This document shows, piece after piece, positions 1 to 64,000 of a stretch of DNA of 64,000 nucleotides. Origin of the DNA: Microbispora sp. ZYX-F-249. Lineage in GTDB: Bacteria > Actinomycetota > Actinomycetes > Streptosporangiales > Streptosporangiaceae. How positions within the stretch are numbered: position 1 is the stretch's first letter; every line of letters begins with the position of its first letter. The translations under genes and the position numbers were made by a program. The DNA lies in the NCBI RefSeq assembly GCF_039649665.1, contig NZ_JBDJAW010000041.1, positions 1 to 64,000 on the forward strand, written 5' to 3'. The notes below the pieces were generated by a model. It made no database searches and had not been told where the DNA came from. It was given only the letters and a program-made list of their open reading frames with translations.

Positions 1-249
1 ACCACAAGATTACCAGGGCCCGGCACTGCCATGACCCGGTTCGAGAACAACGCCCCCCATCGCGGGAGCTATTCCCGCAGGTCAACGACCAGATGGAAGT
101 TCCGCGCCAGCGCGTACGCTCCAACGGCATCGACCTCGGGCTTCATTCCCGTCACGAGTCGCGCACGCGCTCAGGGGTAGAGGGCCGGACGTGCTAGGAC
201 TTGATCCACCTTGCGCGGCCTTGCCAAGAAGAAGGGGTAGGAACGGGAC
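1..249. other. Leading intergenic stretch
   Basis: No convincing gene lies ahead of the first transporter. A perfect 6-bp hairpin (GCGGGA/TCCCGC, 5-nt loop, 62-78) overlaps the stop of a 25-codon minus-strand reading frame (69-146). That frame has only moderate GC at third positions and no Shine-Dalgarno, so it may be a gene remnant or chance. The hairpin could end transcription arriving from outside the window. Confidence 0.3.
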
Positions 250-1338
250 GTGATTCGACAGGGGTTCCCTCGTGCCCTGATCGTGCTGGCCGGCACCGCT
301 GCCGCGGTGATCACTCTCGCCGGCGTCCAGGCGGTGGGCTCCATCGTCGGCCCGGTCGTCCTGGCTCTGACCCTCGTCATCGCCGTCTCCCCGGTGCGCG
401 GGTGGCTGGCCCGGCGCAAAGCCCCGGTGTGGCTGCAGGTCGCCGTCCCCCTCGCCGTGGTGCTCCTGGTCCTGCTCGGCATGGTCGCGATCCTCAGTCT
501 CGCCGCCGCGCAACTCGCCATCCTGGCTCCTACGTACGCGGACCAGTTCAACGCGATGGTGGCCGACCTCCAGCAGTGGGCGGCGGGCCTCGGCTACGGC
601 AGCGAGCAGCTCAACAAGGCGCTTTCCTCGCTCGATCCCGGCAAGTTCATCGGCGTCGCCCAGAGCGTGCTGAGCAGCCTGCTTGGAGTGCTGTCGAGCC
701 TGTTCCTGATCGTCGTGCTGCTGCTGGCCATGAGCCTCGACGCCCCCGTGTTCGCCCGGATCGTGGACGCCGCCTCGGCCGAACGGCCCGCGCTCGCCCG
801 CGCGCTCAAGACCTTCACCTACAAGACCCGCCGCTACCTGATCGTCTCGACCGTCTTCGGCCTCATCTGCTCGGTCCTGGACATCACCGCGCTGTACGTG
901 CTGGGCGTGCCGCTCCCGCTGCTGTGGGGAGTGCTCGCCCTCATCACGAACTACATCCCCAACATCGGCTTCATCCTGGGCCTCATCCCGCCGGCGCTCC
1001 TCGGACTGCTGGAGGGTGGGCCCAAGACCATGCTGCTGGTGATCGTGGCCTACATGGCGATCAACGTGGTGATCCAGTCGTTCATCCAGCCGAAGTTCCT
1101 GGGCGACGCGGTGGGGTTGTCGACCACGGTCACGTTCCTGTCCCTGATCGTCTGGGCATGGGTGCTCGGGCCGCTCGGCGCGCTGCTGGCGATCCCGCTG
1201 AGCCTGCTCGTGCGTGCCCTGCTCGTCGACAGCGATCCGAACGGCACCTGGGCCGCCGCGCTCATCTCCGGGCGGTTACCCGAACACGCTTCGGGGTCCG
1301 GCGCCGACCCACAGCCGGAGCAGTCCGAACCTCGGTGA
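250..1338 (+). CDS. AI-2E family transporter (multipass permease)
   Basis: This is a 362-residue integral membrane protein of the AI-2E/PerM permease family. Members carry about eight helices with a central soluble segment; proposed cargo includes autoinducer-2 or ions, but most members are untested. Strong helices fill residues 10-45 and 70-100. A hydrophilic stretch rich in Gln, Asn and Ser spans about 100-145, and the family's conserved C-terminal half follows, with NYIPNIGF near residue 235 and QPKFLG near 279. The start is GTG with a G-rich purine stretch just upstream. The last 25 residues are polar. It converges on the next gene with an 18-nt gap. Substrate cannot be told from sequence. 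Confidence 0.85.
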   Translation: MIRQGFPRALIVLAGTAAAVITLAGVQAVGSIVGPVVLALTLVIAVSPVRGWLARRKAPVWLQVAVPLAVVLLVLLGMVAILSLAAAQLAILAPTYADQFNAMVADLQQWAAGLGYGSEQLNKALSSLDPGKFIGVAQSVLSSLLGVLSSLFLIVVLLLAMSLDAPVFARIVDAASAERPALARALKTFTYKTRRYLIVSTVFGLICSVLDITALYVLGVPLPLLWGVLALITNYIPNIGFILGLIPPALLGLLEGGPKTMLLVIVAYMAINVVIQSFIQPKFLGDAVGLSTTVTFLSLIVWAWVLGPLGALLAIPLSLLVRALLVDSDPNGTWAAALISGRLPEHASGSGADPQPEQSEPR

Positions 1339-1356
1339 GACGTTCGGCCGCTGTGA

Positions 1357-2508
1357 TCAGCTTCGCAGCCGTTCGACGCCTATCACTCGTGCGGCCTCCG
1401 CCTCTGTGGCCGCACGGACCTCGACGAACCCGTTCTCGTTACGCAGGATCGTGACGATCCCGGTGAGCAGCGTCCTGCGGCCGACACGGTCGCGGGCGAC
1501 GACCTCCCGGCCGACCGACAGGACATCGGCATGGTCGTTCTCGTCGGCGGCCCAGACCCAGGCACGGCCGCTGAAGCCGGCGTCGGGCCCGATCGGGACG
1601 GTGCGGACGCCGGTCTCCTCCAGTCGCAGCGTGGGCTCCCAGCCGGGGTTGAGTTCTCTTCCGATGCGCCGGTTCACCCGCAACCGCGTCACGTACCGCT
1701 CGAGCTCCGGCTGCGACCACGACCCGATGCCGGGGGGCGGGTTGCCGAGCATGTCCATACCCAGGTCGTTCAGTGCCTCGTCGAGACGCCGTCTCGATTC
1801 GCGCGTCTCCCGGAGCGTGGTGCGGCGGCCTTCACCGTCGTCGCCCGGCACGCCTACGAACGGGTGAGGCCGTCGGATCACGATCGGGACCGCGGCCGCG
1901 GATCGTGGCGATGACCGCAGCGCGGGCCACTCCTCCGGCCGCGGCGGGGTGGAACGAGGGTCGAGCGGAAGCACCTCACGCATCCTGTTCGCGGTCTGGC
2001 CGTCCGCCTCGGGCTCGGAGCGCAGGGCCGGGCCGACCGCGTCGGCCACCGGCCAGAACCGCAGCAACCACGCCTCCTCGACGGCCTCGGGCATGCTCTC
2101 GTCGCCGTCGGCCGGTTCCGTACGGACCGGTCCGGCATAGGCCCGCAGGCCGTAGGCGAAGAACGGCGGCCCCAGCAGCAGCCGCTGCCCCGACGGGGCG
2201 TTCATGAGGCCGCGCAGCTCGACGATGCCGCCCGGACTCAGAAACAGGACCTGCCCGGCCTCGGTCCAGGGCCGGCCGGGCAGGGGAGGCTCGGCGTCCC
2301 ACGCCTCCATCCGTACGCGTGCCCGCCGTGCCCACGCCTGGCTGGTGACGCCGGCCTGGCCCAGTGCGACCCGGCCTGGCTCGGCCCACAGGGCGCCGGC
2401 CGCCGCTTCCGGTCCGGCGTGGGTGCCGAGGCCGGATGCGTCCACGAGGTCGAAACGGCCGTGGGAGATCGGCACCTCGTCCTCGACGGCTCGGATCACT
2501 TCGGCCAT
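1357..2508 (-). CDS. Hypothetical protein, 383 aa
   Basis: I do not recognise this family. The ATG at 2508 is preceded by GGAGG at good spacing, and codon usage is typical of the genome, so the gene is probably real. The product is soluble, without signal peptide or membrane helix, and rich in Arg, Glu and Pro. The N-terminal 170 residues read as mixed alpha/beta. A charged region (about 215-255) contains TRESRRRLDEAL, followed by a compact C-terminal domain with SQPELERYVTRL and a beta-rich ending that suggests a ligand- or nucleic-acid-binding fold. The gene is divergent from the following 136-residue protein and convergent with the AI-2E gene. No function is assigned. Confidence 0.6.
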   Translation of the reverse strand: MAEVIRAVEDEVPISHGRFDLVDASGLGTHAGPEAAAGALWAEPGRVALGQAGVTSQAWARRARVRMEAWDAEPPLPGRPWTEAGQVLFLSPGGIVELRGLMNAPSGQRLLLGPPFFAYGLRAYAGPVRTEPADGDESMPEAVEEAWLLRFWPVADAVGPALRSEPEADGQTANRMREVLPLDPRSTPPRPEEWPALRSSPRSAAAVPIVIRRPHPFVGVPGDDGEGRRTTLRETRESRRRLDEALNDLGMDMLGNPPPGIGSWSQPELERYVTRLRVNRRIGRELNPGWEPTLRLEETGVRTVPIGPDAGFSGRAWVWAADENDHADVLSVGREVVARDRVGRRTLLTGIVTILRNENGFVEVRAATEAEAARVIGVERLRS

Positions 2509-2662
2509 TCCGGTCCTCCAGCGGCGATCGACGCGTGCGAGTGGAGACGCTAGCGGCCATGAGGGACATTTCCGGTGAACGCCTGCCTGGGGGGCCGTCG
2601 GACCGTCCTCGACACGGGACGGTTCGCGGGTGCCGCGGAGCGCTCCGGCTTAGGGTCTGAGC

Positions 2663-3073
2663 ATGCGGCGATGGGACAACGACGAGCGGTTCACCGGGAT
2701 CGCGGACGCCTCGGCGATGGAGCCGCAGGTCTCCGCCCTGCTTGACGCGATGGCACGGGACGGATGGGTGACGGAGCAACCCGAGGCGCACCTGCTCCCC
2801 CACCTGCGCCGGGCGTGCGGGCCGGAGTGGCTGCTGACCGGCGAACGCCTGCTCGACGACGGCGTTTACGAGGTGACGGTGTCACTGGCCGGCGACAGAG
2901 AGGGCGTCCACGTGCACCGTGACGTGATACGGCTGCTGTCGGCGATCGCCGAGAGCGTCTTCTTCGTACGGCAGGCCGCGCCGGGCGTGTTCGAGTGCGT
3001 CACCGGAGTGCTCGACGGGGACCCGCCCGGGTTCGCGAGCCACGGTCACATGGTCCGCCTCATCGTGACCTGA
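2663..3073 (+). CDS. Hypothetical protein, 136 aa
   Basis: This is a small soluble protein of unknown family. It starts WDNDERFTGIADA and predicts as alpha/beta, with a hydrophobic segment around residues 88-100 (IRLLSAIAESVFFV) too short and mixed to be a clear membrane helix. The ATG has only a weak AGGG upstream. A TAGGGT hexamer ends about seven bases before the ATG, which would fit a leaderless transcript. The gene ends just before a strong hairpin at 3077-3100 that separates it from the convergent glycosyltransferase. No catalytic motif is apparent. Confidence 0.55.
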   Translation: MRRWDNDERFTGIADASAMEPQVSALLDAMARDGWVTEQPEAHLLPHLRRACGPEWLLTGERLLDDGVYEVTVSLAGDREGVHVHRDVIRLLSAIAESVFFVRQAAPGVFECVTGVLDGDPPGFASHGHMVRLIVT

Positions 3074-3076
3074 TCG

Positions 3077-3100
3077 GCCCCTTCCAGCGGTGGAAGGGGC
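3077..3100. terminator. Hairpin between convergent genes
   Basis: GCCCCTTCC and GGAAGGGGC form a perfect 9-bp stem with a 6-nt loop, placed four bases after the stop of the upstream gene and seven bases before the end of the convergent one. There is no T-tract, but such tractless stems are common bidirectional stop signals in GC-rich actinobacteria. Confidence 0.7.
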
Positions 3101-3106
3101 GCGGGC

Positions 3107-4480
3107 TCAGGTGGCGGGAATGCTCTCCTTCTCCTCCGTGCTAGGCGCCGGTGCGGTCTCCGTGTGCCTGCGCCGCCACGGGATGGCCGCGATCAGCAGC
3201 GGGAACAGCACCAGCGAGCTGATCGCCCAGGGCGCGTGCAGCTCGCCCCACTTGGGCCCGTGGAACTGCGTGAGCACGATGTATCCGATCGCCGCCCACA
3301 GCGAACTGCCGAGGATCGCGGGCCAGGCCCAGCGGGTGGGCCGGGCGACCAGGAACGGCATGAACCACAGCAGGTACTGCGCGCCGAGACGCGGTGTGAA
3401 GACCATGAAGGACAGCAGGATGGCGATCGTGACGTCGACCGGGTCGGCCCTGCGCCACCAGATCAGGCACGCGACGATCGCGGCGTAGATCATGTACTGG
3501 CCGATCCTCGCCGGGGTCGGGTCGAGGTTCCAGTTGCCGCCGCTGACCAGGGCGGTCCAGCCCCAGTCGCCCGTGATCGGGCGTACGTCGCTGGGGCGCA
3601 GCCCGATGGTGTTGAGGACCTCGGGCAGCTGCCGCCATTCGGTCCAGCCGCCGATCGGGAGCGTCAGCAGGAAGAACACCGGCGAGACGCCGACGGCTAC
3701 CAGCGAGACGAGGCGGCTGCGCAGCCCCGGCAGGAGCATGAGCAGGGCCGGCACGAGGATCACCGGCCAGCTCTTCGCACAGAGCGCGAGCCCCATGAGC
3801 AGGCCCGCCCAGACGGCCCGGCCCGTCGCCGCGCGGTCCTCCTCCGACGGGTGCACGATGCGCCGCACGATCTCGCCCGGCGGGATCCAGGGCAGCGGCA
3901 GGTCGCGGTTCGCGAGCCGCACACTGGCCCACGGCAGCGGCACGGGCCGCCGCCAGTCGCCGGGGCCGCGCGCCACGACGTACGCCGCGACGCCGAAGAC
4001 CAGGGAGACCGGCTCGACCTGGCCGTGCACGGAGGCGACGAGGATCGCGAGGGGGTTGCAGGCGTACTGGAAGGCGCGCAGCTTCTCGCTCCGTCCCCCG
4101 GCCAGCTTGCCGACCAGCGGGATCAGCACGATGTCGGCGACGACGGTGACGATGCGGCCGGCGTACTCCCAAGGGATGCCGATCCACAGCAGCAGGCCGT
4201 ACATGTACGGGATCGTCGGGAGGAAGTGCCATCCGCCGTTGCTCTCGAGCACCGGATCGCGGTGGTCCAGGATCGCCACACCGGCGGGCTGGAAGCTGTT
4301 GACGTAGTCGACCGGCTGCCACTGGGTGTCCCGGGCCGACAAGATCATGATCAGCACGCGTACGGCGATGCCGAGCGTGAGCGTGACGGCCAGGGAGGGC
4401 CGCCAGCCCTTCCATTGGGCGACGAGCGCGAGCGCGACGCCGGCGACGAGGACGATGCTGGTGGGGATCGCGTATTCCAT
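3107..4480 (-). CDS. GT-C-fold membrane glycosyltransferase-like protein
   Basis: This is a 457-residue polytopic protein with about ten to twelve hydrophobic helices. The arrangement resembles DUF2029/GT87-type polyprenol-phosphate-sugar-dependent mannosyltransferases: an N-terminal helix, then an extracytoplasmic loop with acidic residues (RDTQWQPVDYVNSF, about residues 50-64), and a later loop with RPITGDWGWTA. These enzymes move a sugar from a lipid-phosphate donor to cell-envelope glycans on the outer face of the membrane. The tail after residue 430 is basic, then acidic (HTETAPAPSTEEKE). No clear Shine-Dalgarno precedes the ATG. It stands alone, so acceptor and donor are unknown. Confidence 0.65.
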   Translation of the reverse strand: MEYAIPTSIVLVAGVALALVAQWKGWRPSLAVTLTLGIAVRVLIMILSARDTQWQPVDYVNSFQPAGVAILDHRDPVLESNGGWHFLPTIPYMYGLLLWIGIPWEYAGRIVTVVADIVLIPLVGKLAGGRSEKLRAFQYACNPLAILVASVHGQVEPVSLVFGVAAYVVARGPGDWRRPVPLPWASVRLANRDLPLPWIPPGEIVRRIVHPSEEDRAATGRAVWAGLLMGLALCAKSWPVILVPALLMLLPGLRSRLVSLVAVGVSPVFFLLTLPIGGWTEWRQLPEVLNTIGLRPSDVRPITGDWGWTALVSGGNWNLDPTPARIGQYMIYAAIVACLIWWRRADPVDVTIAILLSFMVFTPRLGAQYLLWFMPFLVARPTRWAWPAILGSSLWAAIGYIVLTQFHGPKWGELHAPWAISSLVLFPLLIAAIPWRRRHTETAPAPSTEEKESIPAT

Positions 4481-4608
4481 GACGGTGCCAAGACTGCCTG
4501 ACGAACGGCACCACAGGCGACTCGATCCCGGATTCGGTGACCACGCCGTCGCGATCCGTCACGATTCGAGGTATTGTGACCACGGAGCGTTACATCCAGG
4601 AGACTTCG

Positions 4609-4710
4609 ATGAAAATTCGCCTGTGGATCACCCTTGCCGTGGCCATGATCGTTGGAATGCTGATCGGCCTGCTCGCCCCGACGCATGGAGGCGACCGGTC
4701 CGACGGTTAG
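4609..4710 (+). CDS. Small one-helix membrane peptide, 33 aa
   Basis: This short frame is preceded by AGGAGA (4598-4603) at near-ideal distance from its ATG. It encodes MKIRLW, then one continuous hydrophobic helix (residues 5-24, including AVAMIVGMLIGLLAP), then a short polar tail ending in GGDRSDG. The layout, a positive N-terminus followed by one helix, fits a small bitopic membrane peptide or a lone signal-anchor. It lies between the divergent glycosyltransferase and the end of the chitinase operon. I recognise no family. It is supported by its ribosome-binding site and its composition only. Confidence 0.5.
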   Translation: MKIRLWITLAVAMIVGMLIGLLAPTHGGDRSDG

Positions 4711-4882
4711 GGGGGTCGTCCCCGCCGGACCGGCCGCCTGCTCGTGGGCGCCCGGCTCGAAGCGGCGCGCGTTCACGCCCGCGGCCGGGACGCGGTCCGT
4801 CATGCGGTGCGTCGCAGGGGCCTCATACAGCGCGTCACCCGGTGCGTTCGCGCCCGCGCCGCGGATGCCGTGCGGCGACGGC

Positions 4883-4919
4883 GAGGAATCCGGTCCGGCG
4901 GGCCGTGCCCGGATCCCTC
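4883..4919 (-). terminator. Hairpin downstream of chitinase operon
   Basis: GAGGAATCCGG and CCGGATCCCTC can form an 11-position stem with one mismatch around a 15-nt GC-rich loop. It begins 22 bases past the stop of the last chitinase gene. With no T-tract it would be a tractless terminator or an RNA-stabilising 3' stem. The rest of 4711-4941 shows nothing else. Confidence 0.45.
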
Positions 4920-4941
4920 TTCACCGTCGGTGCGACGCGGG

Positions 4942-6420
4942 TCAGAAGCCCGCGGTGACCCGGGTGAAGTCCCAGTCGTTCTGCGCGATGCCGCTGCAGT
5001 TCGACACCACGCCACCGCCCGGGCAGCCGCGGTCGCGGTTGACCGACCAGAAGGCGAGCCGGCCCAGGCCCTTCGACTTGGCCCAGTCACGGATCTGCGT
5101 CCAGGTGGACAGCGATGTCAACTCCTGCTGGTCGGACAGGCCGTTCATGCCCGAGATGCCCATGTGCGCGTACGCCTGGGCGTCGCTCCAGCCCCAGGCC
5201 GCCTTGAGCGCGTTCTTCAGGCCCTCGGACGCGTTGACCGTGTTCTGGTACATGTTCGCGCCGCCGCCGAAGTCGAACGGCATGATCGTGTAGTTGTCGA
5301 TGTTGACGCCGAGCGCCTTCGACTGGTTGATCAGGCGCGTGCCCCACCAGCTCGGGCCGGTCGTGCTGGTGCCGAAGGTGACGACGACCTTGACGTTCGG
5401 GTTGTTCTGCTTGACGATCTTCAGTCCGCCGAGGATGCGGTCCTGGACGGCCTCGTTCTCGAACTCGTCGCTGTTCTCGATGTCGAAGTCGACCGCGGCC
5501 GGGTTGTAGGCGTTGATGACCTGCTGGACGGCCGAGGCGAAGGCGGACGAGCTGGAGCAGTTGGGGCCGAGCTTGTTGCCGGACCAGCCGCCGAAGGAGA
5601 TCTGGACGTTGCCGCCCGCGGCCTTGATCTGCGAGATCGCGGTGGCGTCAGGGCTGCCGGACAGCGGGCGGGAGCCGTCCCACGCCGGGGTGCAGCCGCC
5701 GCCGGAGAGCATGAAGGCCATCGTGAACTGCTTGACCCCGGTGGCGTTCATGACCGTGGCCGGGTTCGGCGGGTTGCCCCAGCCCTCGTACAGGTACGGC
5801 GCGCCGGGGAGCTTCCCGCCGCTCTGGGGGCAGCCCGTGGTCGTGCCGGTCACCGCACCGCTCGCCGCGGACTCGCCGTTCGAGTTGTACGCCTTGACCG
5901 TGTACGTGTGGGTGGTGCAGGTGCCGAGGCCGGAGATCGTGGCGCTGGTGCCGCCGACCGTGGCCTTGACCGAGGTGCCCTCGTAGACCCGGTAGCCGGT
6001 CACGGTGCCGCTCGACGCACCCCAGGACAGCGAGATCGACGCGTTCGTGGTGCCGGTGACCGACGGGTTGCCCGGCTTGCCGGGCGCACCCGCGGGCTGT
6101 GTCGGCGACGGGCTCGGCGACGGGTCGCCGCCACCGCTGACCTGCTTCCACAGCGCCGGGACGATCGGCGGCTCCCAGCCGGTCAGCGACGTGTGCGCCT
6201 GGATGCACTCGTAGTCGGCGCCGTTGTAGGTCACCCGGGCGCCGACGGCGTACCAGGTGTTCGGGGCCCAGGCCGGGTAGGCCAGCATGACCACGCTGTT
6301 CGGGGCCGCCGAGGCGGACGCGGCCGTTCCCGCGACCAGTCCGGCGACGGCCAGGAGGAGGGAGGCCAGCAGGGCGACCAGCGCCCTGGTGTGCCGGCCC
6401 GTACCGAAGCGAAGCTGCAT
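4942..6420 (-). CDS. Secreted GH18 chitinase with CBM5/12 and FnIII
   Basis: This extracellular endo-type chitinase hydrolyses beta-1,4 links in chitin. A Sec signal peptide covers residues 1-39, ending ASASAA. A CBM5/12 chitin-binding module (about 46-95) has the WAPNTWYAVGARVTY pattern and closing LWKQV. A PSPSPSP linker follows, then a fibronectin type III domain (about 117-200) and the GH18 barrel to the end. Catalytic DFDIE is at 311-315, with Glu315 the expected acid. I chose the ATG at 6420 because GAGGAAG lies just upstream and the signal peptide begins there; an ATG at 6462 would add 14 odd residues. It is the last gene of the three-gene chitinase operon, 38 bases after its neighbour. 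Confidence 0.93.
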   Translation of the reverse strand: MQLRFGTGRHTRALVALLASLLLAVAGLVAGTAASASAAPNSVVMLAYPAWAPNTWYAVGARVTYNGADYECIQAHTSLTGWEPPIVPALWKQVSGGGDPSPSPSPTQPAGAPGKPGNPSVTGTTNASISLSWGASSGTVTGYRVYEGTSVKATVGGTSATISGLGTCTTHTYTVKAYNSNGESAASGAVTGTTTGCPQSGGKLPGAPYLYEGWGNPPNPATVMNATGVKQFTMAFMLSGGGCTPAWDGSRPLSGSPDATAISQIKAAGGNVQISFGGWSGNKLGPNCSSSSAFASAVQQVINAYNPAAVDFDIENSDEFENEAVQDRILGGLKIVKQNNPNVKVVVTFGTSTTGPSWWGTRLINQSKALGVNIDNYTIMPFDFGGGANMYQNTVNASEGLKNALKAAWGWSDAQAYAHMGISGMNGLSDQQELTSLSTWTQIRDWAKSKGLGRLAFWSVNRDRGCPGGGVVSNCSGIAQNDWDFTRVTAGF

Positions 6421-6433
6421 TCTTCCTCGCAAT

Positions 6434-6457
6434 GGTGGTTGGGGGGTGGGTGGGGGG
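6434..6457 (+). other. G-run motif between chitinase genes
   Basis: The plus strand of the 38-bp gap between two chitinase genes carries G-runs of 6, 3 and 6 separated by single T residues, preceded by two GG pairs. It could fold as a G-quadruplex on the template strand, and gives a C-rich leader in the mRNA next to the next gene's ribosome-binding site. A role in translation or polymerase pausing is speculative. Confidence 0.35.
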
Positions 6458-6458
6458 A

Positions 6459-8075
6459 TCAATCCAGGGCGTCGAGAAACGCCCTGTGGGAGCGGGAGAA
6501 TTCGGAGCCCGTGTACCTGTCCCAGTTGACGGACCAGGCCATGAGGCCGCGCAGGCCGGGGAAGACGCCGTGCGGCCGGTAGGAGCCGCAGCCCGTCCCC
6601 TTCGCCAGGCAGCCGAAGGCGCTGCGCACCTCGGCCGTCGTGGTGTAGCCGTTGCCGGCGTACGGCGCGGCGGGCAGGCCGATCGCGACCTGGTCGGGAC
6701 GCAGCGGCGGGAAGGTCGCGCCCCCGGCCACGGGGAAGCCGGTGAGCAGCATGTCGGTCATGGCGACGTGGAAGTCGGCCACGCCCATCGTGTGGTACTG
6801 GTTGTCGAGACCCATGATCGGCCCGGAGTTGTAGTCCTGGACGTGCAGCAGCGTGAGGTCGTCACGCAACGCGTGGATCACGGGCAGGTACGCCCCGGAG
6901 CGGGCGTCGGCCGTGCCGCTGCGGCCCGGGCCGTAGAACTGGTAGCCGAGCTGGACGAAGAACGTCTCGGGGGCCATGGTGAGCGTGAACTTCGCGCCAT
7001 ACCTGGCCTTGAGCGACCGGATCGCGGAGATGAGGTTCACGACCACCGGTGTCGTCGGGTTGCGGAAGTCGGTGTCGCCGGGGTTCAGCGACAGCGAGTG
7101 GCCCTCGAAGTCGATGTCCAGGCCGTCCAGGCCGTACCTGTCGATGATCGCGGCGACCGACCGGACGAACGTGTCCCGGGCGGCGGTGGTGGTGAGCTGG
7201 ACGATCCCGTTCTGGCCGCCGATGGAGATCAGCACCTTCTTGCCGGCCGCCTGTTTCGCGCGGATGGCCGCGGCGAACTCGGCGTCGCTCTCGACGTTCG
7301 GGCACTCGGCGGCCGGGCAGCGGGTGAACCGGATGTCGCCGGAGGTCGGCGAGGTCGGCTCGCCGAAGGCCAGGTCGATGATGTCCCACGCGTCGGGGAC
7401 GTCGGCCATCCGGACGTAACCGGAGCCGTTGGCGAACGAGGCGTGCAGGTAGCCCGCCATGAGCCGCTTCCCGCCCGGCGGCGGGGGCGTGGGCGAGACG
7501 GACGGCGAGGGCGACGGGGACGGGCTCGCCGAGGGCGACGCCGACGGAGACGGGGACGGGGAGGGAGACGGCGAGGCCGGGGCGCCGGGACCGTCGAGGA
7601 CGACGTCGTCGGCGTAGTAGGCGCCCTGGCCGTACCAGCCGTTGACGTAGATCGTCACACTCGTGGTGGACGACCCCGTCGTGAACGACGTGGACAGTTG
7701 CGACCAGGACGCTCCCGGCGACGCCCACGTCTGGGCGTTCACGCCGGCGCCGGTCGCGCCCAAGAACACGTAGTTCCCCCGCACCCACGCCGACAGCGCG
7801 TACGTCGTGGACGGCTTGACCGTGATCGTCTGCTCGCACCGGGCGTAGTCACTGCCGGCCGGGGTCGCGGACAGGGCCCTCGACCCGCCGTGGACCGGGC
7901 TCGGCACCGCCTGCGCCGTGGATGCGCACGTCCAGCCCGACAGGCCCGACTCGAACCCCGGATTGGCGGCGATGTTCGCGGCACGGGCCGGTCCGGTGAA
8001 CGCCGGCGTGAGCAGGCCGGCGAAGGCGACGGACGCCGCCGCGCCGAGGCCGATGAGCTTCTTCATGTGCGTCAT
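6459..8075 (-). CDS. Secreted GH18 chitinase with N-terminal CBM
   Basis: This second chitinase of the operon has 538 residues. A signal peptide (about 1-35, KKLIGLGAAASVAFAG) is followed by a beta-sandwich carbohydrate-binding module (about 36-160) of the CBM4_9/CBM16 style, beginning NPGFESGLSGW. A long Ser/Pro/Ala linker precedes the GH18 catalytic barrel. Its signature DGLDIDFEG places the catalytic Glu at 324, and SVNWDRY closes the barrel. The ATG at 8075 overlaps the upstream stop as ATGA, implying translational coupling; an ATG three codons in is possible. Different binding modules on the three chitinases suggest complementary attack on crystalline and amorphous chitin. Confidence 0.93.
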   Translation of the reverse strand: MTHMKKLIGLGAAASVAFAGLLTPAFTGPARAANIAANPGFESGLSGWTCASTAQAVPSPVHGGSRALSATPAGSDYARCEQTITVKPSTTYALSAWVRGNYVFLGATGAGVNAQTWASPGASWSQLSTSFTTGSSTTSVTIYVNGWYGQGAYYADDVVLDGPGAPASPSPSPSPSPSASPSASPSPSPSPSVSPTPPPPGGKRLMAGYLHASFANGSGYVRMADVPDAWDIIDLAFGEPTSPTSGDIRFTRCPAAECPNVESDAEFAAAIRAKQAAGKKVLISIGGQNGIVQLTTTAARDTFVRSVAAIIDRYGLDGLDIDFEGHSLSLNPGDTDFRNPTTPVVVNLISAIRSLKARYGAKFTLTMAPETFFVQLGYQFYGPGRSGTADARSGAYLPVIHALRDDLTLLHVQDYNSGPIMGLDNQYHTMGVADFHVAMTDMLLTGFPVAGGATFPPLRPDQVAIGLPAAPYAGNGYTTTAEVRSAFGCLAKGTGCGSYRPHGVFPGLRGLMAWSVNWDRYTGSEFSRSHRAFLDALD

Positions 8076-9406
8076 CCCGTGTACGAAGCGAAGATCTTGG
8101 AGAACTCGTAGGGCGACTGGGGGACGTTGGTGCAGGCGTAGAGCGCGCCGGTGCAGGCGTTGCGGTCGCGGGTCGTCTCCCAGAAGGCCAGCAGGCCGAG
8201 GTGCCTGTCCTTGGCGAAGGCGACGAGCTGACGGGCGTCGTCCTGGTTGTAGATCCGGCCGTCGTCGTTTCGGCCGAGCATCGGCGTTACCCCGACCATC
8301 CGCCACACCTGCGCGTCGGACAGGCTGGGATACAGGCTCTTGAGCTGGCCGAAGGTGCTGCCGGCCGCCTGGACCGCCGCGTCGCCGTAGTCGACGGACT
8401 GGTAGTAGTCCATGGCCATGACGTTGACGGTGTCGAGCCTGACCCCGGCGTCGCGGGCGGACCGCACCACGTTGAGGCCGTCGGCGGTCAGGCCGTTCGG
8501 CAGGACGGGCAGGGTGAGGGAGATCTTCAGGTCGGGGTGGGCCTGCTGCAGCCGGGCGAGCGCCTGGGATCGGCGGGCGATGGACGCGGGCTCGGCCGCC
8601 GCCGATCCCTCGATGTCGAGGTCGATGTATTTCAGGTCATAGGCGGTGACGACGGCGTCGTACTCGGTGACCAGCGCGTTCACGTCCGTGCACGCCTGGG
8701 CGAGCTCGATGCCGGTCGCGCCGCCGAAGGACACCTTGACGTCCCCGCCGCCGGCCCTGATGGCGTCGATCTGGTCCTTCGCCCATTTCTGCCGCGGGTC
8801 GTACGCGTTGAACCACATGGCCTTGCAGCCCGACGCGGTGACGAACGCGAGAGTGAAGCTCTTCAGGCCGGACGCCGCGGCCATCGCGGGCAGGCTCGGG
8901 GTCGGCCAGGCGCCCATGTCCACGTACGGCGCGGTGCGCAGGGCGCCGGGCGCGGGCGGCGGCGGGCTGGGAGAGGTGCTGGGGGACGCGCTCGGTGACG
9001 GGGACGGCGAGGTCGAGACGCCGTCGCACGGGCCGCCGTTCAGCCGGCAGTTCACCGGTTTGCCGGGCCCGCTGTTCACCCAGCCGAACGTCGCCGAGGC
9101 ACCGGGGGCCAAGACGCCGTTGTACTCGCGGTTCCTGAACGTGTAGTGGTCGCCGGAACGCGTCATCAGCGCGTCCCAGTAGGACCCGGCCGTCGAGCCG
9201 GCGGGGAGGTCGAACTCGACCGTCCAGCCGGAGAGCGCGGAGGTCCCCGTGTTGGTGACGGTGTAGCGGCCCTGGTAACCGGAGCCCCAGTCGGAGTCGG
9301 CGGAGAAGACGGCCTTGACCGTCGCGGCCTCGGCGGGCAGCGCGACGAGAGCGAGCGCGACTGCGGCCATCGCGGCGAGCGCCCGCCAGACGTGCTTGAT
9401 CTGCAT
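8072..9406 (-). CDS. Secreted GH18 chitinase with CBM2
   Basis: First gene of the chitinase operon, 444 residues. A signal peptide (1-28, ending PAEA) leads into a CBM2-type module (about 30-125) with the family's paired Trp pattern (GYQGRYTVTNTGTSALSGWTV) and a Cys pair near its end. An SPSPSPSAS linker and GH18 domain follow. Catalytic DLDIEG puts the acid Glu at 266. The barrel is the compact type in which DYYQSVDYGDA lines the substrate cleft. I chose the ATG at 9406 because AGAGG sits eight bases upstream; a GTG two codons earlier is too close to that site. The promoter region to its right holds a 17-nt palindrome. Confidence 0.93.
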   Translation of the reverse strand: MQIKHVWRALAAMAAVALALVALPAEAATVKAVFSADSDWGSGYQGRYTVTNTGTSALSGWTVEFDLPAGSTAGSYWDALMTRSGDHYTFRNREYNGVLAPGASATFGWVNSGPGKPVNCRLNGGPCDGVSTSPSPSPSASPSTSPSPPPPAPGALRTAPYVDMGAWPTPSLPAMAAASGLKSFTLAFVTASGCKAMWFNAYDPRQKWAKDQIDAIRAGGGDVKVSFGGATGIELAQACTDVNALVTEYDAVVTAYDLKYIDLDIEGSAAAEPASIARRSQALARLQQAHPDLKISLTLPVLPNGLTADGLNVVRSARDAGVRLDTVNVMAMDYYQSVDYGDAAVQAAGSTFGQLKSLYPSLSDAQVWRMVGVTPMLGRNDDGRIYNQDDARQLVAFAKDRHLGLLAFWETTRDRNACTGALYACTNVPQSPYEFSKIFASYTG

Positions 9407-9588
9407 GGACACAACCTCTGTCGGGGGGTGAACGGGGAGGTCATGGAATCCGTACGGCCGGCGCCTGACGGAGGCGGCCGATCAGAACGGCACCGGCCGT
9501 ACGGCACTCAAGGGCGTCTGGTGACGGGACGCGGAGGGGAAGAGGCTAGAGGTGAGGAAGGGCCATCGTCGGCTCCCGGGTCGTTCTT

Positions 9589-9605
9589 TTAGGAAAGTTT
9601 CCTAA
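9589..9605. promoter_or_regulatory. 17-nt perfect palindrome, likely sugar-responsive operator
   Basis: TTAGGAAA-G-TTTCCTAA is perfectly symmetric about a central G and lies 183 bases upstream of the first chitinase gene. From memory, this same palindrome was reported as the operator of the ROK-family repressor CsnR in front of Streptomyces chitosanase genes. I infer repression of the chitinase operon by a ROK-type, sugar-sensing regulator that is not encoded in this window. Confidence 0.75.
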
Positions 9606-9677
9606 GAGTTGTACGGATCGTAGCTTCGCGGTCGCGGGTTCACAAGACCCAATTCGACAGCGTTCCTAACGAACCTT

Positions 9678-9703
9678 GTCATCGCTGGTCGGCGCGCGAT
9701 GAC
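9678..9703. promoter_or_regulatory. 8-bp inverted repeat upstream of chitinase operon
   Basis: GTCATCGC and GCGATGAC are exact inverted arms separated by 10 bases, about one helical turn apart centre to centre. The site lies 73 bases beyond the 17-nt palindrome. It may be a second operator of the chitinase operon or a hairpin terminator facing the truncated gene. Confidence 0.4.
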
Positions 9704-10007
9704 GTGTTATGCGCGCGTTAAGGGTCGACTGGCTGTCCGTTAAGGCGGTTATGTCCCTGCGGCACGCTCACCAGCGGTTTCACCGCACTCGGCGCCGCGC
9801 GGCGGGAGGCGGGGCGCGGGCGCGAGGGTCCCGGCGGGACGGGCGCCGGCGGCCAAGCGCGGCCAGCGCGGGAGTGGAGCCGGGGCCGCGCGGGCCAATG
9901 GCGCGGGTTACGGGCCGAGGCTGGATAGTCACGGCAGCACAAGCCGAGGCGGTGCGGGCCGGGCCGCACGCCCGGGCAGCGGAGTGGGCAGCGCGGGCGG
10001 TGCCGGA

Positions 10008-11177
10008 TCAGCGCAGGACGGCCCCCTCACGGACGGCGTGCCGGCCGTCCCTCTGCACGTTGACGAAGTCGACGAGGCCGACCAGCCTCTCCAGTTCGAA
10101 CCCGGCGTCAATGCGGTCCGGGTCGGCGGGGAGGTAGACCGTGAGCAGATAGTGGCGGCCCGTGGCCGCGCCGAGCGCGTCGAGTTGCGCGCGGAACTCG
10201 GTCAGCAGGGCCGTCAGGTTCCGCCTGTCGTCGACGCTGCTGTGGTTGCCCAGGTGCCCCTTGCCGCCGGGCCACTCCCAGTCGACGTCGATGCCGTCGA
10301 AGACGCCGGCCGCGCTGCCCGGCCCGCCCCTGCCGCCGGCCCCCGGCAGGTCGCCCCTGATGTACGCGTCGAGACACGACTTGACGAACCTCTGCCGGCC
10401 GGCGGCGGTCCGCGCGACGTCGGAGAAGTACTTGGAATACGTCCAGCCGCCGATCGAGATCAGCGTCTTCAGGCCGGGGTGGCGGGCCTTCAGCTTCTTC
10501 AGCTGGTTGAAGTTCCCGGCGAGCGGGGCGTCGGGGGGATCGGCCACGCCGTCCAGCGACTCGGCGGCCGTGAAGCCACGCTGGTAGTCGGCCCAGGCGT
10601 CCCCCGCGCCGTCGCCCTGGTCGGGGTCGTTCGGGTCGGGTGCCAGCGGCCGGGTGACCCCGGTGAGACAGGTCAGCGATGCGGGGTCGATGTTCGCGAA
10701 CGCGTAGAGGACGTGGGTCAGCCTGCCCGCCAGCCCGCCGGTCTCGAGGTCGCGCACGGTGGACGTCGCGCCGTACGCGCCGCGCTGCGCGACGTACCCG
10801 ACCCTGATGCGGCCCGGCGAGGGGGACGGCGACGGCGTGACGGTCACCGTGACCGTCACCTCCGGCACGGGAACGGCGTTCTGCACCGTCACGGCGTGCG
10901 CGGTCGCGGCATGCGCGGTGCCCGCTTGCGCCATTCCTGCTTGTGCGGTTGCGGCTTGTGCCGTTGCGGCTTGTGCGGCGCCTGCTTGCGCGGGGGCGAC
11001 CGCTGCCCGCGCCGGCGCGGGGGCGGCCCGCGGTGCCACGACCCGTGACCTGGCCTGGCTGACGGCCGTCGTGCCGGTCTCGGTGGCGCGGGCCGGGCCG
11101 TACCAGGCGACGAACAACGAGGACAGCAGGGCGCTCAGGACCACGACGGTGAAGGCGCCACGCGTGATCGCTCCCAT
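10008..11177 (-). pseudogene. Truncated membrane-anchored GH18 chitinase
   Basis: The product begins with a signal-anchor (residues 8-26) and a low-complexity Ala/Gln region (about 50-95) of AQAATAQA-like units. A GH18 barrel then starts at VGYVAQ near 135. The conserved YAFANI, SIGGWTYS and DGIDVDWEWPGG are all present, with catalytic Glu at 301. The frame ends abruptly after DFVNVQ and 14 unrelated residues. Family members normally continue with a GYDLHG strand and about 100 more residues carrying substrate and barrel-closing contacts. The remaining downstream 300 bases encode no such sequence in any frame. The protein should not fold into a complete barrel. RBS CGGAG precedes the ATG. Ancestral role: chitinase paralogue of the adjacent operon. 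Confidence 0.75.
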
Positions 11178-11464
11178 GGTGGGCTCCGAACAGTGACGAG
11201 CCTCCGCGACGAGGCACGGAGGCGGAAAGAGGAATGCCGCGGGAGCGTAGTGACGTCACCGCCGGACCGACAAGCAGCGGAGTCTTAAGCCGGGATTATG
11301 CGTGGCTCATGTCGCAGGTGGGCGCGTTCCATCGGCACCACCTGCGCATACCCATGGTGCCGCCCTTCTCTGCAAGTTTCACCCCTCGCCCTCGTTCACC
11401 GGCTGCCAGCGTCGTGCCAGTCCCGTGCCAGTCCCGTGCCAGCGCGGGCGGCGAACGTCGGAGC
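11178..11464. promoter_or_regulatory. Divergent promoter region with GTGACGTCAC palindrome
   Basis: This 287-base gap separates the truncated chitinase from the exporter genes. It holds a perfect 10-bp palindrome GTGACGTCAC (11250-11259) and, closer to the exporter, an 11-bp direct repeat. Both could be regulator sites for the divergent genes. No small gene is apparent. Confidence 0.4.
11413..11442. repeat. 11-bp tandem direct repeat before exporter gene
   Basis: CGTGCCAGTCC occurs twice exactly and a third time as its first eight bases, in a head-to-tail array with an 11-base period, ending 22 bases before the exporter ATG. The one-turn spacing would place identical sites on one face of the helix. 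It may be an operator or a slippage product. Confidence 0.55.
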
Positions 11465-12406
11465 ATGACGTACGCGATTGAGGCCCACGGTCTCGTGAAG
11501 AGATACGGCGGCAAGGCCGCGCTGGCGGGGGTCGACCTCGCCGCGCCGCCGGGCACGGTGCTCGGCGTGCTCGGCCCGAACGGCGCGGGCAAGACCACCG
11601 CGGTCCGGATCCTCGCCACGCTCGTCTCCCCCGACGCGGGGCGGGCGGCCGTCGGCGGGCACGACGTGGTGAAGGCCCCGGCGGAGGTGCGGAGGCTGAT
11701 CGGGCTGACCGGCCAGTACGCGTCGGTGGACGAGAAGCTGACCGGGCGGCAGAACCTGGTGATGACCGGGCGGCTTCTCGGCATGAGCCGGGCCGCGGCC
11801 CGGGGCAGAGCGGCGGCGCTGCTCGGGGAGTTCGGGCTGGAGGACGCCGCCGACCGGGCCGCGGGGTCGTACTCGGGCGGCATGCGGCGACGGCTCGACC
11901 TGGCCGTCAGCCTGGTCGGACGGCCGTCGATCGTCTTCATGGACGAGCCGACGACCGGCCTCGACCCACGCGCCAGGGCGGACCTGTGGCGCATCGTGCG
12001 CGAGCAGGTGGCGGGCGGGGCGACCGTGCTGCTCACGACGCAGTACCTGGAGGAGGCCGACCAGCTCGCCGACGACATCGTGCTCATCGACCACGGCGAG
12101 GTGGCCGCGAGGGGAACGCCGGGCGAGCTGAAGGCCAGGGCGGGCGACCGGCGGCTGGAGGTACGGCCCGAGCGCGACGCGGAGAAGGCGGAGTCGATCC
12201 TCGCCGAGGTCACCGGGCTGGCCCCGCATCGCGGGGAGAACGGGCTGCTCAGCGTGCCGCTGCGGGACCCGGCGGTGACCCTGGCCGTGTTCCGGCGGCT
12301 GGAGGAGGCCGGCGTCCCTCTCGCCGAGCACGCCGTCCGCAGGCCCACGCTCGACGAGGCGTTCCTCGCCATCACAGACACCACGACCTCGGGGAGGACG
12401 CGATGA
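11465..12406 (+). CDS. DrrA-type ABC exporter ATP-binding protein
   Basis: This 313-residue ATPase belongs to the daunorubicin-resistance (DrrA) group, which powers ABC-2 exporters for drugs or lipids. Walker A GPNGAGKTT lies near residue 38, the Q-loop region includes TGQYASVDE, and the ABC signature YSGGMRRRLDLA is near 138. Walker B is IVFMDEP and the switch His follows in the VLLTTQY/ADQLADD region. The C-terminal 80 residues match the DrrA regulatory tail ending PTLDEAFLAIT. I chose the ATG at 11465, with GGAG immediately upstream, because the protein begins in the family manner (MTYAIEAHGLVKRYG). The next gene overlaps by ATGA, so ATPase and permease are co-translated. Confidence 0.93.
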   Translation: MTYAIEAHGLVKRYGGKAALAGVDLAAPPGTVLGVLGPNGAGKTTAVRILATLVSPDAGRAAVGGHDVVKAPAEVRRLIGLTGQYASVDEKLTGRQNLVMTGRLLGMSRAAARGRAAALLGEFGLEDAADRAAGSYSGGMRRRLDLAVSLVGRPSIVFMDEPTTGLDPRARADLWRIVREQVAGGATVLLTTQYLEEADQLADDIVLIDHGEVAARGTPGELKARAGDRRLEVRPERDAEKAESILAEVTGLAPHRGENGLLSVPLRDPAVTLAVFRRLEEAGVPLAEHAVRRPTLDEAFLAITDTTTSGRTR

Positions 12407-13248
12407 CCGTCGCACCCGCCGGGACACCGGCACCACCGGCCGACCGCGTCCACGGGGACGCGATGACCGCCGTACCGTCCACGAGCGGGCGCCGGGGCGC
12501 GCTCGCGCAGGGCATGACGCTCGCGTGGCGGAGCCTGGTGCCGCTCGGGAACCAGCCCGGCCGGCTCGTCCAGTTCCTGCTTCAGCCGATCTTCATGGTC
12601 CTGGTGTTCGTCCTGATGTTCGGGGCCATGTCCGGCGACCCCGGGCACGCCGCGCGCTATCTGATGCCCGGCGTGCTCACCCAGGTGTCCCTGATGTCGA
12701 CGATCACCACGGGCATGAACCTCGCCGAGGACATCGGCAACGGCGTGTTCGACCGGTTCCGGGCCATGCCGATCGCCCGCTCGGCCCCGCTGGTCGGCCG
12801 GGTCGCCGCCGACGCGCTGACGACGACGGTGACCATCGTGGTGGCCCTGATCGCCGGGATCGCCGCCGGGTTCCGGATCACGGCTCCACCCGCGGAGGCG
12901 CTGGCCGGCCTCGTCCTCCTGCTGCTGTTCACGCTGGCGCTGAGCTGGGTGTCGGCCTGGCTCGGGCTCAAAGCCAGGTCCGTCGCCTCGATGCAGGGCA
13001 TGGCGACCGCCGTGCTGCTGCCGCTGACGTTCGGCAGCAGCGCGTTCATCCCCCCGGCCAACCTGCCGGGCGTGCTGCGCTGGTGGTCGTCGGTCAACCC
13101 GGTCTCGCACCTGGCCGACGCCGTCCGCGCCCTGCTCACCGGCGCTCCCGTGGGTGCCCACGCCTGGGTCACGCTGGCCTGGGCCGCCGCCGTGACCGTG
13201 TGCTTCGTCCCGCTCGCCGTACGCGCCTACACCCGGAGGATTCGATGA
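12403..13248 (+). CDS. DrrB-type ABC-2 exporter permease
   Basis: This 281-residue membrane partner of the preceding ATPase has an N-terminal polar tail of about 45 residues, then six hydrophobic segments. It follows the ABC-2/DrrB pattern: FLLQPIFMVLVFVLMFG early, the conserved cytoplasmic amphipathic stretch EDIGNGVFDRFRAMPIARSA, and a late NPVSHLADAVRALL. The start overlaps the ATPase stop (ATGA, 12403-12406) and is preceded by GGGGAGG. The substrate could be an antibiotic, a lipid or a product handled by the hydrolase that follows with another ATGA overlap. No biosynthetic genes are adjacent. Confidence 0.9.
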   Translation: MTVAPAGTPAPPADRVHGDAMTAVPSTSGRRGALAQGMTLAWRSLVPLGNQPGRLVQFLLQPIFMVLVFVLMFGAMSGDPGHAARYLMPGVLTQVSLMSTITTGMNLAEDIGNGVFDRFRAMPIARSAPLVGRVAADALTTTVTIVVALIAGIAAGFRITAPPAEALAGLVLLLLFTLALSWVSAWLGLKARSVASMQGMATAVLLPLTFGSSAFIPPANLPGVLRWWSSVNPVSHLADAVRALLTGAPVGAHAWVTLAWAAAVTVCFVPLAVRAYTRRIR

Positions 13249-14920
13249 ACGCCCAGGACGGCAGCCCCGCGAGCCCCGTCCCGGCCGTGCCCGTCCCCAT
13301 CCCCGTCCCCGTACCCGGCTGGGCCCGCGACCTCCCGCCCGGCCGGGACGTGTGGACGCCCATGCGTGACGGCGTACGGCTGGCCGCGACCGTCTGGCTG
13401 CCCGAGCCCCGGGGGCGGCATCCCGTCCTGCTGGCCAGGACCCCCTACGGCAGGGCGCCCTACGGCCCGGGCCTGCGGCTCGACGTCGCCCGGCTGCTGT
13501 CGGCGGGGTACGCGGTGATGGTGCAGGACGTGCGCGGCACCGGCGAGTCCGAGGGCGACCTGCGGTTCCTCACCGGGGAGGCCGCCGACGGGCACGACAC
13601 GGTGGCCTGGGCCGCGCGCCGGCCGTGGTGCGACGGGCAAGTCGGCATGTTCGGCGACTCCTACCTCGGGATCGCCCAGCTCCTCGCCGCGAGCGAACGG
13701 CCGTACGGGCTGCGGGCCGTCGCGCCCTCCGTCTGCCCCGCCGGGCTGCACGACGTGGTGTACGCCGGCGGCGTCCTCAGGCTGGGTGTCGTCCTCCCGG
13801 TCCTGACGACCGTTCTCGGGCCCCTGCAAAGGGCACGCGACGCACGGCGTGAACCGGGAGCAGACGCGGCCGCCCCGGCGGCCCGGCTCGACGAGATGCT
13901 CCGGCGCCTTCCCGTCGACGACCAGCCGGAGATCGCCGGTCTCTTCCCTTCTACGCCGACTGGCTCGCGCACCCCGACCCGTCCGACGAGCTGTGGCGGG
14001 ACGCCGGCCTGGAGGCGCGCTGCGCCACCATCGAGGTGCCGGCGCTGCTGTCCACCGGGTGGTACGACTACTTCCGCGACAGCACCATCCGCACCTACCG
14101 GGCGCTCCGCGACAGGGCCCGCCTCGTCGTCGGCCCGTGGTCGCACGCCCTTCGCGAGCGGACGCCGGCGGGGCGCGACCATGGCGAGCGGGCGAGCGCG
14201 GAGGCCGTCGACTGGACGGGCCTCCACCTCGACTGGTTCGGCCACTGGATGCGCGGCACTCGGCCGACGGACGACGCGAGGGTCCGGGTGTTCGTCACCG
14301 GCGCCCGCGAGTGGCGGGCGATGGCCGGCTGGCCTCCGGAGAGCGAGGCCGTCCGCTACCACCTGGGCGACGGCGGAACGCTCGGGCCGGAGGCGACGCG
14401 GTGCGCCTCCTTCCTGTCCGACCCCGATGATCCCGTCCCGACCATGGGCGGCGACTTGCTGGAGTTCCTCCCGCCGGGGCCGGGGCCGGTGGACCAGCGG
14501 CCCCTCGCCGGGCGGGCCGACGTGCTGCGCCACACGACCGGGCCGCTGCCGTCGCCGCTGGAGGTCATGGGGGCGGCCGAACTGGTGGTGACCGCCGAGT
14601 CCGACGCGGCGTGCTTCACGGTCACCGGCAAGCTCGTGGACGTGTGCCCGGACGGCCGGGAGGAGATCCTCGTGGACGGCGTCGCCGGGGTCGCGGGCGG
14701 CGGCGGGCGGCCGGAAGAGGTCCGGCTCCTCCTCGGCGATCTCGCCCACGTCTTCGGGGCGGGACACCGGGTGCGGGTGGAGGTCGCGGGGTCGAACTTC
14801 CCCAAGTACGCCCGGCATCCCGGCCCGGCGCGGATCACGATCGGCGCGCCGTCCTACCTGCTGCTGCCGGTGGCAGGAAGGCCGAGGTCCTCGCGCGACG
14901 CCGTACGGCCGCGCTCGTAG
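13245..14920 (+). pseudogene. CocE/NonD-type serine hydrolase, frameshifted
   Basis: The frame opens with ATGA overlap to the permease gene and a GGAGGA site, so it is the third member of the exporter operon. The first part encodes the alpha/beta-hydrolase core of the X-Pro dipeptidyl-peptidase/CocE family: RGTGESEG and the nucleophile motif GDSYLG near residue 145. After GLFP near residue 235 the reading continues one frame over (YADWLAHPD, then STGWYDYF and the C-terminal jelly-roll to SYLLLPVAG). Loss of one base, most likely a C in the run at 13945-13950, explains the shift. The rest is intact with normal codon usage, so the break is recent or a sequencing error. The end overlaps the convergent SARP gene by 67 bases. 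Confidence 0.8.
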
Positions 14921-17900
14921 GCGGCGTCGAAGGCCGGGCCCGCCGCCTCGCGCGCCGCCGTCAGCGCCTCGGCGGCCTCGGCGTCCGCCCGCCAGCCCCG
15001 GTGCGCGGCGTCGGCCGCGCCGAAGAGCACCGCCGCACGCTGCGCGTCCTCCCCGGTGAGGGCGATCACGGCCAGCCCGGCCAGCACGCTCGCGAGGACC
15101 GGCGGGTCGGGGGCGGCGCCGAGGGCTTCCAGCGCCTCGTGATGACGCGCCAGCGCGCTGTCGAGGTCGCCCCCGGCCAGCAGCGTCCTGCCGTACTCGG
15201 CGTACGCCGACGCGAGCAACTGCGGGATGGTGAGGTGTTCCCGCAGCAGGGCCAGGGCCTTCTCGTACGCCGCGGCCGCGTCGTCGAGATCGCCCATGCT
15301 CCGCGCCAGCTTCGCCTCGCCCATGCTCACCTGCGCGAGCGCGTACGGCGAGACCGTGCCGGACACGTGCGAGCGGGCGGCCGCGACGTCCGCCGCCGCG
15401 CCCGCGATGTCGCCCGCCCGCAGCCGCAGCTCCGCCATGCGGGTCAGCGTGGAGATCGTGTCGTCCGCGCTGACCCATCCTTCGGTGAGCCCGGCGAGTT
15501 CGTCGATCAGGCCGGCGGTCGGGGCGCCCCGGCCGGCGCGGAGGGTGGCGAGGGTGAGCAGGGCCTCGCTGAGCCCCCAGCGCTCCCCCAGCGCCCGGAA
15601 TGCGCGCACCGCCTCCTCGACGTCCCGTTCGCCGTCGCCCGGCAGGCCGAGCGAGCCGCCTCTGATCATCAGCGCCGAGCCGGCCAGCCAGGGATCGTCC
15701 GAGCCGGCGTACGCGTCGAGCAGCGCGGCCGCCTCCTCCCTGCGCCCGGCCATCGCCGTCACGACCGCCCGCAGGATCAGAAGCATCGGATGCACCGGCC
15801 CCTCGCGCCGGGCCGCCTCGACGAGGTCGCCGAACTCGCGGCGGATCTCCTCCAGCCGGGCGGGCTCCAGCCAGATCGTGCCGAGCCGGGTGACCGTGAC
15901 CGCGAACCGGCACCCGGCGTAGGCGCGCACCAGCCCGGCCGGCGGCTCGGGGACGAGGCCGAGGACCTGCCCGGCCCAGGCGGCCGCGTGCGCGCGATGG
16001 CCGCGCAGCCACCAGTACCAGCTCAGCGCGCCGCACAGGCGCAGCGCTGTCTCCGCCTCGCGGGCGTCGACGGCCCAGCGCAGGGCGGCGTTCAGGTTGT
16101 CCTGCTCGGCCGTGAGCCTGGCCATCCACTCCAGCTGCCCGGCTCCGCGCAGGCGCGGCTCGGCCTCCTCCGCGAGCCGCAGGAAGTGCGCCGCGTGCCC
16201 GCGCCGGTAGCGGCCGAGCTCGCCCGTGTCCGTCAGCCGCCGCAACGCGTACGCGCGGATCGTCTCCAGCATCCGGAACCGGCCGTCGCCCGTCGTCTCC
16301 AGCAGGGACTTGTCGACCAGGGACGGCAGCACCGCCACCACGTCGAGCCCGTCGCCCCCGCATACCGGCTCCGCGTCGTCCAGCGTGACGCCGCCGGCGA
16401 AGACCGCGAGCCGTTCCGCCAGCGTCCTCTCCTCGGGCGTGAGCAGGTCCCAGCTCCACTCGACGACCGCGCTCAGCGTCCGGTGCCGCGGCAGGGCCGT
16501 ACGGCTCCCGCCCGTCAGCAGGCGGAACCGGTCGTCGAGCCGGGCCGCGAGCCGCTCCGGGCCGAGCGCCCTGATGCGCGCCGCGGCCAGTTCGATGGCC
16601 AGCGGCATCCCGTCGAGGCGGCGGCAGATAGTGACGACGTGCGGAGTCGTGTGCTCGTCGAGGGCGAAGCCGGGGCTCACCGCGCGGGCGCGGTCCACCA
16701 GGAGGCGTACGGCGGGGTGCCGGCCCGCCTCGTCGGGGGTGACGCCCTCCGGGGGCAGGCCGAGGGGCGGGATTGGGGCGAGCGTCTCCCCCGGCACGCC
16801 GAGCGGCTCGCGGCTGGTCGCCAGCACGCGCACACCCGGGCAGCGGCGCAGCACGAGCTCGGCCAGGCCCGCCGCGGCGTCGATCACGTGCTCGCAGTTG
16901 TCGAGGACGAGCAGCAGTTCGCGCCCGGAGAGGGAGGCGGCGAGGCGTTCCGCCGGGTCCTGCGGGTCGCGCCGCCAGTCTCCGTCCACGCGGGGTTCGG
17001 CGTCGGCGCCCAGCGCTTCGAGCACGGCCCGCACGACGTCCGCGGGATCCGTCAGGGGAGCCAGCTCGGCCAGCCACGCGCCCTCGCCCCACCCGTTCCC
17101 GCCCCACCCGCTCTCGCCCCACGCGTTCCCGCCGTACCCGTCCGCCTCGGAGCCGCCCACCCCGGCGGCGCCACTCCCGGCGGTGCTTTCTCCGGCTGCC
17201 CGGTTCCCGGCGGCGCCGTTCCCGGCGGCGCGCAGGGCGGTCTCGACAGCCAGGCGCGTCTTGCCCGCTCCCCCCGGCCCGACGACCGTGACCAGCCGGG
17301 AGTCGCGCAGCAGGGCCGAAAGGCGGGCGACCTCCTCCTCGCGGCCCACGAACGTCGTCGGCGGCGCCCACACTCTGCCCCCGCGCCGGCCCGTGCCGCT
17401 GACGGTGCCGCTGGGGTTGTCCCTTCCGGCGTCCCCGCCGGTGTCGCCCACGCCGCCGGCGACGGCATCGGCGGCGCCGTGCGAGCGACGTGCGTGCGGG
17501 GCGGGGCCCGCGGCGGGCGCCGCCGTGACTCGCCCGCGTAGCACGTCGAGGTGGGCGGCCCGCAGCTCCGGGCCCGGATCGACGCCGAGTTCGTCCGAGA
17601 GCGCCCGCCGGACCCGCTCGAACAGGGCCAGCGCCGCCGCCTGCCTGCCCGAGCGCGCGAGCGCGCGCATCGCCAGCGCGGACAGCCGCTCCCGCAGCGG
17701 GTGGGCGGCCACCTCTGCCGACAGGTCCACCTCACGGCCCGCCGCGAGATACGCGGCGGCACGGGCCTCGACCACGGCCAGCCGCCGCTCCTCCAACCGG
17801 GTGGCCGCGGCCGCCAGATACGGCGTCCCGTGCAGACCGGCCAGTGCGGGGCCGCGCCACAACGCCAGCGCCTCGTCCAGCTCCCCGCACACGACGTCGG

Positions 17901-18258
17901 CGTCCGCCGCGTCGTCCGGCACCGTCCCCGTCGCGTACGGCAGGGTCAGCCGCATGAACTCGTGGGCGTCGACCCGCGCCGGGTCGACGTCGAGCACGTA
18001 TCCTCCGTCGCGCCACACGACCGCACCGGGCCGCCCCAGCGCGGCGCGCAGGCGTTTCACCAGTGTCTGCAGGGCGTTCGCGGCGTTGACCGGCGGGTCG
18101 TCCGCCCACAGCGCGTCCACGAGCCGGTCGGCCCGGACGAGACCGCCGGGCCGCAGGGCCAGCACGGCCAGCAGCGCGCGCACCCGCGCCCCCGCGACGG
18201 CGGCCGGAGCCCCGTCGTCACCGAGGACCTCGAGCGCGCCGAGGAGACGAACCCGCAC
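14854..18258 (-). CDS. AfsR/SARP-family transcriptional regulator with NB-ARC and TPR
   Basis: This large regulator (1134 residues) typically activates secondary-metabolite or developmental genes. The N-terminal OmpR-like winged helix (VRVRLLGALEVLG onward) is followed by the bacterial transcriptional activation domain to about 245. A P-loop NTPase has Walker A GPGGAGKT near 326 and LLVLDNCEH, with TSREPLG as sensor. Tetratricopeptide-like helices fill the C-terminal half. A Gly/Ala/Trp-rich insertion of about 50 residues (repeating GWGGNGWGE-like units) interrupts the NTPase just after Walker A. I chose GTG at 18258, with AGGATGG upstream, because it begins directly at the conserved domain. 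Targets are unknown; the convergent exporter operon is a candidate. Confidence 0.9.
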   Translation of the reverse strand: MRVRLLGALEVLGDDGAPAAVAGARVRALLAVLALRPGGLVRADRLVDALWADDPPVNAANALQTLVKRLRAALGRPGAVVWRDGGYVLDVDPARVDAHEFMRLTLPYATGTVPDDAADADVVCGELDEALALWRGPALAGLHGTPYLAAAATRLEERRLAVVEARAAAYLAAGREVDLSAEVAAHPLRERLSALAMRALARSGRQAAALALFERVRRALSDELGVDPGPELRAAHLDVLRGRVTAAPAAGPAPHARRSHGAADAVAGGVGDTGGDAGRDNPSGTVSGTGRRGGRVWAPPTTFVGREEEVARLSALLRDSRLVTVVGPGGAGKTRLAVETALRAAGNGAAGNRAAGESTAGSGAAGVGGSEADGYGGNAWGESGWGGNGWGEGAWLAELAPLTDPADVVRAVLEALGADAEPRVDGDWRRDPQDPAERLAASLSGRELLLVLDNCEHVIDAAAGLAELVLRRCPGVRVLATSREPLGVPGETLAPIPPLGLPPEGVTPDEAGRHPAVRLLVDRARAVSPGFALDEHTTPHVVTICRRLDGMPLAIELAAARIRALGPERLAARLDDRFRLLTGGSRTALPRHRTLSAVVEWSWDLLTPEERTLAERLAVFAGGVTLDDAEPVCGGDGLDVVAVLPSLVDKSLLETTGDGRFRMLETIRAYALRRLTDTGELGRYRRGHAAHFLRLAEEAEPRLRGAGQLEWMARLTAEQDNLNAALRWAVDAREAETALRLCGALSWYWWLRGHRAHAAAWAGQVLGLVPEPPAGLVRAYAGCRFAVTVTRLGTIWLEPARLEEIRREFGDLVEAARREGPVHPMLLILRAVVTAMAGRREEAAALLDAYAGSDDPWLAGSALMIRGGSLGLPGDGERDVEEAVRAFRALGERWGLSEALLTLATLRAGRGAPTAGLIDELAGLTEGWVSADDTISTLTRMAELRLRAGDIAGAAADVAAARSHVSGTVSPYALAQVSMGEAKLARSMGDLDDAAAAYEKALALLREHLTIPQLLASAYAEYGRTLLAGGDLDSALARHHEALEALGAAPDPPVLASVLAGLAVIALTGEDAQRAAVLFGAADAAHRGWRADAEAAEALTAAREAAGPAFDAAYERGRTASREDLGLPATGSSR

Positions 18259-18342
18259 GGCGGTCCATCCTGCCAGCCGCCGGCGCGCGGGCGCGGGGCG
18301 GCCGCGCACCGTCCCACCCCCCGGCCGCCCGGGACGGCCGCC

Positions 18343-18942
18343 TCAGACTGCGCCGACCAGGGTGATGACGCCCGCCCCCACCAGGGCGAACGCCCACATC
18401 CTGTCGAGGTTGAACCAGGCCCGCCGCAGGACGGCGACGCCGAGGAACTCGTACACCACGACGGCGACGACGGTGGCCGTGAGGAACATCGCGAGCGTGT
18501 GCACACCGGCGACGAGCATGCCGCCCGACAGGGCGTGCCCGTGGTGGCCGGCCGGCATGCGGGTCAGCACGGGCAGCAGCATCAGGCCCGCGCCGTGCAC
18601 CGACGACATCAGGAACGACCAGGCGGCCAGTTGCGGCAGCGACAGCCGCATGCCCACCCAGCGGAAGTGCCGCCGGGCGAGCAGGTGCCACAGGCCGAAC
18701 CCGACGAGCACGACGCCGGCCCCGATCGCGAGGGCCGTGGCCGTCACCAGCGACCCGGTCGCCGACACGACGGCCACCACGAGGGCCACCGACACGAGGT
18801 GGCCCAGCGCGATGACCGGCAGGGACTGCAGCAGCAGGTCGCGGCTGCGCTCCTGCAGTCCCCGGGCGACGGCGAACAGCCAGCCCATCGCGGGATTGAT
18901 CCCGTGAAAGGCGCCGAGCAGGATGACGGCGGTCAGGGTCAC
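18343..18942 (-). CDS. His-rich polytopic membrane protein coupled to SBP56
   Basis: This 199-residue protein has about six hydrophobic helices. It begins TLTAVILLGAFHGINPAMGW. Histidines recur in or near helices: FHGINP, GHLVS, SSVHGAGL, GHHGHALSG and GVHTL. Such intramembrane His patterns resemble metal or small-solute transporters of the NicO/TauE kind, but I cannot name the family. Its GTG start overlaps the stop of the selenium-binding-protein gene (GTGA, 18939-18942), so the two are co-translated. Because SBP56 methanethiol oxidases are metal-dependent, delivery of metal such as copper, or export of a sulfur product, is a reasonable inference. Confidence 0.7.
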   Translation of the reverse strand: MTLTAVILLGAFHGINPAMGWLFAVARGLQERSRDLLLQSLPVIALGHLVSVALVVAVVSATGSLVTATALAIGAGVVLVGFGLWHLLARRHFRWVGMRLSLPQLAAWSFLMSSVHGAGLMLLPVLTRMPAGHHGHALSGGMLVAGVHTLAMFLTATVVAVVVYEFLGVAVLRRAWFNLDRMWAFALVGAGVITLVGAV

Positions 18943-20342
18943 GGGTAGCAGTAGGAGTCGGAGGACGCGTCGCCGCCCTGGAGCCGGGTCTGGTGCGGGC
19001 GCAGGCCGCGGAAGTCGTCGCCGTGCGGGAAGAACCGCTCGTCGAGCGTGAACGACTCGGTGTCGATCTTCGCCATCCAGGCGCCGACGCCGTCGGGATA
19101 GAACTGGTCGTCCCAGGCCCCGTACAGCGAGTTGGTGACGTAGACCCGGCGGCCGTCGCGGCTCACCTCGACCATCTGCGGGCCGCCGGCGAGCCGCTCG
19201 TCCGGCGCGGCCGGATGCGCCTGGCGCCGCACGATGCCGCCGAGGCGGACCGAGCCGAGCTCGACCGGCTTGAACGGGTCGGACACGTCGTACTGCTTGA
19301 GCTCGCCGGTGCCCCAGCACGACACGTACAGGCGCTGGTCGTCGACCGACAGGTCGATGTCGGTGACCAGCGGCGGCACCGCGCCGAACGGCTTGAGCAC
19401 GTCGGGCAGGTCGTCCGGCGAGGCCGGTTCGGCCGGGATGGTGATCACCTTCTCCGCCGCCCAGCGGGAGCCGTCCCCGTGCCTGACATCTCTGTGCCAC
19501 ACCCACACGGAGGCCGACAGGTCCTCGACGCTGGTCACGACGCCGACGAAGCCGTACGTCTTGGTCGGGTCGTGCGCGGGACGCAGCTCCAGCGTCATCT
19601 GGTGCTGGTCGCCGAGGTCCACCTCCTGGACGTGCCTGCGCTTGCGCAGGTCCCAGAAGTGGATCTTGTGGCCGTACTTGCGGCCGAGCAGCAGCTCGCC
19701 CACCACCCCGTCCTCGACCATGGACGGCGTGCCCCACTCGGAGGTGACCAGGACGTCGTGGTTGATGTGCCACCAGAAGTCGTACGCGAGGTACTGCGGG
19801 CCGCGGTCGACCTCCCACCGGCCCAGGACCTCGAAGGAGTTGTGGTCGAGGATGGCGATGCCGCCGGGCCCGTCGTCGCCGTACCCGCCGAGCGCGCTGA
19901 CGTACAGGCCCTCGGGGCCGCAGTGGACGGTGTGCGGGCGCGAGTAGCCGGCCCGCTTGCCCAGCTCCTCGGGCTCGATGACCTTCACGAGCTCCGGGCT
20001 GACCCGGTCCTTGGTGTCGTACACGTAGATCCGCGAGGACCGCAGGCCGGGCACGATCAGGTAGCGCCGCTCGACGTGCGGGTGCGGCGCGTAGGGGCAC
20101 AGCGCGCTGCTGCAGGCGTTCCAGCCGAAGTGGTGCAGCTCGTCCCCCGTGTGCGGCAGGTCGGTCCAGCCGACCACGGTCCCGTACGCCGGGGACGCGG
20201 GATCGGTGTCGAGGACGGCGAGCGCGTCGGGCCGCTGGGCCGACCGGTCGAAGGCGGCCACGTAGGCCAGCTTCTCCGGCGGCGCCTCGGCGGCGTCGCG
20301 GGGCGAGGGGTAGAAGGTCGGATCGGGCTTCCACAGCGTCAT
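18939..20342 (-). CDS. Selenium-binding protein SBP56 / methanethiol oxidase family
   Basis: This 467-residue protein is a full-length member of the SBP56 family, a seven-bladed beta-propeller. Characterised bacterial and human homologues oxidise methanethiol to formaldehyde, hydrogen peroxide and sulfide in a metal-dependent way. Family hallmarks are LHHFGWNACSSALC (residues about 69-82, with the conserved Cys pair), the acidic GDDGPGG loop, VTSEWGTPSMVEDG and DRLYVSCWGTGELKQYDV-like blade sequences. There is no signal peptide, so it should be cytoplasmic, unlike the periplasmic proteobacterial enzyme. It forms a two-gene coupled operon with the membrane protein downstream and is divergent from the LeuE-type exporter across an AT-richer 120-base gap. 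Confidence 0.92.
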   Translation of the reverse strand: MTLWKPDPTFYPSPRDAAEAPPEKLAYVAAFDRSAQRPDALAVLDTDPASPAYGTVVGWTDLPHTGDELHHFGWNACSSALCPYAPHPHVERRYLIVPGLRSSRIYVYDTKDRVSPELVKVIEPEELGKRAGYSRPHTVHCGPEGLYVSALGGYGDDGPGGIAILDHNSFEVLGRWEVDRGPQYLAYDFWWHINHDVLVTSEWGTPSMVEDGVVGELLLGRKYGHKIHFWDLRKRRHVQEVDLGDQHQMTLELRPAHDPTKTYGFVGVVTSVEDLSASVWVWHRDVRHGDGSRWAAEKVITIPAEPASPDDLPDVLKPFGAVPPLVTDIDLSVDDQRLYVSCWGTGELKQYDVSDPFKPVELGSVRLGGIVRRQAHPAAPDERLAGGPQMVEVSRDGRRVYVTNSLYGAWDDQFYPDGVGAWMAKIDTESFTLDERFFPHGDDFRGLRPHQTRLQGGDASSDSYCYP

Positions 20343-20463
20343 GGACTCAAGGATTGTCCCTTATTACCCATAGGGTCAATAGGAATCTCCGGTCTCATAC
20401 CCTGCCGTGACCACAGACCGTGAAGAGCTATACCCTGACTTATCACGCTTTACGGAGGCAGGG

Positions 20464-21150
20464 TTGTTCTTCGGAATCACCAACATCTGGACGTACGTCG
20501 TCGGTTCGTTTCTGATCATCCTGCTCCCGGGGCCGAACTCGCTGTTCGTGCTGTCCACCGCCGCCCAGCGCGGCGTGCGGCAGGGTTACCGCGCGGCGGC
20601 CGGGGTCTTCGCCGGCGACTCGGTCCTCATGTTCCTGTCGGCCGCCGGGGTCGCGTCGCTGCTGAAGTCGACGCCCTTGCTGTTCTCGATCGTGAAGTAC
20701 TCCGGCGCGGTCTATCTGGCGTGGATCGGCATCGGCATGCTGCGCGGGGCCTGGCGCTCCCTGCGGGCCTCCCGGGCAGGGGCCGCGGCCCAGGTCACCG
20801 AGGCGGCGCAGGCGGCGGAGGCCGTGGAGGCGGCGGTCCCGGCGGCGGGTGACCCGTTCCGTAAGGCGTTCACGATCAGCCTGCTCAACCCCAAGGCGAT
20901 CCTGTTCTTCGTGGCGTTCTTCGTGCAGTTCGTGGACCCGTCGTACGGCGCGCCCGCGCTGTCCTTCCTGATCCTCGCGCTGATCGTGCAGGTCTTCAGC
21001 GTGACCTACCTGAGCACGCTCATCTTCGGCGGCACGTTCCTCGCGAGCCACTTCCGGCGGCGCCGCAAGCTGTCCGCCGGGCTCACCTCCGGAGTCGGCG
21101 CGCTCTTCCTCGGCTTCGGCGCCAAGCTGGCCACCGCGACGCTGAGCTGA
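20464..21150 (+). CDS. LeuE-type amino-acid exporter (LysE/RhtB superfamily)
   Basis: This 228-residue exporter aligns well by eye with Escherichia coli LeuE, a leucine effluxer: NIWTYVVGSFLI, then LPGPNSLFVL near residue 20, and NPKAILFFVAFFVQF in the middle. Six helices are predicted. The cytoplasmic loop between helices 3 and 4 carries an unusual Ala/Glu-rich insert (AAQVTEAAQAAEAVEAA). I chose the TTG at 20464 because GGAGG (20454-20458) is ideally placed and the family starts here. A GTG at 20407 would add 19 residues without a ribosome-binding site. It is divergent from SBP56. Confidence 0.85.
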   Translation: MFFGITNIWTYVVGSFLIILLPGPNSLFVLSTAAQRGVRQGYRAAAGVFAGDSVLMFLSAAGVASLLKSTPLLFSIVKYSGAVYLAWIGIGMLRGAWRSLRASRAGAAAQVTEAAQAAEAVEAAVPAAGDPFRKAFTISLLNPKAILFFVAFFVQFVDPSYGAPALSFLILALIVQVFSVTYLSTLIFGGTFLASHFRRRRKLSAGLTSGVGALFLGFGAKLATATLS

Positions 21151-21157
21151 TCGACGC

Positions 21158-22003
21158 TCATTCTCCGCGCAGGTCGGCGAGAGCGCCCTCGAAGGCGTCC
21201 ATCGCCCGCTGGACGCGGTCGTATCCCGCCGACGGCAGCCAGGCCATGACCCGGGACACCCCGGCCTTCTCGCATCGCTCCAGCGCGCCCGGGTCGGCGG
21301 GCGCGGACAGCATCAGGACCTCGACCCGCCTGCCCGCCTCCTCGGCCCGCCGGAACAACTCGGGAACGCGCTCGAGGATCCCCGGGCCGTAGTTGGGCAG
21401 CCACGCGTCCCCGTAGCCGAGCACCCGGTCGAAGACGCGTGGCCCGACGCCGCCCACCAAGATCGGCGGGTACGGCTTCTGCGCCGGTTTGGGCCATGAC
21501 CAGACCGGGTCGAAGGACACGAAGTCACCGTGGAATTCGGCCTCGTCACGGGTCCAGATCTCCTGCATCGCCCGGACGCGTTCGCGCATGACGGCGAAGC
21601 GGCGGGCGGGGTCGACGCCGTGGTGGCGCAACTCCTCGCGGTTCCATCCGGCGCCGATGCCGAACTCGAACCGCCCACCGGTCAGGTTGTCCACGCTCGC
21701 GACCGTCTTCGCCAGGCCGATGGGCTCGTGCTCGGGCACCAGGCAGATGCCCGTCCCCACGCGCAGCCGGGTCGTCGCCGCGCCGGCGGCCATCGAGGCG
21801 ACGAACGGGTCGTAGCTGTGCCAGTAGCGCCGGGGCAGGTCGCCACCCCATTCGTCCTTCGGCGTCTGACCGCCGGGCGGCACCGGGATGTGCGTGTGCT
21901 CGGTGAACAGCAGCGCCGTGTGGCCGCGCTGCTCGACGAGCCTGGCCAAGGCATCCGGACGAACCGCATCATCCGTTGCGAAGTAGCCGAAACCTGAGTC
22001 CAT
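21158..22003 (-). CDS. LLM-class F420-dependent oxidoreductase
   Basis: This 281-residue luciferase-like (beta/alpha)8 protein belongs to the actinobacterial group that uses reduced coenzyme F420 or flavin for hydride transfer. The family pattern is clear: TEHTHIPVP near residue 30, VGTGICLVPEHEP, VASVDNLTGGRFEFGIGAGW near 105, and KPYPPILVGG in the C-terminal half. The start at 22003 fits the family N-terminus (DSGFGYFATDDAV). The ribosome-binding site is weak. The substrate is unknown. The gene is convergent with the LeuE-type exporter with a seven-base gap. Confidence 0.88.
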   Translation of the reverse strand: MDSGFGYFATDDAVRPDALARLVEQRGHTALLFTEHTHIPVPPGGQTPKDEWGGDLPRRYWHSYDPFVASMAAGAATTRLRVGTGICLVPEHEPIGLAKTVASVDNLTGGRFEFGIGAGWNREELRHHGVDPARRFAVMRERVRAMQEIWTRDEAEFHGDFVSFDPVWSWPKPAQKPYPPILVGGVGPRVFDRVLGYGDAWLPNYGPGILERVPELFRRAEEAGRRVEVLMLSAPADPGALERCEKAGVSRVMAWLPSAGYDRVQRAMDAFEGALADLRGE

Positions 22004-22290
22004 GCCGTCAAAGTAACCCGCGTCCTCCGCGCGCCGGGGAAAGCGCCCCGCGGCCGCCGGTAAAGCGCTGACCAGGGGTTTTCGCGAGCCTGCCGGACGG
22101 GCGGGGCCATGCCGTACCGTTATGACCCAGCGATCGGCCCCACGCATTCGGGCCCCGCGGGGCCGGCCGTCGGGTACCGTGAGCCACCGACAAAGAGCCT
22201 TCCCTCGGGCGTTTCCGCCCGCGATGTCCGGGTAGGCGCGTTGCCCAACTACAGCGTCGGTCTCCCCCTGCCGGCCCCGTTGGAGTTGCC
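22004..22290. promoter_or_regulatory. Divergent promoter region
   Basis: This gap lies between the LLM oxidoreductase and the multipass membrane protein. A TATGAC hexamer at 22121-22126 could be a -10 element. A TTGGAG ribosome-binding site precedes the membrane-protein ATG. No hairpin or small gene was seen. Confidence 0.35.
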
Positions 22291-22932
22291 ATGAACCACA
22301 CGCCCTTCGCACTGCCACGGCTCACCGCGCTGATCAAGCAGGCGGTGCCCCGGCTCCTCGAAGGCGTGGTGGCTCCCCTCGTGGTCTTCTACGCGGCTCT
22401 CGCGGTGCTCGGCCTGCGCGGCGCGCTCATGGCCGCGGTGTCGTGGGTCTACCTGGGCGTCCTGTGGCGGCTCGTCCGGCGTCAGCCCGTGCCGGGGACG
22501 ATGATCATGGCGACCATCGCGATCACCTTCCGCACCGTCATCGGACTGTGGACCGGCAGCCCCGTCCTCTACTTCATCCAGCCGGAGCTCGGCACGATCT
22601 GCATCAGCATGGTGCTCCTGGCGTCGGTGCGGATGCGCCGCCCGCTGGTCCAGCGGCTCACGCTCGACTACATCCACCTGCCGTCGTTCGTGCTGCGGCA
22701 CGAGCGCGTCCGGACCTTCTTCGCCCGGATCACCCTGCTGTGGGCGTTCGTGCTGCTGGTCAACTCGGCCATGAGCATCTGGCTGCTGCTGCACGAGTCG
22801 ATCGGCGACTATCTGATCATCCGCACCGCCGCCGTCGCCGTGGTCACCGGCCTGGCCTTCCTCGGGTCGGTCTGGGCGTTCCGCCGGGTCCTGCGGCGCC
22901 TGCACACCGAGGCCCCGGCGATCACGGCTTAG
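22291..22932 (+). CDS. VC0807-like multipass membrane protein
   Basis: This 213-residue protein has five or six hydrophobic helices and conserved-looking charged patches between them (WRLVRRQPVPGT, SVRMRRPLVQRLTLDY). Length and layout resemble the VC0807/septation-protein-A-like family, whose function is not known. TTGGAG lies six bases before the ATG. It is convergent with the SnoaL-like gene, overlapping by four bases at the stops. No transport substrate or enzyme motif can be assigned. Confidence 0.55.
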   Translation: MNHTPFALPRLTALIKQAVPRLLEGVVAPLVVFYAALAVLGLRGALMAAVSWVYLGVLWRLVRRQPVPGTMIMATIAITFRTVIGLWTGSPVLYFIQPELGTICISMVLLASVRMRRPLVQRLTLDYIHLPSFVLRHERVRTFFARITLLWAFVLLVNSAMSIWLLLHESIGDYLIIRTAAVAVVTGLAFLGSVWAFRRVLRRLHTEAPAITA

Positions 22933-23390
22933 CCCTCCAGCGTGTGGGTGCGCACCGCCTCGTCGCCGCGGGTGTGCCGGGCGTCGAACGCGAAGGCCGT
23001 CACCTTCCATCCCTCGGCCCGCCGTACCAGCCGGAGGCGGTAGACGCCCCACACCTCGAACATGCCACCGCCCAGCGCGGCGTCGAGCAGGTTGTAGGCG
23101 TAGCCCTTTGTGGTGACGTGCGCCTCGGCGCCGTCCACGGTCACGGCGAAGTTGCTCACGGTGTGGAAGCTCTGCTTGCGGGCGTGCAGGCCGGTCCGCC
23201 AGCCGTCCACGAGGGCCTCGGCGCTCATCCGGGCCGGCTCCCCGCCGTTGAGGCTGGTGAAGTCCACGTCCAGCTCGTCGTCGAACAGCTCCCGGCACAC
23301 CGGCCAGTTCTTGGCGTCCACGGTGTCGAAGACGGCCGTGACGACGTCCACGATCTCGGCCCGGTCCACCAGTGCGGCGATCTCATCCAT
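22929..23390 (-). CDS. SnoaL-like / NTF2-fold protein
   Basis: This protein of about 153 residues has the cone-shaped NTF2-like alpha+beta fold: an N-terminal helix pair (IAALVDRAEIVDVV), the curved sheet with DELDVDFTSLNGG, and an ending VWGVYRLRLVRRAEGWKVTAFAF. SnoaL-like proteins include polyketide cyclases, dehydratases and isomerases, but many are simple ligand-binding proteins. I chose the second ATG; an ATG three codons upstream is also possible. It is divergent from the SDR gene with a 44-base gap, so the two share a promoter region and perhaps a pathway. Confidence 0.75.
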   Translation of the reverse strand: MDEIAALVDRAEIVDVVTAVFDTVDAKNWPVCRELFDDELDVDFTSLNGGEPARMSAEALVDGWRTGLHARKQSFHTVSNFAVTVDGAEAHVTTKGYAYNLLDAALGGGMFEVWGVYRLRLVRRAEGWKVTAFAFDARHTRGDEAVRTHTLEG

Positions 23391-23434
23391 GCGCCCCATC
23401 CTGCCCCACGCGATCTGTGATAGGCACGCTTGTC

Positions 23435-24160
23435 ATGGGTACCGCACTGGTCACGGGCGCCTCACGAGGTCTGGGCGCCGTCATCGCCGAACGGCTCGCC
23501 AAGGACGGCTGGCACGTCGCCGTCAACTACGCCAACGACACGGCCGGGGCCTCCGCCGTCGTCGACCGCATCGCCGCCGCCGGCGGATCGGCCGGCCTGG
23601 CCCGGTTCGACGTCACCGACGAGGAGTCCGTACGGGAGGGCGTGGCCGCGATCGGGCGCGTGGACGTGGTCGTCAACAACGCCACCGGCCCGCAGCCGCT
23701 GATGCCGGTGGAGAAGCAGACCTGGGAGGACCACCTCGGCCAGCTCCGCTTCTTCGTCAAGGCTCCGCTGCTGATCCTGCAAGCCGTGCTGCCCGGCATG
23801 CGCGAGGCCGGGGCCGGGCGGATCGTCAACGTGGGCAGCGAGGTCGCCGACCTCGGCAACGCGGAGTTCGGGCACTACGTCTCGGCCAAGGCCGCGATGC
23901 ACGGGCTCACCCGGTCGTGGGCTCGCGAGCTGGGGCCGTACGGGATCACCGTGAACACCGTCGAGCCGGGCTGGATCCCGGTGGAGCGCCACGCGGACGT
24001 CCCCCCGGAGGACTACACCGACTACCTGCGCGACGTCCCGCTGGGGCACATGGGCACGCCGGTGGACATCGCCGAGACGGTGGCCTTCCTCGCCTCCCCC
24101 GGCGCCCGGTTCGTCACCGGTCAGCGGCTCGCCGTCAACGGCGGCAAGACGATGAGCTGA
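23435..24160 (+). CDS. Short-chain dehydrogenase/reductase (SDR)
   Basis: This 241-residue classical SDR is an NAD(P)-dependent oxidoreductase. The Rossmann motif TGASRGLG is at residues 8-15, NNATG in the middle, the catalytic Ser is in NVGSEVAD, and the YxxxK pair is in HYVSAKAA. The C-terminus has the FVTGQRLAVNGGKTMS ending of FabG-like members. Start chosen at the ATG giving MGTALVTGA; the ribosome-binding site is weak. It precedes a phosphotriesterase-fold gene on the same strand, separated by a perfect palindrome. The substrate is not known. Confidence 0.9.
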   Translation: MGTALVTGASRGLGAVIAERLAKDGWHVAVNYANDTAGASAVVDRIAAAGGSAGLARFDVTDEESVREGVAAIGRVDVVVNNATGPQPLMPVEKQTWEDHLGQLRFFVKAPLLILQAVLPGMREAGAGRIVNVGSEVADLGNAEFGHYVSAKAAMHGLTRSWARELGPYGITVNTVEPGWIPVERHADVPPEDYTDYLRDVPLGHMGTPVDIAETVAFLASPGARFVTGQRLAVNGGKTMS

Positions 24161-24184
24161 CCCCGCCCACGCCGCCTAGGTAAA

Positions 24185-24198
24185 GAATCACGTGATTC
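24185..24198. promoter_or_regulatory. 14-bp perfect palindrome
   Basis: GAATCACGTGATTC is a perfect dyad lying 24 bases after the SDR stop and 39 bases before the next gene's ATG. The CACGTG core and full symmetry make a dimeric regulator site likely. It has too little GC and no loop to be a good terminator. Confidence 0.55.
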
Positions 24199-24224
24199 AG
24201 GAGCGGTTTAGACAAAAAATCGGT

Positions 24225-24236
24225 TAATGTCCGTTC
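24225..24236 (+). promoter_or_regulatory. Putative -10 element of a leaderless transcript
   Basis: TAATGT at 24225-24230 is the best -10-like hexamer in an unusually AT-rich patch (GACAAAAAATCGGTTAATG). It ends six bases before the ATG at 24237, and no Shine-Dalgarno sits in range. Transcription starting at or beside the ATG would give a leaderless mRNA, which is common in actinobacteria. Confidence 0.4.
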
Positions 24237-25109
24237 ATGTCCGGCGCATATTTCCCTCGTATCCAGACCGTCACGGGCGCCGTCCCCGCCTCCGAGATCG
24301 ACGGGCCGGTGCTCCCGTACGAGCATCTGCGCACCGACACCCGCTGGGGGATCGGCGTGGACTCCGATCCCCATCGGTGGCTGGACGAGGAGCGGTACGT
24401 GCTGGCCGAGGTCAAGCACCTCGGCAGGGAACAGGCGCTGGGCCTCGTGGTGGAGCACAGCTGCATCGGCATGGCGCGCGACCCCGCCGCGCTCGCCCGG
24501 ATCTCGATGGCCTCGCGGGTGCCGATCGTGGCCGCCACCGGCTTCGCCGCGCAGCCGTTCGCCGGTGAGGCCATCACGCGGTACGGCGTGGAGGACCTGA
24601 CCGCCGATCTGCTGCACGAGATCGGCGCCGGGCTGGACGGGACGGGCGCGCGGCCGGGGGTCATCATCACCGCCTCGTGGGACGAGACACCCACCCCCGC
24701 CGAGGAGCGGGCCGTCACGGCCGCCGCCCGCGCCTCGCTGCGCACCGACCTCCCGGTCGCGACGGGCGGGCTGGAACTGCTGGAGCTGCTGCTCTCGCAG
24801 AACGTTCCCGCCCGGCGTCTCGCCGCCCGCACCGGCGACCCGCTGGCCCAGCGCAAGATCGCCGAGACCGGCGCGTACGTGAGCGTGGACGACGCGGAGG
24901 GGGTCCTCACCCTCCTCGACGCCGGGCACGCCGAGCGCGTCCTGCTGAGCAGCGGCGTACGCCTGCGGGAGCACCTGTCCGGCTACGGCGGGCAGGGCTA
25001 CGGGCGGCTGTTCTCCTCGGTCCTCCCGGCCCTGCGGGAGGCCGGCGTGGACGACGACACCCTGCGCCTGATCACGCACGGCAACCCCCTCCGCTGGCTC
25101 ACCCCCTGA
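24237..25109 (+). CDS. Phosphotriesterase-fold protein lacking metal ligands
   Basis: This 290-residue protein follows the phosphotriesterase/PHP amidohydrolase family from end to end: N-terminal IQTVTGAVPASEI and LPYEHLRTD, middle VPIVAATGF, and C-terminal GGQGYGRLFSSVLP, PALREAG and NPLRWL. In active relatives HxH, a carboxylated Lys, two further His and an Asp hold two metals. Here HxH is YEH, the Lys position reads GVIITAS, the THS position reads VATGG, the IGHLGDT position reads LAARTGDP, and the LSHD motif reads LLSSG. Only one ligand remains. It is probably a pseudoenzyme or has a metal-independent role. Reading frame and codon usage are intact, so the change is not decay. Confidence 0.8.
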   Translation: MSGAYFPRIQTVTGAVPASEIDGPVLPYEHLRTDTRWGIGVDSDPHRWLDEERYVLAEVKHLGREQALGLVVEHSCIGMARDPAALARISMASRVPIVAATGFAAQPFAGEAITRYGVEDLTADLLHEIGAGLDGTGARPGVIITASWDETPTPAEERAVTAAARASLRTDLPVATGGLELLELLLSQNVPARRLAARTGDPLAQRKIAETGAYVSVDDAEGVLTLLDAGHAERVLLSSGVRLREHLSGYGGQGYGRLFSSVLPALREAGVDDDTLRLITHGNPLRWLTP

Positions 25110-25187
25110 CGACCCGGTGAAGCTCATCGAGCGGTGAAGCCGCGTCCGTGCGATTTCGCCGGGACGCCACGGGCAGGGGCACGTGCC

Positions 25188-26084
25188 ATGTTCGCCGGAT
25201 TCGAACTCAGCCATGTCGAGGTCGGGGAGGTGCGCCTCCGGGTGCGGCACGGAGGCCGGGGGCCCGCGGTGCTGCTGGTCCACGGGCATCCGAGGACCCA
25301 CACCACCTGGCACCTGGTCGCGCCCGCTCTCGTGTCCGCCGGATACACCGTCGTCTGCCCCGACCTGCGGGGCTACGGCCGGTCCACGGCGCCTCCGGAC
25401 GAGCCGGACCATTCCCAGGCCGGCAAGCGCGCCATGGCCGGCGACCTGGTCGCGCTGATGCGGAAGCTCGGCCACGAGCGGTTCCACGCCGTGGGCCACG
25501 ACCGCGGCGGCTACGTCGTCCAGCGACTCGCGCTGGACCATCCGCACCGCGTGGACCACGTCGTCATCCTCGGCGACGTACCGATCGGTGAGGCGCTGGC
25601 CCGCTGCGACGCCCGGTTCGCCCAGGCGTGGTATCACTGGTTCTTCATGGGCCAGCCCGCGCCGCTGCCCGAGCGGCTCATCGCCGCCGACCTGGACGCC
25701 TGGTACACGCTCGATCCGGCCCGGATGGGCCGGGAGAACCACGCGGACGTCGCCGCGGCGGTAGCCGATCCGCGGGTGCGGCACGCGATGTGCGAGGACT
25801 ACCGTGCCGGGCTGGGCGTGGACCGGGCCGCCGACGACGCCGACCGAGCCGCCGGGCGGCGGATCACGAGCCCCCTGCTGGTCCTGTGGGGCGCCAAGGA
25901 CGACCTGGCGGAGCTCTACGACCACGACGTCCTCGGCGTGTGGCGGCCGTGGGCCGCCGACCTGTCCGGTAACGCCCTCGACACCGGCCATCACATGATG
26001 GAGGAAGCCCCGGACGCCCTCATCGCGGCCCTGCTGGACTTCCTCCCCCGGCCACCGGACGGAGCCGCCCATTCCGCCACGTGA
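25188..26084 (+). CDS. Haloacetate dehalogenase-like alpha/beta hydrolase
   Basis: This 298-residue alpha/beta-hydrolase resembles fluoroacetate dehalogenases. The oxyanion stretch HGHPRTHTTW, the nucleophile elbow GHDRGG (Asp nucleophile), the acidic GDVPIGEAL, the halide-pocket pair in WYHWFF, CEDYRAG, and the final DTGHHMMEE with the catalytic His are all present. In the characterised Rhodopseudomonas enzyme a second Arg three residues after HDR binds the carboxylate; here that place is Tyr (HDRGGY), so the natural substrate may not be a haloacetate. AGGGG lies about nine bases before the chosen ATG. It follows the phosphotriesterase-fold gene by 78 bases. Confidence 0.85.
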   Translation: MFAGFELSHVEVGEVRLRVRHGGRGPAVLLVHGHPRTHTTWHLVAPALVSAGYTVVCPDLRGYGRSTAPPDEPDHSQAGKRAMAGDLVALMRKLGHERFHAVGHDRGGYVVQRLALDHPHRVDHVVILGDVPIGEALARCDARFAQAWYHWFFMGQPAPLPERLIAADLDAWYTLDPARMGRENHADVAAAVADPRVRHAMCEDYRAGLGVDRAADDADRAAGRRITSPLLVLWGAKDDLAELYDHDVLGVWRPWAADLSGNALDTGHHMMEEAPDALIAALLDFLPRPPDGAAHSAT

Positions 26085-26097
26085 GGGGACACGACGG

Positions 26098-27231
26098 TCA
26101 GTGGTCGCCGGCGCCGGCGAAGTCGGGTAGCTCGGTGGACAGCAGCCCGTCGGCGGCGCCGTCGAGGAGCCGGGCCATCTCCGTGGAGCGGGGAAGCATG
26201 GTCTCCTCGTACGCGCGGACGGCCTCGCCGACGGTGTCGTGGCGGGCGATGGCGAGGGCGAGTTCGCATGCGTCCAGCATCGCGAGGTTGACGCCGACGC
26301 CGAGCGGAGGCATGAGGTGGGCGGCGTCGCCGAGCAGGGTCATCGTGGGGTTGTGCTCCCAGGCGTGCGGGACCGGCAGGGCGAAGATCGGGCGGTCGAC
26401 GTAAGGGCCGTCGTTGTCGGCGATCAGCCGGCGCAGGCGGGGTGACCAGTCACGGTAGCGCTCCAGAAGGTGGGCGCGGAGGCCGTCGGTGTCAACAGGG
26501 GTGAGACCGCCGGCGGTGATCCAGTCGGCCGGGACGCGCTGGATGATGTAGACGCGGATGCGGTCGCCGCCGTTGCGCTGGGCGAACAGGCCGCGGTCGC
26601 CGTCCGCCGCGGCCGCGCTGCCCTGGCCGACGAGCTCGGCGATGCCGGGGTGCCGGGTCTCGACGTCGTGGAACCAGGCTTCCAGGAAGCTGACGCCGGT
26701 GTAGCGGGGGGTGGCCCCGGAGACCGCGCGGCGGACCGTGGACCAGGCGCCGTCGGCGCCGACGACGAGGTCGGCTTCGATGGTGGTGCCGTCCGTGAAG
26801 TGCAGCTGCCGGGGGCCTTCAACCGGACCGCCGACGGCCCGCAGGGCGTGGCCCCAGCGTACGGTGCCGGGCTGGAGCGACTTGAGCAGCAGGTCGCGCA
26901 GCCGGCCGCGGTCGATCTCCGGTTTGACCCGCTCGCCCTGCTCGGGGACGTGGTGGAAGAGGATCGTGCCCGCCGGGTCCATCTGGCGCATCTCCTGGCC
27001 CTCGGGCCTGGCCAGTTCGAAGAACTCCTCCAGGAGGCCGGCTTCGCGCAGGGCGATCTGGCCGTTGCCGGCGTGCAGGTCGAGGGTGCCGCCCTGGTCG
27101 CGGGCGGCGGGGCCGGGGTCGCGCTCGTAGACGGTGGCGGCGATGCCACGCCGCTGGAGGATGCGAGCGCAGATCAGGCCGCCGGGGCCGGCTCCGACGA
27201 TGGCGATCCGGGGTGCCGGAGTGGTGTCCAT
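26098..27231 (-). CDS. TetX-like FAD-dependent monooxygenase
   Basis: This 377-residue protein is a class A flavoprotein monooxygenase. FAD-binding GAGPGGL is at residues 12-18, YERDPGP ends the second strand, the DG motif is GADGAWSTVR, and the GD motif is LLGDAAHLMPPLGVGVNLAM. The set and the MPPxGxGVNLAMLDA pattern resemble TetX and related aromatic hydroxylases, which use NADPH and oxygen. I chose the ATG at 27231 because CGGAG is well placed. It is divergent from a TetR regulator, which probably controls it in response to the substrate. Tetracycline modification is possible but unproven. Confidence 0.88.
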   Translation of the reverse strand: MDTTPAPRIAIVGAGPGGLICARILQRRGIAATVYERDPGPAARDQGGTLDLHAGNGQIALREAGLLEEFFELARPEGQEMRQMDPAGTILFHHVPEQGERVKPEIDRGRLRDLLLKSLQPGTVRWGHALRAVGGPVEGPRQLHFTDGTTIEADLVVGADGAWSTVRRAVSGATPRYTGVSFLEAWFHDVETRHPGIAELVGQGSAAAADGDRGLFAQRNGGDRIRVYIIQRVPADWITAGGLTPVDTDGLRAHLLERYRDWSPRLRRLIADNDGPYVDRPIFALPVPHAWEHNPTMTLLGDAAHLMPPLGVGVNLAMLDACELALAIARHDTVGEAVRAYEETMLPRSTEMARLLDGAADGLLSTELPDFAGAGDH

Positions 27232-27425
27232 GGTGGTGCTCCGTCCGTTCGGGACGGCAGTGCCGTGACTGCCGTGGTGAAGGGATGCCTGGGTGAGGGG
27301 TCGGCGGGTCTCGCCGAGGACAGAAGACGGCCGGGCGGCGCCTCGAAACCGTCGCCCAAGAGAAACACACCAACCCAATAAGTGCAACAGAACAACTTTT
27401 GGAGTCGGTCAACCCAGGAGGTAGG

Positions 27426-28115
27426 GTGCCGGGTATGCCCGACACCACGACCGGCCCCACGACCGGCCCCACGACCGGCCCCACGACCGGCGCCACGACC
27501 GGCCCCACGACCGGCGCCGCGGCGGGTCCCGCTCCCGCGCCGGTGGGGCGCCGCGAGCGCAAGAAGGCCGCCACCCGCCAGGCCATCGCCGACGCCGCGC
27601 TGCGCCTGTTCCTGGAGCGCGGCTACGACGAGGTCGGCATTCGCGAGATCGCGGACGCCGCCGACGTGTCCACCACCACGCTGTTCAAGCACTTCCCGGT
27701 CAAGGAGGCCCTCGTCTTCGACGAGGACTCCGACCAGGAGACCCGCCTGCTCGCCGCCGTCCGCGAGCGGCCCGAGGGCCAGTCCATCCCCGGCGCGCTG
27801 CGCGAACACGCCCTGACCACCCGGCTGGCCGCCGCCGACGGCGACGCAGCCTTCACCGCCTTCGCCGACCTGGTGGCCGGCACCCCCGCGCTGCGCGACC
27901 ATGCCCAGAAGATGTGGCTGCGCCACACCGCCGCACTCGCGAAGGCCATCGCCGAGGAGAGCGGCCTCGCCGCGGACGACCCCGTCTGCGCCGCCCTGGC
28001 CCACTTCGCCCTCGAAGCCCCCCGCGCGGCTCACGCCCACGACAACCCCAGAGAGGCCATCATTCGGGCCTTCGACCTCCTGGAACACGGCTGGAACGCG
28101 CTCGCGCAGAAATGA
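27426..28115 (+). CDS. TetR-family transcriptional regulator with repeat-rich N-terminus
   Basis: This repressor of about 229 residues has a standard TetR DNA-binding domain (RQAIADAALRLFLERGYDEVGIREIADAADVS, interrupted by none, then TTTLFKHF) and an all-helical ligand domain. Before it lies an unusual tail of about 40 residues dominated by GPTT units, encoded by six 12-bp tandem repeats. The start is uncertain: GTG at 27426 is four bases after AGGAGG and is my choice, while an ATG three codons later is possible. It is divergent from the TetX-like monooxygenase and likely represses it and itself. The shared 194-base gap is AT-richer near 27360-27410. Confidence 0.88.
   Translation: MPGMPDTTTGPTTGPTTGPTTGATTGPTTGAAAGPAPAPVGRRERKKAATRQAIADAALRLFLERGYDEVGIREIADAADVSTTTLFKHFPVKEALVFDEDSDQETRLLAAVRERPEGQSIPGALREHALTTRLAAADGDAAFTAFADLVAGTPALRDHAQKMWLRHTAALAKAIAEESGLAADDPVCAALAHFALEAPRAAHAHDNPREAIIRAFDLLEHGWNALAQK
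27447..27518 (+). repeat. Six 12-bp tandem repeats inside TetR gene
   Basis: The unit ACGACCGGCCCC occurs four times exactly and twice with one change (GGCGCC ending), head to tail and in frame, each coding Thr-Thr-Gly-Pro or Thr-Thr-Gly-Ala. Length variation between strains by slippage would keep the frame, so copy number could tune the tail without breaking the regulator. Confidence 0.9.
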
Positions 28116-28248
28116 GCAACCGCCCTCGCGGTCCAGGTGTGCCGCGACCTGGCCTTTCACGATCGGCTAGCGATCGGCTGACGGTGCCCTTCCTACGTTG
28201 ATGCCGCTCGCGAGGGCCGCGAGCACATCGAGAACCGAGGGAATCCTC

Positions 28249-28737
28249 ATGCGTATTCGCACACTGGTCACCGGCCTCGGCCTGGCCGCCGGCCTCGCCG
28301 TCCCCGCCGGGGTGTCGACCCCCGCCCACGCCGCCACCGCCGCGACCGCCTGCACCGTGGAGCTCTCCTCCATCTACGCCGGCAACGTCGACGAGAAGGA
28401 CGGGCGGGACGAGCTCCGCTTCCGCGTGGACGGCAACCTCTTCCCGCGCATCAACTCGAAGTACTCGACGATGACGGCGGGCGACACCGACTACGCGTCG
28501 GACTTCGAGGACCCGACCACGATCGTGGACCCGACCCACTCCGCGTCCTTCAACCTGCGTGAGGTCACGCCTCCGGCCGCCGGTTCCGGCACCTCGCTGG
28601 GCAGCGCCACCGCGGACTGGTCCGACTGCAGCACCCTGAATGTCGGCGAGTGGGACGACCTCCCCTCGCAGTCGATCAGCGGCACCGACGAGACGTACTA
28701 CGACTACCGCGTCGTCCTCAGGGTCACCGGCATCTGA
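28249..28737 (+). CDS. Small secreted protein of unknown function
   Basis: This 162-residue precursor has a clear Sec signal peptide (residues 1-34: RIRTLVTGLGLAAGLAVPAG, then PAHAA). The mature part of about 125 residues is acidic, rich in Thr, Ser and Asp, and beta-like. It has two Cys (ACTVEL near the start and SDCSTL near the end) that could form a disulfide. GAGGGA lies seven bases before the ATG. I recognise no family. It stands alone between the TetR gene and a strong hairpin. It could be an exported inhibitor, lectin-like or surface protein. Confidence 0.7.
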   Translation: MRIRTLVTGLGLAAGLAVPAGVSTPAHAATAATACTVELSSIYAGNVDEKDGRDELRFRVDGNLFPRINSKYSTMTAGDTDYASDFEDPTTIVDPTHSASFNLREVTPPAAGSGTSLGSATADWSDCSTLNVGEWDDLPSQSISGTDETYYDYRVVLRVTGI

Positions 28738-28761
28738 GCCGACCGGCCTTCCGTACGGCAG

Positions 28762-28805
28762 GCCGCGGTTCCCCTCCGGTCCGCACGGCGGAGGGGAACC
28801 GCGGC
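28762..28805. terminator. 17-bp perfect hairpin between convergent genes
   Basis: GCCGCGGTTCCCCTCCG and its exact complement form a 17-bp stem with a 10-nt loop, midway between the secreted-protein stop and the stop of the convergent polyamine operon. It can act on both strands. No T-tract follows. Confidence 0.85.
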
Positions 28806-28815
28806 CCGCACGTCC

Positions 28816-30210
28816 TCAGGAGTCGAAGCCGACGCCGAAAGCGTCGAGGGTGCGCAGCCAGGCGTTGCGGCGGCCCTCGTGCTCGTCGGCCCGGGCGATG
28901 GCCCAGCGCGTGAGCTGGATGACGCCGGACCGCACCGGCTCGGGTGGGAAGGGCACCGGCTTCTCCCGCACCATGCGCAGGTCCGTACGCTCGGTCACCC
29001 GGCCCTGCAGCAGGTCGAGCATGACGTTGGCCCCGAACCGGGTCGCGCCCACGCCGAGGCCGGTGTATCCGGCGGCGTAGGCGAGGCGCGAGCCGTACGC
29101 GGTGCCGAAGAAGGCGCTGAACCGGCTGCAGGTGTCGATGACCCCGCCCCACCTGTGGGTGAAGCGCAGGCCGTGGAGCTGCGGGAACGTCTCGAAGAAG
29201 TGCGTGGCGAGCTTCTCGAAGGTGGCGTCGCGCTGGTCGTACTCCGGCCTGACCAGGCCGCCGTTGTGATAGACGGCGTCGTAGCCGCCCCACAGGATCC
29301 GGTTGTCGTCGGTCAGACGGTAGTAGTGGAACCGGTTGGCCGAGTCGCCGATGCCCTGGCGGTTCCGCCAGCCGATCTCCGCCAGCAGGTCGTCCGGCAC
29401 CGGCTCGGTCATCAGCGCGTAGTCGTACACCGGCACGAGGAAGTGCCTGAGCCGGCGCAGCAGCGGCGGGAACGCGCCGGTGCCGAGGGCCACCCGCCCG
29501 GCCCTGACCCGGCCCTTCGGCGTGCCGAGTTCGAGCGCCACGCCGTCGTCGTGCAGGGAGCGCACCGGCGTGTGCTCGAAGACGCGCACGCCGAGCCGCA
29601 CGCAGACGTCGCGCAGCCCCCACGCCAGCCGCGCCGGGTCGACCATGGCGACGCCCCGCCGGTCCCACACGCCGCCGAGGTACGTCGGGGAGTCCACCTC
29701 GGCCCGCACCTGCTCGCGGTCGAGCCGCTCCAGCCGCATGCCGAGCGAGGCGGCCCCGCTCACCTCCTCGTCGAGCCCGGCGAGCTGCCACTCCTCGGTG
29801 GCCACCCGCAGCTCGCCGGTGCGCTCGAAGGAGCAGTCGACGCCGTAGCGGGCGAGGGTCTGCTCGATCTCGTCGAGGTTCTCCAGGCCGAGCCGTTCCA
29901 GGGTCGCGATCTCGGCGGGCCAGCGGTCCTGGCCGTTGCCGAGCCCATGGGTCAGGCTCGCCGCGCAGAACCCGCCGTTGCGACCGGAGGCGGCCCACCC
30001 GACCGCGCGGCCCTCCAGGAGGACCACGTCGAGCGAGGGGTCGCGCTCCTTGGCCATCAGGGCGGTCCACAGGCCGGTGAAGCCGCCGCCGACCACCGCG
30101 AGGTCCGCCGTGACGTCTCCCGTCAGCGGGGGCAGCGGCTCGGGCGCGATCGGCCGGTCCAGCCAGTACGGCTTACGCTCCGCGTCGGCGAGCGCCTTCG
30201 ACGGGACCAC
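28816..30210 (-). CDS. PuuB-like FAD-dependent amine oxidase
   Basis: This 464-residue DAO-family flavoprotein has the N-terminal FAD motif VVGGGFTGLWTAL (about residues 39-51), LLEGRAVGWAASGRNGGFC just after it, and a C-terminal GYTGLGVGATRFGANVMLDLL. The SGRNGGF pattern is typical of gamma-glutamylputrescine oxidase (PuuB) and related oxidases that turn an amine into an aldehyde with release of peroxide. It is the last gene of the operon with the polyamine-type ABC importer and gamma-aminobutyraldehyde-type dehydrogenase, so it likely oxidises an imported polyamine. No PuuA-type ligase or PuuD hydrolase is nearby, so substrate activation is uncertain. GTG start after GAGGAAG. Confidence 0.85.
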   Translation of the reverse strand: MVPSKALADAERKPYWLDRPIAPEPLPPLTGDVTADLAVVGGGFTGLWTALMAKERDPSLDVVLLEGRAVGWAASGRNGGFCAASLTHGLGNGQDRWPAEIATLERLGLENLDEIEQTLARYGVDCSFERTGELRVATEEWQLAGLDEEVSGAASLGMRLERLDREQVRAEVDSPTYLGGVWDRRGVAMVDPARLAWGLRDVCVRLGVRVFEHTPVRSLHDDGVALELGTPKGRVRAGRVALGTGAFPPLLRRLRHFLVPVYDYALMTEPVPDDLLAEIGWRNRQGIGDSANRFHYYRLTDDNRILWGGYDAVYHNGGLVRPEYDQRDATFEKLATHFFETFPQLHGLRFTHRWGGVIDTCSRFSAFFGTAYGSRLAYAAGYTGLGVGATRFGANVMLDLLQGRVTERTDLRMVREKPVPFPPEPVRSGVIQLTRWAIARADEHEGRRNAWLRTLDAFGVGFDS

Positions 30211-30222
30211 GGTTTCACTTCC

Positions 30223-31014
30223 TCACGCGTTGGCGCGGCGGCGTCCCACGAGGGCGTTGACCACGGCGATCAGCACACCGGCCGCGAAGATCAGCGTTCC
30301 CATGACGTTCACCTGCGGCGGGAGGCCGACACGAGTGGCGCCCCAGATCCACAGCGGGAACGTCATGGTGCCGCCGGAGTTGAAGTTGGTGATGACGAAG
30401 TCGTCGATCGACAGCGCGAAGGCCAGCATCGAGCCCGCCAGCACGCCGGGGAAGATCATCGGCAGGGTGACCAGCCGGAACGTCGTCCACGGTCCCGCGC
30501 CGAGGTCGCGGGCCGCCTCCTCCAGGGAGGCGTCGAGCGTCATCACCCGGGCCCGCACGGTCACGGCCACGAACGAGATCGAGAACATGACGTGCGAGAT
30601 CAGGATCGTCACGAATCCGAGGGGCACGGCGAGCGTGACGAACAGCGACAGCAGCGACGCGCCCATCACGATCTCGGCGCAGGAGATCGCCGCGAACATC
30701 ACGAGGTTCATCGCCCCGGAGCCGCGGAAGCGGTAGCGGCCGAGCGCCAGCCCGATCAGCGACCCGAGCACCCCGGCGATCAGCATCGTCAGCACGGCGA
30801 TGAGCAGCGAGTTCACCAGCGCCTGGGTGAGGTCGCCGATCTCGAACAGCTTGCCGTACCACTTGAGCGTGAAGCCCTGCCAGGCCGTGTTGTACCGGCC
30901 CTTGGTGTCGTTGAAGCCGAAAAGGATCATCACGGCGATCGGCAGCACGAGCCACGCGATCACCAGCCAGGTGTAGATCTGCAGGCCGCGGCCGCGCAGC
31001 AGGCCACCCCTCAT
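30223..31014 (-). CDS. Polyamine-type ABC importer permease (PotC-like)
   Basis: This 263-residue inner-membrane permease has six helices and the EAA-loop motif typical of importers (SLEEAARDLGAGPWTTFRLVTLP, about residues 160-182). The family PotC/YdcV start is also seen (LPIAVMILFGFNDTKG). It forms the channel with the PotB-like subunit, whose stop its ATG overlaps (ATGA). Together they should pass putrescine, spermidine or a related amine delivered by the binding protein. The oxidase gene follows after 12 bases. Confidence 0.92.
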   Translation of the reverse strand: MRGGLLRGRGLQIYTWLVIAWLVLPIAVMILFGFNDTKGRYNTAWQGFTLKWYGKLFEIGDLTQALVNSLLIAVLTMLIAGVLGSLIGLALGRYRFRGSGAMNLVMFAAISCAEIVMGASLLSLFVTLAVPLGFVTILISHVMFSISFVAVTVRARVMTLDASLEEAARDLGAGPWTTFRLVTLPMIFPGVLAGSMLAFALSIDDFVITNFNSGGTMTFPLWIWGATRVGLPPQVNVMGTLIFAAGVLIAVVNALVGRRRANA

Positions 31015-31874
31015 CGGGCCGCCACCTCCAGCACGTCCTCGGTGCCGAGCGCCTTGGCGTACGCGAAGATGCCCACCAGCAGCAGGGCCATCAGCGTGAA
31101 CGACAGCGCCGAGGCGGTCGGGTAGTCCTGGTTGACCAGGAACTGGTTCTGGATGACGTTGCCGATCATGGTGTTGCTGGTGCCGCCGAGCACGGAGGCG
31201 TTGACGTAGTCGGACGTGGCCGGCACGAACGTCATCAGCACGCCGGCGAACACTCCCGGCAGCGACAGCGGCAGCACGACGCGCAGGAAGGTCTGCAGCT
31301 TGCTCGCGTAGAGGTCCTGCGCGGCCTCCAGGACGCGCGGGTCGATCCGCTCCAGCGCCACGTACATCGGCAGGATCATGAACGGCAGGAAGTTGTACGC
31401 CAGGCCGCCGATGACCGCCGCGCTCGTGGCCAGGATGTGGAAGTCCTGCGGCACCAGCCCCAGCGACTTCAGCGGCCCGAGCAGCATGCCGTTGTCGGAC
31501 AGGAAGAACTGCCAGGAGATGGTGCGCAGCACGAACGACACCAGGAAGGGCAGCAGCAGGAGGAACAGGTAGATCGACTTGCGGTTGCCGCCCTTGAAGG
31601 CGATCCAGTACGCCACCGGGAACCCGATGACGATCTGGATCACCGTCGAGATCACGCCGTACACCACGGACCGGATGATCTGGTCGTGGTAGGTGCTGAT
31701 CCCGTCGACGTAGCTGTGCCAGTTGAACGTGAACGCGTAACCGTTCACGACGTCGCCCGACTGCAGCGACAGCGACAGCATGACGACCGTCGGGATGACG
31801 AAGAAGATCGCCAGCCAGAGCGTGCCCGGGAAGAGCAGCAGGTACGGCGTCAGCGAAGCCTTGAGCCTGCTCAT
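31011..31874 (-). CDS. Polyamine-type ABC importer permease (PotB-like)
   Basis: This 287-residue permease has six helices and the EAA loop RVLEAAQDLYASKLQTFLRVVLPLSLP (seen as VLEAAQDLYA followed by RVVLP). The TSDYVNASVLGG segment before the last helix is typical of PotB/PotH. Its start overlaps the binding-protein stop by ATGA, and its stop overlaps the PotC-like start the same way, so the core transporter genes are translationally coupled. Confidence 0.92.
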   Translation of the reverse strand: MSRLKASLTPYLLLFPGTLWLAIFFVIPTVVMLSLSLQSGDVVNGYAFTFNWHSYVDGISTYHDQIIRSVVYGVISTVIQIVIGFPVAYWIAFKGGNRKSIYLFLLLLPFLVSFVLRTISWQFFLSDNGMLLGPLKSLGLVPQDFHILATSAAVIGGLAYNFLPFMILPMYVALERIDPRVLEAAQDLYASKLQTFLRVVLPLSLPGVFAGVLMTFVPATSDYVNASVLGGTSNTMIGNVIQNQFLVNQDYPTASALSFTLMALLLVGIFAYAKALGTEDVLEVAAR

Positions 31875-33130
31875 GACGTCGTGATCGCCTGGAAGATGGA
31901 CTCGAACTTCTTCTGCTCCTGCGGCGTCTTGAACTTGACGTAGCTGCGCAGCCTGGCGGAGTCCTCCGCGCTCGGGAAGACCAGCGGGCTGCTCGCCACC
32001 TCCTCCAGGAGCTTCTTGTCGTCGCCCGACGCCTTGGCCGCGTCGGCGGCGATGACGTCCTTGGCGGCCGGGACCGGCGTCACGTAGTTGATGTACTCCG
32101 CGAGGTGCGCCGCCACGTTCACGTCGTAGAAGAAGTCCATCAGCATGATCGCGTCGACCGGGTTCGCCGCGGTCTTCGGGATCGTCATGTTGTCGGTCCA
32201 GATGGTCCCGCCCTCCTGCGGCACCACGAACTTGAGGTCCGTGCCGTCGGAGACGTTCTTCTGGAAGACGTCGCCCGACCAGGCCATGGCGAGCCAGATG
32301 TCACCCTTGGCCAGCGGGTCCATGTACGCCTGGTCGTAGTACTTGCGGACGATGCCGCCGTCGCGCTGCTCCTGGAGCTTGGCCCCGGCCTTCTCCCAGT
32401 CCGCCTCGGTGGACTTGTCGGGGTCGGCGCCGATCGCGAACATGCCGAAGTTGGCGATCTCCTGGGAGTCGGACATCATGCCGACCTTGCCCTTGTACTT
32501 GGGGTTCCACAGCTCGGCGATGCTGGTCGGCGGGGTGTCGATGTACTTCGGGTTGTACGCGATGCCCGTCATGCCGGAGGCCCACGGGATGCTGTAGACG
32601 TTGCCCGGGTCGAACGACTCGTTCTTGTACTGCTCCGCCACGTTCGCCGCGAAGTTCGGCAGCTTGGAGTGGTCGAGCGGCGCCAGGTAGCCGAGCTGGA
32701 CGAGCTGCTCGAAGTGCAGGCCGTTGGTGACGACCATGAGGTCGTAGTCGATGGGCTGCCCCGCGGCGAGCTGCGGCTGGATCTTGGCGAACCAGCTCGG
32801 CATCTCGAGGATGACCTCTTTGTAGTTCACCGTGATGCCGGTCTGCTGGGTGAACTGCTTGAGCTCGGGCTGCTTGGGGTCCATGTAGAGCGGCCAGTTG
32901 GCGAAGTCGACGTGGCCGTTCTTCGTCTTGCCCGACCAGAACTTCTCCACCTCGGACTGGGCCTGGGCGGAGGAGGTCGGCTTGGCCGTGCCCTTGCCCT
33001 GCACACCGCAGGCGGCGAGGGCGAGCCCGGCGGCCGACAGTCCCGCGAGCCGGAAGGCGTCGCGCCTGCCGAGCCGGCGCTGGGTCATGCCACGGAGGAT
33101 GGCGGGGTCCTGCCTGTATGGGTGGTTCAT
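31871..33130 (-). CDS. Polyamine-type ABC importer binding lipoprotein (PotD-like)
   Basis: This 419-residue solute-binding protein has a twin-arginine-like start (GRRDAFRLAGLSAAG) followed by lipobox LALAAC, so it is probably exported folded and anchored through the Cys near residue 41. The mature part has the PotD-family pattern: ANWPLYMD early, YDLMVVTNG, YSIPWASGMTGIAYN, and NYVTPVPAAKD late. Such proteins capture putrescine or spermidine outside the membrane and dock to the PotBC channel. Start at 33130 keeps a short positive leader; an internal ATG 14 codons later would still contain the export signal. The next gene overlaps by four bases. Confidence 0.92.
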   Translation of the reverse strand: MNHPYRQDPAILRGMTQRRLGRRDAFRLAGLSAAGLALAACGVQGKGTAKPTSSAQAQSEVEKFWSGKTKNGHVDFANWPLYMDPKQPELKQFTQQTGITVNYKEVILEMPSWFAKIQPQLAAGQPIDYDLMVVTNGLHFEQLVQLGYLAPLDHSKLPNFAANVAEQYKNESFDPGNVYSIPWASGMTGIAYNPKYIDTPPTSIAELWNPKYKGKVGMMSDSQEIANFGMFAIGADPDKSTEADWEKAGAKLQEQRDGGIVRKYYDQAYMDPLAKGDIWLAMAWSGDVFQKNVSDGTDLKFVVPQEGGTIWTDNMTIPKTAANPVDAIMLMDFFYDVNVAAHLAEYINYVTPVPAAKDVIAADAAKASGDDKKLLEEVASSPLVFPSAEDSARLRSYVKFKTPQEQKKFESIFQAITTS

Positions 33131-33175
33131 TGGGGTGTGGTGCTCCGGGTTCTGTCTACCGCGGGGGTTCGGGTG

Positions 33176-34324
33176 TTACCGCAGGGCGTAGGAGTGCCAG
33201 GGCTGCCAGGAGAGCCAGACCGAGTCGCCCCGCTCGGCGGTGATCGTGCTGTCGTTCGCGTTCTGCTCGAACACCGTGATCTCGGCGCCGTCGCCGAGCA
33301 TCACGACGTAGCTGTTGGAGGTGCCGAGGTAGACGACCTCGGCCACGGTCCCCCGCACGACGCTGAGGTCGCCCTCGGGCCGGTCCTTCGCAATCTTGAT
33401 CTTCTCCGGCCGGACCGTCAGGTCGACGGTCTGGCCGGCCGAGAGCGTGCCGTCCGCGGGGATGAGGATCCGGTCGCTCTGCCCGAGGGCGAGCACGGCG
33501 GTGTCACCGCCGACATGCTGCACCGTTCCGCTCAGCAGGTTGGAGGTGCCGATGAACCCGGCCACGAACTTGCTGGCGGGCCGCTCGTAGATCTCGCGGG
33601 GACCGGCGAGCTGTTCCACGAGGCCGTCGTTCATGACGGCGATGCGGTCGCTCATCGTCAGCGCCTCGCTCTGGTCGTGCGTCACGTAGACGAACGTGAT
33701 GCCGACCTCACGCTGGATGCGCTTGAGCTCGATCTGCATGGCCTGGCGGAGCTTGAGGTCGAGCGCGCCGAGCGGCTCGTCGAGCAGGAGCGCGCGGGGC
33801 CGGTTGACCAGCGCGCGGGCGAGCGCGACGCGCTGCTGCTGGCCTCCCGACATCTCCTTCGGCCGGCGCTTCTCGCGGCCGACCAGGTCCACGACCTCCA
33901 GGATCTCCCCGACACGACGCTTGATCTCCGTGTCGGGGACCTTCTTGCGCTTGAGCCCGAACGCGACGTTGTCCCAGACGTTCATGTGCGGGAACAGCGC
34001 GTAGGACTGGAACACCATGTTGATGTCACGCTTGTTCGGCGGGACGTTCGTGACGTCCTCCCCGTGGAGCCTGACGACCCCCTGGGTGGGGTCCTCGAAC
34101 CCGGCGATCATTCGCATGCTGGTGGTCTTGCCGCAGCCTGAGGGGCCGAGGAGGGAGAAGAACTCCCCCTCCGCGATGGCGAGGCTCACGCCCTTGACCG
34201 CCCGTACGACCTCGCCGTGCGAGACGTACTCCTTCACCACGTTGTCGAGTTCGATGGCGGGCACGTCTCCTGATACGGGGGCAGCCGCGACGGCTGCCCC
34301 CGGGCCCGCCTGGATCTCTGTCAT
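33176..34324 (-). CDS. Polyamine-type ABC importer ATPase (PotA-like)
   Basis: This 382-residue ATPase has Walker A GPSGCGKTTS near residue 59, Q-loop VFQSYALFPHM, signature MSGGQQQRVALARAL near 155, Walker B ALLLDEPLGALDLK and switch VYVTHDQSEALT. The C-terminal TOBE domain carries VRPEKIKI. The spacing and the GALDLKLR and FIGTSN elements match PotA. It energises the importer encoded downstream. The first 24 residues are a flexible Ala-rich tail. The dehydrogenase gene lies 51 bases upstream, so all six genes probably form one transcript. Confidence 0.93.
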   Translation of the reverse strand: MTEIQAGPGAAVAAAPVSGDVPAIELDNVVKEYVSHGEVVRAVKGVSLAIAEGEFFSLLGPSGCGKTTSMRMIAGFEDPTQGVVRLHGEDVTNVPPNKRDINMVFQSYALFPHMNVWDNVAFGLKRKKVPDTEIKRRVGEILEVVDLVGREKRRPKEMSGGQQQRVALARALVNRPRALLLDEPLGALDLKLRQAMQIELKRIQREVGITFVYVTHDQSEALTMSDRIAVMNDGLVEQLAGPREIYERPASKFVAGFIGTSNLLSGTVQHVGGDTAVLALGQSDRILIPADGTLSAGQTVDLTVRPEKIKIAKDRPEGDLSVVRGTVAEVVYLGTSNSYVVMLGDGAEITVFEQNANDSTITAERGDSVWLSWQPWHSYALR

Positions 34325-34375
34325 TCCAGGCTTATCCCTCTTTTTCGATAGGCGTCCGGCCGAAGCCGGCGGCAC

Positions 34376-35809
34376 CTATTCGCCGATGTAGTGCATGACG
34401 TGCTTGACGCGCGTGTAGTCGTGCAGGCCGAAGACGGACAGGTCCTTGCCGTAGCCCGAGTGCTTGAAGCCGCCGTGCGGCATCTCGGACACGAACGGGA
34501 TGTGGGTGTTGACCCAGACGATGCCGAAGTCGAGCCGCTTGGACATCCGCATCGCGCGGCCGTGGTCGGTGGTCCACACCGAGCTGGACAGGCCGTAGCG
34601 GACCCCGTTGGCCTTGGCCAGCGCGTCGGCCTCGTCGGTGAACGTCTGGACGGTCATGACGGGACCGAAGATCTCGTCCTGCACCATCTCGTCGTCCTGC
34701 TTCAGCCCGTCCACGACGGTCGGGGCGAAGAAGAAGCCCTTGTCGCCGACGCGGGTGCCGCCGGTGAGGACCTTCGCGTGCTCGGGGAGCCGCTCGAAGA
34801 AGCCCTCGACCCGGGCGAGCTGGTTGGCGTTGTTCAGCGGGCCGAAGTAGGCGTCCTCCTCGTCGAGACCGCCCAGCTTGGTGGCGGCGGCGGCCTCGGC
34901 CAGCGCCGCGGCGAACTCGTCGTGGATGCTCTCCTGCACGAGCACGCGGCAGGCGGCGGTGCAGTCCTGGCCGGCGTTGTAGAGGCCCGCCCCGGCGATC
35001 TCCTCGGCGACGGCCTTGATGTCCTTGACGTCCTCGAAGACCACAACCGGGGCCTTGCCGCCCAGCTCCAGGTGGACCCGCTTGAGGTCGTCGGCGGCGG
35101 TCCTGGCGACGGCCATGCCGGCGCCCACCGAGCCGGTGATCGCGACCATGTCGGCGTCGGCGTGCCCGACGACCAGGGCGCCGGTCTCGCGGTCGCCGGT
35201 GACCACGTTGAAGACACCGGCGGGCAGGACGTCGCCGAGGATCTCGGCCAGCTTCAGCGTGGAGACCGGGGTGGTGTCGGACGGCTTGAGCACGATCGTG
35301 TTGCCGGCGGCGAGAGCGGGGGCGATCTTCCACACCGCCATCATCATCGGGTAGTTCCACGGCGTGACCTGGCCGATGACTCCGATCGGCTCGTGCCGGA
35401 TCATCGACGTGTGGTCGGCGAGGAACTCACCGGCGGTGGGGCCCTCCAGCGTGCGGGCCGCACCGGCAAAGAACCGGAAGTGGTCGGCGGCGACCGGGGT
35501 CTCGTCCTCGGCCATGCGGGCGCGGGGCTTGCCGGTGTTACGGCATTCGGCCTCGTTGATCTCATCCGCGCGGGCCTCGATCGCGTCGGCGACCTTGAGC
35601 AGCAGCGCCGCGCGCTCGCCCGGCGTCGTCTGGCCCCACGTCTCGAATGCGGCCGTCGCGGCGGCGTAGGCGGCGTCGACGTCCTCCTGACCCGACACCG
35701 GTGCCTGGGCGTAGACCTCGCCCGTCGTAGGGTCTACGACGTCGGAGAAACGGCCGCTCGCGGCGTCGACGAACTTCCCGTTCACGAAGTTCTGGAGACG
35801 GGTGGTCAC
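34376..35809 (-). CDS. Gamma-aminobutyraldehyde dehydrogenase-like ALDH
   Basis: This 477-residue NAD(P)-dependent aldehyde dehydrogenase has catalytic Cys in NAGQDCTAACRV and general-base Glu in LELGGKAP. FRFFAGAAR, HTSMIR, PWNYPMMMAVWKIAPALAAGN and VSEMPHGGFKHSGYGKD closely follow Escherichia coli PatD (YdcW), which oxidises 4-aminobutyraldehyde to GABA. Neighbouring importer and amine oxidase genes support this step after polyamine oxidation. The GTG at 35809 has AGGAGG six bases upstream. It heads the operon and is divergent from an Lrp/AsnC regulator across a region with paired CAACATGTC sites. Confidence 0.9.
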   Translation of the reverse strand: MTTRLQNFVNGKFVDAASGRFSDVVDPTTGEVYAQAPVSGQEDVDAAYAAATAAFETWGQTTPGERAALLLKVADAIEARADEINEAECRNTGKPRARMAEDETPVAADHFRFFAGAARTLEGPTAGEFLADHTSMIRHEPIGVIGQVTPWNYPMMMAVWKIAPALAAGNTIVLKPSDTTPVSTLKLAEILGDVLPAGVFNVVTGDRETGALVVGHADADMVAITGSVGAGMAVARTAADDLKRVHLELGGKAPVVVFEDVKDIKAVAEEIAGAGLYNAGQDCTAACRVLVQESIHDEFAAALAEAAAATKLGGLDEEDAYFGPLNNANQLARVEGFFERLPEHAKVLTGGTRVGDKGFFFAPTVVDGLKQDDEMVQDEIFGPVMTVQTFTDEADALAKANGVRYGLSSSVWTTDHGRAMRMSKRLDFGIVWVNTHIPFVSEMPHGGFKHSGYGKDLSVFGLHDYTRVKHVMHYIGE

Positions 35810-35935
35810 CGTTGACCTCCTGTTGAGGTGGCTGAGATGTCGCGACTCTGGCAGAGCAAAGAGCCACAGACAAGGGATTTCGTCGCTAAGATACCAAATT
35901 GCTACGGAATCGCTTGACACGAGCGACTCAGCTGA

Positions 35936-35965
35936 CAACATGTCAGACCACGATCGCAACATGTC
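35936..35965. promoter_or_regulatory. Paired CAACATGTC sites, likely Lrp/AsnC operator
   Basis: CAACATGTC occurs at 35936-35944 and again at 35957-35965, an offset of exactly 21 bases (two helical turns). The first copy also sits inside a dyad TGACA-ACA-TGTCA (35933-35945). The pair lies between the divergent dehydrogenase and Lrp/AsnC genes, with a TTGACA hexamer at 35914-35919. Phased sites suit the oligomeric regulators of this family. Confidence 0.65.
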
Positions 35966-36033
35966 GAAAACGGTGCTGTAACATCCGGTCGCCACGGCGG
36001 CCGAAGCCCGCCAAGAGAGGACACCCCCCGAGG

Positions 36034-36525
36034 ATGACGACTCCCCCCAAGGCTCGCGCGGCTGCCGCTAAGGGTGGGCCGGTGGTGCTCGACGAGATCT
36101 CCAAGCAGATCATCGAGCAGCTTCAGATGGACGGGCGAAAGCCGTACGCCGCCATCGGCAAGGCGGTGGGGCTGTCGGAGGCGGCGGTGCGTCAGCGGGT
36201 GCAGCGCCTGCTCGACCTCGGCGTCATGCAGATCGTCGCCGTCACCGACCCGCTCACCCTGGGCTTCCCCCGTCAGGCCATGATCGGCATCAAGTGCGAG
36301 GGCGATCTGGAGCGCGTCGCCGACGAGCTGGCGCAGATCCCCGAGATCGACTACGTGGTGCTGACAGCAGGCTCGGTCGACATCATGGTCGAGGTGGTCT
36401 GCGAGGGCGACACCCACCTGCTGGAGATCCTGGGGAAGATCCGGGCGATCTCCAGCGTGCGGGCGACCGAGACGTTCGTCTACCTCAAGCTGCACAAGCA
36501 GACGTACTCGTGGGGGACGCACTGA
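36034..36525 (+). CDS. Lrp/AsnC-family transcriptional regulator
   Basis: This 163-residue feast/famine regulator has an N-terminal helix-turn-helix (DEISKQIIEQLQMDGRKPYA, then GLSEAAVRQRVQRLLDLGV, about residues 22-70) and a C-terminal RAM ligand-binding domain ending in ETFVYLKLHKQTYSWGTH. The TYSWGT ending is found in the actinobacterial subgroup divergent from polyamine or GABA genes. It most likely controls the divergent importer/oxidation operon in response to an amino acid or amine. The ATG directly follows GAGG. A second start choice further upstream lacks support. Confidence 0.92.
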   Translation: MTTPPKARAAAAKGGPVVLDEISKQIIEQLQMDGRKPYAAIGKAVGLSEAAVRQRVQRLLDLGVMQIVAVTDPLTLGFPRQAMIGIKCEGDLERVADELAQIPEIDYVVLTAGSVDIMVEVVCEGDTHLLEILGKIRAISSVRATETFVYLKLHKQTYSWGTH

Positions 36526-36637
36526 CGACGGCGCCCCGCACGGCCGTCATCACGGCGAGCGGGGGCACGTCCCGGTAGTCCAGGCGGACGCGGTCCGGCT
36601 CCACGCCGAGGGTGAAGTCCCGCGGCGCCGTCAGCAC
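36485..36637 (-). CDS. Possible small or remnant protein, 50 aa
   Basis: A GTG frame six bases past the cyclase stop reads TAPRDFTLGVEPDRVRLDYR, then DVPPLAVMTAVRG. Almost every codon in its first 38 has G or C in third position, which is what real genes here show. Bias is lost where it overlaps the Lrp gene end (36485-36525). It looks like the N-terminal piece of a gene cut off by the neighbour, or a real short protein co-translated with the cyclase. I recognise no family. Confidence 0.3.
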   Translation of the reverse strand: MLTAPRDFTLGVEPDRVRLDYRDVPPLAVMTAVRGAVVSASPTSTSACAA

Positions 36638-36642
36638 CGCCC

Positions 36643-37296
36643 TCAGCCGACCCTGGCGACGGCGCGTACGGGCGCGCCGTCGGCCCCGGTCAGGCGCAGC
36701 GGGAGCAGGGAGACCTCCACTTGGCGACCGGCGGCCTGGGCCTCCAGCAGGGGGCCCAGGTTGCGCAGGTTCTCGGCGATCACCGCGTGCGCCCCGCAGA
36801 GGGCCCGGTGCGCCGGCAGGTCGGCCGGAGCCGGCGTCGGGTCGACGCTGAGGGCGTCGATGCCGACGGTGCGGACCCCCGCGGCGACGATCAGGCGGGC
36901 GGTCTCCGCGGTCAGGTACGGGTGGGCCAGGTACTCCGGCGTCCCCCAGTGCCCGTCCCAGCCGGTCGCGACGAGCAGGACGGTTCCCGGCCGCAGCCGT
37001 CCCGCCACCGCCTCCAGCGTCCCGGGGGTGACCGGCGAACGCGGCGGCAGGCCGCGGACGTCGAGGACCGCCGCGGGGCCGAGGAACCGCTCCAGCGGCA
37101 GGGCGTCCAGCGCCGGCAGCGCGTCGTCGATGTGGAACGGCGCGTCCACGTGGGTGCCGGACTGCGACCCGAGGTGCAGCCCGAGGACGTTGACGCCCTC
37201 GGCCGCCACGGTGAGGGCGGGCGCGATCTCGACCTCGGGATCCCCGGGATAGACGGGCATGCCGCTCACGACGGGCACCGACAGGTCGACGATCAC
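36643..37296 (-). CDS. Cyclase/kynurenine-formamidase-like hydrolase
   Basis: This 217-residue metal-dependent hydrolase of the PF04199 cyclase family is marked by SQSGTHVDAPFHI, the HxGTHxDxPxH-type motif with one variation (Ser-Gln before Gly-Thr-His), near residue 50. It also has IDALSVDPTPAPADLPAHRAL near 160. Members open cyclic amides or N-formyl groups, for example kynurenine formamidase and isatin hydrolase. The GTG at 37296 follows AGGGGAGA. It lies 44 bases after the nitrilase-type amidase and is probably co-transcribed with it. Confidence 0.85.
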   Translation of the reverse strand: MIVDLSVPVVSGMPVYPGDPEVEIAPALTVAAEGVNVLGLHLGSQSGTHVDAPFHIDDALPALDALPLERFLGPAAVLDVRGLPPRSPVTPGTLEAVAGRLRPGTVLLVATGWDGHWGTPEYLAHPYLTAETARLIVAAGVRTVGIDALSVDPTPAPADLPAHRALCGAHAVIAENLRNLGPLLEAQAAGRQVEVSLLPLRLTGADGAPVRAVARVG

Positions 37297-37340
37297 GGCT
37301 TCTCCCCTGGTGTCAGGCCTCCCGGGCGCGGGCGGGCCGA

Positions 37341-38189
37341 TCAGATCGTAGGACACGAGTAGAGATCGGTCCGCCGGTCGCGGTGGACGTCGTTGCGCGG
37401 GCCGGTGGCCTTGTCCCTGGCGCGGGCCAGGTCGCAGTCGGCGACCAGCACGGCCGGCCCGTCCCTGAGCACCGGGCCCGCCAGCGGGTATCCGTTCGGG
37501 CCGATCAGCGACGTCCCGCGCACCCAGTCCACGCCGCGCTCGGCCGCGCACCGGTCGGCCACGGCGACGAACATGCGGTTGGCCGCGGCGGCGATCTGGG
37601 CGTACGCGACCAGCACCGGGCGCTCCCCGGCGGGCACGGGCGAGGCGGGCCAGTTGGTGGAGACGGCGAGAATGTCGGCCCCGGCGAGCCCCACGGACCG
37701 CACCCACTCGGGGAACTCCAGGTCGTAGCAGACCATCATCCCGATGCGGCCGATCGGGGTGTCCACGACGGGGGGCGGCGCGTCGCCGGGCGTGAACACG
37801 TCCTGCTCGTCGTGCCACAGGTGGGCCTTGCGATAGACGGCCCTGGTCCCGGTCGCGTCGACCATGACCTGGCTGTTGCGCAGGACGCCGCCGGCCAGCT
37901 CGCAGAATCCGCCCACGATCACCAGGTCGTGGGCCCGGGCCAGACGGGCCCAGGCGGTGACGGTCGGGCCGTCGGCGGGCTCGGCGAGGCTCCCGGCCTC
38001 CTCGGCGCCCGAGAAGACGTAGCCGCTGTTGACGAGCTCGGGCAGCACCACCAGCCGGGCGCCGGCCTCGGCCGCCTCCGCGATCGCCGCTTCGGCGGCG
38101 GCACGGTTCGCCGCGGGCTCGCCCACCCGCAGCGGAACCTGCGCGACCGCGATCCGCGTCACCGCCGCGCCATCGTCCGCCGTCGTCAT
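37341..38189 (-). CDS. Carbon-nitrogen hydrolase (nitrilase superfamily amidase)
   Basis: This 282-residue amidase-type enzyme has the Glu-Lys-Cys triad in LPELVNSGY (near residue 49), YRKAHLWHDE (near 118) and MMVCYDLEFPEW (near 153). The superfamily hydrolyses amides or nitriles. The ATG has an excellent GGAGGAA. Pairing with a cyclase-family hydrolase and divergence from a PucR regulator point to catabolism of a nitrogenous ring or amide compound, with the regulator sensing the substrate. Confidence 0.9.
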   Translation of the reverse strand: MTTADDGAAVTRIAVAQVPLRVGEPAANRAAAEAAIAEAAEAGARLVVLPELVNSGYVFSGAEEAGSLAEPADGPTVTAWARLARAHDLVIVGGFCELAGGVLRNSQVMVDATGTRAVYRKAHLWHDEQDVFTPGDAPPPVVDTPIGRIGMMVCYDLEFPEWVRSVGLAGADILAVSTNWPASPVPAGERPVLVAYAQIAAAANRMFVAVADRCAAERGVDWVRGTSLIGPNGYPLAGPVLRDGPAVLVADCDLARARDKATGPRNDVHRDRRTDLYSCPTI

Positions 38190-38281
38190 GCGTTCCTCCA
38201 GGTCATGGGGAGACCGCTTCGGCGCGGCTCACCCCTTCAATCAGGACAACTAGGGATATCACGGGAAATAGGCTGACGGCT
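38190..38281. promoter_or_regulatory. Shared promoter region of amidase and PucR genes
   Basis: This 92-base gap between divergent starts contains an AT-rich core around 38235-38265 (CAATCAGGACAACTAGGGATATCAC). PucR-family activators usually bind such short divergent regions. No dyad longer than six bases was found. Confidence 0.4.
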
Positions 38282-39739
38282 GTGGACGGGCACAACACCG
38301 TGGAGGACCTGCTGCGCTCCCCCGCGCTGCAACTGCGGGTGCTGGCGGGCGAGCGCGGCCTCGGCAGGTCGGTCTCCTGGGCCCATGTGAGCGAGCTGGA
38401 GGACCCCACGCCCTGGCTGCTCGGGGCCGAGGTCATCATGACGACGGGCATCGGCGTCCCCCGGGCCGCCGCCGCCCAGCGGGCGTACCTGGAACGGCTC
38501 GACGACGCGGGGGTGGCGGCGCTCGCGCTCAGCGCGGGGCTGCACGTCCCCCCGCTGCGCCGGGCCTTCCTCGACACCGCCGAGGAGCGCGGGTTCCCCG
38601 TGCTGGAGGTGCCGCTGGCCGTGCCGTTCATCGCGATCGCCCAGGAGGTCGCGGCGGCGGTGCAGGAGGACGCCCGCCAGCGGCTGGGAGCCCAGCTGCA
38701 GGTGTTCGGCGCACTGCGCTGGCTCGCGTCCGAGGGGCTGGACACGGCGGGGCTGTTCCGGCGGCTCGAACGCCTGTCGGGCTACGAGATCTTCCTGAGC
38801 ACGCCGCAGGGCCGCCCGCTGCTGCCGGGAGTGCCGGCGCCCCCGCCGTCCGTACGGCTGCCCGCCTCGGCGGACGCGCCGCCGACGATCCCCGGCGGCT
38901 TCGCGCTCCCGGTGCCCGCGCCCGGCGGGCCGGCCGGGTTCCTGGTCGCCTTCGAGCGGGAGGGCGCCCGCCCGGCCGGGCTCGCCGTGGTGCAGCACAT
39001 CGCGACCGTCGCCGCCCTGCGGGTGGCGATGGTGCGCAGCGAGCGCGAGACGCTGCGCCGCCAGGGGGCGGAGACGCTGGCCGAGCTGCTGCAGGACGTG
39101 CTCGACCCGGAGACCGCCCGGCGCAGGCTCGACCTGATGGGCCTGCCGCCGGACCGCGACGTCGTGCTCCTCGTGGTGCGCGACGCCGCCGACGACGCCG
39201 TGGTCCGGGCCCTCGCCGAGCATCCGCACCTCATGCTCCGCCGGCATCGGGACCTGTACGTGCTGACGGCGGCGGCCGTCGCCACCGCGGAGCTGGAGGC
39301 GGTGCCCGGCATCGCGGCCGGCGTCAGCCGCCCCGTCACGCCCGGGTCGTCGCTGCGCGTCCCGCAGCGGGAGGCCCTGTGGGCGGCCTCCCGCGCCGCC
39401 GAGGCGGGCCGGCCACTGGTCGCCTACGGCGAGGACACCACGGGCCGGTGGCTGCCGGACGACGTGGGCGTGCTGGCGGCCCTGGTCGAGCACGTGCTCG
39501 GCGACGTCCTGCGGTACGACGCCGAACACGGCTCGGAGCTGATCACCTCGGTCCGCACGTGGATGGAGCGCGACCGCCGCGTCGACGACGCCGCGCGGGC
39601 CCTGCACGTGCACCCCAACACGCTGTCGTACCGGCTGCGCCGCTTCGGCGCGCTGACCGGGCGCGACCTGTCGGCGACCGGCGACTTCGCCGAGGTGTGG
39701 CTGGCCATCCGGGCGGCGGCCCAGCTCGGCGGGCTCTAG
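38282..39739 (+). CDS. PucR-family transcriptional regulator
   Basis: This 485-residue regulator has an N-terminal PucR-like ligand domain (TVEDLLRSPALQLRVLAG, then GLGRSVSWAHVSELEDP). A central GGDEF-like CdaR segment follows, then a C-terminal PucR helix-turn-helix with RVDDAARALHVHPNTLSYRLRR and TGRDLSATGDFAEVWLA. PucR proteins activate purine, polyamine or amide use genes. The GTG start is supported by the family N-terminus although the ribosome-binding site is weak. It is divergent from the amidase/cyclase pair, its likely target. Confidence 0.92.
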   Translation: MDGHNTVEDLLRSPALQLRVLAGERGLGRSVSWAHVSELEDPTPWLLGAEVIMTTGIGVPRAAAAQRAYLERLDDAGVAALALSAGLHVPPLRRAFLDTAEERGFPVLEVPLAVPFIAIAQEVAAAVQEDARQRLGAQLQVFGALRWLASEGLDTAGLFRRLERLSGYEIFLSTPQGRPLLPGVPAPPPSVRLPASADAPPTIPGGFALPVPAPGGPAGFLVAFEREGARPAGLAVVQHIATVAALRVAMVRSERETLRRQGAETLAELLQDVLDPETARRRLDLMGLPPDRDVVLLVVRDAADDAVVRALAEHPHLMLRRHRDLYVLTAAAVATAELEAVPGIAAGVSRPVTPGSSLRVPQREALWAASRAAEAGRPLVAYGEDTTGRWLPDDVGVLAALVEHVLGDVLRYDAEHGSELITSVRTWMERDRRVDDAARALHVHPNTLSYRLRRFGALTGRDLSATGDFAEVWLAIRAAAQLGGL

Positions 39740-39755
39740 TCGATGCCTGGGCGGG

Positions 39756-41171
39756 TCACGGCTTCGGCTTGGCCGCCCGGTACAGCCACGCGTCGAACAG
39801 GTCGTCCAGGTCCCGGCCGGACAGCCGCTCCGCCAGGGCGAGGAGGTCCTTCGTGGTGACCGTCGAGTGGCGGTTCTGCCTGGCCCAGGTGCGCAGCAGC
39901 GTGAAGAACGTCTTGTCGCCGATCTCCTTGCGCAGCGCGTGCACGGTCATGGCGCCGCGCACGTAGATCGCATTCCAGTCGAACATGCCGTCGCGGCCCG
40001 GGTCGCCGGTCTTGAGCTTCCAAAAGTCACTGCCGGCTCGGTGCCTGTAGTGCTCGGCGAAGGTCCGCTCGGCGGACGGGCCGCCGTGCTGCTCCTGGTA
40101 CAGCCACTCGGCGTACGACGCGAAGCCCTCGTTCAGCCAGATGTCCTTCCAGCTGCGCAGGCCGACGCTGTCGCCGAACCACTGGTGGGCCAGTTCGTGC
40201 ACGATCACCAGTTCGTCCGACATGCCCGTGTCGTACACCGGCCTGCCCTGCGTCTCCAGCGCGTAGTCCACGTCGAGCCGGTCGGCGATGCCGCCCGTCG
40301 AGGAGAACGGGTAGTCGCCGAAGACCTTCGACTCCCACCGGATCGCCTTGGCCGTGGTGCTGTGCAGGCGCTTGAACTCCTTGGCCAGCGAGGGGTCGTA
40401 CGCCGTGATGTTGGGTTTGCCCCCGACGGTGCCCCGGCTGACCGTGAACTTCCCGATCGCGACCATGGCGAGGTACGGCGCCATGGGGTGGCGCATCGTC
40501 CACTTCGAGGTCCGGTAGCCGTCACGCGGGCCGGCGACGCCGGAGTTGTCCGGCTCGCCGTTGGCCAGGACCGTCAGCCCCTCGGGCGCGGTGACCTCGA
40601 AGGTGAAGGTGGCCTTGTCACGCGGGTGGTCGTTGGCCGGGAACCAGCTGCGGGCGCCGTCCGGCTCGGCCAGCGCGACGGCGCCGTCCTCGGTGTCGAT
40701 CCAGCCGGCGACGCCGAGCGCCCTGTCCTTGATCGGCTTCGGCCGGCCGGCATAGGTCACCATGACGGTGAACTTCTTCCCCGACGGCAGCCCGCGCCGG
40801 GGGGTGACGACGAGCTCCTGGCCCTTGCGGACGTACGACGCCCGGCGGCCGTTCACCTCGACCTCGCTGATCGCCGGACCGGAGAAGTCGAGGTCGAACC
40901 GGGACAGGTTCTTGGTCGCCCTCGCCGTGATCGTCGTCGTGGCGCTGAGGCGGCGGGTCTCCGGGGTGAACCGCAGCCGGACCGCGTAGTGGGCGACGTC
41001 GTAGCCGCCGTTGCCCGCGAGGGGGAAGTACGGGTCGCCGAGCCCGGCCGAGCCGGGAGTGTAGGCACCGGAGCCGGTGCTCGCCCGGGCCGACGGCACG
41101 GCCGCCAGGGGGATGACCGCCGTGAGACCGGCGGCGACGAGCCTTGGCCAGGGGGATGATCTACGAAGCAT
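39756..41171 (-). CDS. Secreted M1-family metallopeptidase
   Basis: This 471-residue exported zinc aminopeptidase-like enzyme has a signal peptide (about 1-31, ending PSARAS) and the M1 N-terminal saddle domain, with GGYDVAHYAVRLRF. The catalytic domain carries HELAHQWFG and, 18 residues on, WLNEGFASY with the third zinc ligand Glu. The GAMEN substrate loop is replaced by YALETQ. It lacks the long C-terminal domain of classical aminopeptidase N, as do other short actinobacterial secreted M1 enzymes. Likely role: trimming peptides outside the cell. A hairpin lies just upstream of the start. Confidence 0.92.
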   Translation of the reverse strand: MLRRSSPWPRLVAAGLTAVIPLAAVPSARASTGSGAYTPGSAGLGDPYFPLAGNGGYDVAHYAVRLRFTPETRRLSATTTITARATKNLSRFDLDFSGPAISEVEVNGRRASYVRKGQELVVTPRRGLPSGKKFTVMVTYAGRPKPIKDRALGVAGWIDTEDGAVALAEPDGARSWFPANDHPRDKATFTFEVTAPEGLTVLANGEPDNSGVAGPRDGYRTSKWTMRHPMAPYLAMVAIGKFTVSRGTVGGKPNITAYDPSLAKEFKRLHSTTAKAIRWESKVFGDYPFSSTGGIADRLDVDYALETQGRPVYDTGMSDELVIVHELAHQWFGDSVGLRSWKDIWLNEGFASYAEWLYQEQHGGPSAERTFAEHYRHRAGSDFWKLKTGDPGRDGMFDWNAIYVRGAMTVHALRKEIGDKTFFTLLRTWARQNRHSTVTTKDLLALAERLSGRDLDDLFDAWLYRAAKPKP

Positions 41172-41180
41172 GATCCCTAT

Positions 41181-41199
41181 CGTGGTGCATAGCGCCACG
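41181..41199 (-). promoter_or_regulatory. Hairpin just upstream of M1 peptidase start
   Basis: CGTGGTGC and GCGCCACG form an 8-bp stem (one G-U pair) with a three-base loop, ending ten bases before the peptidase ATG and next to its ribosome-binding site. It may limit translation of the peptidase or end transcripts from the DivIVA-like gene. Confidence 0.45.
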
Positions 41200-41239
41200 A
41201 AAATCGGGATTTATCCGCTTTTAGCGGGTGCAGATCGGA

Positions 41240-42100
41240 TCAGGGGCGGCGTTCCAGCACGCTCGCCATCTCGGCCAGGAAGCCGTCCACCTCGCGGATC
41301 GCGTAGCCGGGCCGGAACACGACGGTGGCGAACGTGGCCTTCCTGACCTGCTCCGCCGTCAGCGGCTCGGCCGTCGTCCCGCGCAGCGTCGCCACCACCC
41401 GGTCGAGGAACTCGTCGACCTCCTCCTCCCGGTAGCCCATCCCGAGCCGTCCGGGGCGGAAGGCGACGCGTTCGACCCGGGCCGCCTGTGCCTCCAGCCA
41501 GGACGCCGTGCCCGGCTCCGGTGATGGCGCGCCCGTCTTCTCCGCGGCGTTCGCGGGGGCCGCGTCCGACCCCGCACGCTCCCCGTCCCCCGTACGGCGC
41601 GCCGCGGCCCGTGCGGCCGGCGCCGCGACGAGGGGCTGTGTCACGGCGTTCGCCATGGCGGCGCGCCCCGGAGCGGTGCGGTCCGCGGCGGCGGGTTCTG
41701 TCCCGGCGTGTTCTGTGGCGGCGGGCCCCGTGGCGGGCTTTGCCGCTGCGAGTTCTGTCGCCGCAGGCTCTCGGGAGGCGGGCTCTCCGGCGGCGGCCGG
41801 CCGTGGAGTCACCGTCACCGGCCCGGGAGCGCCGGCCGCGGGCCTCGCCCGCGCGTCGCCGCCCTGACCGGCTCTGGCCTCGACCGCCACGATGAACGCG
41901 TCGAGCGCGAAGTCCACCGCCGTCTCGTTGTAACCGCCGAGTTTGACGGCGAACCTCGCGTTCCTGATCTCGTCGGCCGTCACCGGCGGCCCGTCGGCCG
42001 GGCCACGCCCGAGCGTCGACTCGATCCTGCGCACGAAGTCGTCGACCTGTTGGGGGTCATAGCCCAGGCGCACGGCCATGACGCGGGGAAAGCGGTTCAC
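41240..42100 (-). CDS. DivIVA-motif repeat protein, 286 aa
   Basis: The protein carries four copies of the short DivIVA-type motif seen in some actinobacteria, in which an Arg-Phe strand and Gly-Tyr turn lead to an EVDxFL helix. They are RLGYDPQQVDDFV, ARFAVKLGGYNETAVDFALDAF, RLGMGYREEEVDEFL and FRPGYAIREVDGFL. Two lie at each end, separated by about 130 residues of Ala/Pro/Thr-rich linker. No long coiled coil follows, unlike true DivIVA/Wag31, so it is probably an adaptor at the cell pole or septum rather than a scaffold. I chose the GTG at 42100, preceded by GGAGG at five bases. It is divergent from an ABC transporter. Confidence 0.8.
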   Translation of the reverse strand: MNRFPRVMAVRLGYDPQQVDDFVRRIESTLGRGPADGPPVTADEIRNARFAVKLGGYNETAVDFALDAFIVAVEARAGQGGDARARPAAGAPGPVTVTPRPAAAGEPASREPAATELAAAKPATGPAATEHAGTEPAAADRTAPGRAAMANAVTQPLVAAPAARAAARRTGDGERAGSDAAPANAAEKTGAPSPEPGTASWLEAQAARVERVAFRPGRLGMGYREEEVDEFLDRVVATLRGTTAEPLTAEQVRKATFATVVFRPGYAIREVDGFLAEMASVLERRP

Positions 42101-42222
42101 CAGACCTCCGGCCCGTCGCTCATGCCCGACCATTTTGACGGGAGTCCCAACAGAAAGGCGAGACCCAAAGATCGCCCGATGTCGGTACGCCTGGAAGAAC
42201 ATCCCGATAAGCTCCAGAAACT

Positions 42223-42981
42223 ATGCGGATCGCCAGCCTCTCCTTCCGGTACGGGAGGCGAGCCCCCTGGGTCCTGCGGGACGCCGGTCTGGTCCTCGAT
42301 CCGGGAGACGTGGTCGAGGTCACCGGGCCCAACGGCACCGGCAAGTCGACCCTGCTGCGGCTCGTCGCCGGGCTGCTCAGGCCCGTACGCGGAAGCGTCG
42401 AGGACCGCCCCCGCGTCGTCGGATACGCCCCCGAGCGGTTCCCCGCGGACCAGCCGTTCACCGTGGCGTCCTACCTGCGGCACATGGCGGCGGTCCGGAG
42501 AGTGAGCACGGACGCGATCGGCCGGTGGAGCGAGCGGCTCGGCATGGACCACCTGCTCGGACAGCGCCTGCCCGACCTGTCCAAGGGCAGCGCGCACAAG
42601 GTGGGCCTCGCGCAGGCGCTGCTCGCCGAACCGGGCTTGCTCGTGCTCGACGAGCCCTTCGCCGGGCTCGACGCCGCCACCCGGGCCGAACTTCCCACGA
42701 TCATCGGGGAGGTCCGCGCGCGCGGCGGGATCGTGGTGGTGAGCGACCACCAGGGCGACCTGCGCGCCTTTCCCGGCCTGCGCCGCTGCGAGGTCCGCGA
42801 CCACGCCGTACGGGAGCTCGAGCAGGCCGAGGAGACCGGCGAGCCGGCTCTGACCGTGCTGGAGGTGGCGGTGGCCGCGTCGCGGGCGGCGGACCTGGCC
42901 GAGCGGCTGCGCGCCGAGGGCTGCGCGGTGCACATCACGGGCCGCACCACGGCCCGCGCCTCCGGGGAGGCCGCCGGATGA
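42223..42981 (+). CDS. ABC transporter ATP-binding protein
   Basis: This 252-residue ATPase has Walker A GPNGTGKST near residue 36, a degenerate signature LSKGSAHKVGLAQALL, Walker B LLVLDEPFAGLD and switch VVVSDHQGD. Asp-His replaces the usual Thr-His in the switch. The last 60 residues form a small C-terminal domain. The ATG has no strong Shine-Dalgarno. The permease follows with ATGA overlap. Substrate unknown; the compact two-gene layout resembles ABC-2-type exporters. Confidence 0.88.
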   Translation: MRIASLSFRYGRRAPWVLRDAGLVLDPGDVVEVTGPNGTGKSTLLRLVAGLLRPVRGSVEDRPRVVGYAPERFPADQPFTVASYLRHMAAVRRVSTDAIGRWSERLGMDHLLGQRLPDLSKGSAHKVGLAQALLAEPGLLVLDEPFAGLDAATRAELPTIIGEVRARGGIVVVSDHQGDLRAFPGLRRCEVRDHAVRELEQAEETGEPALTVLEVAVAASRAADLAERLRAEGCAVHITGRTTARASGEAAG

Positions 42982-43649
42982 CATCCGTGATCGCGCTGGC
43001 GCGGTTCCGCGTCGCCGGCTACGTCGCCTCCCACCGGGCCCTGCAACCGCTCATCGGACTGCTGGCGCTGCTGGCGATCCTCTACGCGACCGCCGTCCCC
43101 GCCGGTCAGGAGATCGCGGCCACCGCGGACTCGGCGGCCATGCTCGTGCCGGTGCTCGCCTGGGCCGCACGCGGCCTGCTCGACACCGAACCCGACGAGC
43201 AGCGCAGCGTCGCCCTGTCCGCGCTGGGGCCGAGAGAACTGGTGAGCGGACTGCTGGCGGCGTTCTCGTCGCTGCTCGTCCTGACCGCGGTCGCCGAGGC
43301 CGCCCTGCTCTCCCGTCTCGCCGCCTCTCCCACGCTCACCGTGCTCCTGGCCGGGGTGTGGCTGCACCTGCTGTCGGCGGCGGCGGGGCTCACACTCGGG
43401 GCGCTGACCAGCCGGCCGATCCTGCCCTCCCCCGCGGTGTCCACCATCGCCCTGATCCTCGGCTACCTGTCGATGCTGGTGATCAGCCTGGCCGGGGGCC
43501 GCTGGCTCACCGTGCCGGTCATGGGCTGGATGCGCGACGCCCACCACGGCGTGCTGCTCACCGGGCTGCCCCTGCTCACGGTGCAGTCGCTGCTGTGGCC
43601 CGCGATCGGACTGGCGGCCTACGCCTGGCTGCGCCGCACCCGGCCCTGA
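42978..43649 (+). CDS. ABC transporter permease
   Basis: This 223-residue membrane protein has six hydrophobic segments (LIGLLALLAILYATAVP, then SAAMLVPVLAWAARGLLD and others) and is the partner of the upstream ATPase, whose stop it overlaps (ATGA). The long helices and the acidic DTEPDEQRSVALSALG loop after helix 2 suggest an ABC-2-like permease, but I recognise no family signature. It is convergent with rlmN. Confidence 0.75.
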   Translation: MTSVIALARFRVAGYVASHRALQPLIGLLALLAILYATAVPAGQEIAATADSAAMLVPVLAWAARGLLDTEPDEQRSVALSALGPRELVSGLLAAFSSLLVLTAVAEAALLSRLAASPTLTVLLAGVWLHLLSAAAGLTLGALTSRPILPSPAVSTIALILGYLSMLVISLAGGRWLTVPVMGWMRDAHHGVLLTGLPLLTVQSLLWPAIGLAAYAWLRRTRP

Positions 43650-43658
43650 ACCGCGGGA

Positions 43659-44774
43659 TCAGGGCTGGGGCGCGGCGGCGAGCTGCCCGCACGCACCGTC
43701 GATCTCCCGCCCCCGGGTGTCCCGTACGGTGACGGCGACGCCGTGGGACTCCAGGCGGCGTACGAACGCCCGCTCGTCCTCGGGGCGCGAGGCGGTCCAC
43801 TTGGAGCCGGGCGTGGGGTTGAGCGGGATCAGGTTGACGTGCACGAGCTTGTTCTTGAGCAGGCGGCCGAGCAGGTCGGCCCGCCACTCCTGGTCGTTGA
43901 TGTCCTTGATCAGGGCGTACTCGATGGACACGCGCCGCTTGGTCCTGGCCGCGTAGTCCCACGCCGCGTCGAGCACCTCGGCGACCTTCCACCGCGTGTT
44001 GATGGGCACGAGCGTGTCCCTGAGCTCGTCGTCCGGCGCGTGCAGGGAGACGGCGAGCGTCACCGGCAGGCCCTCGTCGGCGAGCTTGCCGATCGCCGGC
44101 ACCAGGCCGACCGTCGAGACCGTGACCCCGCGCGCAGAGATGCCGAGGCCCTCCGGCGCCGGGTCGACCAGGCGGCGTACGGCGCCGATGACGGCCTTGT
44201 AGTTGGCCATCGGCTCGCCCATGCCCATGAAGACCACGTTGGTCACCCGTCCCGGCCCGCCCGGGACCTCGCCGCGGGCCAGCGCCCGGGCGCCCGCGAC
44301 GACCTGCTCGACGATCTCGGCGGTGGACATGTTGCGGGTGAGCCCGGCCTGGCCGGTCGCGCAGAACGGGCAGTTCATGCCACACCCGGCCTGGGAGGAG
44401 ACGCACATCGTGACGCGGTCGGGGTAGCGCATCAGGACCGACTCGACCAGCGAGCCGTCGAACAGCTTCCACAGCGTCTTGCGCGTCATGCCGCCGTCAC
44501 AGGTGATCTCGCGTACGGACGTCAGCAGCGGCGGCATGAGCTGCTCCACCAGCCGCTCGCGCAGCGCCCCCGGCAGGTCGGTCATCTGCTCGGGCGAGCC
44601 GGTCAGCCGGGTGAAGTAGTGACGGGAGAGCTGGTCGGCGCGGAACGGCTTCTCCCCCAGCTCCGCCACCGCCGCCCTGCGTTCGGCCATGGTCAGGTCG
44701 GCCAGGTGGCGCTGCGGCTTGGCCCGGCGGGGCGCCACGAAGGTCAGCTGCCCGGTCTTCGGCTGCTCGCTCAC
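43659..44774 (-). CDS. Dual-specificity rRNA/tRNA methyltransferase RlmN
   Basis: This 371-residue radical-SAM enzyme methylates C2 of adenosine in 23S rRNA and in some tRNAs. The cluster motif [12 protein letters not shown] is present, with QAGLTRNMS after it. GMGEPMANY, the mechanistic Cys in [11 protein letters not shown] at the C-terminus, and the N-terminal RNA-binding domain [11 protein letters not shown] are present. The length is normal. The GTG start has AAGGG upstream. It ends the conserved rpsB-tsf-pyrH-frr-cdsA run. Confidence 0.96.
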
Positions 44775-44878
44775 GCAAAACCCTTTCCATCTCCCGCCGC
44801 CATGGTCTTAACGACTGGCGCACGCGGCTTTACATTCTGTCTGGCGGTCGAATCCCGGAGGCGTACGAGAGGTGAGGT

Positions 44879-45913
44879 GTGGACACCACTGTCGTGCTCA
44901 CCAGCCCCAACCCCTACGGGAGCCGCACACTGACGATCGAAGCCGACCGGACCTCCTCCGTAGCTTACCTTCGCGACGCGAAGGGGATCGTCCACGGAGC
45001 GGTCTGGCTGGCCAACCACGTCCCCGCACCCGCCGAGGCCGATCTCGCCCGGGCGGGCGCCGGGCTGCCGCCGGTGATGCCCGAGGCGCACACCGCGCAC
45101 CCCTCCGGCCGGCCGCCCCTCGACGCGGAGGCGCTGTCGGTGCTGTGGTTCGAGGAGGGCGACGGCGTCGCCCTGTACGAGAACGACACGCTCCTGGCGG
45201 TCATTCCGGCGTGGGCCGACCTGGAGCGCGGCATGCCCGGGTACGCGCGCGACGCCGTCGGGGAGTCGCCGTTCGCCTGGCCCCTCGGCGAGGCGCTGGA
45301 GGGCCTGTCGCCCCGGGTGGCCAAGGCCCGCGCGTACTGGCAGTGGCGGCAGGCGGAGGGCAGCTGGGCCACCTACCAGCAGTTCGTGCTCGGCCACCTC
45401 GACGGCAGGCTCGGACCGCCGGGTCGTTACTGGGACGTCGGCGGCGACCGGTTCCCCATGGTCGGGGTCAGCGAGCGGCCGCCCACGTTCACCCGGGACT
45501 ACACGGTCCTGTCCACCGTGGGCATGAGCTGCCAGCGGATGCCCGCCGCGGAGATGTACGACACGGCGTGCCGGGTGGAACTCGCGCTGGCGACCAGGCA
45601 GGATCCGAGGGTCGCCGCACGACTGTTCGCCTGGCTGGGGCAGTATCCGTGGCGCTCGGTGACGTGGCTGGGGCACGGGCACACGGCCCGCTGGTTCCAG
45701 AAGCCGGTCACGTTCCCGCTGGACGGCGGGCACCAGGGGGTGCTCATGCTGACGGACCCGCCCGGCCTGCCAGACATGTCTGGATTCGTCTTTGGCGGCG
45801 ACGCCGTACGGTGGCTGTGGTTGCTCCCGCTCACCGAGTCCGAGCTGCGCCTCGTGGCCGACCACGGTCACCGGGCGATCAGCGAACGGCTGGCGATGAC
45901 CAGCCGGATCTGA
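44879..45913 (+). CDS. Suppressor-of-fused (SUFU) domain protein
   Basis: This 344-residue soluble protein has a C-terminal half matching the SUFU domain: DRFPMVGVSERPPTF, VELALATRQDPR, and the diagnostic end WLWLLPLTESELRLVADHG. In bacteria this domain is often found in immunity proteins of polymorphic toxin systems, but here no toxin gene is adjacent. The N-terminal 170 residues are a different alpha/beta region. The start is GTG after GAGGT. It is inserted on the plus strand between rlmN and cdsA and breaks the minus-strand run. Confidence 0.7.
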   Translation: MDTTVVLTSPNPYGSRTLTIEADRTSSVAYLRDAKGIVHGAVWLANHVPAPAEADLARAGAGLPPVMPEAHTAHPSGRPPLDAEALSVLWFEEGDGVALYENDTLLAVIPAWADLERGMPGYARDAVGESPFAWPLGEALEGLSPRVAKARAYWQWRQAEGSWATYQQFVLGHLDGRLGPPGRYWDVGGDRFPMVGVSERPPTFTRDYTVLSTVGMSCQRMPAAEMYDTACRVELALATRQDPRVAARLFAWLGQYPWRSVTWLGHGHTARWFQKPVTFPLDGGHQGVLMLTDPPGLPDMSGFVFGGDAVRWLWLLPLTESELRLVADHGHRAISERLAMTSRI

Positions 45914-45932
45914 CGCTCGCGAGCGTCGCGCG

Positions 45933-47096
45933 TCAGGCCACCGGGACCAGGAGCGTGAGCAGCAGCCACACGGGGACGAGCGTGAACAGCAGCGAGTCGA
46001 GGCGGTCCATGGCCCCGCCGTGCCCCGGCAGCAGCGTGCCCATGTCCTTGATGCCGATGTCGCGCTTGATGACCGACTCGACCAGGTCGCCGAGCGTCGC
46101 GCACACCACTCCGGCCAGGCCGACGACCGCGCCTTCCCAGTACTCACCCTGCAACAGGAAGTGCACCAGTAACGCGCCCCCCACGACGCAGGCGAGGGTG
46201 GACCCGGCGAAGCCCTCCCAGGTCTTCTTCGGGCTGATGAGCGGCGACATCCGGTGCTTGCCGAGGAAGATCCCGGCGAAGTAGCCGCCGATGTCGCTGC
46301 ACACGGTGACCGCGACGAAGACGATCACCCGGTCCGCCCCGTCCTTGGGGGCCAGCAGCAGCGGCACGAAGCCCGCGAGCAGCGCCGGATAGACCGCGAC
46401 GAACACGGCAGCGGTCGCGTCCCTGACGAAGCCTTCGGCTCCCTGGAACATGCGCCAGGTCAGCAGCACCATCACGGTCACGCCGAACGCGCCGACCAGG
46501 AACGTCGTGCCACCCCAGTAGGGCCCGATCACCATGGCCGCCATGCCGGCCAGCAGGGGCGGCAGCGGCACCCGGATGCCGAACCCGCCGAACGCCTTGA
46601 CGATCTCGTGGATGCCGACGCCGACGGCCAGCAGGACCACGGCCAGGAAGGCGACCTTGACGGTGTAGAGCGAGCCGATGACCGCCGCGCCGAGCGCGAC
46701 GCCGACCCCCACGGCGGCCGGGAGGTTGCGGCCGGTACGGCCCTTCTTGGCGGCGTCACCCTGCGGGGCCGCGGCATTCGTGGCCGCCGGGCCCGGAGGA
46801 CCGCCCGGCGTGGCGGCCGTGCCCGGGCCGGAACCGGCGGCCCCGCTCTGCGCGCCACCATGGTCCGCGCCGGCACCGGCGAGCCCGTTCGACGCGGAAG
46901 CCTGCCCGGCACCCGGACCGGTGCCGGTGCGACCGCCCGTCTCGGGACCGTGTCCGGCACCGGAGGGGCCCGCCGGGCCCCCCGCCGGGTTCCGGTCGCC
47001 GGCGGCAGCAGTTCCGTCCACAGCGTCCCAACTCTCTATATACGCGTGATCCTTGCGCCGCCCGCTCTCGCGGTGCGGCACAAGGATCACGGTCAT
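45933..47096 (-). CDS. Phosphatidate cytidylyltransferase CdsA with long N-terminal tail
   Basis: This membrane enzyme makes CDP-diacylglycerol from phosphatidate and CTP for phospholipid synthesis. About eight helices fill residues 125-387, and the signature SVIKRDIGIKDMGTLLPGHGG, followed by AMDRLD, is near residue 345. The first 120 residues are a low-complexity Gly/Ala/Pro tail (GAGHGPETGGRTGTGPG-type runs) not found in standard CdsA. The start at 47096 lies inside a 17-bp inverted repeat; GTG at 47021, after TATATA and GGGA, is an alternative. It follows frr by 31 bases. Confidence 0.92.
   Translation of the reverse strand: MTVILVPHRESGRRKDHAYIESWDAVDGTAAAGDRNPAGGPAGPSGAGHGPETGGRTGTGPGAGQASASNGLAGAGADHGGAQSGAAGSGPGTAATPGGPPGPAATNAAAPQGDAAKKGRTGRNLPAAVGVGVALGAAVIGSLYTVKVAFLAVVLLAVGVGIHEIVKAFGGFGIRVPLPPLLAGMAAMVIGPYWGGTTFLVGAFGVTVMVLLTWRMFQGAEGFVRDATAAVFVAVYPALLAGFVPLLLAPKDGADRVIVFVAVTVCSDIGGYFAGIFLGKHRMSPLISPKKTWEGFAGSTLACVVGGALLVHFLLQGEYWEGAVVGLAGVVCATLGDLVESVIKRDIGIKDMGTLLPGHGGAMDRLDSLLFTLVPVWLLLTLLVPVA
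47045..47091 (-). promoter_or_regulatory. 17-bp inverted repeat at frr/cdsA junction
   Basis: CGTGATCCTTGCGCCGC and GCGGCACAAGGATCACG are complementary with one mismatch around a 13-nt loop. The stem covers the first codons of cdsA if the 47096 start is used. A TATATA hexamer lies just beyond it (47036-47041). It may terminate frr transcripts ahead of an internal cdsA promoter, or control cdsA translation. Confidence 0.6.
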
Positions 47097-47127
47097 GCCG
47101 TACGGGCCCGGGTGCCGGGCCGCGTCG

Positions 47128-47685
47128 TCAGACCTCGAGCAGCTCGGCTTCCTTGTGCTTCAGCAACTCGTCGATCTTCGCGACGTGCTTCTGGGTGAGG
47201 TCGTCGAGCTCCTTGACCGCACGATGGACCTCGTCCTCGCCCGCCTCGCCGTCCTTGACGAGCTTGTCGAGGATCTCCTTGGCGTGCCGGCGGATGTTCC
47301 GCACCGACACCCGGCCGTGCTCCGCCTTGTTGCGGGCGACCTTGATGTACTCCTTGCGGCGCTCCTCCGACAGCTCGGGGAACACCACGCGGATCACGGT
47401 GCCGTCGTTGCTGGGGTTGACGCCGAGGTCGCTGTCGCGGATGGCCCTCTCGACCGCGTTCAGCGAGCCCTTGTCATAGGGCTGCACGAGCACCATGCGC
47501 GCCTCGGGGACGTGGAACGACGCGAGCTGCTGGATCGGCGTCGGCGACCCGTAGTAGTCAACGGTGATTTTGTTGAACATCGAGGGCGTGACGCGGCCGG
47601 TGCGGATGCTCGCGAAGTCGTCCTTGGCGACCGTCACCGCCTTGTCCATCTTCTCCTCGGCCTCGAGGAGGGTATCGTCGATCAC
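47128..47685 (-). CDS. Ribosome recycling factor
   Basis: This 185-residue protein splits post-termination ribosomes with EF-G. It aligns along the full family length: [23 protein letters not shown] near residue 30, then VHVPEARM-like [28 protein letters not shown], and the long C-terminal helix. The GTG start has GGGAG upstream. It sits directly after pyrH, as in most actinobacteria. Confidence 0.97.
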
Positions 47686-47694
47686 TGCGGCTCC

Positions 47695-49352
<1,658 letters not shown>

Positions 49353-49545
49353 TGTCCAATTTCCTCTTCGGGACCCGGATGAATCGTCTGGGGGGGTGGG
49401 CGCCCGTGCCGGGCGCCCACCCGGTGAAGCCCTCAGTGCGGAGGGCGTGTCCCCGCCGCACCGGTACCAGGTCGCTGCCTGGGAGATCCCCGCCCGTCGC
49501 GGCAGGCCGTAGGCGCCGCGCCCGGCGGGGACCCGTGGTCGTTTC

Positions 49546-50442
49546 TCAGGCCTGCTCGTCCTGCGCGGGCTGCTCGGCGGCCGGAGCCTCGGCAGCCGGA
49601 GCCTCGGCAGCCGGGGCCTCGGCAGCGGGAGCCTCGGCGGTCTCGGCGGCCGGAGCGGCCTCGCCGCCCTCGAGGAGCTCGCGCTCCCACTCGGCCAGCG
49701 GCTCGGCGGCGGCGACGCCCGCGGGCTTCTCGTCGCCGCGGCCGGCGCCCGCACGGGTCATGAGGCCGTCGGCGACGGCGTCGGCGATCACCCGAGTGAG
49801 GAGGCTGACGGCGCGGATCGCGTCGTCGTTGCCCGGGATCGGGTAGTCGACCTCGTCCGGGTCGCAGTTGGTGTCCAGGATCGCGACAACCGGGATGCCG
49901 AGCTTCTTGGCCTCGTTGATCGCGATGTGCTCCTTCTTGGTGTCCACGACCCAGACCGCGCTCGGGACGCGGGCCATGTCACGGATACCGCCGAGGGTGC
50001 GCTCCAGCTTCTCCTTCTCGCGGCGGCGCATCAGGAGCTCCTTCTTGGTGAGCCCGGAGCCGGCCACGTTGTCGAAGTCGAGCTCCTCGAGCTCCTTCAG
50101 CCGCTGAAGCCTCTTGTGCACGGTGGAGAAGTTGGTGAGCATGCCGCCCAGCCAGCGCTGGTTCACGTACGGCATGCCGACGCGCGACGCCTGCTCGACG
50201 ATCGACTCCTGCGCCTGCTTCTTCGTGCCGATGAACATGATGGTGCCGCCGTGCGCGACGGTCTCCTTCACGAAGTCGTAGGCACGGTCGATGAACGACA
50301 GCGACTTCTGCAGGTCGATGATGTAGATGCCGTTGCGCTCGGTGAAGATGAAGCGCTTCATCTTCGGGTTCCACCGACGGGTCTGGTGGCCGAAGTGGAC
50401 GCCGCTCTCCAGCAGCTGTCGCATGGTGACGACAGGGGCCAT
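49546..50442 (-). CDS. 30S ribosomal protein S2 with repeated acidic tail
   Basis: This 298-residue S2 protein has the family start [16 protein letters not shown], then [48 protein letters not shown]-type and [12 protein letters not shown] segments. After residue 240 it carries a low-complexity tail with four tandem AEAPA units, longer than usual. The ATG at 50442 has GGAGGA nine bases upstream. A structured leader precedes it. Confidence 0.97.
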
Positions 50443-50766
50443 GGTGATGGTCCTCCATGGTCGTGTGCCCTCGGGCACGGTCTCGGTTGGTCACGCGGGC
50501 GTCTTGCCCGCGCCCTGACGCCCCGGGCCGCTTCCACCGGACTCGGTCCGGACCGAGAAGGCGGCTCGTGAGTGGGCGTGCGAATTCGGCCCGCCTAGCA
50601 GGCCGTCGAACAGTCTACCCGGATCCGCTCCTTCAGTTGACCCTTGCCGGATCAGCACCCCGTCTCGTCACCACGCGCCTCGACGGCCACGCGGCTGCCT
50701 CGCGAGTCACCCGCCGCCGTCCGGTCCGCTTGCACCGTCCGAGACCGGCTTGCACAGGAGCGGGGC
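50443..50766 (-). promoter_or_regulatory. rpsB promoter and structured leader
   Basis: This 324-base region has no gene. On the minus strand a TAGACT hexamer near 50618 is a plausible -10 element. Between it and rpsB lie three stems: a 16-nt perfect dyad CTCGGTCCGGACCGAG (50542-50557), a 7-bp stem CGCGGGC/GCCCGCG (50494-50512) and a short GTGCCC/GGGCAC stem (50465-50478). S2 represses its own mRNA through leaders in several bacteria, so autoregulation is possible here. Confidence 0.5.
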
Positions 50767-52491
50767 TCAGGAGACCGGGGCCCACGAGGCAGGGTGCTCC
50801 CCCTGCCGGGGCGGTGGGCTCGTCCAGTGGGGGCGCGTACCGTTCACGGCGCCGGGCGGCCTCACATAGGTGAGCGTGCCGAAGGGGCTGTCCATCGTCG
50901 CCAGCAGATCGTCCACCGGGGGCTGCCGCACCCCTTCCGCGTCGACCCTGCCGAGCTCGTCGAGCCACGCGGCGGTCCTCGCCAGCGACACCTCGACATG
51001 CCAGGAACCGCCCTCGGCCGCCCGCCTGAGCAGCGCCGCGACCACGCCGAACGCGGCCAGGTAACCGGTGCCGTGGTCGAGTGCCTGCGCGGGAAGCGGA
51101 TTGGGCCGCAGGCCGTCACCGTTCTCGTGGGCGATTCCGCACGCCATCTGGACGAGGCTGTCGAATCCTCTCCTCGAGGCCCACGGCCCGCGCCCGCCGT
51201 ACGCGGAGATGTCGACGCAGACGATGCCGGGCCGCAGGGCGGCGAGGTCGTCCGGCCCGAAACCCCTGGCCCGCAGGGTCCCCGGCCTATATGCCTGCAC
51301 GACCACGTCGGCCTGGCGGACCAGTTCGCGCAGCGTGTCGGCCTGCGACCGCAGATCGACGTGGCACGACCGCTTGCCGAACGCCGTCTCCACCACGAGC
51401 CCCGGAACCTCCGGCAGGTGCGCGGCGCCCACCCGCAGCACGTCCGCGCCGTACGCCGCGAGCGCCCGCGCGGCCACCGGTCCGGCGATCACGCGGGTGA
51501 GGTCGAGCACCCGTATGCCGCTCAGCGGCCGACGCGGCCCGGCCGGAGAGCCGGTGACGGGGCCGGACATCTCCCCGGCCCATGCGCGGCCCTCGGTGGA
51601 AGGCCCGGTCCGGCTGTGGCCGGTCTCGCCACAGTCGCTCCTACAGTCGCTCCCACCGCCACTCCCGCCGTCGGTTCCGCTGTGATAGGTCTCGCCGCGG
51701 CCAGTTCCGCCGTGGCCGCTCTCGCCGCGGCCGGTTCCACCGCCGGTCCCGCTGTGTCCGCTCTCACTGCGACCGGTTTCACTGCGACCGGTCTCACCGC
51801 GGCCGGTCCCGCTGTGTCCGGCCTCACCGCGGCCGGTGAGACCGCCGCGCGGCCGGCCGCCCCCTTCCCCGTCGGGCAGCCGGGAGACGCCCACGAGAGG
51901 CAGGCCGGCCAGCGCCCGCGCCTGCGGGTGCGCGAGCCACTCCGCCCTGCTCCGCATCGCCGCCGCGCAGCCGCCCGCGCGAATCACGGCCTCCTCGATG
52001 TCGACCGCCGCACGGCCGGCACACGCCCTCGCGACGTCCTCCTTGCCCGCGCCCGGGGGCAGCCCGAGCGCGCGCACGGCGGCGTCGCGGTGGTGGTCGA
52101 AGTTGCAGTGGAGCCGCACCCAGCCGTCCGAGGCGCGGTAGTCCCCCGACAGCGCGGCCCAGACGTCCATGCCCTTCCCGTCGGCGCGGAAATGCCGCTC
52201 GCTCTGGAAGGCCACGGCGGCGTGGCGGACATCGATGGTCACGTCCGGGTCGCTGTGCGTACCGTGAAGGTCTTCCCGGCCGCCGGGCCCCTCCTCGCCC
52301 CTGCCCTCGATCCGCACGGCAGTACGTGCGGCATAGGCGGCGACGGCGGCGGTCAGGGCGCCGGCCGAGGCCGCGGCCATCGTGCCGATGGGGAAGACGG
52401 ACGGCAGCGCGGGATCCTCTCCGGTGACCCGGACCTCGGGCAGGGCGACCCCGACGCTCGCACCCAGTTCCCTGATCAGTTTCGCGGTCAC
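50767..52491 (-). CDS. CaiB/BaiF-type CoA transferase with repeat-expanded linker
   Basis: This 574-residue class III CoA-transferase-like protein consists of two partial copies of the fold. The N-terminal part (about 1-215) has VWAALSGDYRASDGWVRLHCNF. The C-terminal part (about 300-574) has RVLDLTRVIAGPVAARALAAYGADVLRV, VDISAYGGRGPW and DHGTGYLAAFGVVAAL. Between them lie about 70 residues of GRGETGRSE- and GHSGTGGG-like repeats with much Gly, Ser, Thr and Glu. The nucleophilic Asp expected in this family is not obvious in the second half. GTG start after AGGAGA. It sits at one edge of an inverted gene block. Confidence 0.8.
   Translation of the reverse strand: MTAKLIRELGASVGVALPEVRVTGEDPALPSVFPIGTMAAASAGALTAAVAAYAARTAVRIEGRGEEGPGGREDLHGTHSDPDVTIDVRHAAVAFQSERHFRADGKGMDVWAALSGDYRASDGWVRLHCNFDHHRDAAVRALGLPPGAGKEDVARACAGRAAVDIEEAVIRAGGCAAAMRSRAEWLAHPQARALAGLPLVGVSRLPDGEGGGRPRGGLTGRGEAGHSGTGRGETGRSETGRSESGHSGTGGGTGRGESGHGGTGRGETYHSGTDGGSGGGSDCRSDCGETGHSRTGPSTEGRAWAGEMSGPVTGSPAGPRRPLSGIRVLDLTRVIAGPVAARALAAYGADVLRVGAAHLPEVPGLVVETAFGKRSCHVDLRSQADTLRELVRQADVVVQAYRPGTLRARGFGPDDLAALRPGIVCVDISAYGGRGPWASRRGFDSLVQMACGIAHENGDGLRPNPLPAQALDHGTGYLAAFGVVAALLRRAAEGGSWHVEVSLARTAAWLDELGRVDAEGVRQPPVDDLLATMDSPFGTLTYVRPPGAVNGTRPHWTSPPPRQGEHPASWAPVS
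51640..51845 (-). repeat. Degenerate tandem repeats inside CoA-transferase gene
   Basis: About 200 bases consist of degenerate 12- to 15-base units related to CCGCTGTGNCCGG and CACTGCGACCGG. They read in frame as the Gly/Ser/Thr/Glu-rich linker. The array keeps the frame and looks like expansion by slippage. Confidence 0.75.
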
Positions 52492-52795
52492 TGCCGTCTC
52501 CTCACTTCCGCTGCCCGGCGGCATGCTCAGCAGGGGCGGAGCGCCACGCCTCCGGGGGACCCGGGCCAGTATCCATGCCGGTCGCAGTCTGCCCGCGGCC
52601 GCCCTCCCGCTTCCGCCCCTGGCCTCGCCTGTGGACGGCAAGAGCGCTCTCTCCCTGCCCACCTGCGGTTATCTCCGCCCGTCCACAACCGACGGCCCGA
52701 GTGCCGCGCTCGTCCACCGCGCTTGTCCACAGAAACAGGTTCGGTGGCACGAGCGGAGGGCCGCATCGGCGATCGTCTCCGCCGGAGGTGGTCCC
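52492..52795. promoter_or_regulatory. Divergent region with DnaA-box-like motifs
   Basis: This 304-base gap between the CoA transferase and yraN contains no gene. TTGTCCACA at 52723-52731 matches the actinobacterial DnaA box as I know it. Related GTCCAC or GTGGAC cores occur near 52631, 52680 and 52712, giving four in about 100 bases. They may be DnaA sites or chance in GC-rich DNA. Confidence 0.4.
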
Positions 52796-53149
52796 ATGGC
52801 GGCGAAGGATCGGCTGGGCAGACAGGGCGAACAACTCGCCGTGACCTTTCTGACGGCGAAAGGCATGCACATACTCGACCGCAACTGGCGCTGCGCGGAG
52901 GGCGAGATCGACATCGTCGCCCGCGACGGCAACGCGCTGGTGATCGTGGAGGTGAAGACCCGCTCCGGGCGCAGCCACGGCACCGCGTTCGAGGCGGTCA
53001 CCGGCGCGAAACTGCTCCGCCTGCGGACGCTGGCCGGCAGATGGCTCGCCACGTGCACCGAGCGCTTCGACACGATACGGATCGACGTGATCGCGATAGA
53101 GCGGTTCGCCGGCGACTTCTCCCTCAGGCACGAGCGCGGGGTGGTCTGA
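52796..53149 (+). CDS. YraN/UPF0102 family endonuclease-like protein
   Basis: This 117-residue protein has the restriction-endonuclease-like fold of the UPF0102 family: LGRQGEQLAVTFL (residues 6-18), GEIDIVARDG, VIVEVKTRSG with the nuclease-type ExK, and FDTIRIDVIAIER. Members are found beside comM and dprA and are thought to act on DNA in repair or uptake, but function is unproven. GGAGG is well placed. It leads a plus-strand run yraN-comM-dprA with almost no gaps. Confidence 0.93.
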   Translation: MAAKDRLGRQGEQLAVTFLTAKGMHILDRNWRCAEGEIDIVARDGNALVIVEVKTRSGRSHGTAFEAVTGAKLLRLRTLAGRWLATCTERFDTIRIDVIAIERFAGDFSLRHERGVV

Positions 53150-53150
53150 G

Positions 53151-54707
53151 ATGCCCGTGGCCCGGACGCACTGCGTCGGCCTCGTGGGCGTCACCGGACG
53201 CCTCGTCGAGGTCGAGGCCGATGTCGGCCCCGGCGTCGCCGGAACGCACTTCATCGGGCTTCTCGACACCGCGATCAGCGAAGCCCGGGGCCGCGTGAGG
53301 TCCGCGCTGATCAACAGCAGGTTCGCCTGGCCGGACGCGCGGGTCACCGTGAGCCTGTCCCCGGCCACGCTGCCCAAGCGGGGGTCGCTCTTCGATCTGG
53401 CCATCGCGATCGCGGTGCTCGGCGCGGCCGGCGCCTTGCCCGCGCAGCGGATCTCGGCGCCGATGTTCCTCGGCGAGCTCGGTCTCGACGGGCGGGTCCG
53501 TCCGGTCCGGGGCGTGCTGCCGGCCGCGCTCGCCGCCGCCGAGGCGGGGGTGCGCACGGTCGTGGTGCCCGCGCTCAACGCCGCCGAGGCCGCCCTGGTG
53601 CCCGACCTCACCGTGGTTCCCGTCGCCACGCTCGGCGAACTCGTGGGATGGCTGCGCTCGGGCGACCTGCACCGGCTTCCGGTGGTGGCGGAGGCCGCCG
53701 CGCTGTCGCGGGAGGCCGAGCACCTCGCGCACGCCGAGGGCACGCCGGGGCCGGACCTGTGCGATGTGGCCGGGCAGCCGATGGGCCGCAAAGCACTGGA
53801 GGTGTGCGCGGCCGGCGGGCACAACCTGTGGATGCTGGGCCCACCGGGAAGCGGCAAGACCATGCTCGCCGAGCGTCTGCCGACCCTCCTTCCGCCGCTC
53901 GACCAGGAGAAGGCGCTGGAGGTGTCCGCCATCCACTCGGTGGCCGGAACGCTGCCTGCGGGGCGTCCACTGCTCACCCGGCCCCCGTTCATGGCTCCGC
54001 ACCACAGCGCGACGATGGCGGCCGTCGTCGGCGGTGGGAGCGGAGGCGTCGTGCGCCCCGGAGCGGTGTCGCTCGCGCATAGGGGCGTGCTCTTCCTCGA
54101 CGAGGCCCCGGAGTTCGCGACCACTGTGCTCGACTCCCTGCGGCAGCCGCTCGAGTCCGGGAAGGTGACGATCGCACGGGCTGTCGGCGCGGTCACGTTC
54201 CCCGCCCGGTTCACGCTGGTCCTCGCGGCCAATCCGTGTCCCTGTGGCCTGCAGGGAACGGTCGGACACCCCTGCAGGTGCACCCCCGCAGGGCGGCGGC
54301 GCTATCTCGACCGGCTCTCGGGGCCGCTGCTGGACCGCGTCGACGTGAAGATGAAGATCGGCCGGGCCACCCGTGCCGAGTTGCTCGCGGACCGGCACTT
54401 CGTGGAGACCAGCGCGACCGTGGCCGAGCGGGTGAGGCTGGCGCGCGAGCGGGCCGCCGGGCGGTTGTCCGGCACCCCTTGGCGCACCAACGCCGAGGTG
54501 TCCTCGTCCGCGTTGCACCGCGACCTCCGCCTGCCCGACGCCGCGATGGCCCCGCTGCACCGGGGCCTCGACGTGGGCACGCTCAGCGCACGCGGGCTGG
54601 ACCGCGTGCTCCGCGTCTCCTGGACGCTCGCGGACCTCGCCGGCAAGGACCGTCCGGGCCAGACCGAGACCTCGGCGGCCCTCGCACTATGGCTCGGAGT
54701 GGACTGA
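53151..54707 (+). CDS. ComM/YifB Mg-chelatase-like AAA+ helicase
   Basis: This 518-residue protein belongs to the family whose Vibrio member is a branch-migration helicase in natural transformation. An N-terminal Lon-like domain is followed by an AAA+ core: Walker A GPPGSGKTM near residue 231, Walker B LFLDEAPEF near 313, then NPCPCGLQG with the zinc-like Cys cluster continuing HPCRCTP, and the C-terminal SARGLDRVLRVSWTLADL domain. It starts one base after the yraN stop and overlaps dprA by one base (TGATG). Confidence 0.96.
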   Translation: MPVARTHCVGLVGVTGRLVEVEADVGPGVAGTHFIGLLDTAISEARGRVRSALINSRFAWPDARVTVSLSPATLPKRGSLFDLAIAIAVLGAAGALPAQRISAPMFLGELGLDGRVRPVRGVLPAALAAAEAGVRTVVVPALNAAEAALVPDLTVVPVATLGELVGWLRSGDLHRLPVVAEAAALSREAEHLAHAEGTPGPDLCDVAGQPMGRKALEVCAAGGHNLWMLGPPGSGKTMLAERLPTLLPPLDQEKALEVSAIHSVAGTLPAGRPLLTRPPFMAPHHSATMAAVVGGGSGGVVRPGAVSLAHRGVLFLDEAPEFATTVLDSLRQPLESGKVTIARAVGAVTFPARFTLVLAANPCPCGLQGTVGHPCRCTPAGRRRYLDRLSGPLLDRVDVKMKIGRATRAELLADRHFVETSATVAERVRLARERAAGRLSGTPWRTNAEVSSSALHRDLRLPDAAMAPLHRGLDVGTLSARGLDRVLRVSWTLADLAGKDRPGQTETSAALALWLGVD

Positions 54708-56041
54708 TGGATACGACCGAATTCCGCACCGCCGACAACGCACCGGCCGGCGACGCCCTCGCCCCGGCAGCGGGCACCCCCGGCACGGCCGGGAACATCG
54801 ATGACCCTGCCGGGACCATGAAGGACGCGGCCGGGAACATGGATGGCTCGGCCGGGGACGCCGATGACGCGGCCGGGCAGGGCGGGGCGGAGCGGCTTGC
54901 CCGGGTGGCGATCATGCGCATGGCCGAGGCGGGCGACGCGGTGATGGGCCGGTTGATCACGCGCTTCGGACCGGTGGGCGCGATGCGGCAGGCGAGACGC
55001 GGCGTGCTGGATCCCGGCTTCGCACGTGACGAGAGAGACCGCGCCGACGCTTCCCGGCGCCATCTCGATCTCGGCCGGCATGCGGCCGCCTGGGCGGCCC
55101 GCTACTCCGACCCCGCGGGCGACCTGGCGCAGGGCAGGCGGCGAGGAGCGCGGCTGGTCGTCCCGGGCGACGCCGAATGGCCCACTCAGCTCGACGACCT
55201 CGGAGACGCCCGGCCGTTCGGCCTGTGGGTGGACGGGCGGGCGAACCTTCGGTTCTCCTGCCTGCGCTCGGTCTCCGTCGTCGGCGCCAGAGCCGCGACC
55301 GCGTACGGCACGACCGTGGCGGCCGAGTTCGCCATGAGCCTCGGCGGACGTGGCTGGACCGTGATCAGCGGGGGTGCCTACGGGATCGACGGCGCCGCGC
55401 ACCGGGGCGCGCTGGCCGCCGGGACGCCGACGGTCGTCGTCCTCGCCTGCGGGACGGACGTGTGTTACCCCAGCGCCCACGAGGACCTGTTCCGTGCCGT
55501 GCGCGAGCGGGGCGTGGTGATCAGTGAGTGGCCGCCGGGCGCTCACCCCACCCGGCTGCGCTTCCTCATCCGCAACCGGGTCATCGCGGCCCTGTCGCGG
55601 GGAACCGTTGTCGTCCAGGCGGCCGCGCGCAGCGGTGCGCTCAACACGGCCACTCACGCCTGGGGCCTCAACCGGCACCTGATGGCCGTTCCCGGTCCCA
55701 TCACCACGGACGTCTCCGCGGGCTGCCACGTCCTGATCCGTCAGGGCAAGGCCGTCTGCGTCACCACGGCCGATGAGATCATCGAGCTGGTCGGCTCCAT
55801 CGGCGACGACCTCGCGCCGGAGCGACGCGGGCCCGTGCGGCCTCGTGACGGACTGAACGACGAGACCAGGCGTGTGCTCGAAGCGATTCCCGCACGGGGT
55901 GCCACGGGTCCCGCCGCGATCGCCGTCGCCGCCGGGGTGGACATCGGAACCGCGCTCGCCTGCCTCGGCGCCCTGGCCGCCGCGGGGTTCGTCGAGAACG
56001 TGGATCGGGGGTGGCGGCTGCGGCCCGAGGCGCGTGAATGA
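54707..56041 (+). CDS. DNA-processing protein DprA
   Basis: This 444-residue protein loads RecA onto single-stranded DNA during transformation. The Rossmann-like core has SVSVVGARAATAYG, ISGGAYGIDGAAHRGAL, LACGTDVCYP, FLIRNRVIAALS and ARSGALNTATHA. A C-terminal winged helix (GPAAIAVAAGVD onward) is present. The first 60 residues form an acidic low-complexity tail with AAGNMDGSAGDADDAAG. Start overlaps the comM stop. Actinomycetes keep dprA and comM though few are known to be naturally transformable. Confidence 0.95.
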   Translation: MDTTEFRTADNAPAGDALAPAAGTPGTAGNIDDPAGTMKDAAGNMDGSAGDADDAAGQGGAERLARVAIMRMAEAGDAVMGRLITRFGPVGAMRQARRGVLDPGFARDERDRADASRRHLDLGRHAAAWAARYSDPAGDLAQGRRRGARLVVPGDAEWPTQLDDLGDARPFGLWVDGRANLRFSCLRSVSVVGARAATAYGTTVAAEFAMSLGGRGWTVISGGAYGIDGAAHRGALAAGTPTVVVLACGTDVCYPSAHEDLFRAVRERGVVISEWPPGAHPTRLRFLIRNRVIAALSRGTVVVQAAARSGALNTATHAWGLNRHLMAVPGPITTDVSAGCHVLIRQGKAVCVTTADEIIELVGSIGDDLAPERRGPVRPRDGLNDETRRVLEAIPARGATGPAAIAVAAGVDIGTALACLGALAAAGFVENVDRGWRLRPEARE

Positions 56042-56461
56042 ACCGCCGGCACCGGGCCGAAGCGGCCGCCGCCCGGGGGTGAAACCGGCGGCGCGGATCA
56101 GCTGCGGCACCCGGCGCTGGGGACGAACCGGCGGCGCCCGGCGCTCCGGGAGCAACGCGCGAGACGACACGCCGAAGAGGCCCGATGCCCCCGGGACGAA
56201 CCGCCGGCACCGCTCACGCGGCACGCCCGGGAACGCGCCCCCTGGATAGCATCCGGGGTCGTGGCCGTGCTCCCTTTCGCACGGCTTACGGAAACGGAGG
56301 CGCTCATGCGCATCGGGTGCCGCTCGTGGGCAGTGGGACCACAAGAGGTGGGCCCCGGCCGGTCCGTCGCCGTCACCGGGGCCGCGAGAGTCAACGGGCT
56401 ACGGGGCTCCCGCGGGCGGCTCCCGCGCCCATCGAGCGGGAAGCGAGGGGAAGGACGCGCC
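56042..56461. other. dprA-xerC intergenic region with repeated GC-rich motif
   Basis: There is no convincing gene in these 420 bases. A motif related to GAACCGSCGGCRC recurs at about 56042, 56081, 56128 and 56198 in both orientations. TAGCAT near 56246 is a possible -10 element for xerC. An in-frame ATG at 56309 would extend xerC by 51 poorly conserved residues and is not preferred. Confidence 0.4.
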
Positions 56462-57382
56462 GTGACAGCGGGCGAGGAGCAGGGGCTCGGGGAGTTCGAC
56501 GCCGTCCTGGAGCGGTTCGAGCGGCATCTGCGGCTCGAACGGGACCTGTCGCCACATACGACCAGGGCGTATCTGGGGGACATCTCCTCGCTGATCGCGC
56601 ACATGAGGGCCGCCGGGCACGAGAACGTCACCGCTCTCGACGTGACCGTCCTGCGCGACTGGCTGGGAGACCAGCACCAGGCCGGACGATCGAGGGCGAC
56701 GCTCGCCCGCCGTTCCGCCTGTGCCCGCGTCTTCACCGCCTTCTGCCACCGGCGGGGATGGCTGGCGAGTGACCCCGGGTTGCTCCTCGGCACGGCGAAG
56801 GCCGAACGCCGGCTGCCGAAGGTGCTGGACCAGACGGAGGCCGAAGCCGTCCTCGGCACACAGGGAGACGGTGACCCCAGGGACCTGCGCGATCGCGCGA
56901 TGCTGGAGCTGCTGTACGCGACCGGCGTGCGGGTGAGCGAGCTGTGCGGCCTCGACGTCGACGACGTGGACCGGGACCGCCGTACGGTCCGCGTGCTGGG
57001 GAAGGGACGCAAGGAGCGGACGGTGCCCTTCGGTCTCCCCGCGCTGCACGCCCTGGACGGCTGGTGCGTCCGGGGCAGACCCCTATGGGTCCGCGAAGGG
57101 AGCGGCCCCGCGCTCTTCCTCGGCGTGCGGGGAGGCCGGATCGACCAGGGGACCGTCAGACGCGTCGTGCACGCCCGTCTGGCGCAGGTCGAGGGGGCAC
57201 CCGACATGGGCCCCCACGGGCTGCGCCACACCGCCGCCACGCACCTGCTCGAAGGCGGGGCGGACCTGCGATCCGTGCAGGAGATGCTCGGGCACGCGTC
57301 CCTGGCCACCACGCAGATCTACACGCACGTGTCCATCGAGCGGCTGCGGGCCGCCTACCGCCAGGCCCATCCCCGCGCCTGA
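56462..57382 (+). CDS. Tyrosine recombinase XerC
   Basis: This 306-residue site-specific recombinase resolves chromosome dimers. The N-terminal SAM-like core-binding domain (FERHLRLERDLSPHTTRAYLGD) is followed by a catalytic domain with Arg in ATGVRVSELCGL, Lys in VLGKGRKERTV, HGLRHTAATHLLEGG, the His in MLGHASLATTQIY and the nucleophile Tyr in that same segment. The GTG at 56462 has AAGGA six bases upstream and matches the usual XerC start. It converges with the M23 peptidase. Confidence 0.95.
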   Translation: MTAGEEQGLGEFDAVLERFERHLRLERDLSPHTTRAYLGDISSLIAHMRAAGHENVTALDVTVLRDWLGDQHQAGRSRATLARRSACARVFTAFCHRRGWLASDPGLLLGTAKAERRLPKVLDQTEAEAVLGTQGDGDPRDLRDRAMLELLYATGVRVSELCGLDVDDVDRDRRTVRVLGKGRKERTVPFGLPALHALDGWCVRGRPLWVREGSGPALFLGVRGGRIDQGTVRRVVHARLAQVEGAPDMGPHGLRHTAATHLLEGGADLRSVQEMLGHASLATTQIYTHVSIERLRAAYRQAHPRA

Positions 57383-57388
57383 CCACCG

Positions 57389-57434
57389 GGTCACCGCGGG
57401 GCCACCGCGGGGTCACCGCGGGGTCACCGCCGGG
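57389..57434. repeat. 11-bp tandem repeat between xerC and M23 genes
   Basis: Four head-to-tail units of about GGTCACCGCGG (variants GGCCACCGCGG and GGTCACCGCCG) fill the gap between the two convergent genes. The period is 11 bases. It replaces the hairpin terminator one would expect here. Confidence 0.7.
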
Positions 57435-57469
57435 GCGCGTCCGGTCGCCCGGGAGGCCGAACCCGCTCA

Positions 57470-58189
57470 TCACGGGCCCGGACGGGGTCCGCTGACCGGC
57501 CACCGGGGCAGGAGGCGGACCTGCCCCCGGCCGAACAACAGGAGCGGGTCCAGGTAGAGGCGTCCGCGCAGCAGTCCCCAGTGAAGGCAGGAGGCGCAGT
57601 GCAGACAGGAGGCGCAGTGCGCGGCGCCGTCCTCCTCGATCGTGCCGATGACCTGACCGGCCGCGACGACGTCGCCCGGCCGGACCAGGGCGCGGACCGG
57701 CAGGTAGGTGGTGCGCAGGCCACCGGGATGGACGATCGTCACGACCCCTCGGCCGGCGACCCGCTCGGCCAGGCCGACGGTTCCCGCTCCCGCGGCCGTC
57801 ACCTTCTCCCCGGGCCGCGCGGCCAGGTCCACACCCCGGTGACCGGCCAGCCAGCGCTGTGCGGGCGGGTCGAAGCGCCTGATCGGACGTGCGGGCCCAG
57901 GAAGCGGCCAGCGCCATCGGGGCCCACGCTCCTCGTGCGGTCCCGTCCTGCCCGGCGCGCCGGGCGTGACCCGCAACGCCCGCGCGCCCGGCGTGACCGC
58001 CTCCACCGGCTGCGTGGCGCCACGGGGCCGGGCCGCCGCGGCCGCCCCGATCCCGGGCGCGCTCGCCGTCCCGCCGGCCGCGTGAGGCCCCATGAGGACC
58101 GGAGCGGCGACGGGCACGAGGGCGGAACGGGGACGCGTGAGGACCACGGTCAGCATGGACAGCACGAGCACGTACGCGACGAGACGCAT
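57470..58189 (-). CDS. M23-type peptidoglycan peptidase-like protein
   Basis: This 239-residue exported protein has a signal-anchor at 1-20, a variable Ala/Pro/Gly-rich stretch, then a lysostaphin-like M23 domain (about 100-225) with GHRGVDLAARPGEKVTAAGAG and the metal-site residues His and Asp in HRGVD. The second conserved site is CLHWG where catalytic members have HxH, so the first His is Cys. The site is preceded by a direct duplication of six residues (HCASCL twice). The protein may be weakly active or act as an activator. It is adjacent to DUF2469 rather than rpsB. Confidence 0.85.
   Translation of the reverse strand: MRLVAYVLVLSMLTVVLTRPRSALVPVAAPVLMGPHAAGGTASAPGIGAAAAARPRGATQPVEAVTPGARALRVTPGAPGRTGPHEERGPRWRWPLPGPARPIRRFDPPAQRWLAGHRGVDLAARPGEKVTAAGAGTVGLAERVAGRGVVTIVHPGGLRTTYLPVRALVRPGDVVAAGQVIGTIEEDGAAHCASCLHCASCLHWGLLRGRLYLDPLLLFGRGQVRLLPRWPVSGPRPGP
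57585..57620 (-). repeat. 18-bp tandem duplication in M23 gene
   Basis: Two adjacent 18-base units that differ at one position encode HCASCL twice, right beside the second active-site motif. The near-identity indicates a recent in-frame duplication. Confidence 0.9.
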
Positions 58190-58262
58190 GCCCCCGACGA
58201 TGTCTGCCGCAGGCCTGCGCAGAAGCGGCCGAACGCCGTTCTGGGGACAACCCCCGGCATGG

Positions 58263-58586
58263 TCAGCTCGAGAAGCCCTCCTTGGGCATCTCGAGGTCGG
58301 GCTTGGCCAGTTCCTCGATGTTGACGTCCTTGAAGGTCACAACCCGAACGTTCTTCACGAAACGGGCAGGGCGGTACATGTCCCAAACCCAGGCGTCCTG
58401 CATCTTCACGTCGAAGAAGACGTCGCCGTTCTCGGCGGTGCGGACGTCGAGATCGACGGAATTGGTGAGATAGAAGCGCCGCTCGGTCTCGACCACGTAG
58501 GTGAACAGGCCGACCACGTCGCGGTACTCCCGGTAGAGCTGCAGCTCCATCTCGGTCTCGTACTTTTCGAGATCTTCCGCGCTCAT
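58263..58586 (-). CDS. DUF2469 family protein
   Basis: This 107-residue protein is found in nearly all actinobacteria next to rnhB and is of unknown function. The family pattern is SAEDLEKYETEMELQLYREYRDVVGLF, seen here as DLEKYETEMELQLYREY followed by RDVVGLFTYVVETERRFYL, with DVFFDVKMQDAWVWDMYRP later. It is acidic, with no signal or membrane helix. It lies 54 bases after rnhB on the same strand. The expected next genes have been replaced by the inverted block. Confidence 0.93.
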   Translation of the reverse strand: MSAEDLEKYETEMELQLYREYRDVVGLFTYVVETERRFYLTNSVDLDVRTAENGDVFFDVKMQDAWVWDMYRPARFVKNVRVVTFKDVNIEELAKPDLEMPKEGFSS

Positions 58587-58640
58587 CCCGGTCCTCCTCT
58601 TCCACGCCCCGTCGAGATCCCCCGCTGGGACCGGCCCCGT

Positions 58641-59366
58641 TCAGACGACACCGGCCCCGACCTCATTCTCGCGCATGTCCTCATCCTGCCCCGTCCACAG
58701 GCCCTCGGCGGGGATCCGTGTCCCACGAGTCACCCTGGCCACCGTCACGAACGAGAACCGATGGTGGGGGCTCGGGCCATGCCGGGCTAGGGCCCTCCGG
58801 TGGCCGGGAGTCACGTACCCCTTGTGCAGGGCGAAGCCGTACTGCGGATAGATCTCGTCGAGACCGTGCATCAGCCGGTCCCTGGTCACCTTCGCCACGA
58901 TCGAGGCCGCGGCCACGCACGCGGCGACCTGGTCGCCCTTCCACACCGCCAGCGACGGCGCCGGCAGCCCCGCCACCGGGAAACCGTCCACGAGGACGTA
59001 ACCGGGGACGAGCCCCAGCCCGGCGACGGCCCGCCGCATCCCCGCGATGTTGCACTTGTGCAGGCCGCGCGCGTCGATCTCCTCGGGAGGGATCACGACC
59101 ACGTTCACGGCCCGGGCGGTCGCCGTGATCCGCTCGTAGAGGCGTTCGCGGACCGCCTCGGTCAGGAGCTTGGAATCGCTCAGTCCGTCGATCTCCCGCC
59201 CCAGCACCACCGCGGCGACGACCAGGGGCCCGGCACAGGCGCCACGCCCGGCCTCGTCCACCCCGGCGACCGGCGTGAACCCCCGCCGGGCCAGGGCCCG
59301 CTCGTAGCCGTAAAGTCCGGAGTCCCGTCGTACGACACTCGGGCGCGGGCGATAGACAGCTGTCAT
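58641..59366 (-). CDS. Ribonuclease HII
   Basis: This 241-residue enzyme removes ribonucleotides misincorporated in DNA. Catalytic Asp-Glu are in [15 protein letters not shown] near residue 33, the second Asp is in [10 protein letters not shown], and the third is in LVDGFPV. The GRG pocket, [12 protein letters not shown] and [14 protein letters not shown] are standard. The extra C-terminal 30 residues are variable. The ATG at 59366 lacks a clear Shine-Dalgarno. Confidence 0.95.
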
Positions 59367-59444
59367 GACGACTAGCAGATTACGCCCCATTCAGGACCGG
59401 CGATACGGCCGGAACCGCCATCGGCGGCAAAGCCGCAGGTGAGA

Positions 59445-60152
59445 TCAGCGTACGGCGGAGAAAGTCTCCGGCCGGGACAGGAAGGAGATCCGGTTCAGCG
59501 GCCAGTAGCGCAGGAACGCCCGTCCGATCACGTCGTCCTCGGAGACCGTTCCCTGATACCCGTTCTCCATGTTGGAGCGCGAGTCCGCCGAGTTGTTCCG
59601 GTGGTCGCCCATCAGCCACAGCCGGCCCTTGGGAACCTTGACGTCGAAGTCACGGCCGGAGGGATAGACCCCCGGGTAGAGGTACTTGTTCTCCTCGTCC
59701 AGCGGGGTCCCGTTCACCGTGATGCGGCGCTTGGCGTCGCAGCACTTCACGTGGTCGCCACCGACGCCGATCACCCGCTTGATCGTGTCCTCGCCGTCCC
59801 AGCCCTTGAAGACCACGATGTCGCCGCGCTCCACCGGGCCGAGCTTGTACGCCAGTTTGTTGACCACCACGTAGTCGTCCACCAGGAGCGTGTTCTGCAT
59901 CGACTCCGACGGAATGTAGAACGACTGCAGCAGGAAGGCGTGGACCAGCAGGGCGACGACGACCCCGCCGAGGACGTACAGGAGGGTCTCCAGAAGGCCG
60001 GAGCCCTTCTTCTTGGCGGGCCGGTCCTCCTCCCCCTCGCCGGTGGTCCGCTCGCCTTCTCCCTCGGCCGGCTCGGCCGGATCCTCCGGGACGCCGTCCG
60101 CCGCCCCGGCAGGCCCTGCGGTTCCTAAGCGGCTCTCGTCGGCCTCTCCCAC
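59445..60152 (-). CDS. Signal peptidase I, second copy
   Basis: This 235-residue type I signal peptidase has an acidic N-terminal tail, one membrane helix (LLETLLYVLGGVVVALLVHAFLL) and the extracytoplasmic catalytic domain. The Ser is in FYIPSESMQNTL near residue 83, Lys in DTIKRVIGVGGD, and the GDHRNNSADSR box follows. I chose the GTG at 60152 because AGGAG is well placed. A GTG eight codons earlier overlaps the upstream stop as GTGA. It differs from its neighbour in the loop and C-terminus, so the pair is an old duplication with divided substrates. Confidence 0.93.
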   Translation of the reverse strand: MGEADESRLGTAGPAGAADGVPEDPAEPAEGEGERTTGEGEEDRPAKKKGSGLLETLLYVLGGVVVALLVHAFLLQSFYIPSESMQNTLLVDDYVVVNKLAYKLGPVERGDIVVFKGWDGEDTIKRVIGVGGDHVKCCDAKRRITVNGTPLDEENKYLYPGVYPSGRDFDVKVPKGRLWLMGDHRNNSADSRSNMENGYQGTVSEDDVIGRAFLRYWPLNRISFLSRPETFSAVR

Positions 60153-60172
60153 GGCTGTCTCCTCCCGCTCCG

Positions 60173-61024
60173 TCACGTCCTGCGCCTGGTCAGCCGCCTG
60201 CGCAGGGCCACCAGCGGCACGGCCCCCGCGAGGCCCGCGACGAACGGCGCCGCCCCGAGGGCCGCCTGGAGCGCCGGCTGCGCGAACGTCTCCGGAATCG
60301 GCAGGATCTTCGCCCGGTCGAACGGCCAGACGATGACGAAGGCGCGGCCGATCACCTTGTCGGCGGGGATGGTGCCGCCACCGGGGTCCCCCATGTGCAG
60401 GCGGGAGTCCCAGGAGACCGAGCGATGGTCGCCCATCACCCACAGACGGTCCGGCGGGACGGTGACCTCGAACTCGCGCCCGGACGGCTCGTCCCCGGGA
60501 TACAGGTACGACTTCTCCTCCAGCGGCACGCCGTTCACCGTGACCCGGCCCTGCTTGTCGCAGCACTTGACCTTGTCGCCCGGCACGCCGATGACGCGCT
60601 TGATGTAGTCCTTCTCCCCCGGCACGACCCCGAACGCGTTGCCGAGCCAGCGCAGCCCGGCCGCGATGGGGTTGGACGGCTCCTCGAGCTTCACCTCGGG
60701 GTCCCATGAGTCCACCCCGGAGAACACCACGATGTCGCCGCGCTCGATGTCGCGTACGTGGTAGACCAGCTTGTTCACCAGCACGCGGTCGTTGATGAGA
60801 AGCGTGTTCTCCATCGACTCGGACGGGATGTAGAACGCCTGGACCACGAAAGACTTGATCAGCAGCGCCAGGGCGAGAGCGACCACGATCAGAACGGGCA
60901 ACTCCCGCCAGAACGAGCCTTTTTTCTTCCCGTCCTCGGCGTTCTGCTTGACGTCTTCGGCGACCACGTCCACCCCGTCCTCGGCAGGGCGGCGCGTGCC
61001 CGGCCCCTGTCCCTCGCTAGCCAT
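60173..61024 (-). CDS. Signal peptidase I, first copy, with C-terminal membrane helix
   Basis: This 283-residue type I signal peptidase cleaves Sec and Tat signal peptides. The N-terminal tail is charged and the first helix spans LPVLIVVALALALLIKSFVV. Ser is in YIPSESMENTL, Lys in DYIKRVIGVPGD, and GDHRSVSWDSR is present. Unlike the second copy it has an added helix near the end (AAPFVAGLAGAVPLVAL) with an Arg-rich tail. Tandem non-identical lepB genes occur in other actinomycetes. Confidence 0.94.
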   Translation of the reverse strand: MASEGQGPGTRRPAEDGVDVVAEDVKQNAEDGKKKGSFWRELPVLIVVALALALLIKSFVVQAFYIPSESMENTLLINDRVLVNKLVYHVRDIERGDIVVFSGVDSWDPEVKLEEPSNPIAAGLRWLGNAFGVVPGEKDYIKRVIGVPGDKVKCCDKQGRVTVNGVPLEEKSYLYPGDEPSGREFEVTVPPDRLWVMGDHRSVSWDSRLHMGDPGGGTIPADKVIGRAFVIVWPFDRAKILPIPETFAQPALQAALGAAPFVAGLAGAVPLVALRRRLTRRRT

Positions 61025-61083
61025 CGCTGCTGAGCCTAGATGATGTCCACGACGGCGAGCGCCGGGGACACCGGATCACCGGC

Positions 61084-61112
61084 AAAAAGAAAGTGGCCCG
61101 CGCCTGGGGCAC
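61084..61112 (-). terminator. Intrinsic terminator after rplS
   Basis: On the minus strand, downstream of rplS, GTGCCCC pairs with GGGCCAC (one mismatch) around a 6-nt loop and is followed by TTTCTTTTT. This is the only textbook T-tract terminator seen in the window. It would separate rplS transcripts from the signal peptidase genes. Confidence 0.8.
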
Positions 61113-61132
61113 GGACCACGATCTTCAAAGCC

Positions 61133-61498
61133 TTACTTGCCGGCCGGCTGCGCCTCGCGCTTCTCGCGGATGCGGGCGGCCTTCCCGCGCAGGTCACGCA
61201 TGTAGTACAGCTTGGCCCGGCGGACGTCGCCGCGGGTGAGCACGTTGATCTTCTCGATCACGGGGCTGTGAACCGGGAAGGTGCGCTCGACGCCGACGCC
61301 GTAGCTGACCTTGCGGACCGTGAACGTCTCACGGATGCCACCGCCCTGGCGGCGCAGGACGAAGCCCTTGAACACCTGGATGCGGGACCGGTTGCCCTCG
61401 ACGACGCGGACGTGGACCTCCAGCGTGTCACCCGGGCGGAAAGCCGGTACGTCGCTGCGAAGGGCAGCCTTCTCGATCTCCTGGATCTGCGTGTGCAT
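61133..61498 (-). CDS. 50S ribosomal protein L19
   Basis: This 121-residue protein has the family pattern [60 protein letters not shown] and [19 protein letters not shown] (each seen in order). It sits at the 30S-50S interface. GAGGAA is seven bases before the ATG. It follows trmD and is followed by a T-tract terminator. Confidence 0.97.
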
Positions 61499-61653
61499 GG
61501 CGTCGGTTCCTCATTGACATGGGCACACGGAGGTCCACCCGGCCGGCCCGGAGGCTCGGCGACGAGGGGGACACGCGTGCTTGGCTTGATACGTCTTGTC
61601 TGCCGCGTCCAGACCGGGACGCACCCGGCCATGCCGAAGTAGGCAGCAGCGAT

Positions 61654-62586
61654 TCAGTCTGCCATACCTTCCGGCCCTGCGCGAAACGCAGTGCCGGAAC
61701 CGGCGACGGAACGGCACTCCTCGGTGCGTCCCTCGGTGCGCTCTTCGAGGCGCTCCTCACGACGTTCCTCGGGACGCTGCTCGCCGCACTCCGCGCGGCG
61801 CTCTTCACGGCGCTCTTCGAACTCCTCGATGACACGCCGGTCGTGCTTGTCGAGGCCGTCCCGGTCGAGCCGGGCGGCCAGTTCCGGCCTCCTGGCCAGC
61901 GTGCGCCGCAGCGCCTCGTCGCGCCGCCAGCGGGCGATCCTGCCGTGATGGCCCGACAGCAGGACCTCCGGCACCTCGTGCCCCCGCCAGACGGGCGGCT
62001 TGGTGTAGACGGGGCCTTCCAGCAGGTTGGCCATGGCACCGGGCGCGAAGGAGTCGTCGGCGACCGAGCGCGCGTTGCCGAGGACCCCCGGCAGCAGCCT
62101 GCCCACGGCCTCGACCATCACCAGCACGGCCGCCTCTCCCCCGGCTAACACGTAGTCGCCGATGCTCACCTCGTCGACGCGCAGGCGCTCGCCGTACTCC
62201 GTGACTACGCGGGAGTCGATGCCCTCGTAGCGGGCCGGGGCGAACAGCAGCCACGGCTCCCCGGCGTACTCCAGCGCCACTTCCTGCGTGAACGGACGGC
62301 CGCTCGGCGTGGGCACGATGAGCCGGGGCAGCACGTCCTCCCCGGAGGCGGCACGCCCGTTCTCGATCACCGCGTCGAGGGCCTCCCCCCAGACCTCCGG
62401 CTTCATCACCATCCCGGGGCCCCCGCCGTACGGCGTGTCGTCCACGGTCTTGTGGACGTCGTGCGTCCAGTCGCGGAGCTGGTGGAGGTGGATGTCGAGG
62501 ATGCCGCGCTCCCGGGCCTTGCCCATGAGGGACACGTCGAGCGGGGCGAAGTACTCCGGGAAGATCGAGATGATGTCGACGCGCAT
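61654..62586 (-). CDS. tRNA (guanine37-N1)-methyltransferase TrmD
   Basis: This 310-residue SPOUT methyltransferase has IISIFPEYF at the start, VDDTPYGGGPGMVMKPE near residue 48, PARYEGIDSRV near 115, and the knot EVSIGDYVLAGGEAAVLVMVEAVGRL. Catalytic Asp is in that region. It is longer than usual by about 60 residues: after residue 245 it ends in a tail of EERREER- and EERTEGR-like repeats that should form a highly charged helix. The tail's function is unknown. It starts nine bases after rimM. Confidence 0.96.
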   Translation of the reverse strand: MRVDIISIFPEYFAPLDVSLMGKARERGILDIHLHQLRDWTHDVHKTVDDTPYGGGPGMVMKPEVWGEALDAVIENGRAASGEDVLPRLIVPTPSGRPFTQEVALEYAGEPWLLFAPARYEGIDSRVVTEYGERLRVDEVSIGDYVLAGGEAAVLVMVEAVGRLLPGVLGNARSVADDSFAPGAMANLLEGPVYTKPPVWRGHEVPEVLLSGHHGRIARWRRDEALRRTLARRPELAARLDRDGLDKHDRRVIEEFEERREERRAECGEQRPEERREERLEERTEGRTEECRSVAGSGTAFRAGPEGMAD

Positions 62587-62595
62587 GTGCGGCCC

Positions 62596-63114
62596 CTACT
62601 CCGCCTCGGCGGCGTCGAGCAGGCCGGGCGGTGCGTCGACGACGAGGATTCCCTTGCCGAGGTCGACCTCGGGCACGAGCGCCTTGACGAACGGGACGTA
62701 CGCCTCGTCACGCGATGGACGGGCCACCACGAGCAGGTCCTGTCCGTGGTGGAGGACGTCGCTGACCTCGCCGACCCGCTCCCCCTCGGTGGTGACCACC
62801 GTGAGGCCGATGAGCTCGTGGTCGTGGAACTCGTCGGGGTCCTCGATCGGCGGCAGGTCCGCGGAGTCCACGACGAGCAGCGTGCCGCGCAGCGCCTCCG
62901 CGGCGTCCCTGCCCTCAACGCCGGCCAGGGTCAGCAGCAGGATCCCCTTGTGCCACCGGGCCCGCTCCACCGTCAGCGGCCCGGCCGAGACCGGGTCGGT
63001 TGCCAGCGTCGCCCCGGGGGCGAAGCGCAGATCCGGCTCGTCGGTGCGCACCTCGACCGTGACCTCGCCCCGCACGCCGTGCGGGCGGCCGATCCTGCCC
63101 ACGACTAGCTGCAC
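62596..63114 (-). CDS. Ribosome maturation factor RimM
   Basis: This 172-residue 30S assembly factor has N-terminal VVGRIGRPHGVRGEVTVEVRTDEP, LLTLAGVEGRDAAEALRG and the PRC-barrel domain with LIGLTVVTTEGERVG and VPFVKALVPEVDLGKG. The GTG start lacks a strong Shine-Dalgarno. It is followed closely by trmD as in other bacteria. Confidence 0.96.
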   Translation of the reverse strand: MQLVVGRIGRPHGVRGEVTVEVRTDEPDLRFAPGATLATDPVSAGPLTVERARWHKGILLLTLAGVEGRDAAEALRGTLLVVDSADLPPIEDPDEFHDHELIGLTVVTTEGERVGEVSDVLHHGQDLLVVARPSRDEAYVPFVKALVPEVDLGKGILVVDAPPGLLDAAEAE

Positions 63115-63278
63115 TTGTCGCCTACCTCCGCTACCGCTTCAACGCGACTTCTCCGCGACGGTCCGAACGTCCCGCCCGAACCGTCTGCCACCGCGAACCA
63201 CCCGGAAAAGACCGGTCCCGAGCCGGAAAACACGCCGGGGGACCCCGGTGCGGGGTCCCCCGGACGCGTCAGTTCGGC

Positions 63279-63521
63279 TCAGCGCGCCTCTTCCAGGTCG
63301 ACCAGGTCGATCCGCACGTACTTGCCGTTCGACAACGCGTTGACGACGGTGCGCAACGCCTTGGCCGTACGGCCGCCACGGCCGATGACCTTGCCGAGGT
63401 CGTCGGGATGAACCCGGACCTCGAGAACGCGCCCGGTGCGGATGCGCCGGGCGCGGACCCGGACATCGTCCGGATGCTCGACGATGCCCTTGACCAGGTG
63501 CTCGAGGGCCTCCTCGAGCAC
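63279..63521 (-). CDS. KH-domain RNA-binding protein KhpA
   Basis: This 80-residue KH protein has the GxxG loop in GKVIGRGGRTAKALR. KhpA-type proteins bind RNA broadly, often with KhpB, and affect cell-wall growth and division in Gram-positives. The GTG starts one base after the rpsP stop, so the two are probably coupled. Confidence 0.95.
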   Translation of the reverse strand: MLEEALEHLVKGIVEHPDDVRVRARRIRTGRVLEVRVHPDDLGKVIGRGGRTAKALRTVVNALSNGKYVRIDLVDLEEAR

Positions 63522-63522
63522 C

Positions 63523-63978
63523 TCAGGCCTCGCCTTCCGGCTTCTCCTCCGCGGCCGGGGCCTCGGTGGTCTCTTCGGCCTTCACGGGCTTCTTGGCCTT
63601 CTTCGGCGTGGTGGCGGCGGCGCCGGCGTCACTCGAGAGCGACTCCCTCGCGGCGGCCTCGTACGCGGCGTGCCGGTCGGGCTTGGGCTCGGCGACCTGG
63701 AGCGGCGTGGCGGGGGCGGGCTCGCCCTTGAACTTCTGCCAGTCGCCGGTCAGCTTGAAGATCTTCAGGACCGGGTCGGTCGGCTGCGCGCCGACGCCCA
63801 GCCAGTACTGCACCCGCTCGGAGTTCACCTCGATGCGTGAGGGGTTCTCCTTCGGGTGGTAGAGGCCGATCTCCTCGATGGCACGGCCGTCCCGCTTGTT
63901 CCGGGCGTCGGCGACGACGATGCGGTACTGCGGGTTGCGGATCATGCCGAGCCGCTTGAGCTTGATCTTGACTGCCAC
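63523..63978 (-). CDS. 30S ribosomal protein S16 with C-terminal tail
   Basis: This 151-residue S16 protein has the conserved first 85 residues: [40 protein letters not shown] and [15 protein letters not shown] (read in order). Residues 90-151 are a Lys/Ala/Glu/Pro-rich tail ([21 protein letters not shown]) typical of actinobacteria. AGGAGAGA precedes the ATG. It leads the rpsP-khpA-rimM-trmD-rplS set. Confidence 0.97.
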
Positions 63979-64000
63979 GGGTGTGGTCTCTCCTGCATTA

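Follow-up and report, generated by a model that had tools for sequence, protein, structure and literature searches.

The window (the whole stretch of 64,000 nucleotides of Microbispora sp. ZYX-F-249 that was analysed) contains a gene for a protein related to PHP, the phosphotriesterase homology protein encoded by php in the yhf operon. The gene, its former metal-ligand codons and its upstream elements are listed in Table 1. In a profile search, the phosphotriesterase (PTE) family PF02126 of Pfam was the single domain of the protein (residues 25-289), and its 98.2 bits against a curated cut-off of 22.4 place the protein in the family by descent and fold; the profile was matched at E ≤ 0.001 by 37 of 37 sequences, comprising the window protein and those of 36 related loci. 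The AlphaFold model contained a complete (beta/alpha)8 barrel of PTE type, and the claim of the earlier note that the whole phosphotriesterase fold is present was thus borne out, as was its report of the kept C-terminal motifs GGQGYG and NPLRW.

Table 1. Position of the eroded gene, its former ligand sites and its putative promoter elements in the window.
Feature	Position	Strand	Remark
GTAAAG upstream box	24180..24185	+	set distance from the -10-like element
TAATGT, -10-like element	24225..24230	+	6 nt before ATG; putative leaderless promoter
Eroded Php-related PTE-fold protein, 290 aa	24237..25109	+	ATG start; stop included in span
Y28-E29-H30, former HxH	24318..24326	+	first His lost in the window protein, second kept
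R47	24375..24377	+	Arg in 143/143 eroded proteins, Ala in 19/19 intact sisters
I144, former bridging Glu/carboxy-Lys position	24666..24668	+	from alignment
G177, former third His	24765..24767	+	from alignment
T199, former fourth His	24831..24833	+	from alignment; adjoins a four-column gap
G240, former catalytic/metal Asp	24954..24956	+	Gly in 143/143 eroded proteins

Loss of metal ligands in the window protein

Ligand positions were assigned by alignment with fully liganded relatives and by pairwise alignment to the intact sister protein L109 (43% identity). At the six positions of the PTE-type binuclear set (HxH, a bridging Lys or Glu, two more His and an Asp), the window protein has Tyr28, His30, Ile144, Gly177, Thr199 and Gly240, so that His30 is the only ligand kept. 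The catalytic and metal-binding roles of these six positions are assumed to be those of PTE, in which G177, T199 and G240 presumably correspond to His201, His230 and Asp301. I144 is preceded by a one-residue deletion, and the stretch past strand 7 is ~12 residues shorter than in L109. In the AlphaFold model the former ligand positions lie at or just after the strand ends, and loop 1, which holds R47 and W37, has the lowest pLDDT of the model, the N-terminus aside (block values of 82 and 78). The five motif changes previously read from the letters (YEH, an Ile-like residue, VATGG, ARTGDP and SSG) agreed with the alignment to liganded relatives. The genome also carries a PTE-family paralogue (L046, C8:134541-135521), whose HxH reads TEH and in which the Lys, two further His and the Asp align as present.

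The 297 genomes of the same bacterial family that were searched gave a match at E ≤ 1e-25 in 152, with no internal stops among the matches listed. Eroded proteins were read in 143 of these; the nine genomes left out were G080 and G128, where intact copies were read, G249 and G264, where nothing but the intact copy was read, and G024, G078, G209, G231 and G261 (unread). The Asp site was Gly and position 47 was Arg in all 143 eroded proteins, and W37 was Trp in 139. The remaining ligands were retained unevenly: the first His in 91 proteins, the second in 131, the bridging Glu/Lys in 96, the third His in 53 and the fourth in 8. Counted per protein, no ligand was kept in 8, one in 25, two in 18, three in 56, four in 30 and five in 6. 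Seven pattern matches were obtained among viral sequences, none of which was a relative.

Descent from php and the order of losses

The 19 intact sisters (L086-L099 and L106-L110) all keep HxH, Glu, His, His and Asp, and their loci are actinobacterial yhf-type gene sets with intact PHP. When the operon proteins of L109 were used in tblastn (E ≤ 1e-10), homologues of DUF2620, YhfT, YhfS and YhfX were found near all 19 intact genes, and those of YhfW, YhfZ and the PRD-like protein near 17, 15 and 13 of them, respectively, some loci ending early. The same seven proteins gave no match near any of 54 eroded genes (flanks of about 5-8 kb, less at contig ends, with the short stretches L128-L223 left out) or anywhere in the window; the window gene is thus not part of a yhf operon. 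The L109 locus itself reads YhfZ (NCBIfam, above cut-off), a PRD match just under cut-off, DUF2620, YhfT, the PTE protein, YhfS-like, YhfX-like and YhfW. The last of these matches NCBIfam PRK12383 above cut-off, a model named phosphopentomutase, which we take to be YhfW. The best PDB match of the L109 PTE protein was E. coli PHP. The NCBIfam model for PHP, PRK09875 (cut-off 486), scored 80.1 bits on the window protein, and since L109 also falls short, at 213.2 bits, this model does not separate eroded from intact proteins. Intact and eroded forms occur together in three genomes (G183, G258 and G287), which argues for duplication of php rather than displacement.

A maximum-likelihood tree was built from 81 proteins, leaving out the ligand columns and five partial rows, and a larger FastTree phylogeny from 169 taxa (143 eroded proteins, 19 intact sisters and 7 outgroups). 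With ligand columns masked, the eroded proteins were monophyletic in both (SH-aLRT/UFBoot 97.4/99 in the 81-protein tree; 0.981 in the 169-taxon tree). In the former, some of whose inner branches are weak, the clade adjoins intact paralogues from the same bacterial family. On the 169-taxon tree, and thus on one FastTree topology, the minimum number of changes was one for loss of the Asp (Fitch to Dollo) and one for gain of Arg47 (Fitch), and the minimum losses from Fitch to Dollo were 12-13 for the first His, 5 for the second, 4 for the bridging residue, 15-21 for the third His and 7-19 for the fourth. Site rates were estimated in a 53-protein set, drawn mainly from the 36 related loci and overlapping in species with the 143. 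Ranked by rate among intact sisters, the four His stood at the 5th percentile, with the Asp at the 11th and the bridging residue at the 12th. The corresponding ranks among eroded proteins were the 74th percentile for the first His, the 90th for the third and the 87th for the fourth; the bridging site was average (49th), and the second His, the least decayed ligand, was slower than most sites (28th).

Both trees indicate a single loss of the Asp, followed by repeated losses of the metal ligands, in a clade that appears as sister to the Php of the yhf operon. The comparison of eroded with intact proteins places Asp to Gly and the gain of Arg47 on one ancestral branch, within which the two changes are left unordered. 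Loss counts and rate percentiles together show that most of the metal site was released from selection after a single founding change and then decayed many times. The second His, being slow and widely kept, and the average rate of the bridging site would leave room for one weak metal site in part of the eroded clade. The same His, together with the proteins that retain four or five of the six ligands, would also suit a hydrolase that still depends on metal through rearranged or fewer ligands; against this stand the solitary ligand of the window protein, the eight genomes that keep none, and the three His columns that are fast in the eroded clade and slow in the sisters, and we consider such an enzyme quite improbable.

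In 127 of the 143 eroded genes an in-frame start was preceded at 5-8 nt by a -10-like element, TAAYNT (mean 0.7 and maximum 4 in mononucleotide shuffles), and in 97 it was combined with a GTAAA box at a distance of 38-40 nt (shuffle mean 0.01, maximum 1). Neither was present in any of the 19 intact sisters, compared within the 53-protein set. The closeness of the -10-like element to the start predicts a leaderless transcript, and the eroded gene would thus have a leaderless-type promoter of its own outside the yhf operon. A shared regulon was considered and rejected: two promoter patterns, exact or near-exact, taken from positions 24180-24232 of the window each occurred once in the 8.8 Mb assembly of the same organism and thus pointed to no co-regulated gene. 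Between the GTAAA box and the -10-like element lies a perfect palindrome, GAATCACGTGATTC (24185-24198). Some Microbispora retain it, others carry an altered form, and further out it was not seen.

Selection and newly fixed residues

By a simple pairwise Nei-Gojobori estimate, the median dN/dS of the eroded gene was 0.22 in 78 Microbispora pairs and 0.24 in 15 Planotetraspora pairs, near the values of two neighbour genes (0.19 and 0.20, 13 sources each), and 43 positions were conserved in at least 141 of the 143 eroded proteins. A gene in the course of being lost would account for the progressive loss of ligands; the open frames of the matches listed, these dN/dS values, the conserved positions and the widespread promoter element make that explanation very improbable indeed. 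That selection acts on a protein relieved of PTE-type metallohydrolase requirements is well supported by these sequence comparisons. The earlier note had proposed a selected non-hydrolytic role: dN/dS, site rates and trees uphold selection without the PTE ligands, and ligand binding or a new chemistry, which it also named, are compatible with the data.

Relative to the intact sisters, ten positions were newly fixed in the eroded proteins, among them W37, S43, R47 and E51 of loop 1 and P107 of loop 3. In the predicted model seven of the ten lie on the catalytic face, compared with 78 of 290 residues overall (p = 0.005; 0.0005 to 0.019 across 15 cut-offs), a test that used the strand ends of one predicted model and a face defined after the residues were known. 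The three off the face are R94, E183 and K207. Conserved residues shared by eroded proteins and sisters had no such bias in the model (8 of 37 on the face). Y250 was dropped as a new invariant; it was conserved in 142 of the 143 survey genomes and was Tyr in only 31 of the 36 related loci. Without it the face test gave six of nine (p = 0.013).

E29, D34, R36, R47 and E51 were each invariant in all 143 eroded proteins, and the catalytic face is enriched in gained residues, as would be expected if the protein were still an enzyme with a new, metal-free chemistry carried out there by these five residues and H30. However, the 19 liganded sisters share E29 and D34 without exception, so these two may be structural, and the neighbouring genes vary by genus and suggest no shared pathway; we regard such an enzyme as unlikely. 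The PTE loops matching loops 1 and 3 form a dimer interface, and five newly fixed residues (W37, S43, R47, E51 and P107) sit in them. These residues, and the shortened stretch past strand 7, could therefore mark an oligomer or protein-protein interface in a structural or partner protein whose old pocket is unused. Gly at the Asp site without exception suggests constraint inside that pocket rather than drift, and a partner role is accordingly held to be improbable, to much the same degree as a new enzyme.

A putative pseudoenzyme and its context

The gene probably does a job in these soil actinomycetes other than that of the ancestral metal-using hydrolase. Judged by sequence, the protein has the attributes of a pseudoenzyme: it is an enzyme homologue, lacks required catalytic residues and is kept by selection. 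The reading we favour, with a probability of about 0.5, is a selected pseudoenzyme derived from php that serves as a sensor or carrier of an anionic ligand at the barrel mouth. As the comparison shows, a php copy lost the catalytic Asp to Gly and gained Arg47 on one ancestral branch, and it now stands outside the yhf operon with a putative leaderless-type promoter of its own. Metal binding then went unselected, and on both trees the His and Glu ligands decayed many times independently. The barrel stayed fixed, as did a newly acquired residue set located mainly on the former catalytic face. A small anionic, perhaps phosphorylated, ligand may be held at the barrel mouth by R47, W37 and the Gly-containing loop past the last strand, since the invariant Gly, the invariant Arg and the near-invariant Trp of loop 1 would suit such a ligand, which the protein would sense or carry unhydrolysed. 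R47 and W37 would then have to reach into the pocket from loop 1. This binding step is the least secure, because loop 1 is modelled with less certainty and might instead, like its counterpart in PTE, contribute to a partner interface. For the clade as a whole, we suggest tentatively, at somewhat less than even odds, that a single ancestral change, in which Gly replaced Asp, Arg replaced Ala in loop 1 and the gene came to be expressed leaderless outside the operon, made a metal-free receptor or a new metal-free enzyme, of which species now keep from five ligands to none.

E. coli PHP (YhfV; PDB 1bf6, 4lef) and its actinobacterial relatives lie beside yhf genes, the 19 sisters with their full ligand set, whereas the window protein has one ligand of six, R47 and G240, and lies outside that operon. 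The resiniferatoxin-binding phosphotriesterase-related protein of Rhodobacter (3k2g) aligns with HEH and the LSHD Asp, both of which the window protein lacks. PTER (PDB 9efa) is an N-acetyltaurine hydrolase according to the title of PMC11374699. Pseudoenzymes are relatives of enzymes without catalytic function, typically descended from a catalytic ancestor (PMC10754289), and the window protein resembles those of other families in being enzyme-derived and without catalytic residues; a term search of that paper gave no mention of phosphotriesterase. A literature search joining phosphotriesterase with pseudoenzyme-type terms, beyond whose reach most subscription papers lay, returned nothing. On sequence grounds, the clade would be one of pseudoenzymes with living intermediates, a part of the PTE family in ancestry and fold that lacks the metallohydrolase ligand set. 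Its graded living forms, from five ligands to none, and the intact paralogue in three genomes as an internal reference make the order of events in metal-site loss directly testable; if the clade-wide reading is true, that loss could be replayed protein by protein. R47 and loop 1 offer a defined place to look for a new function. In many of these actinomycetes, a gene matching the PTE family probably does not encode a hydrolase of the PTE kind.

The small group described previously, in which an SDR and a dehalogenase-like hydrolase accompany the gene, did not hold up among the 36 related loci: an alpha/beta hydrolase was present at 3 and an SDR at 23 (tblastn, E ≤ 1e-20), the SDR ending within ~90 bases of the eroded gene in 11 of the 23 and further off in the remainder. 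Genes called with a crude ORF script included oxidoreductase and transport genes beside the eroded gene in Microbispora-type loci, and a BrkB-like protein and, by eye, a sulphite reductase in Actinomadura-type loci. Because these neighbours change between genera, operon context was dropped as a clue to function.

Elsewhere in the window, an FAD monooxygenase distantly like Tet(X) (26098-27387, minus strand; only 172.5 bits where the cut-off is 750) is divergent from a TetR-type regulator (27399-28115, plus strand). At 28816-33985 (minus strand), an FAD-dependent oxidoreductase (DAO, by family match) is followed by genes that by eye resemble a polyamine-type transporter, with permeases, a binding protein and an ATPase. 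Members of this oxidoreductase cluster were found in 26 of the 37 sources compared.
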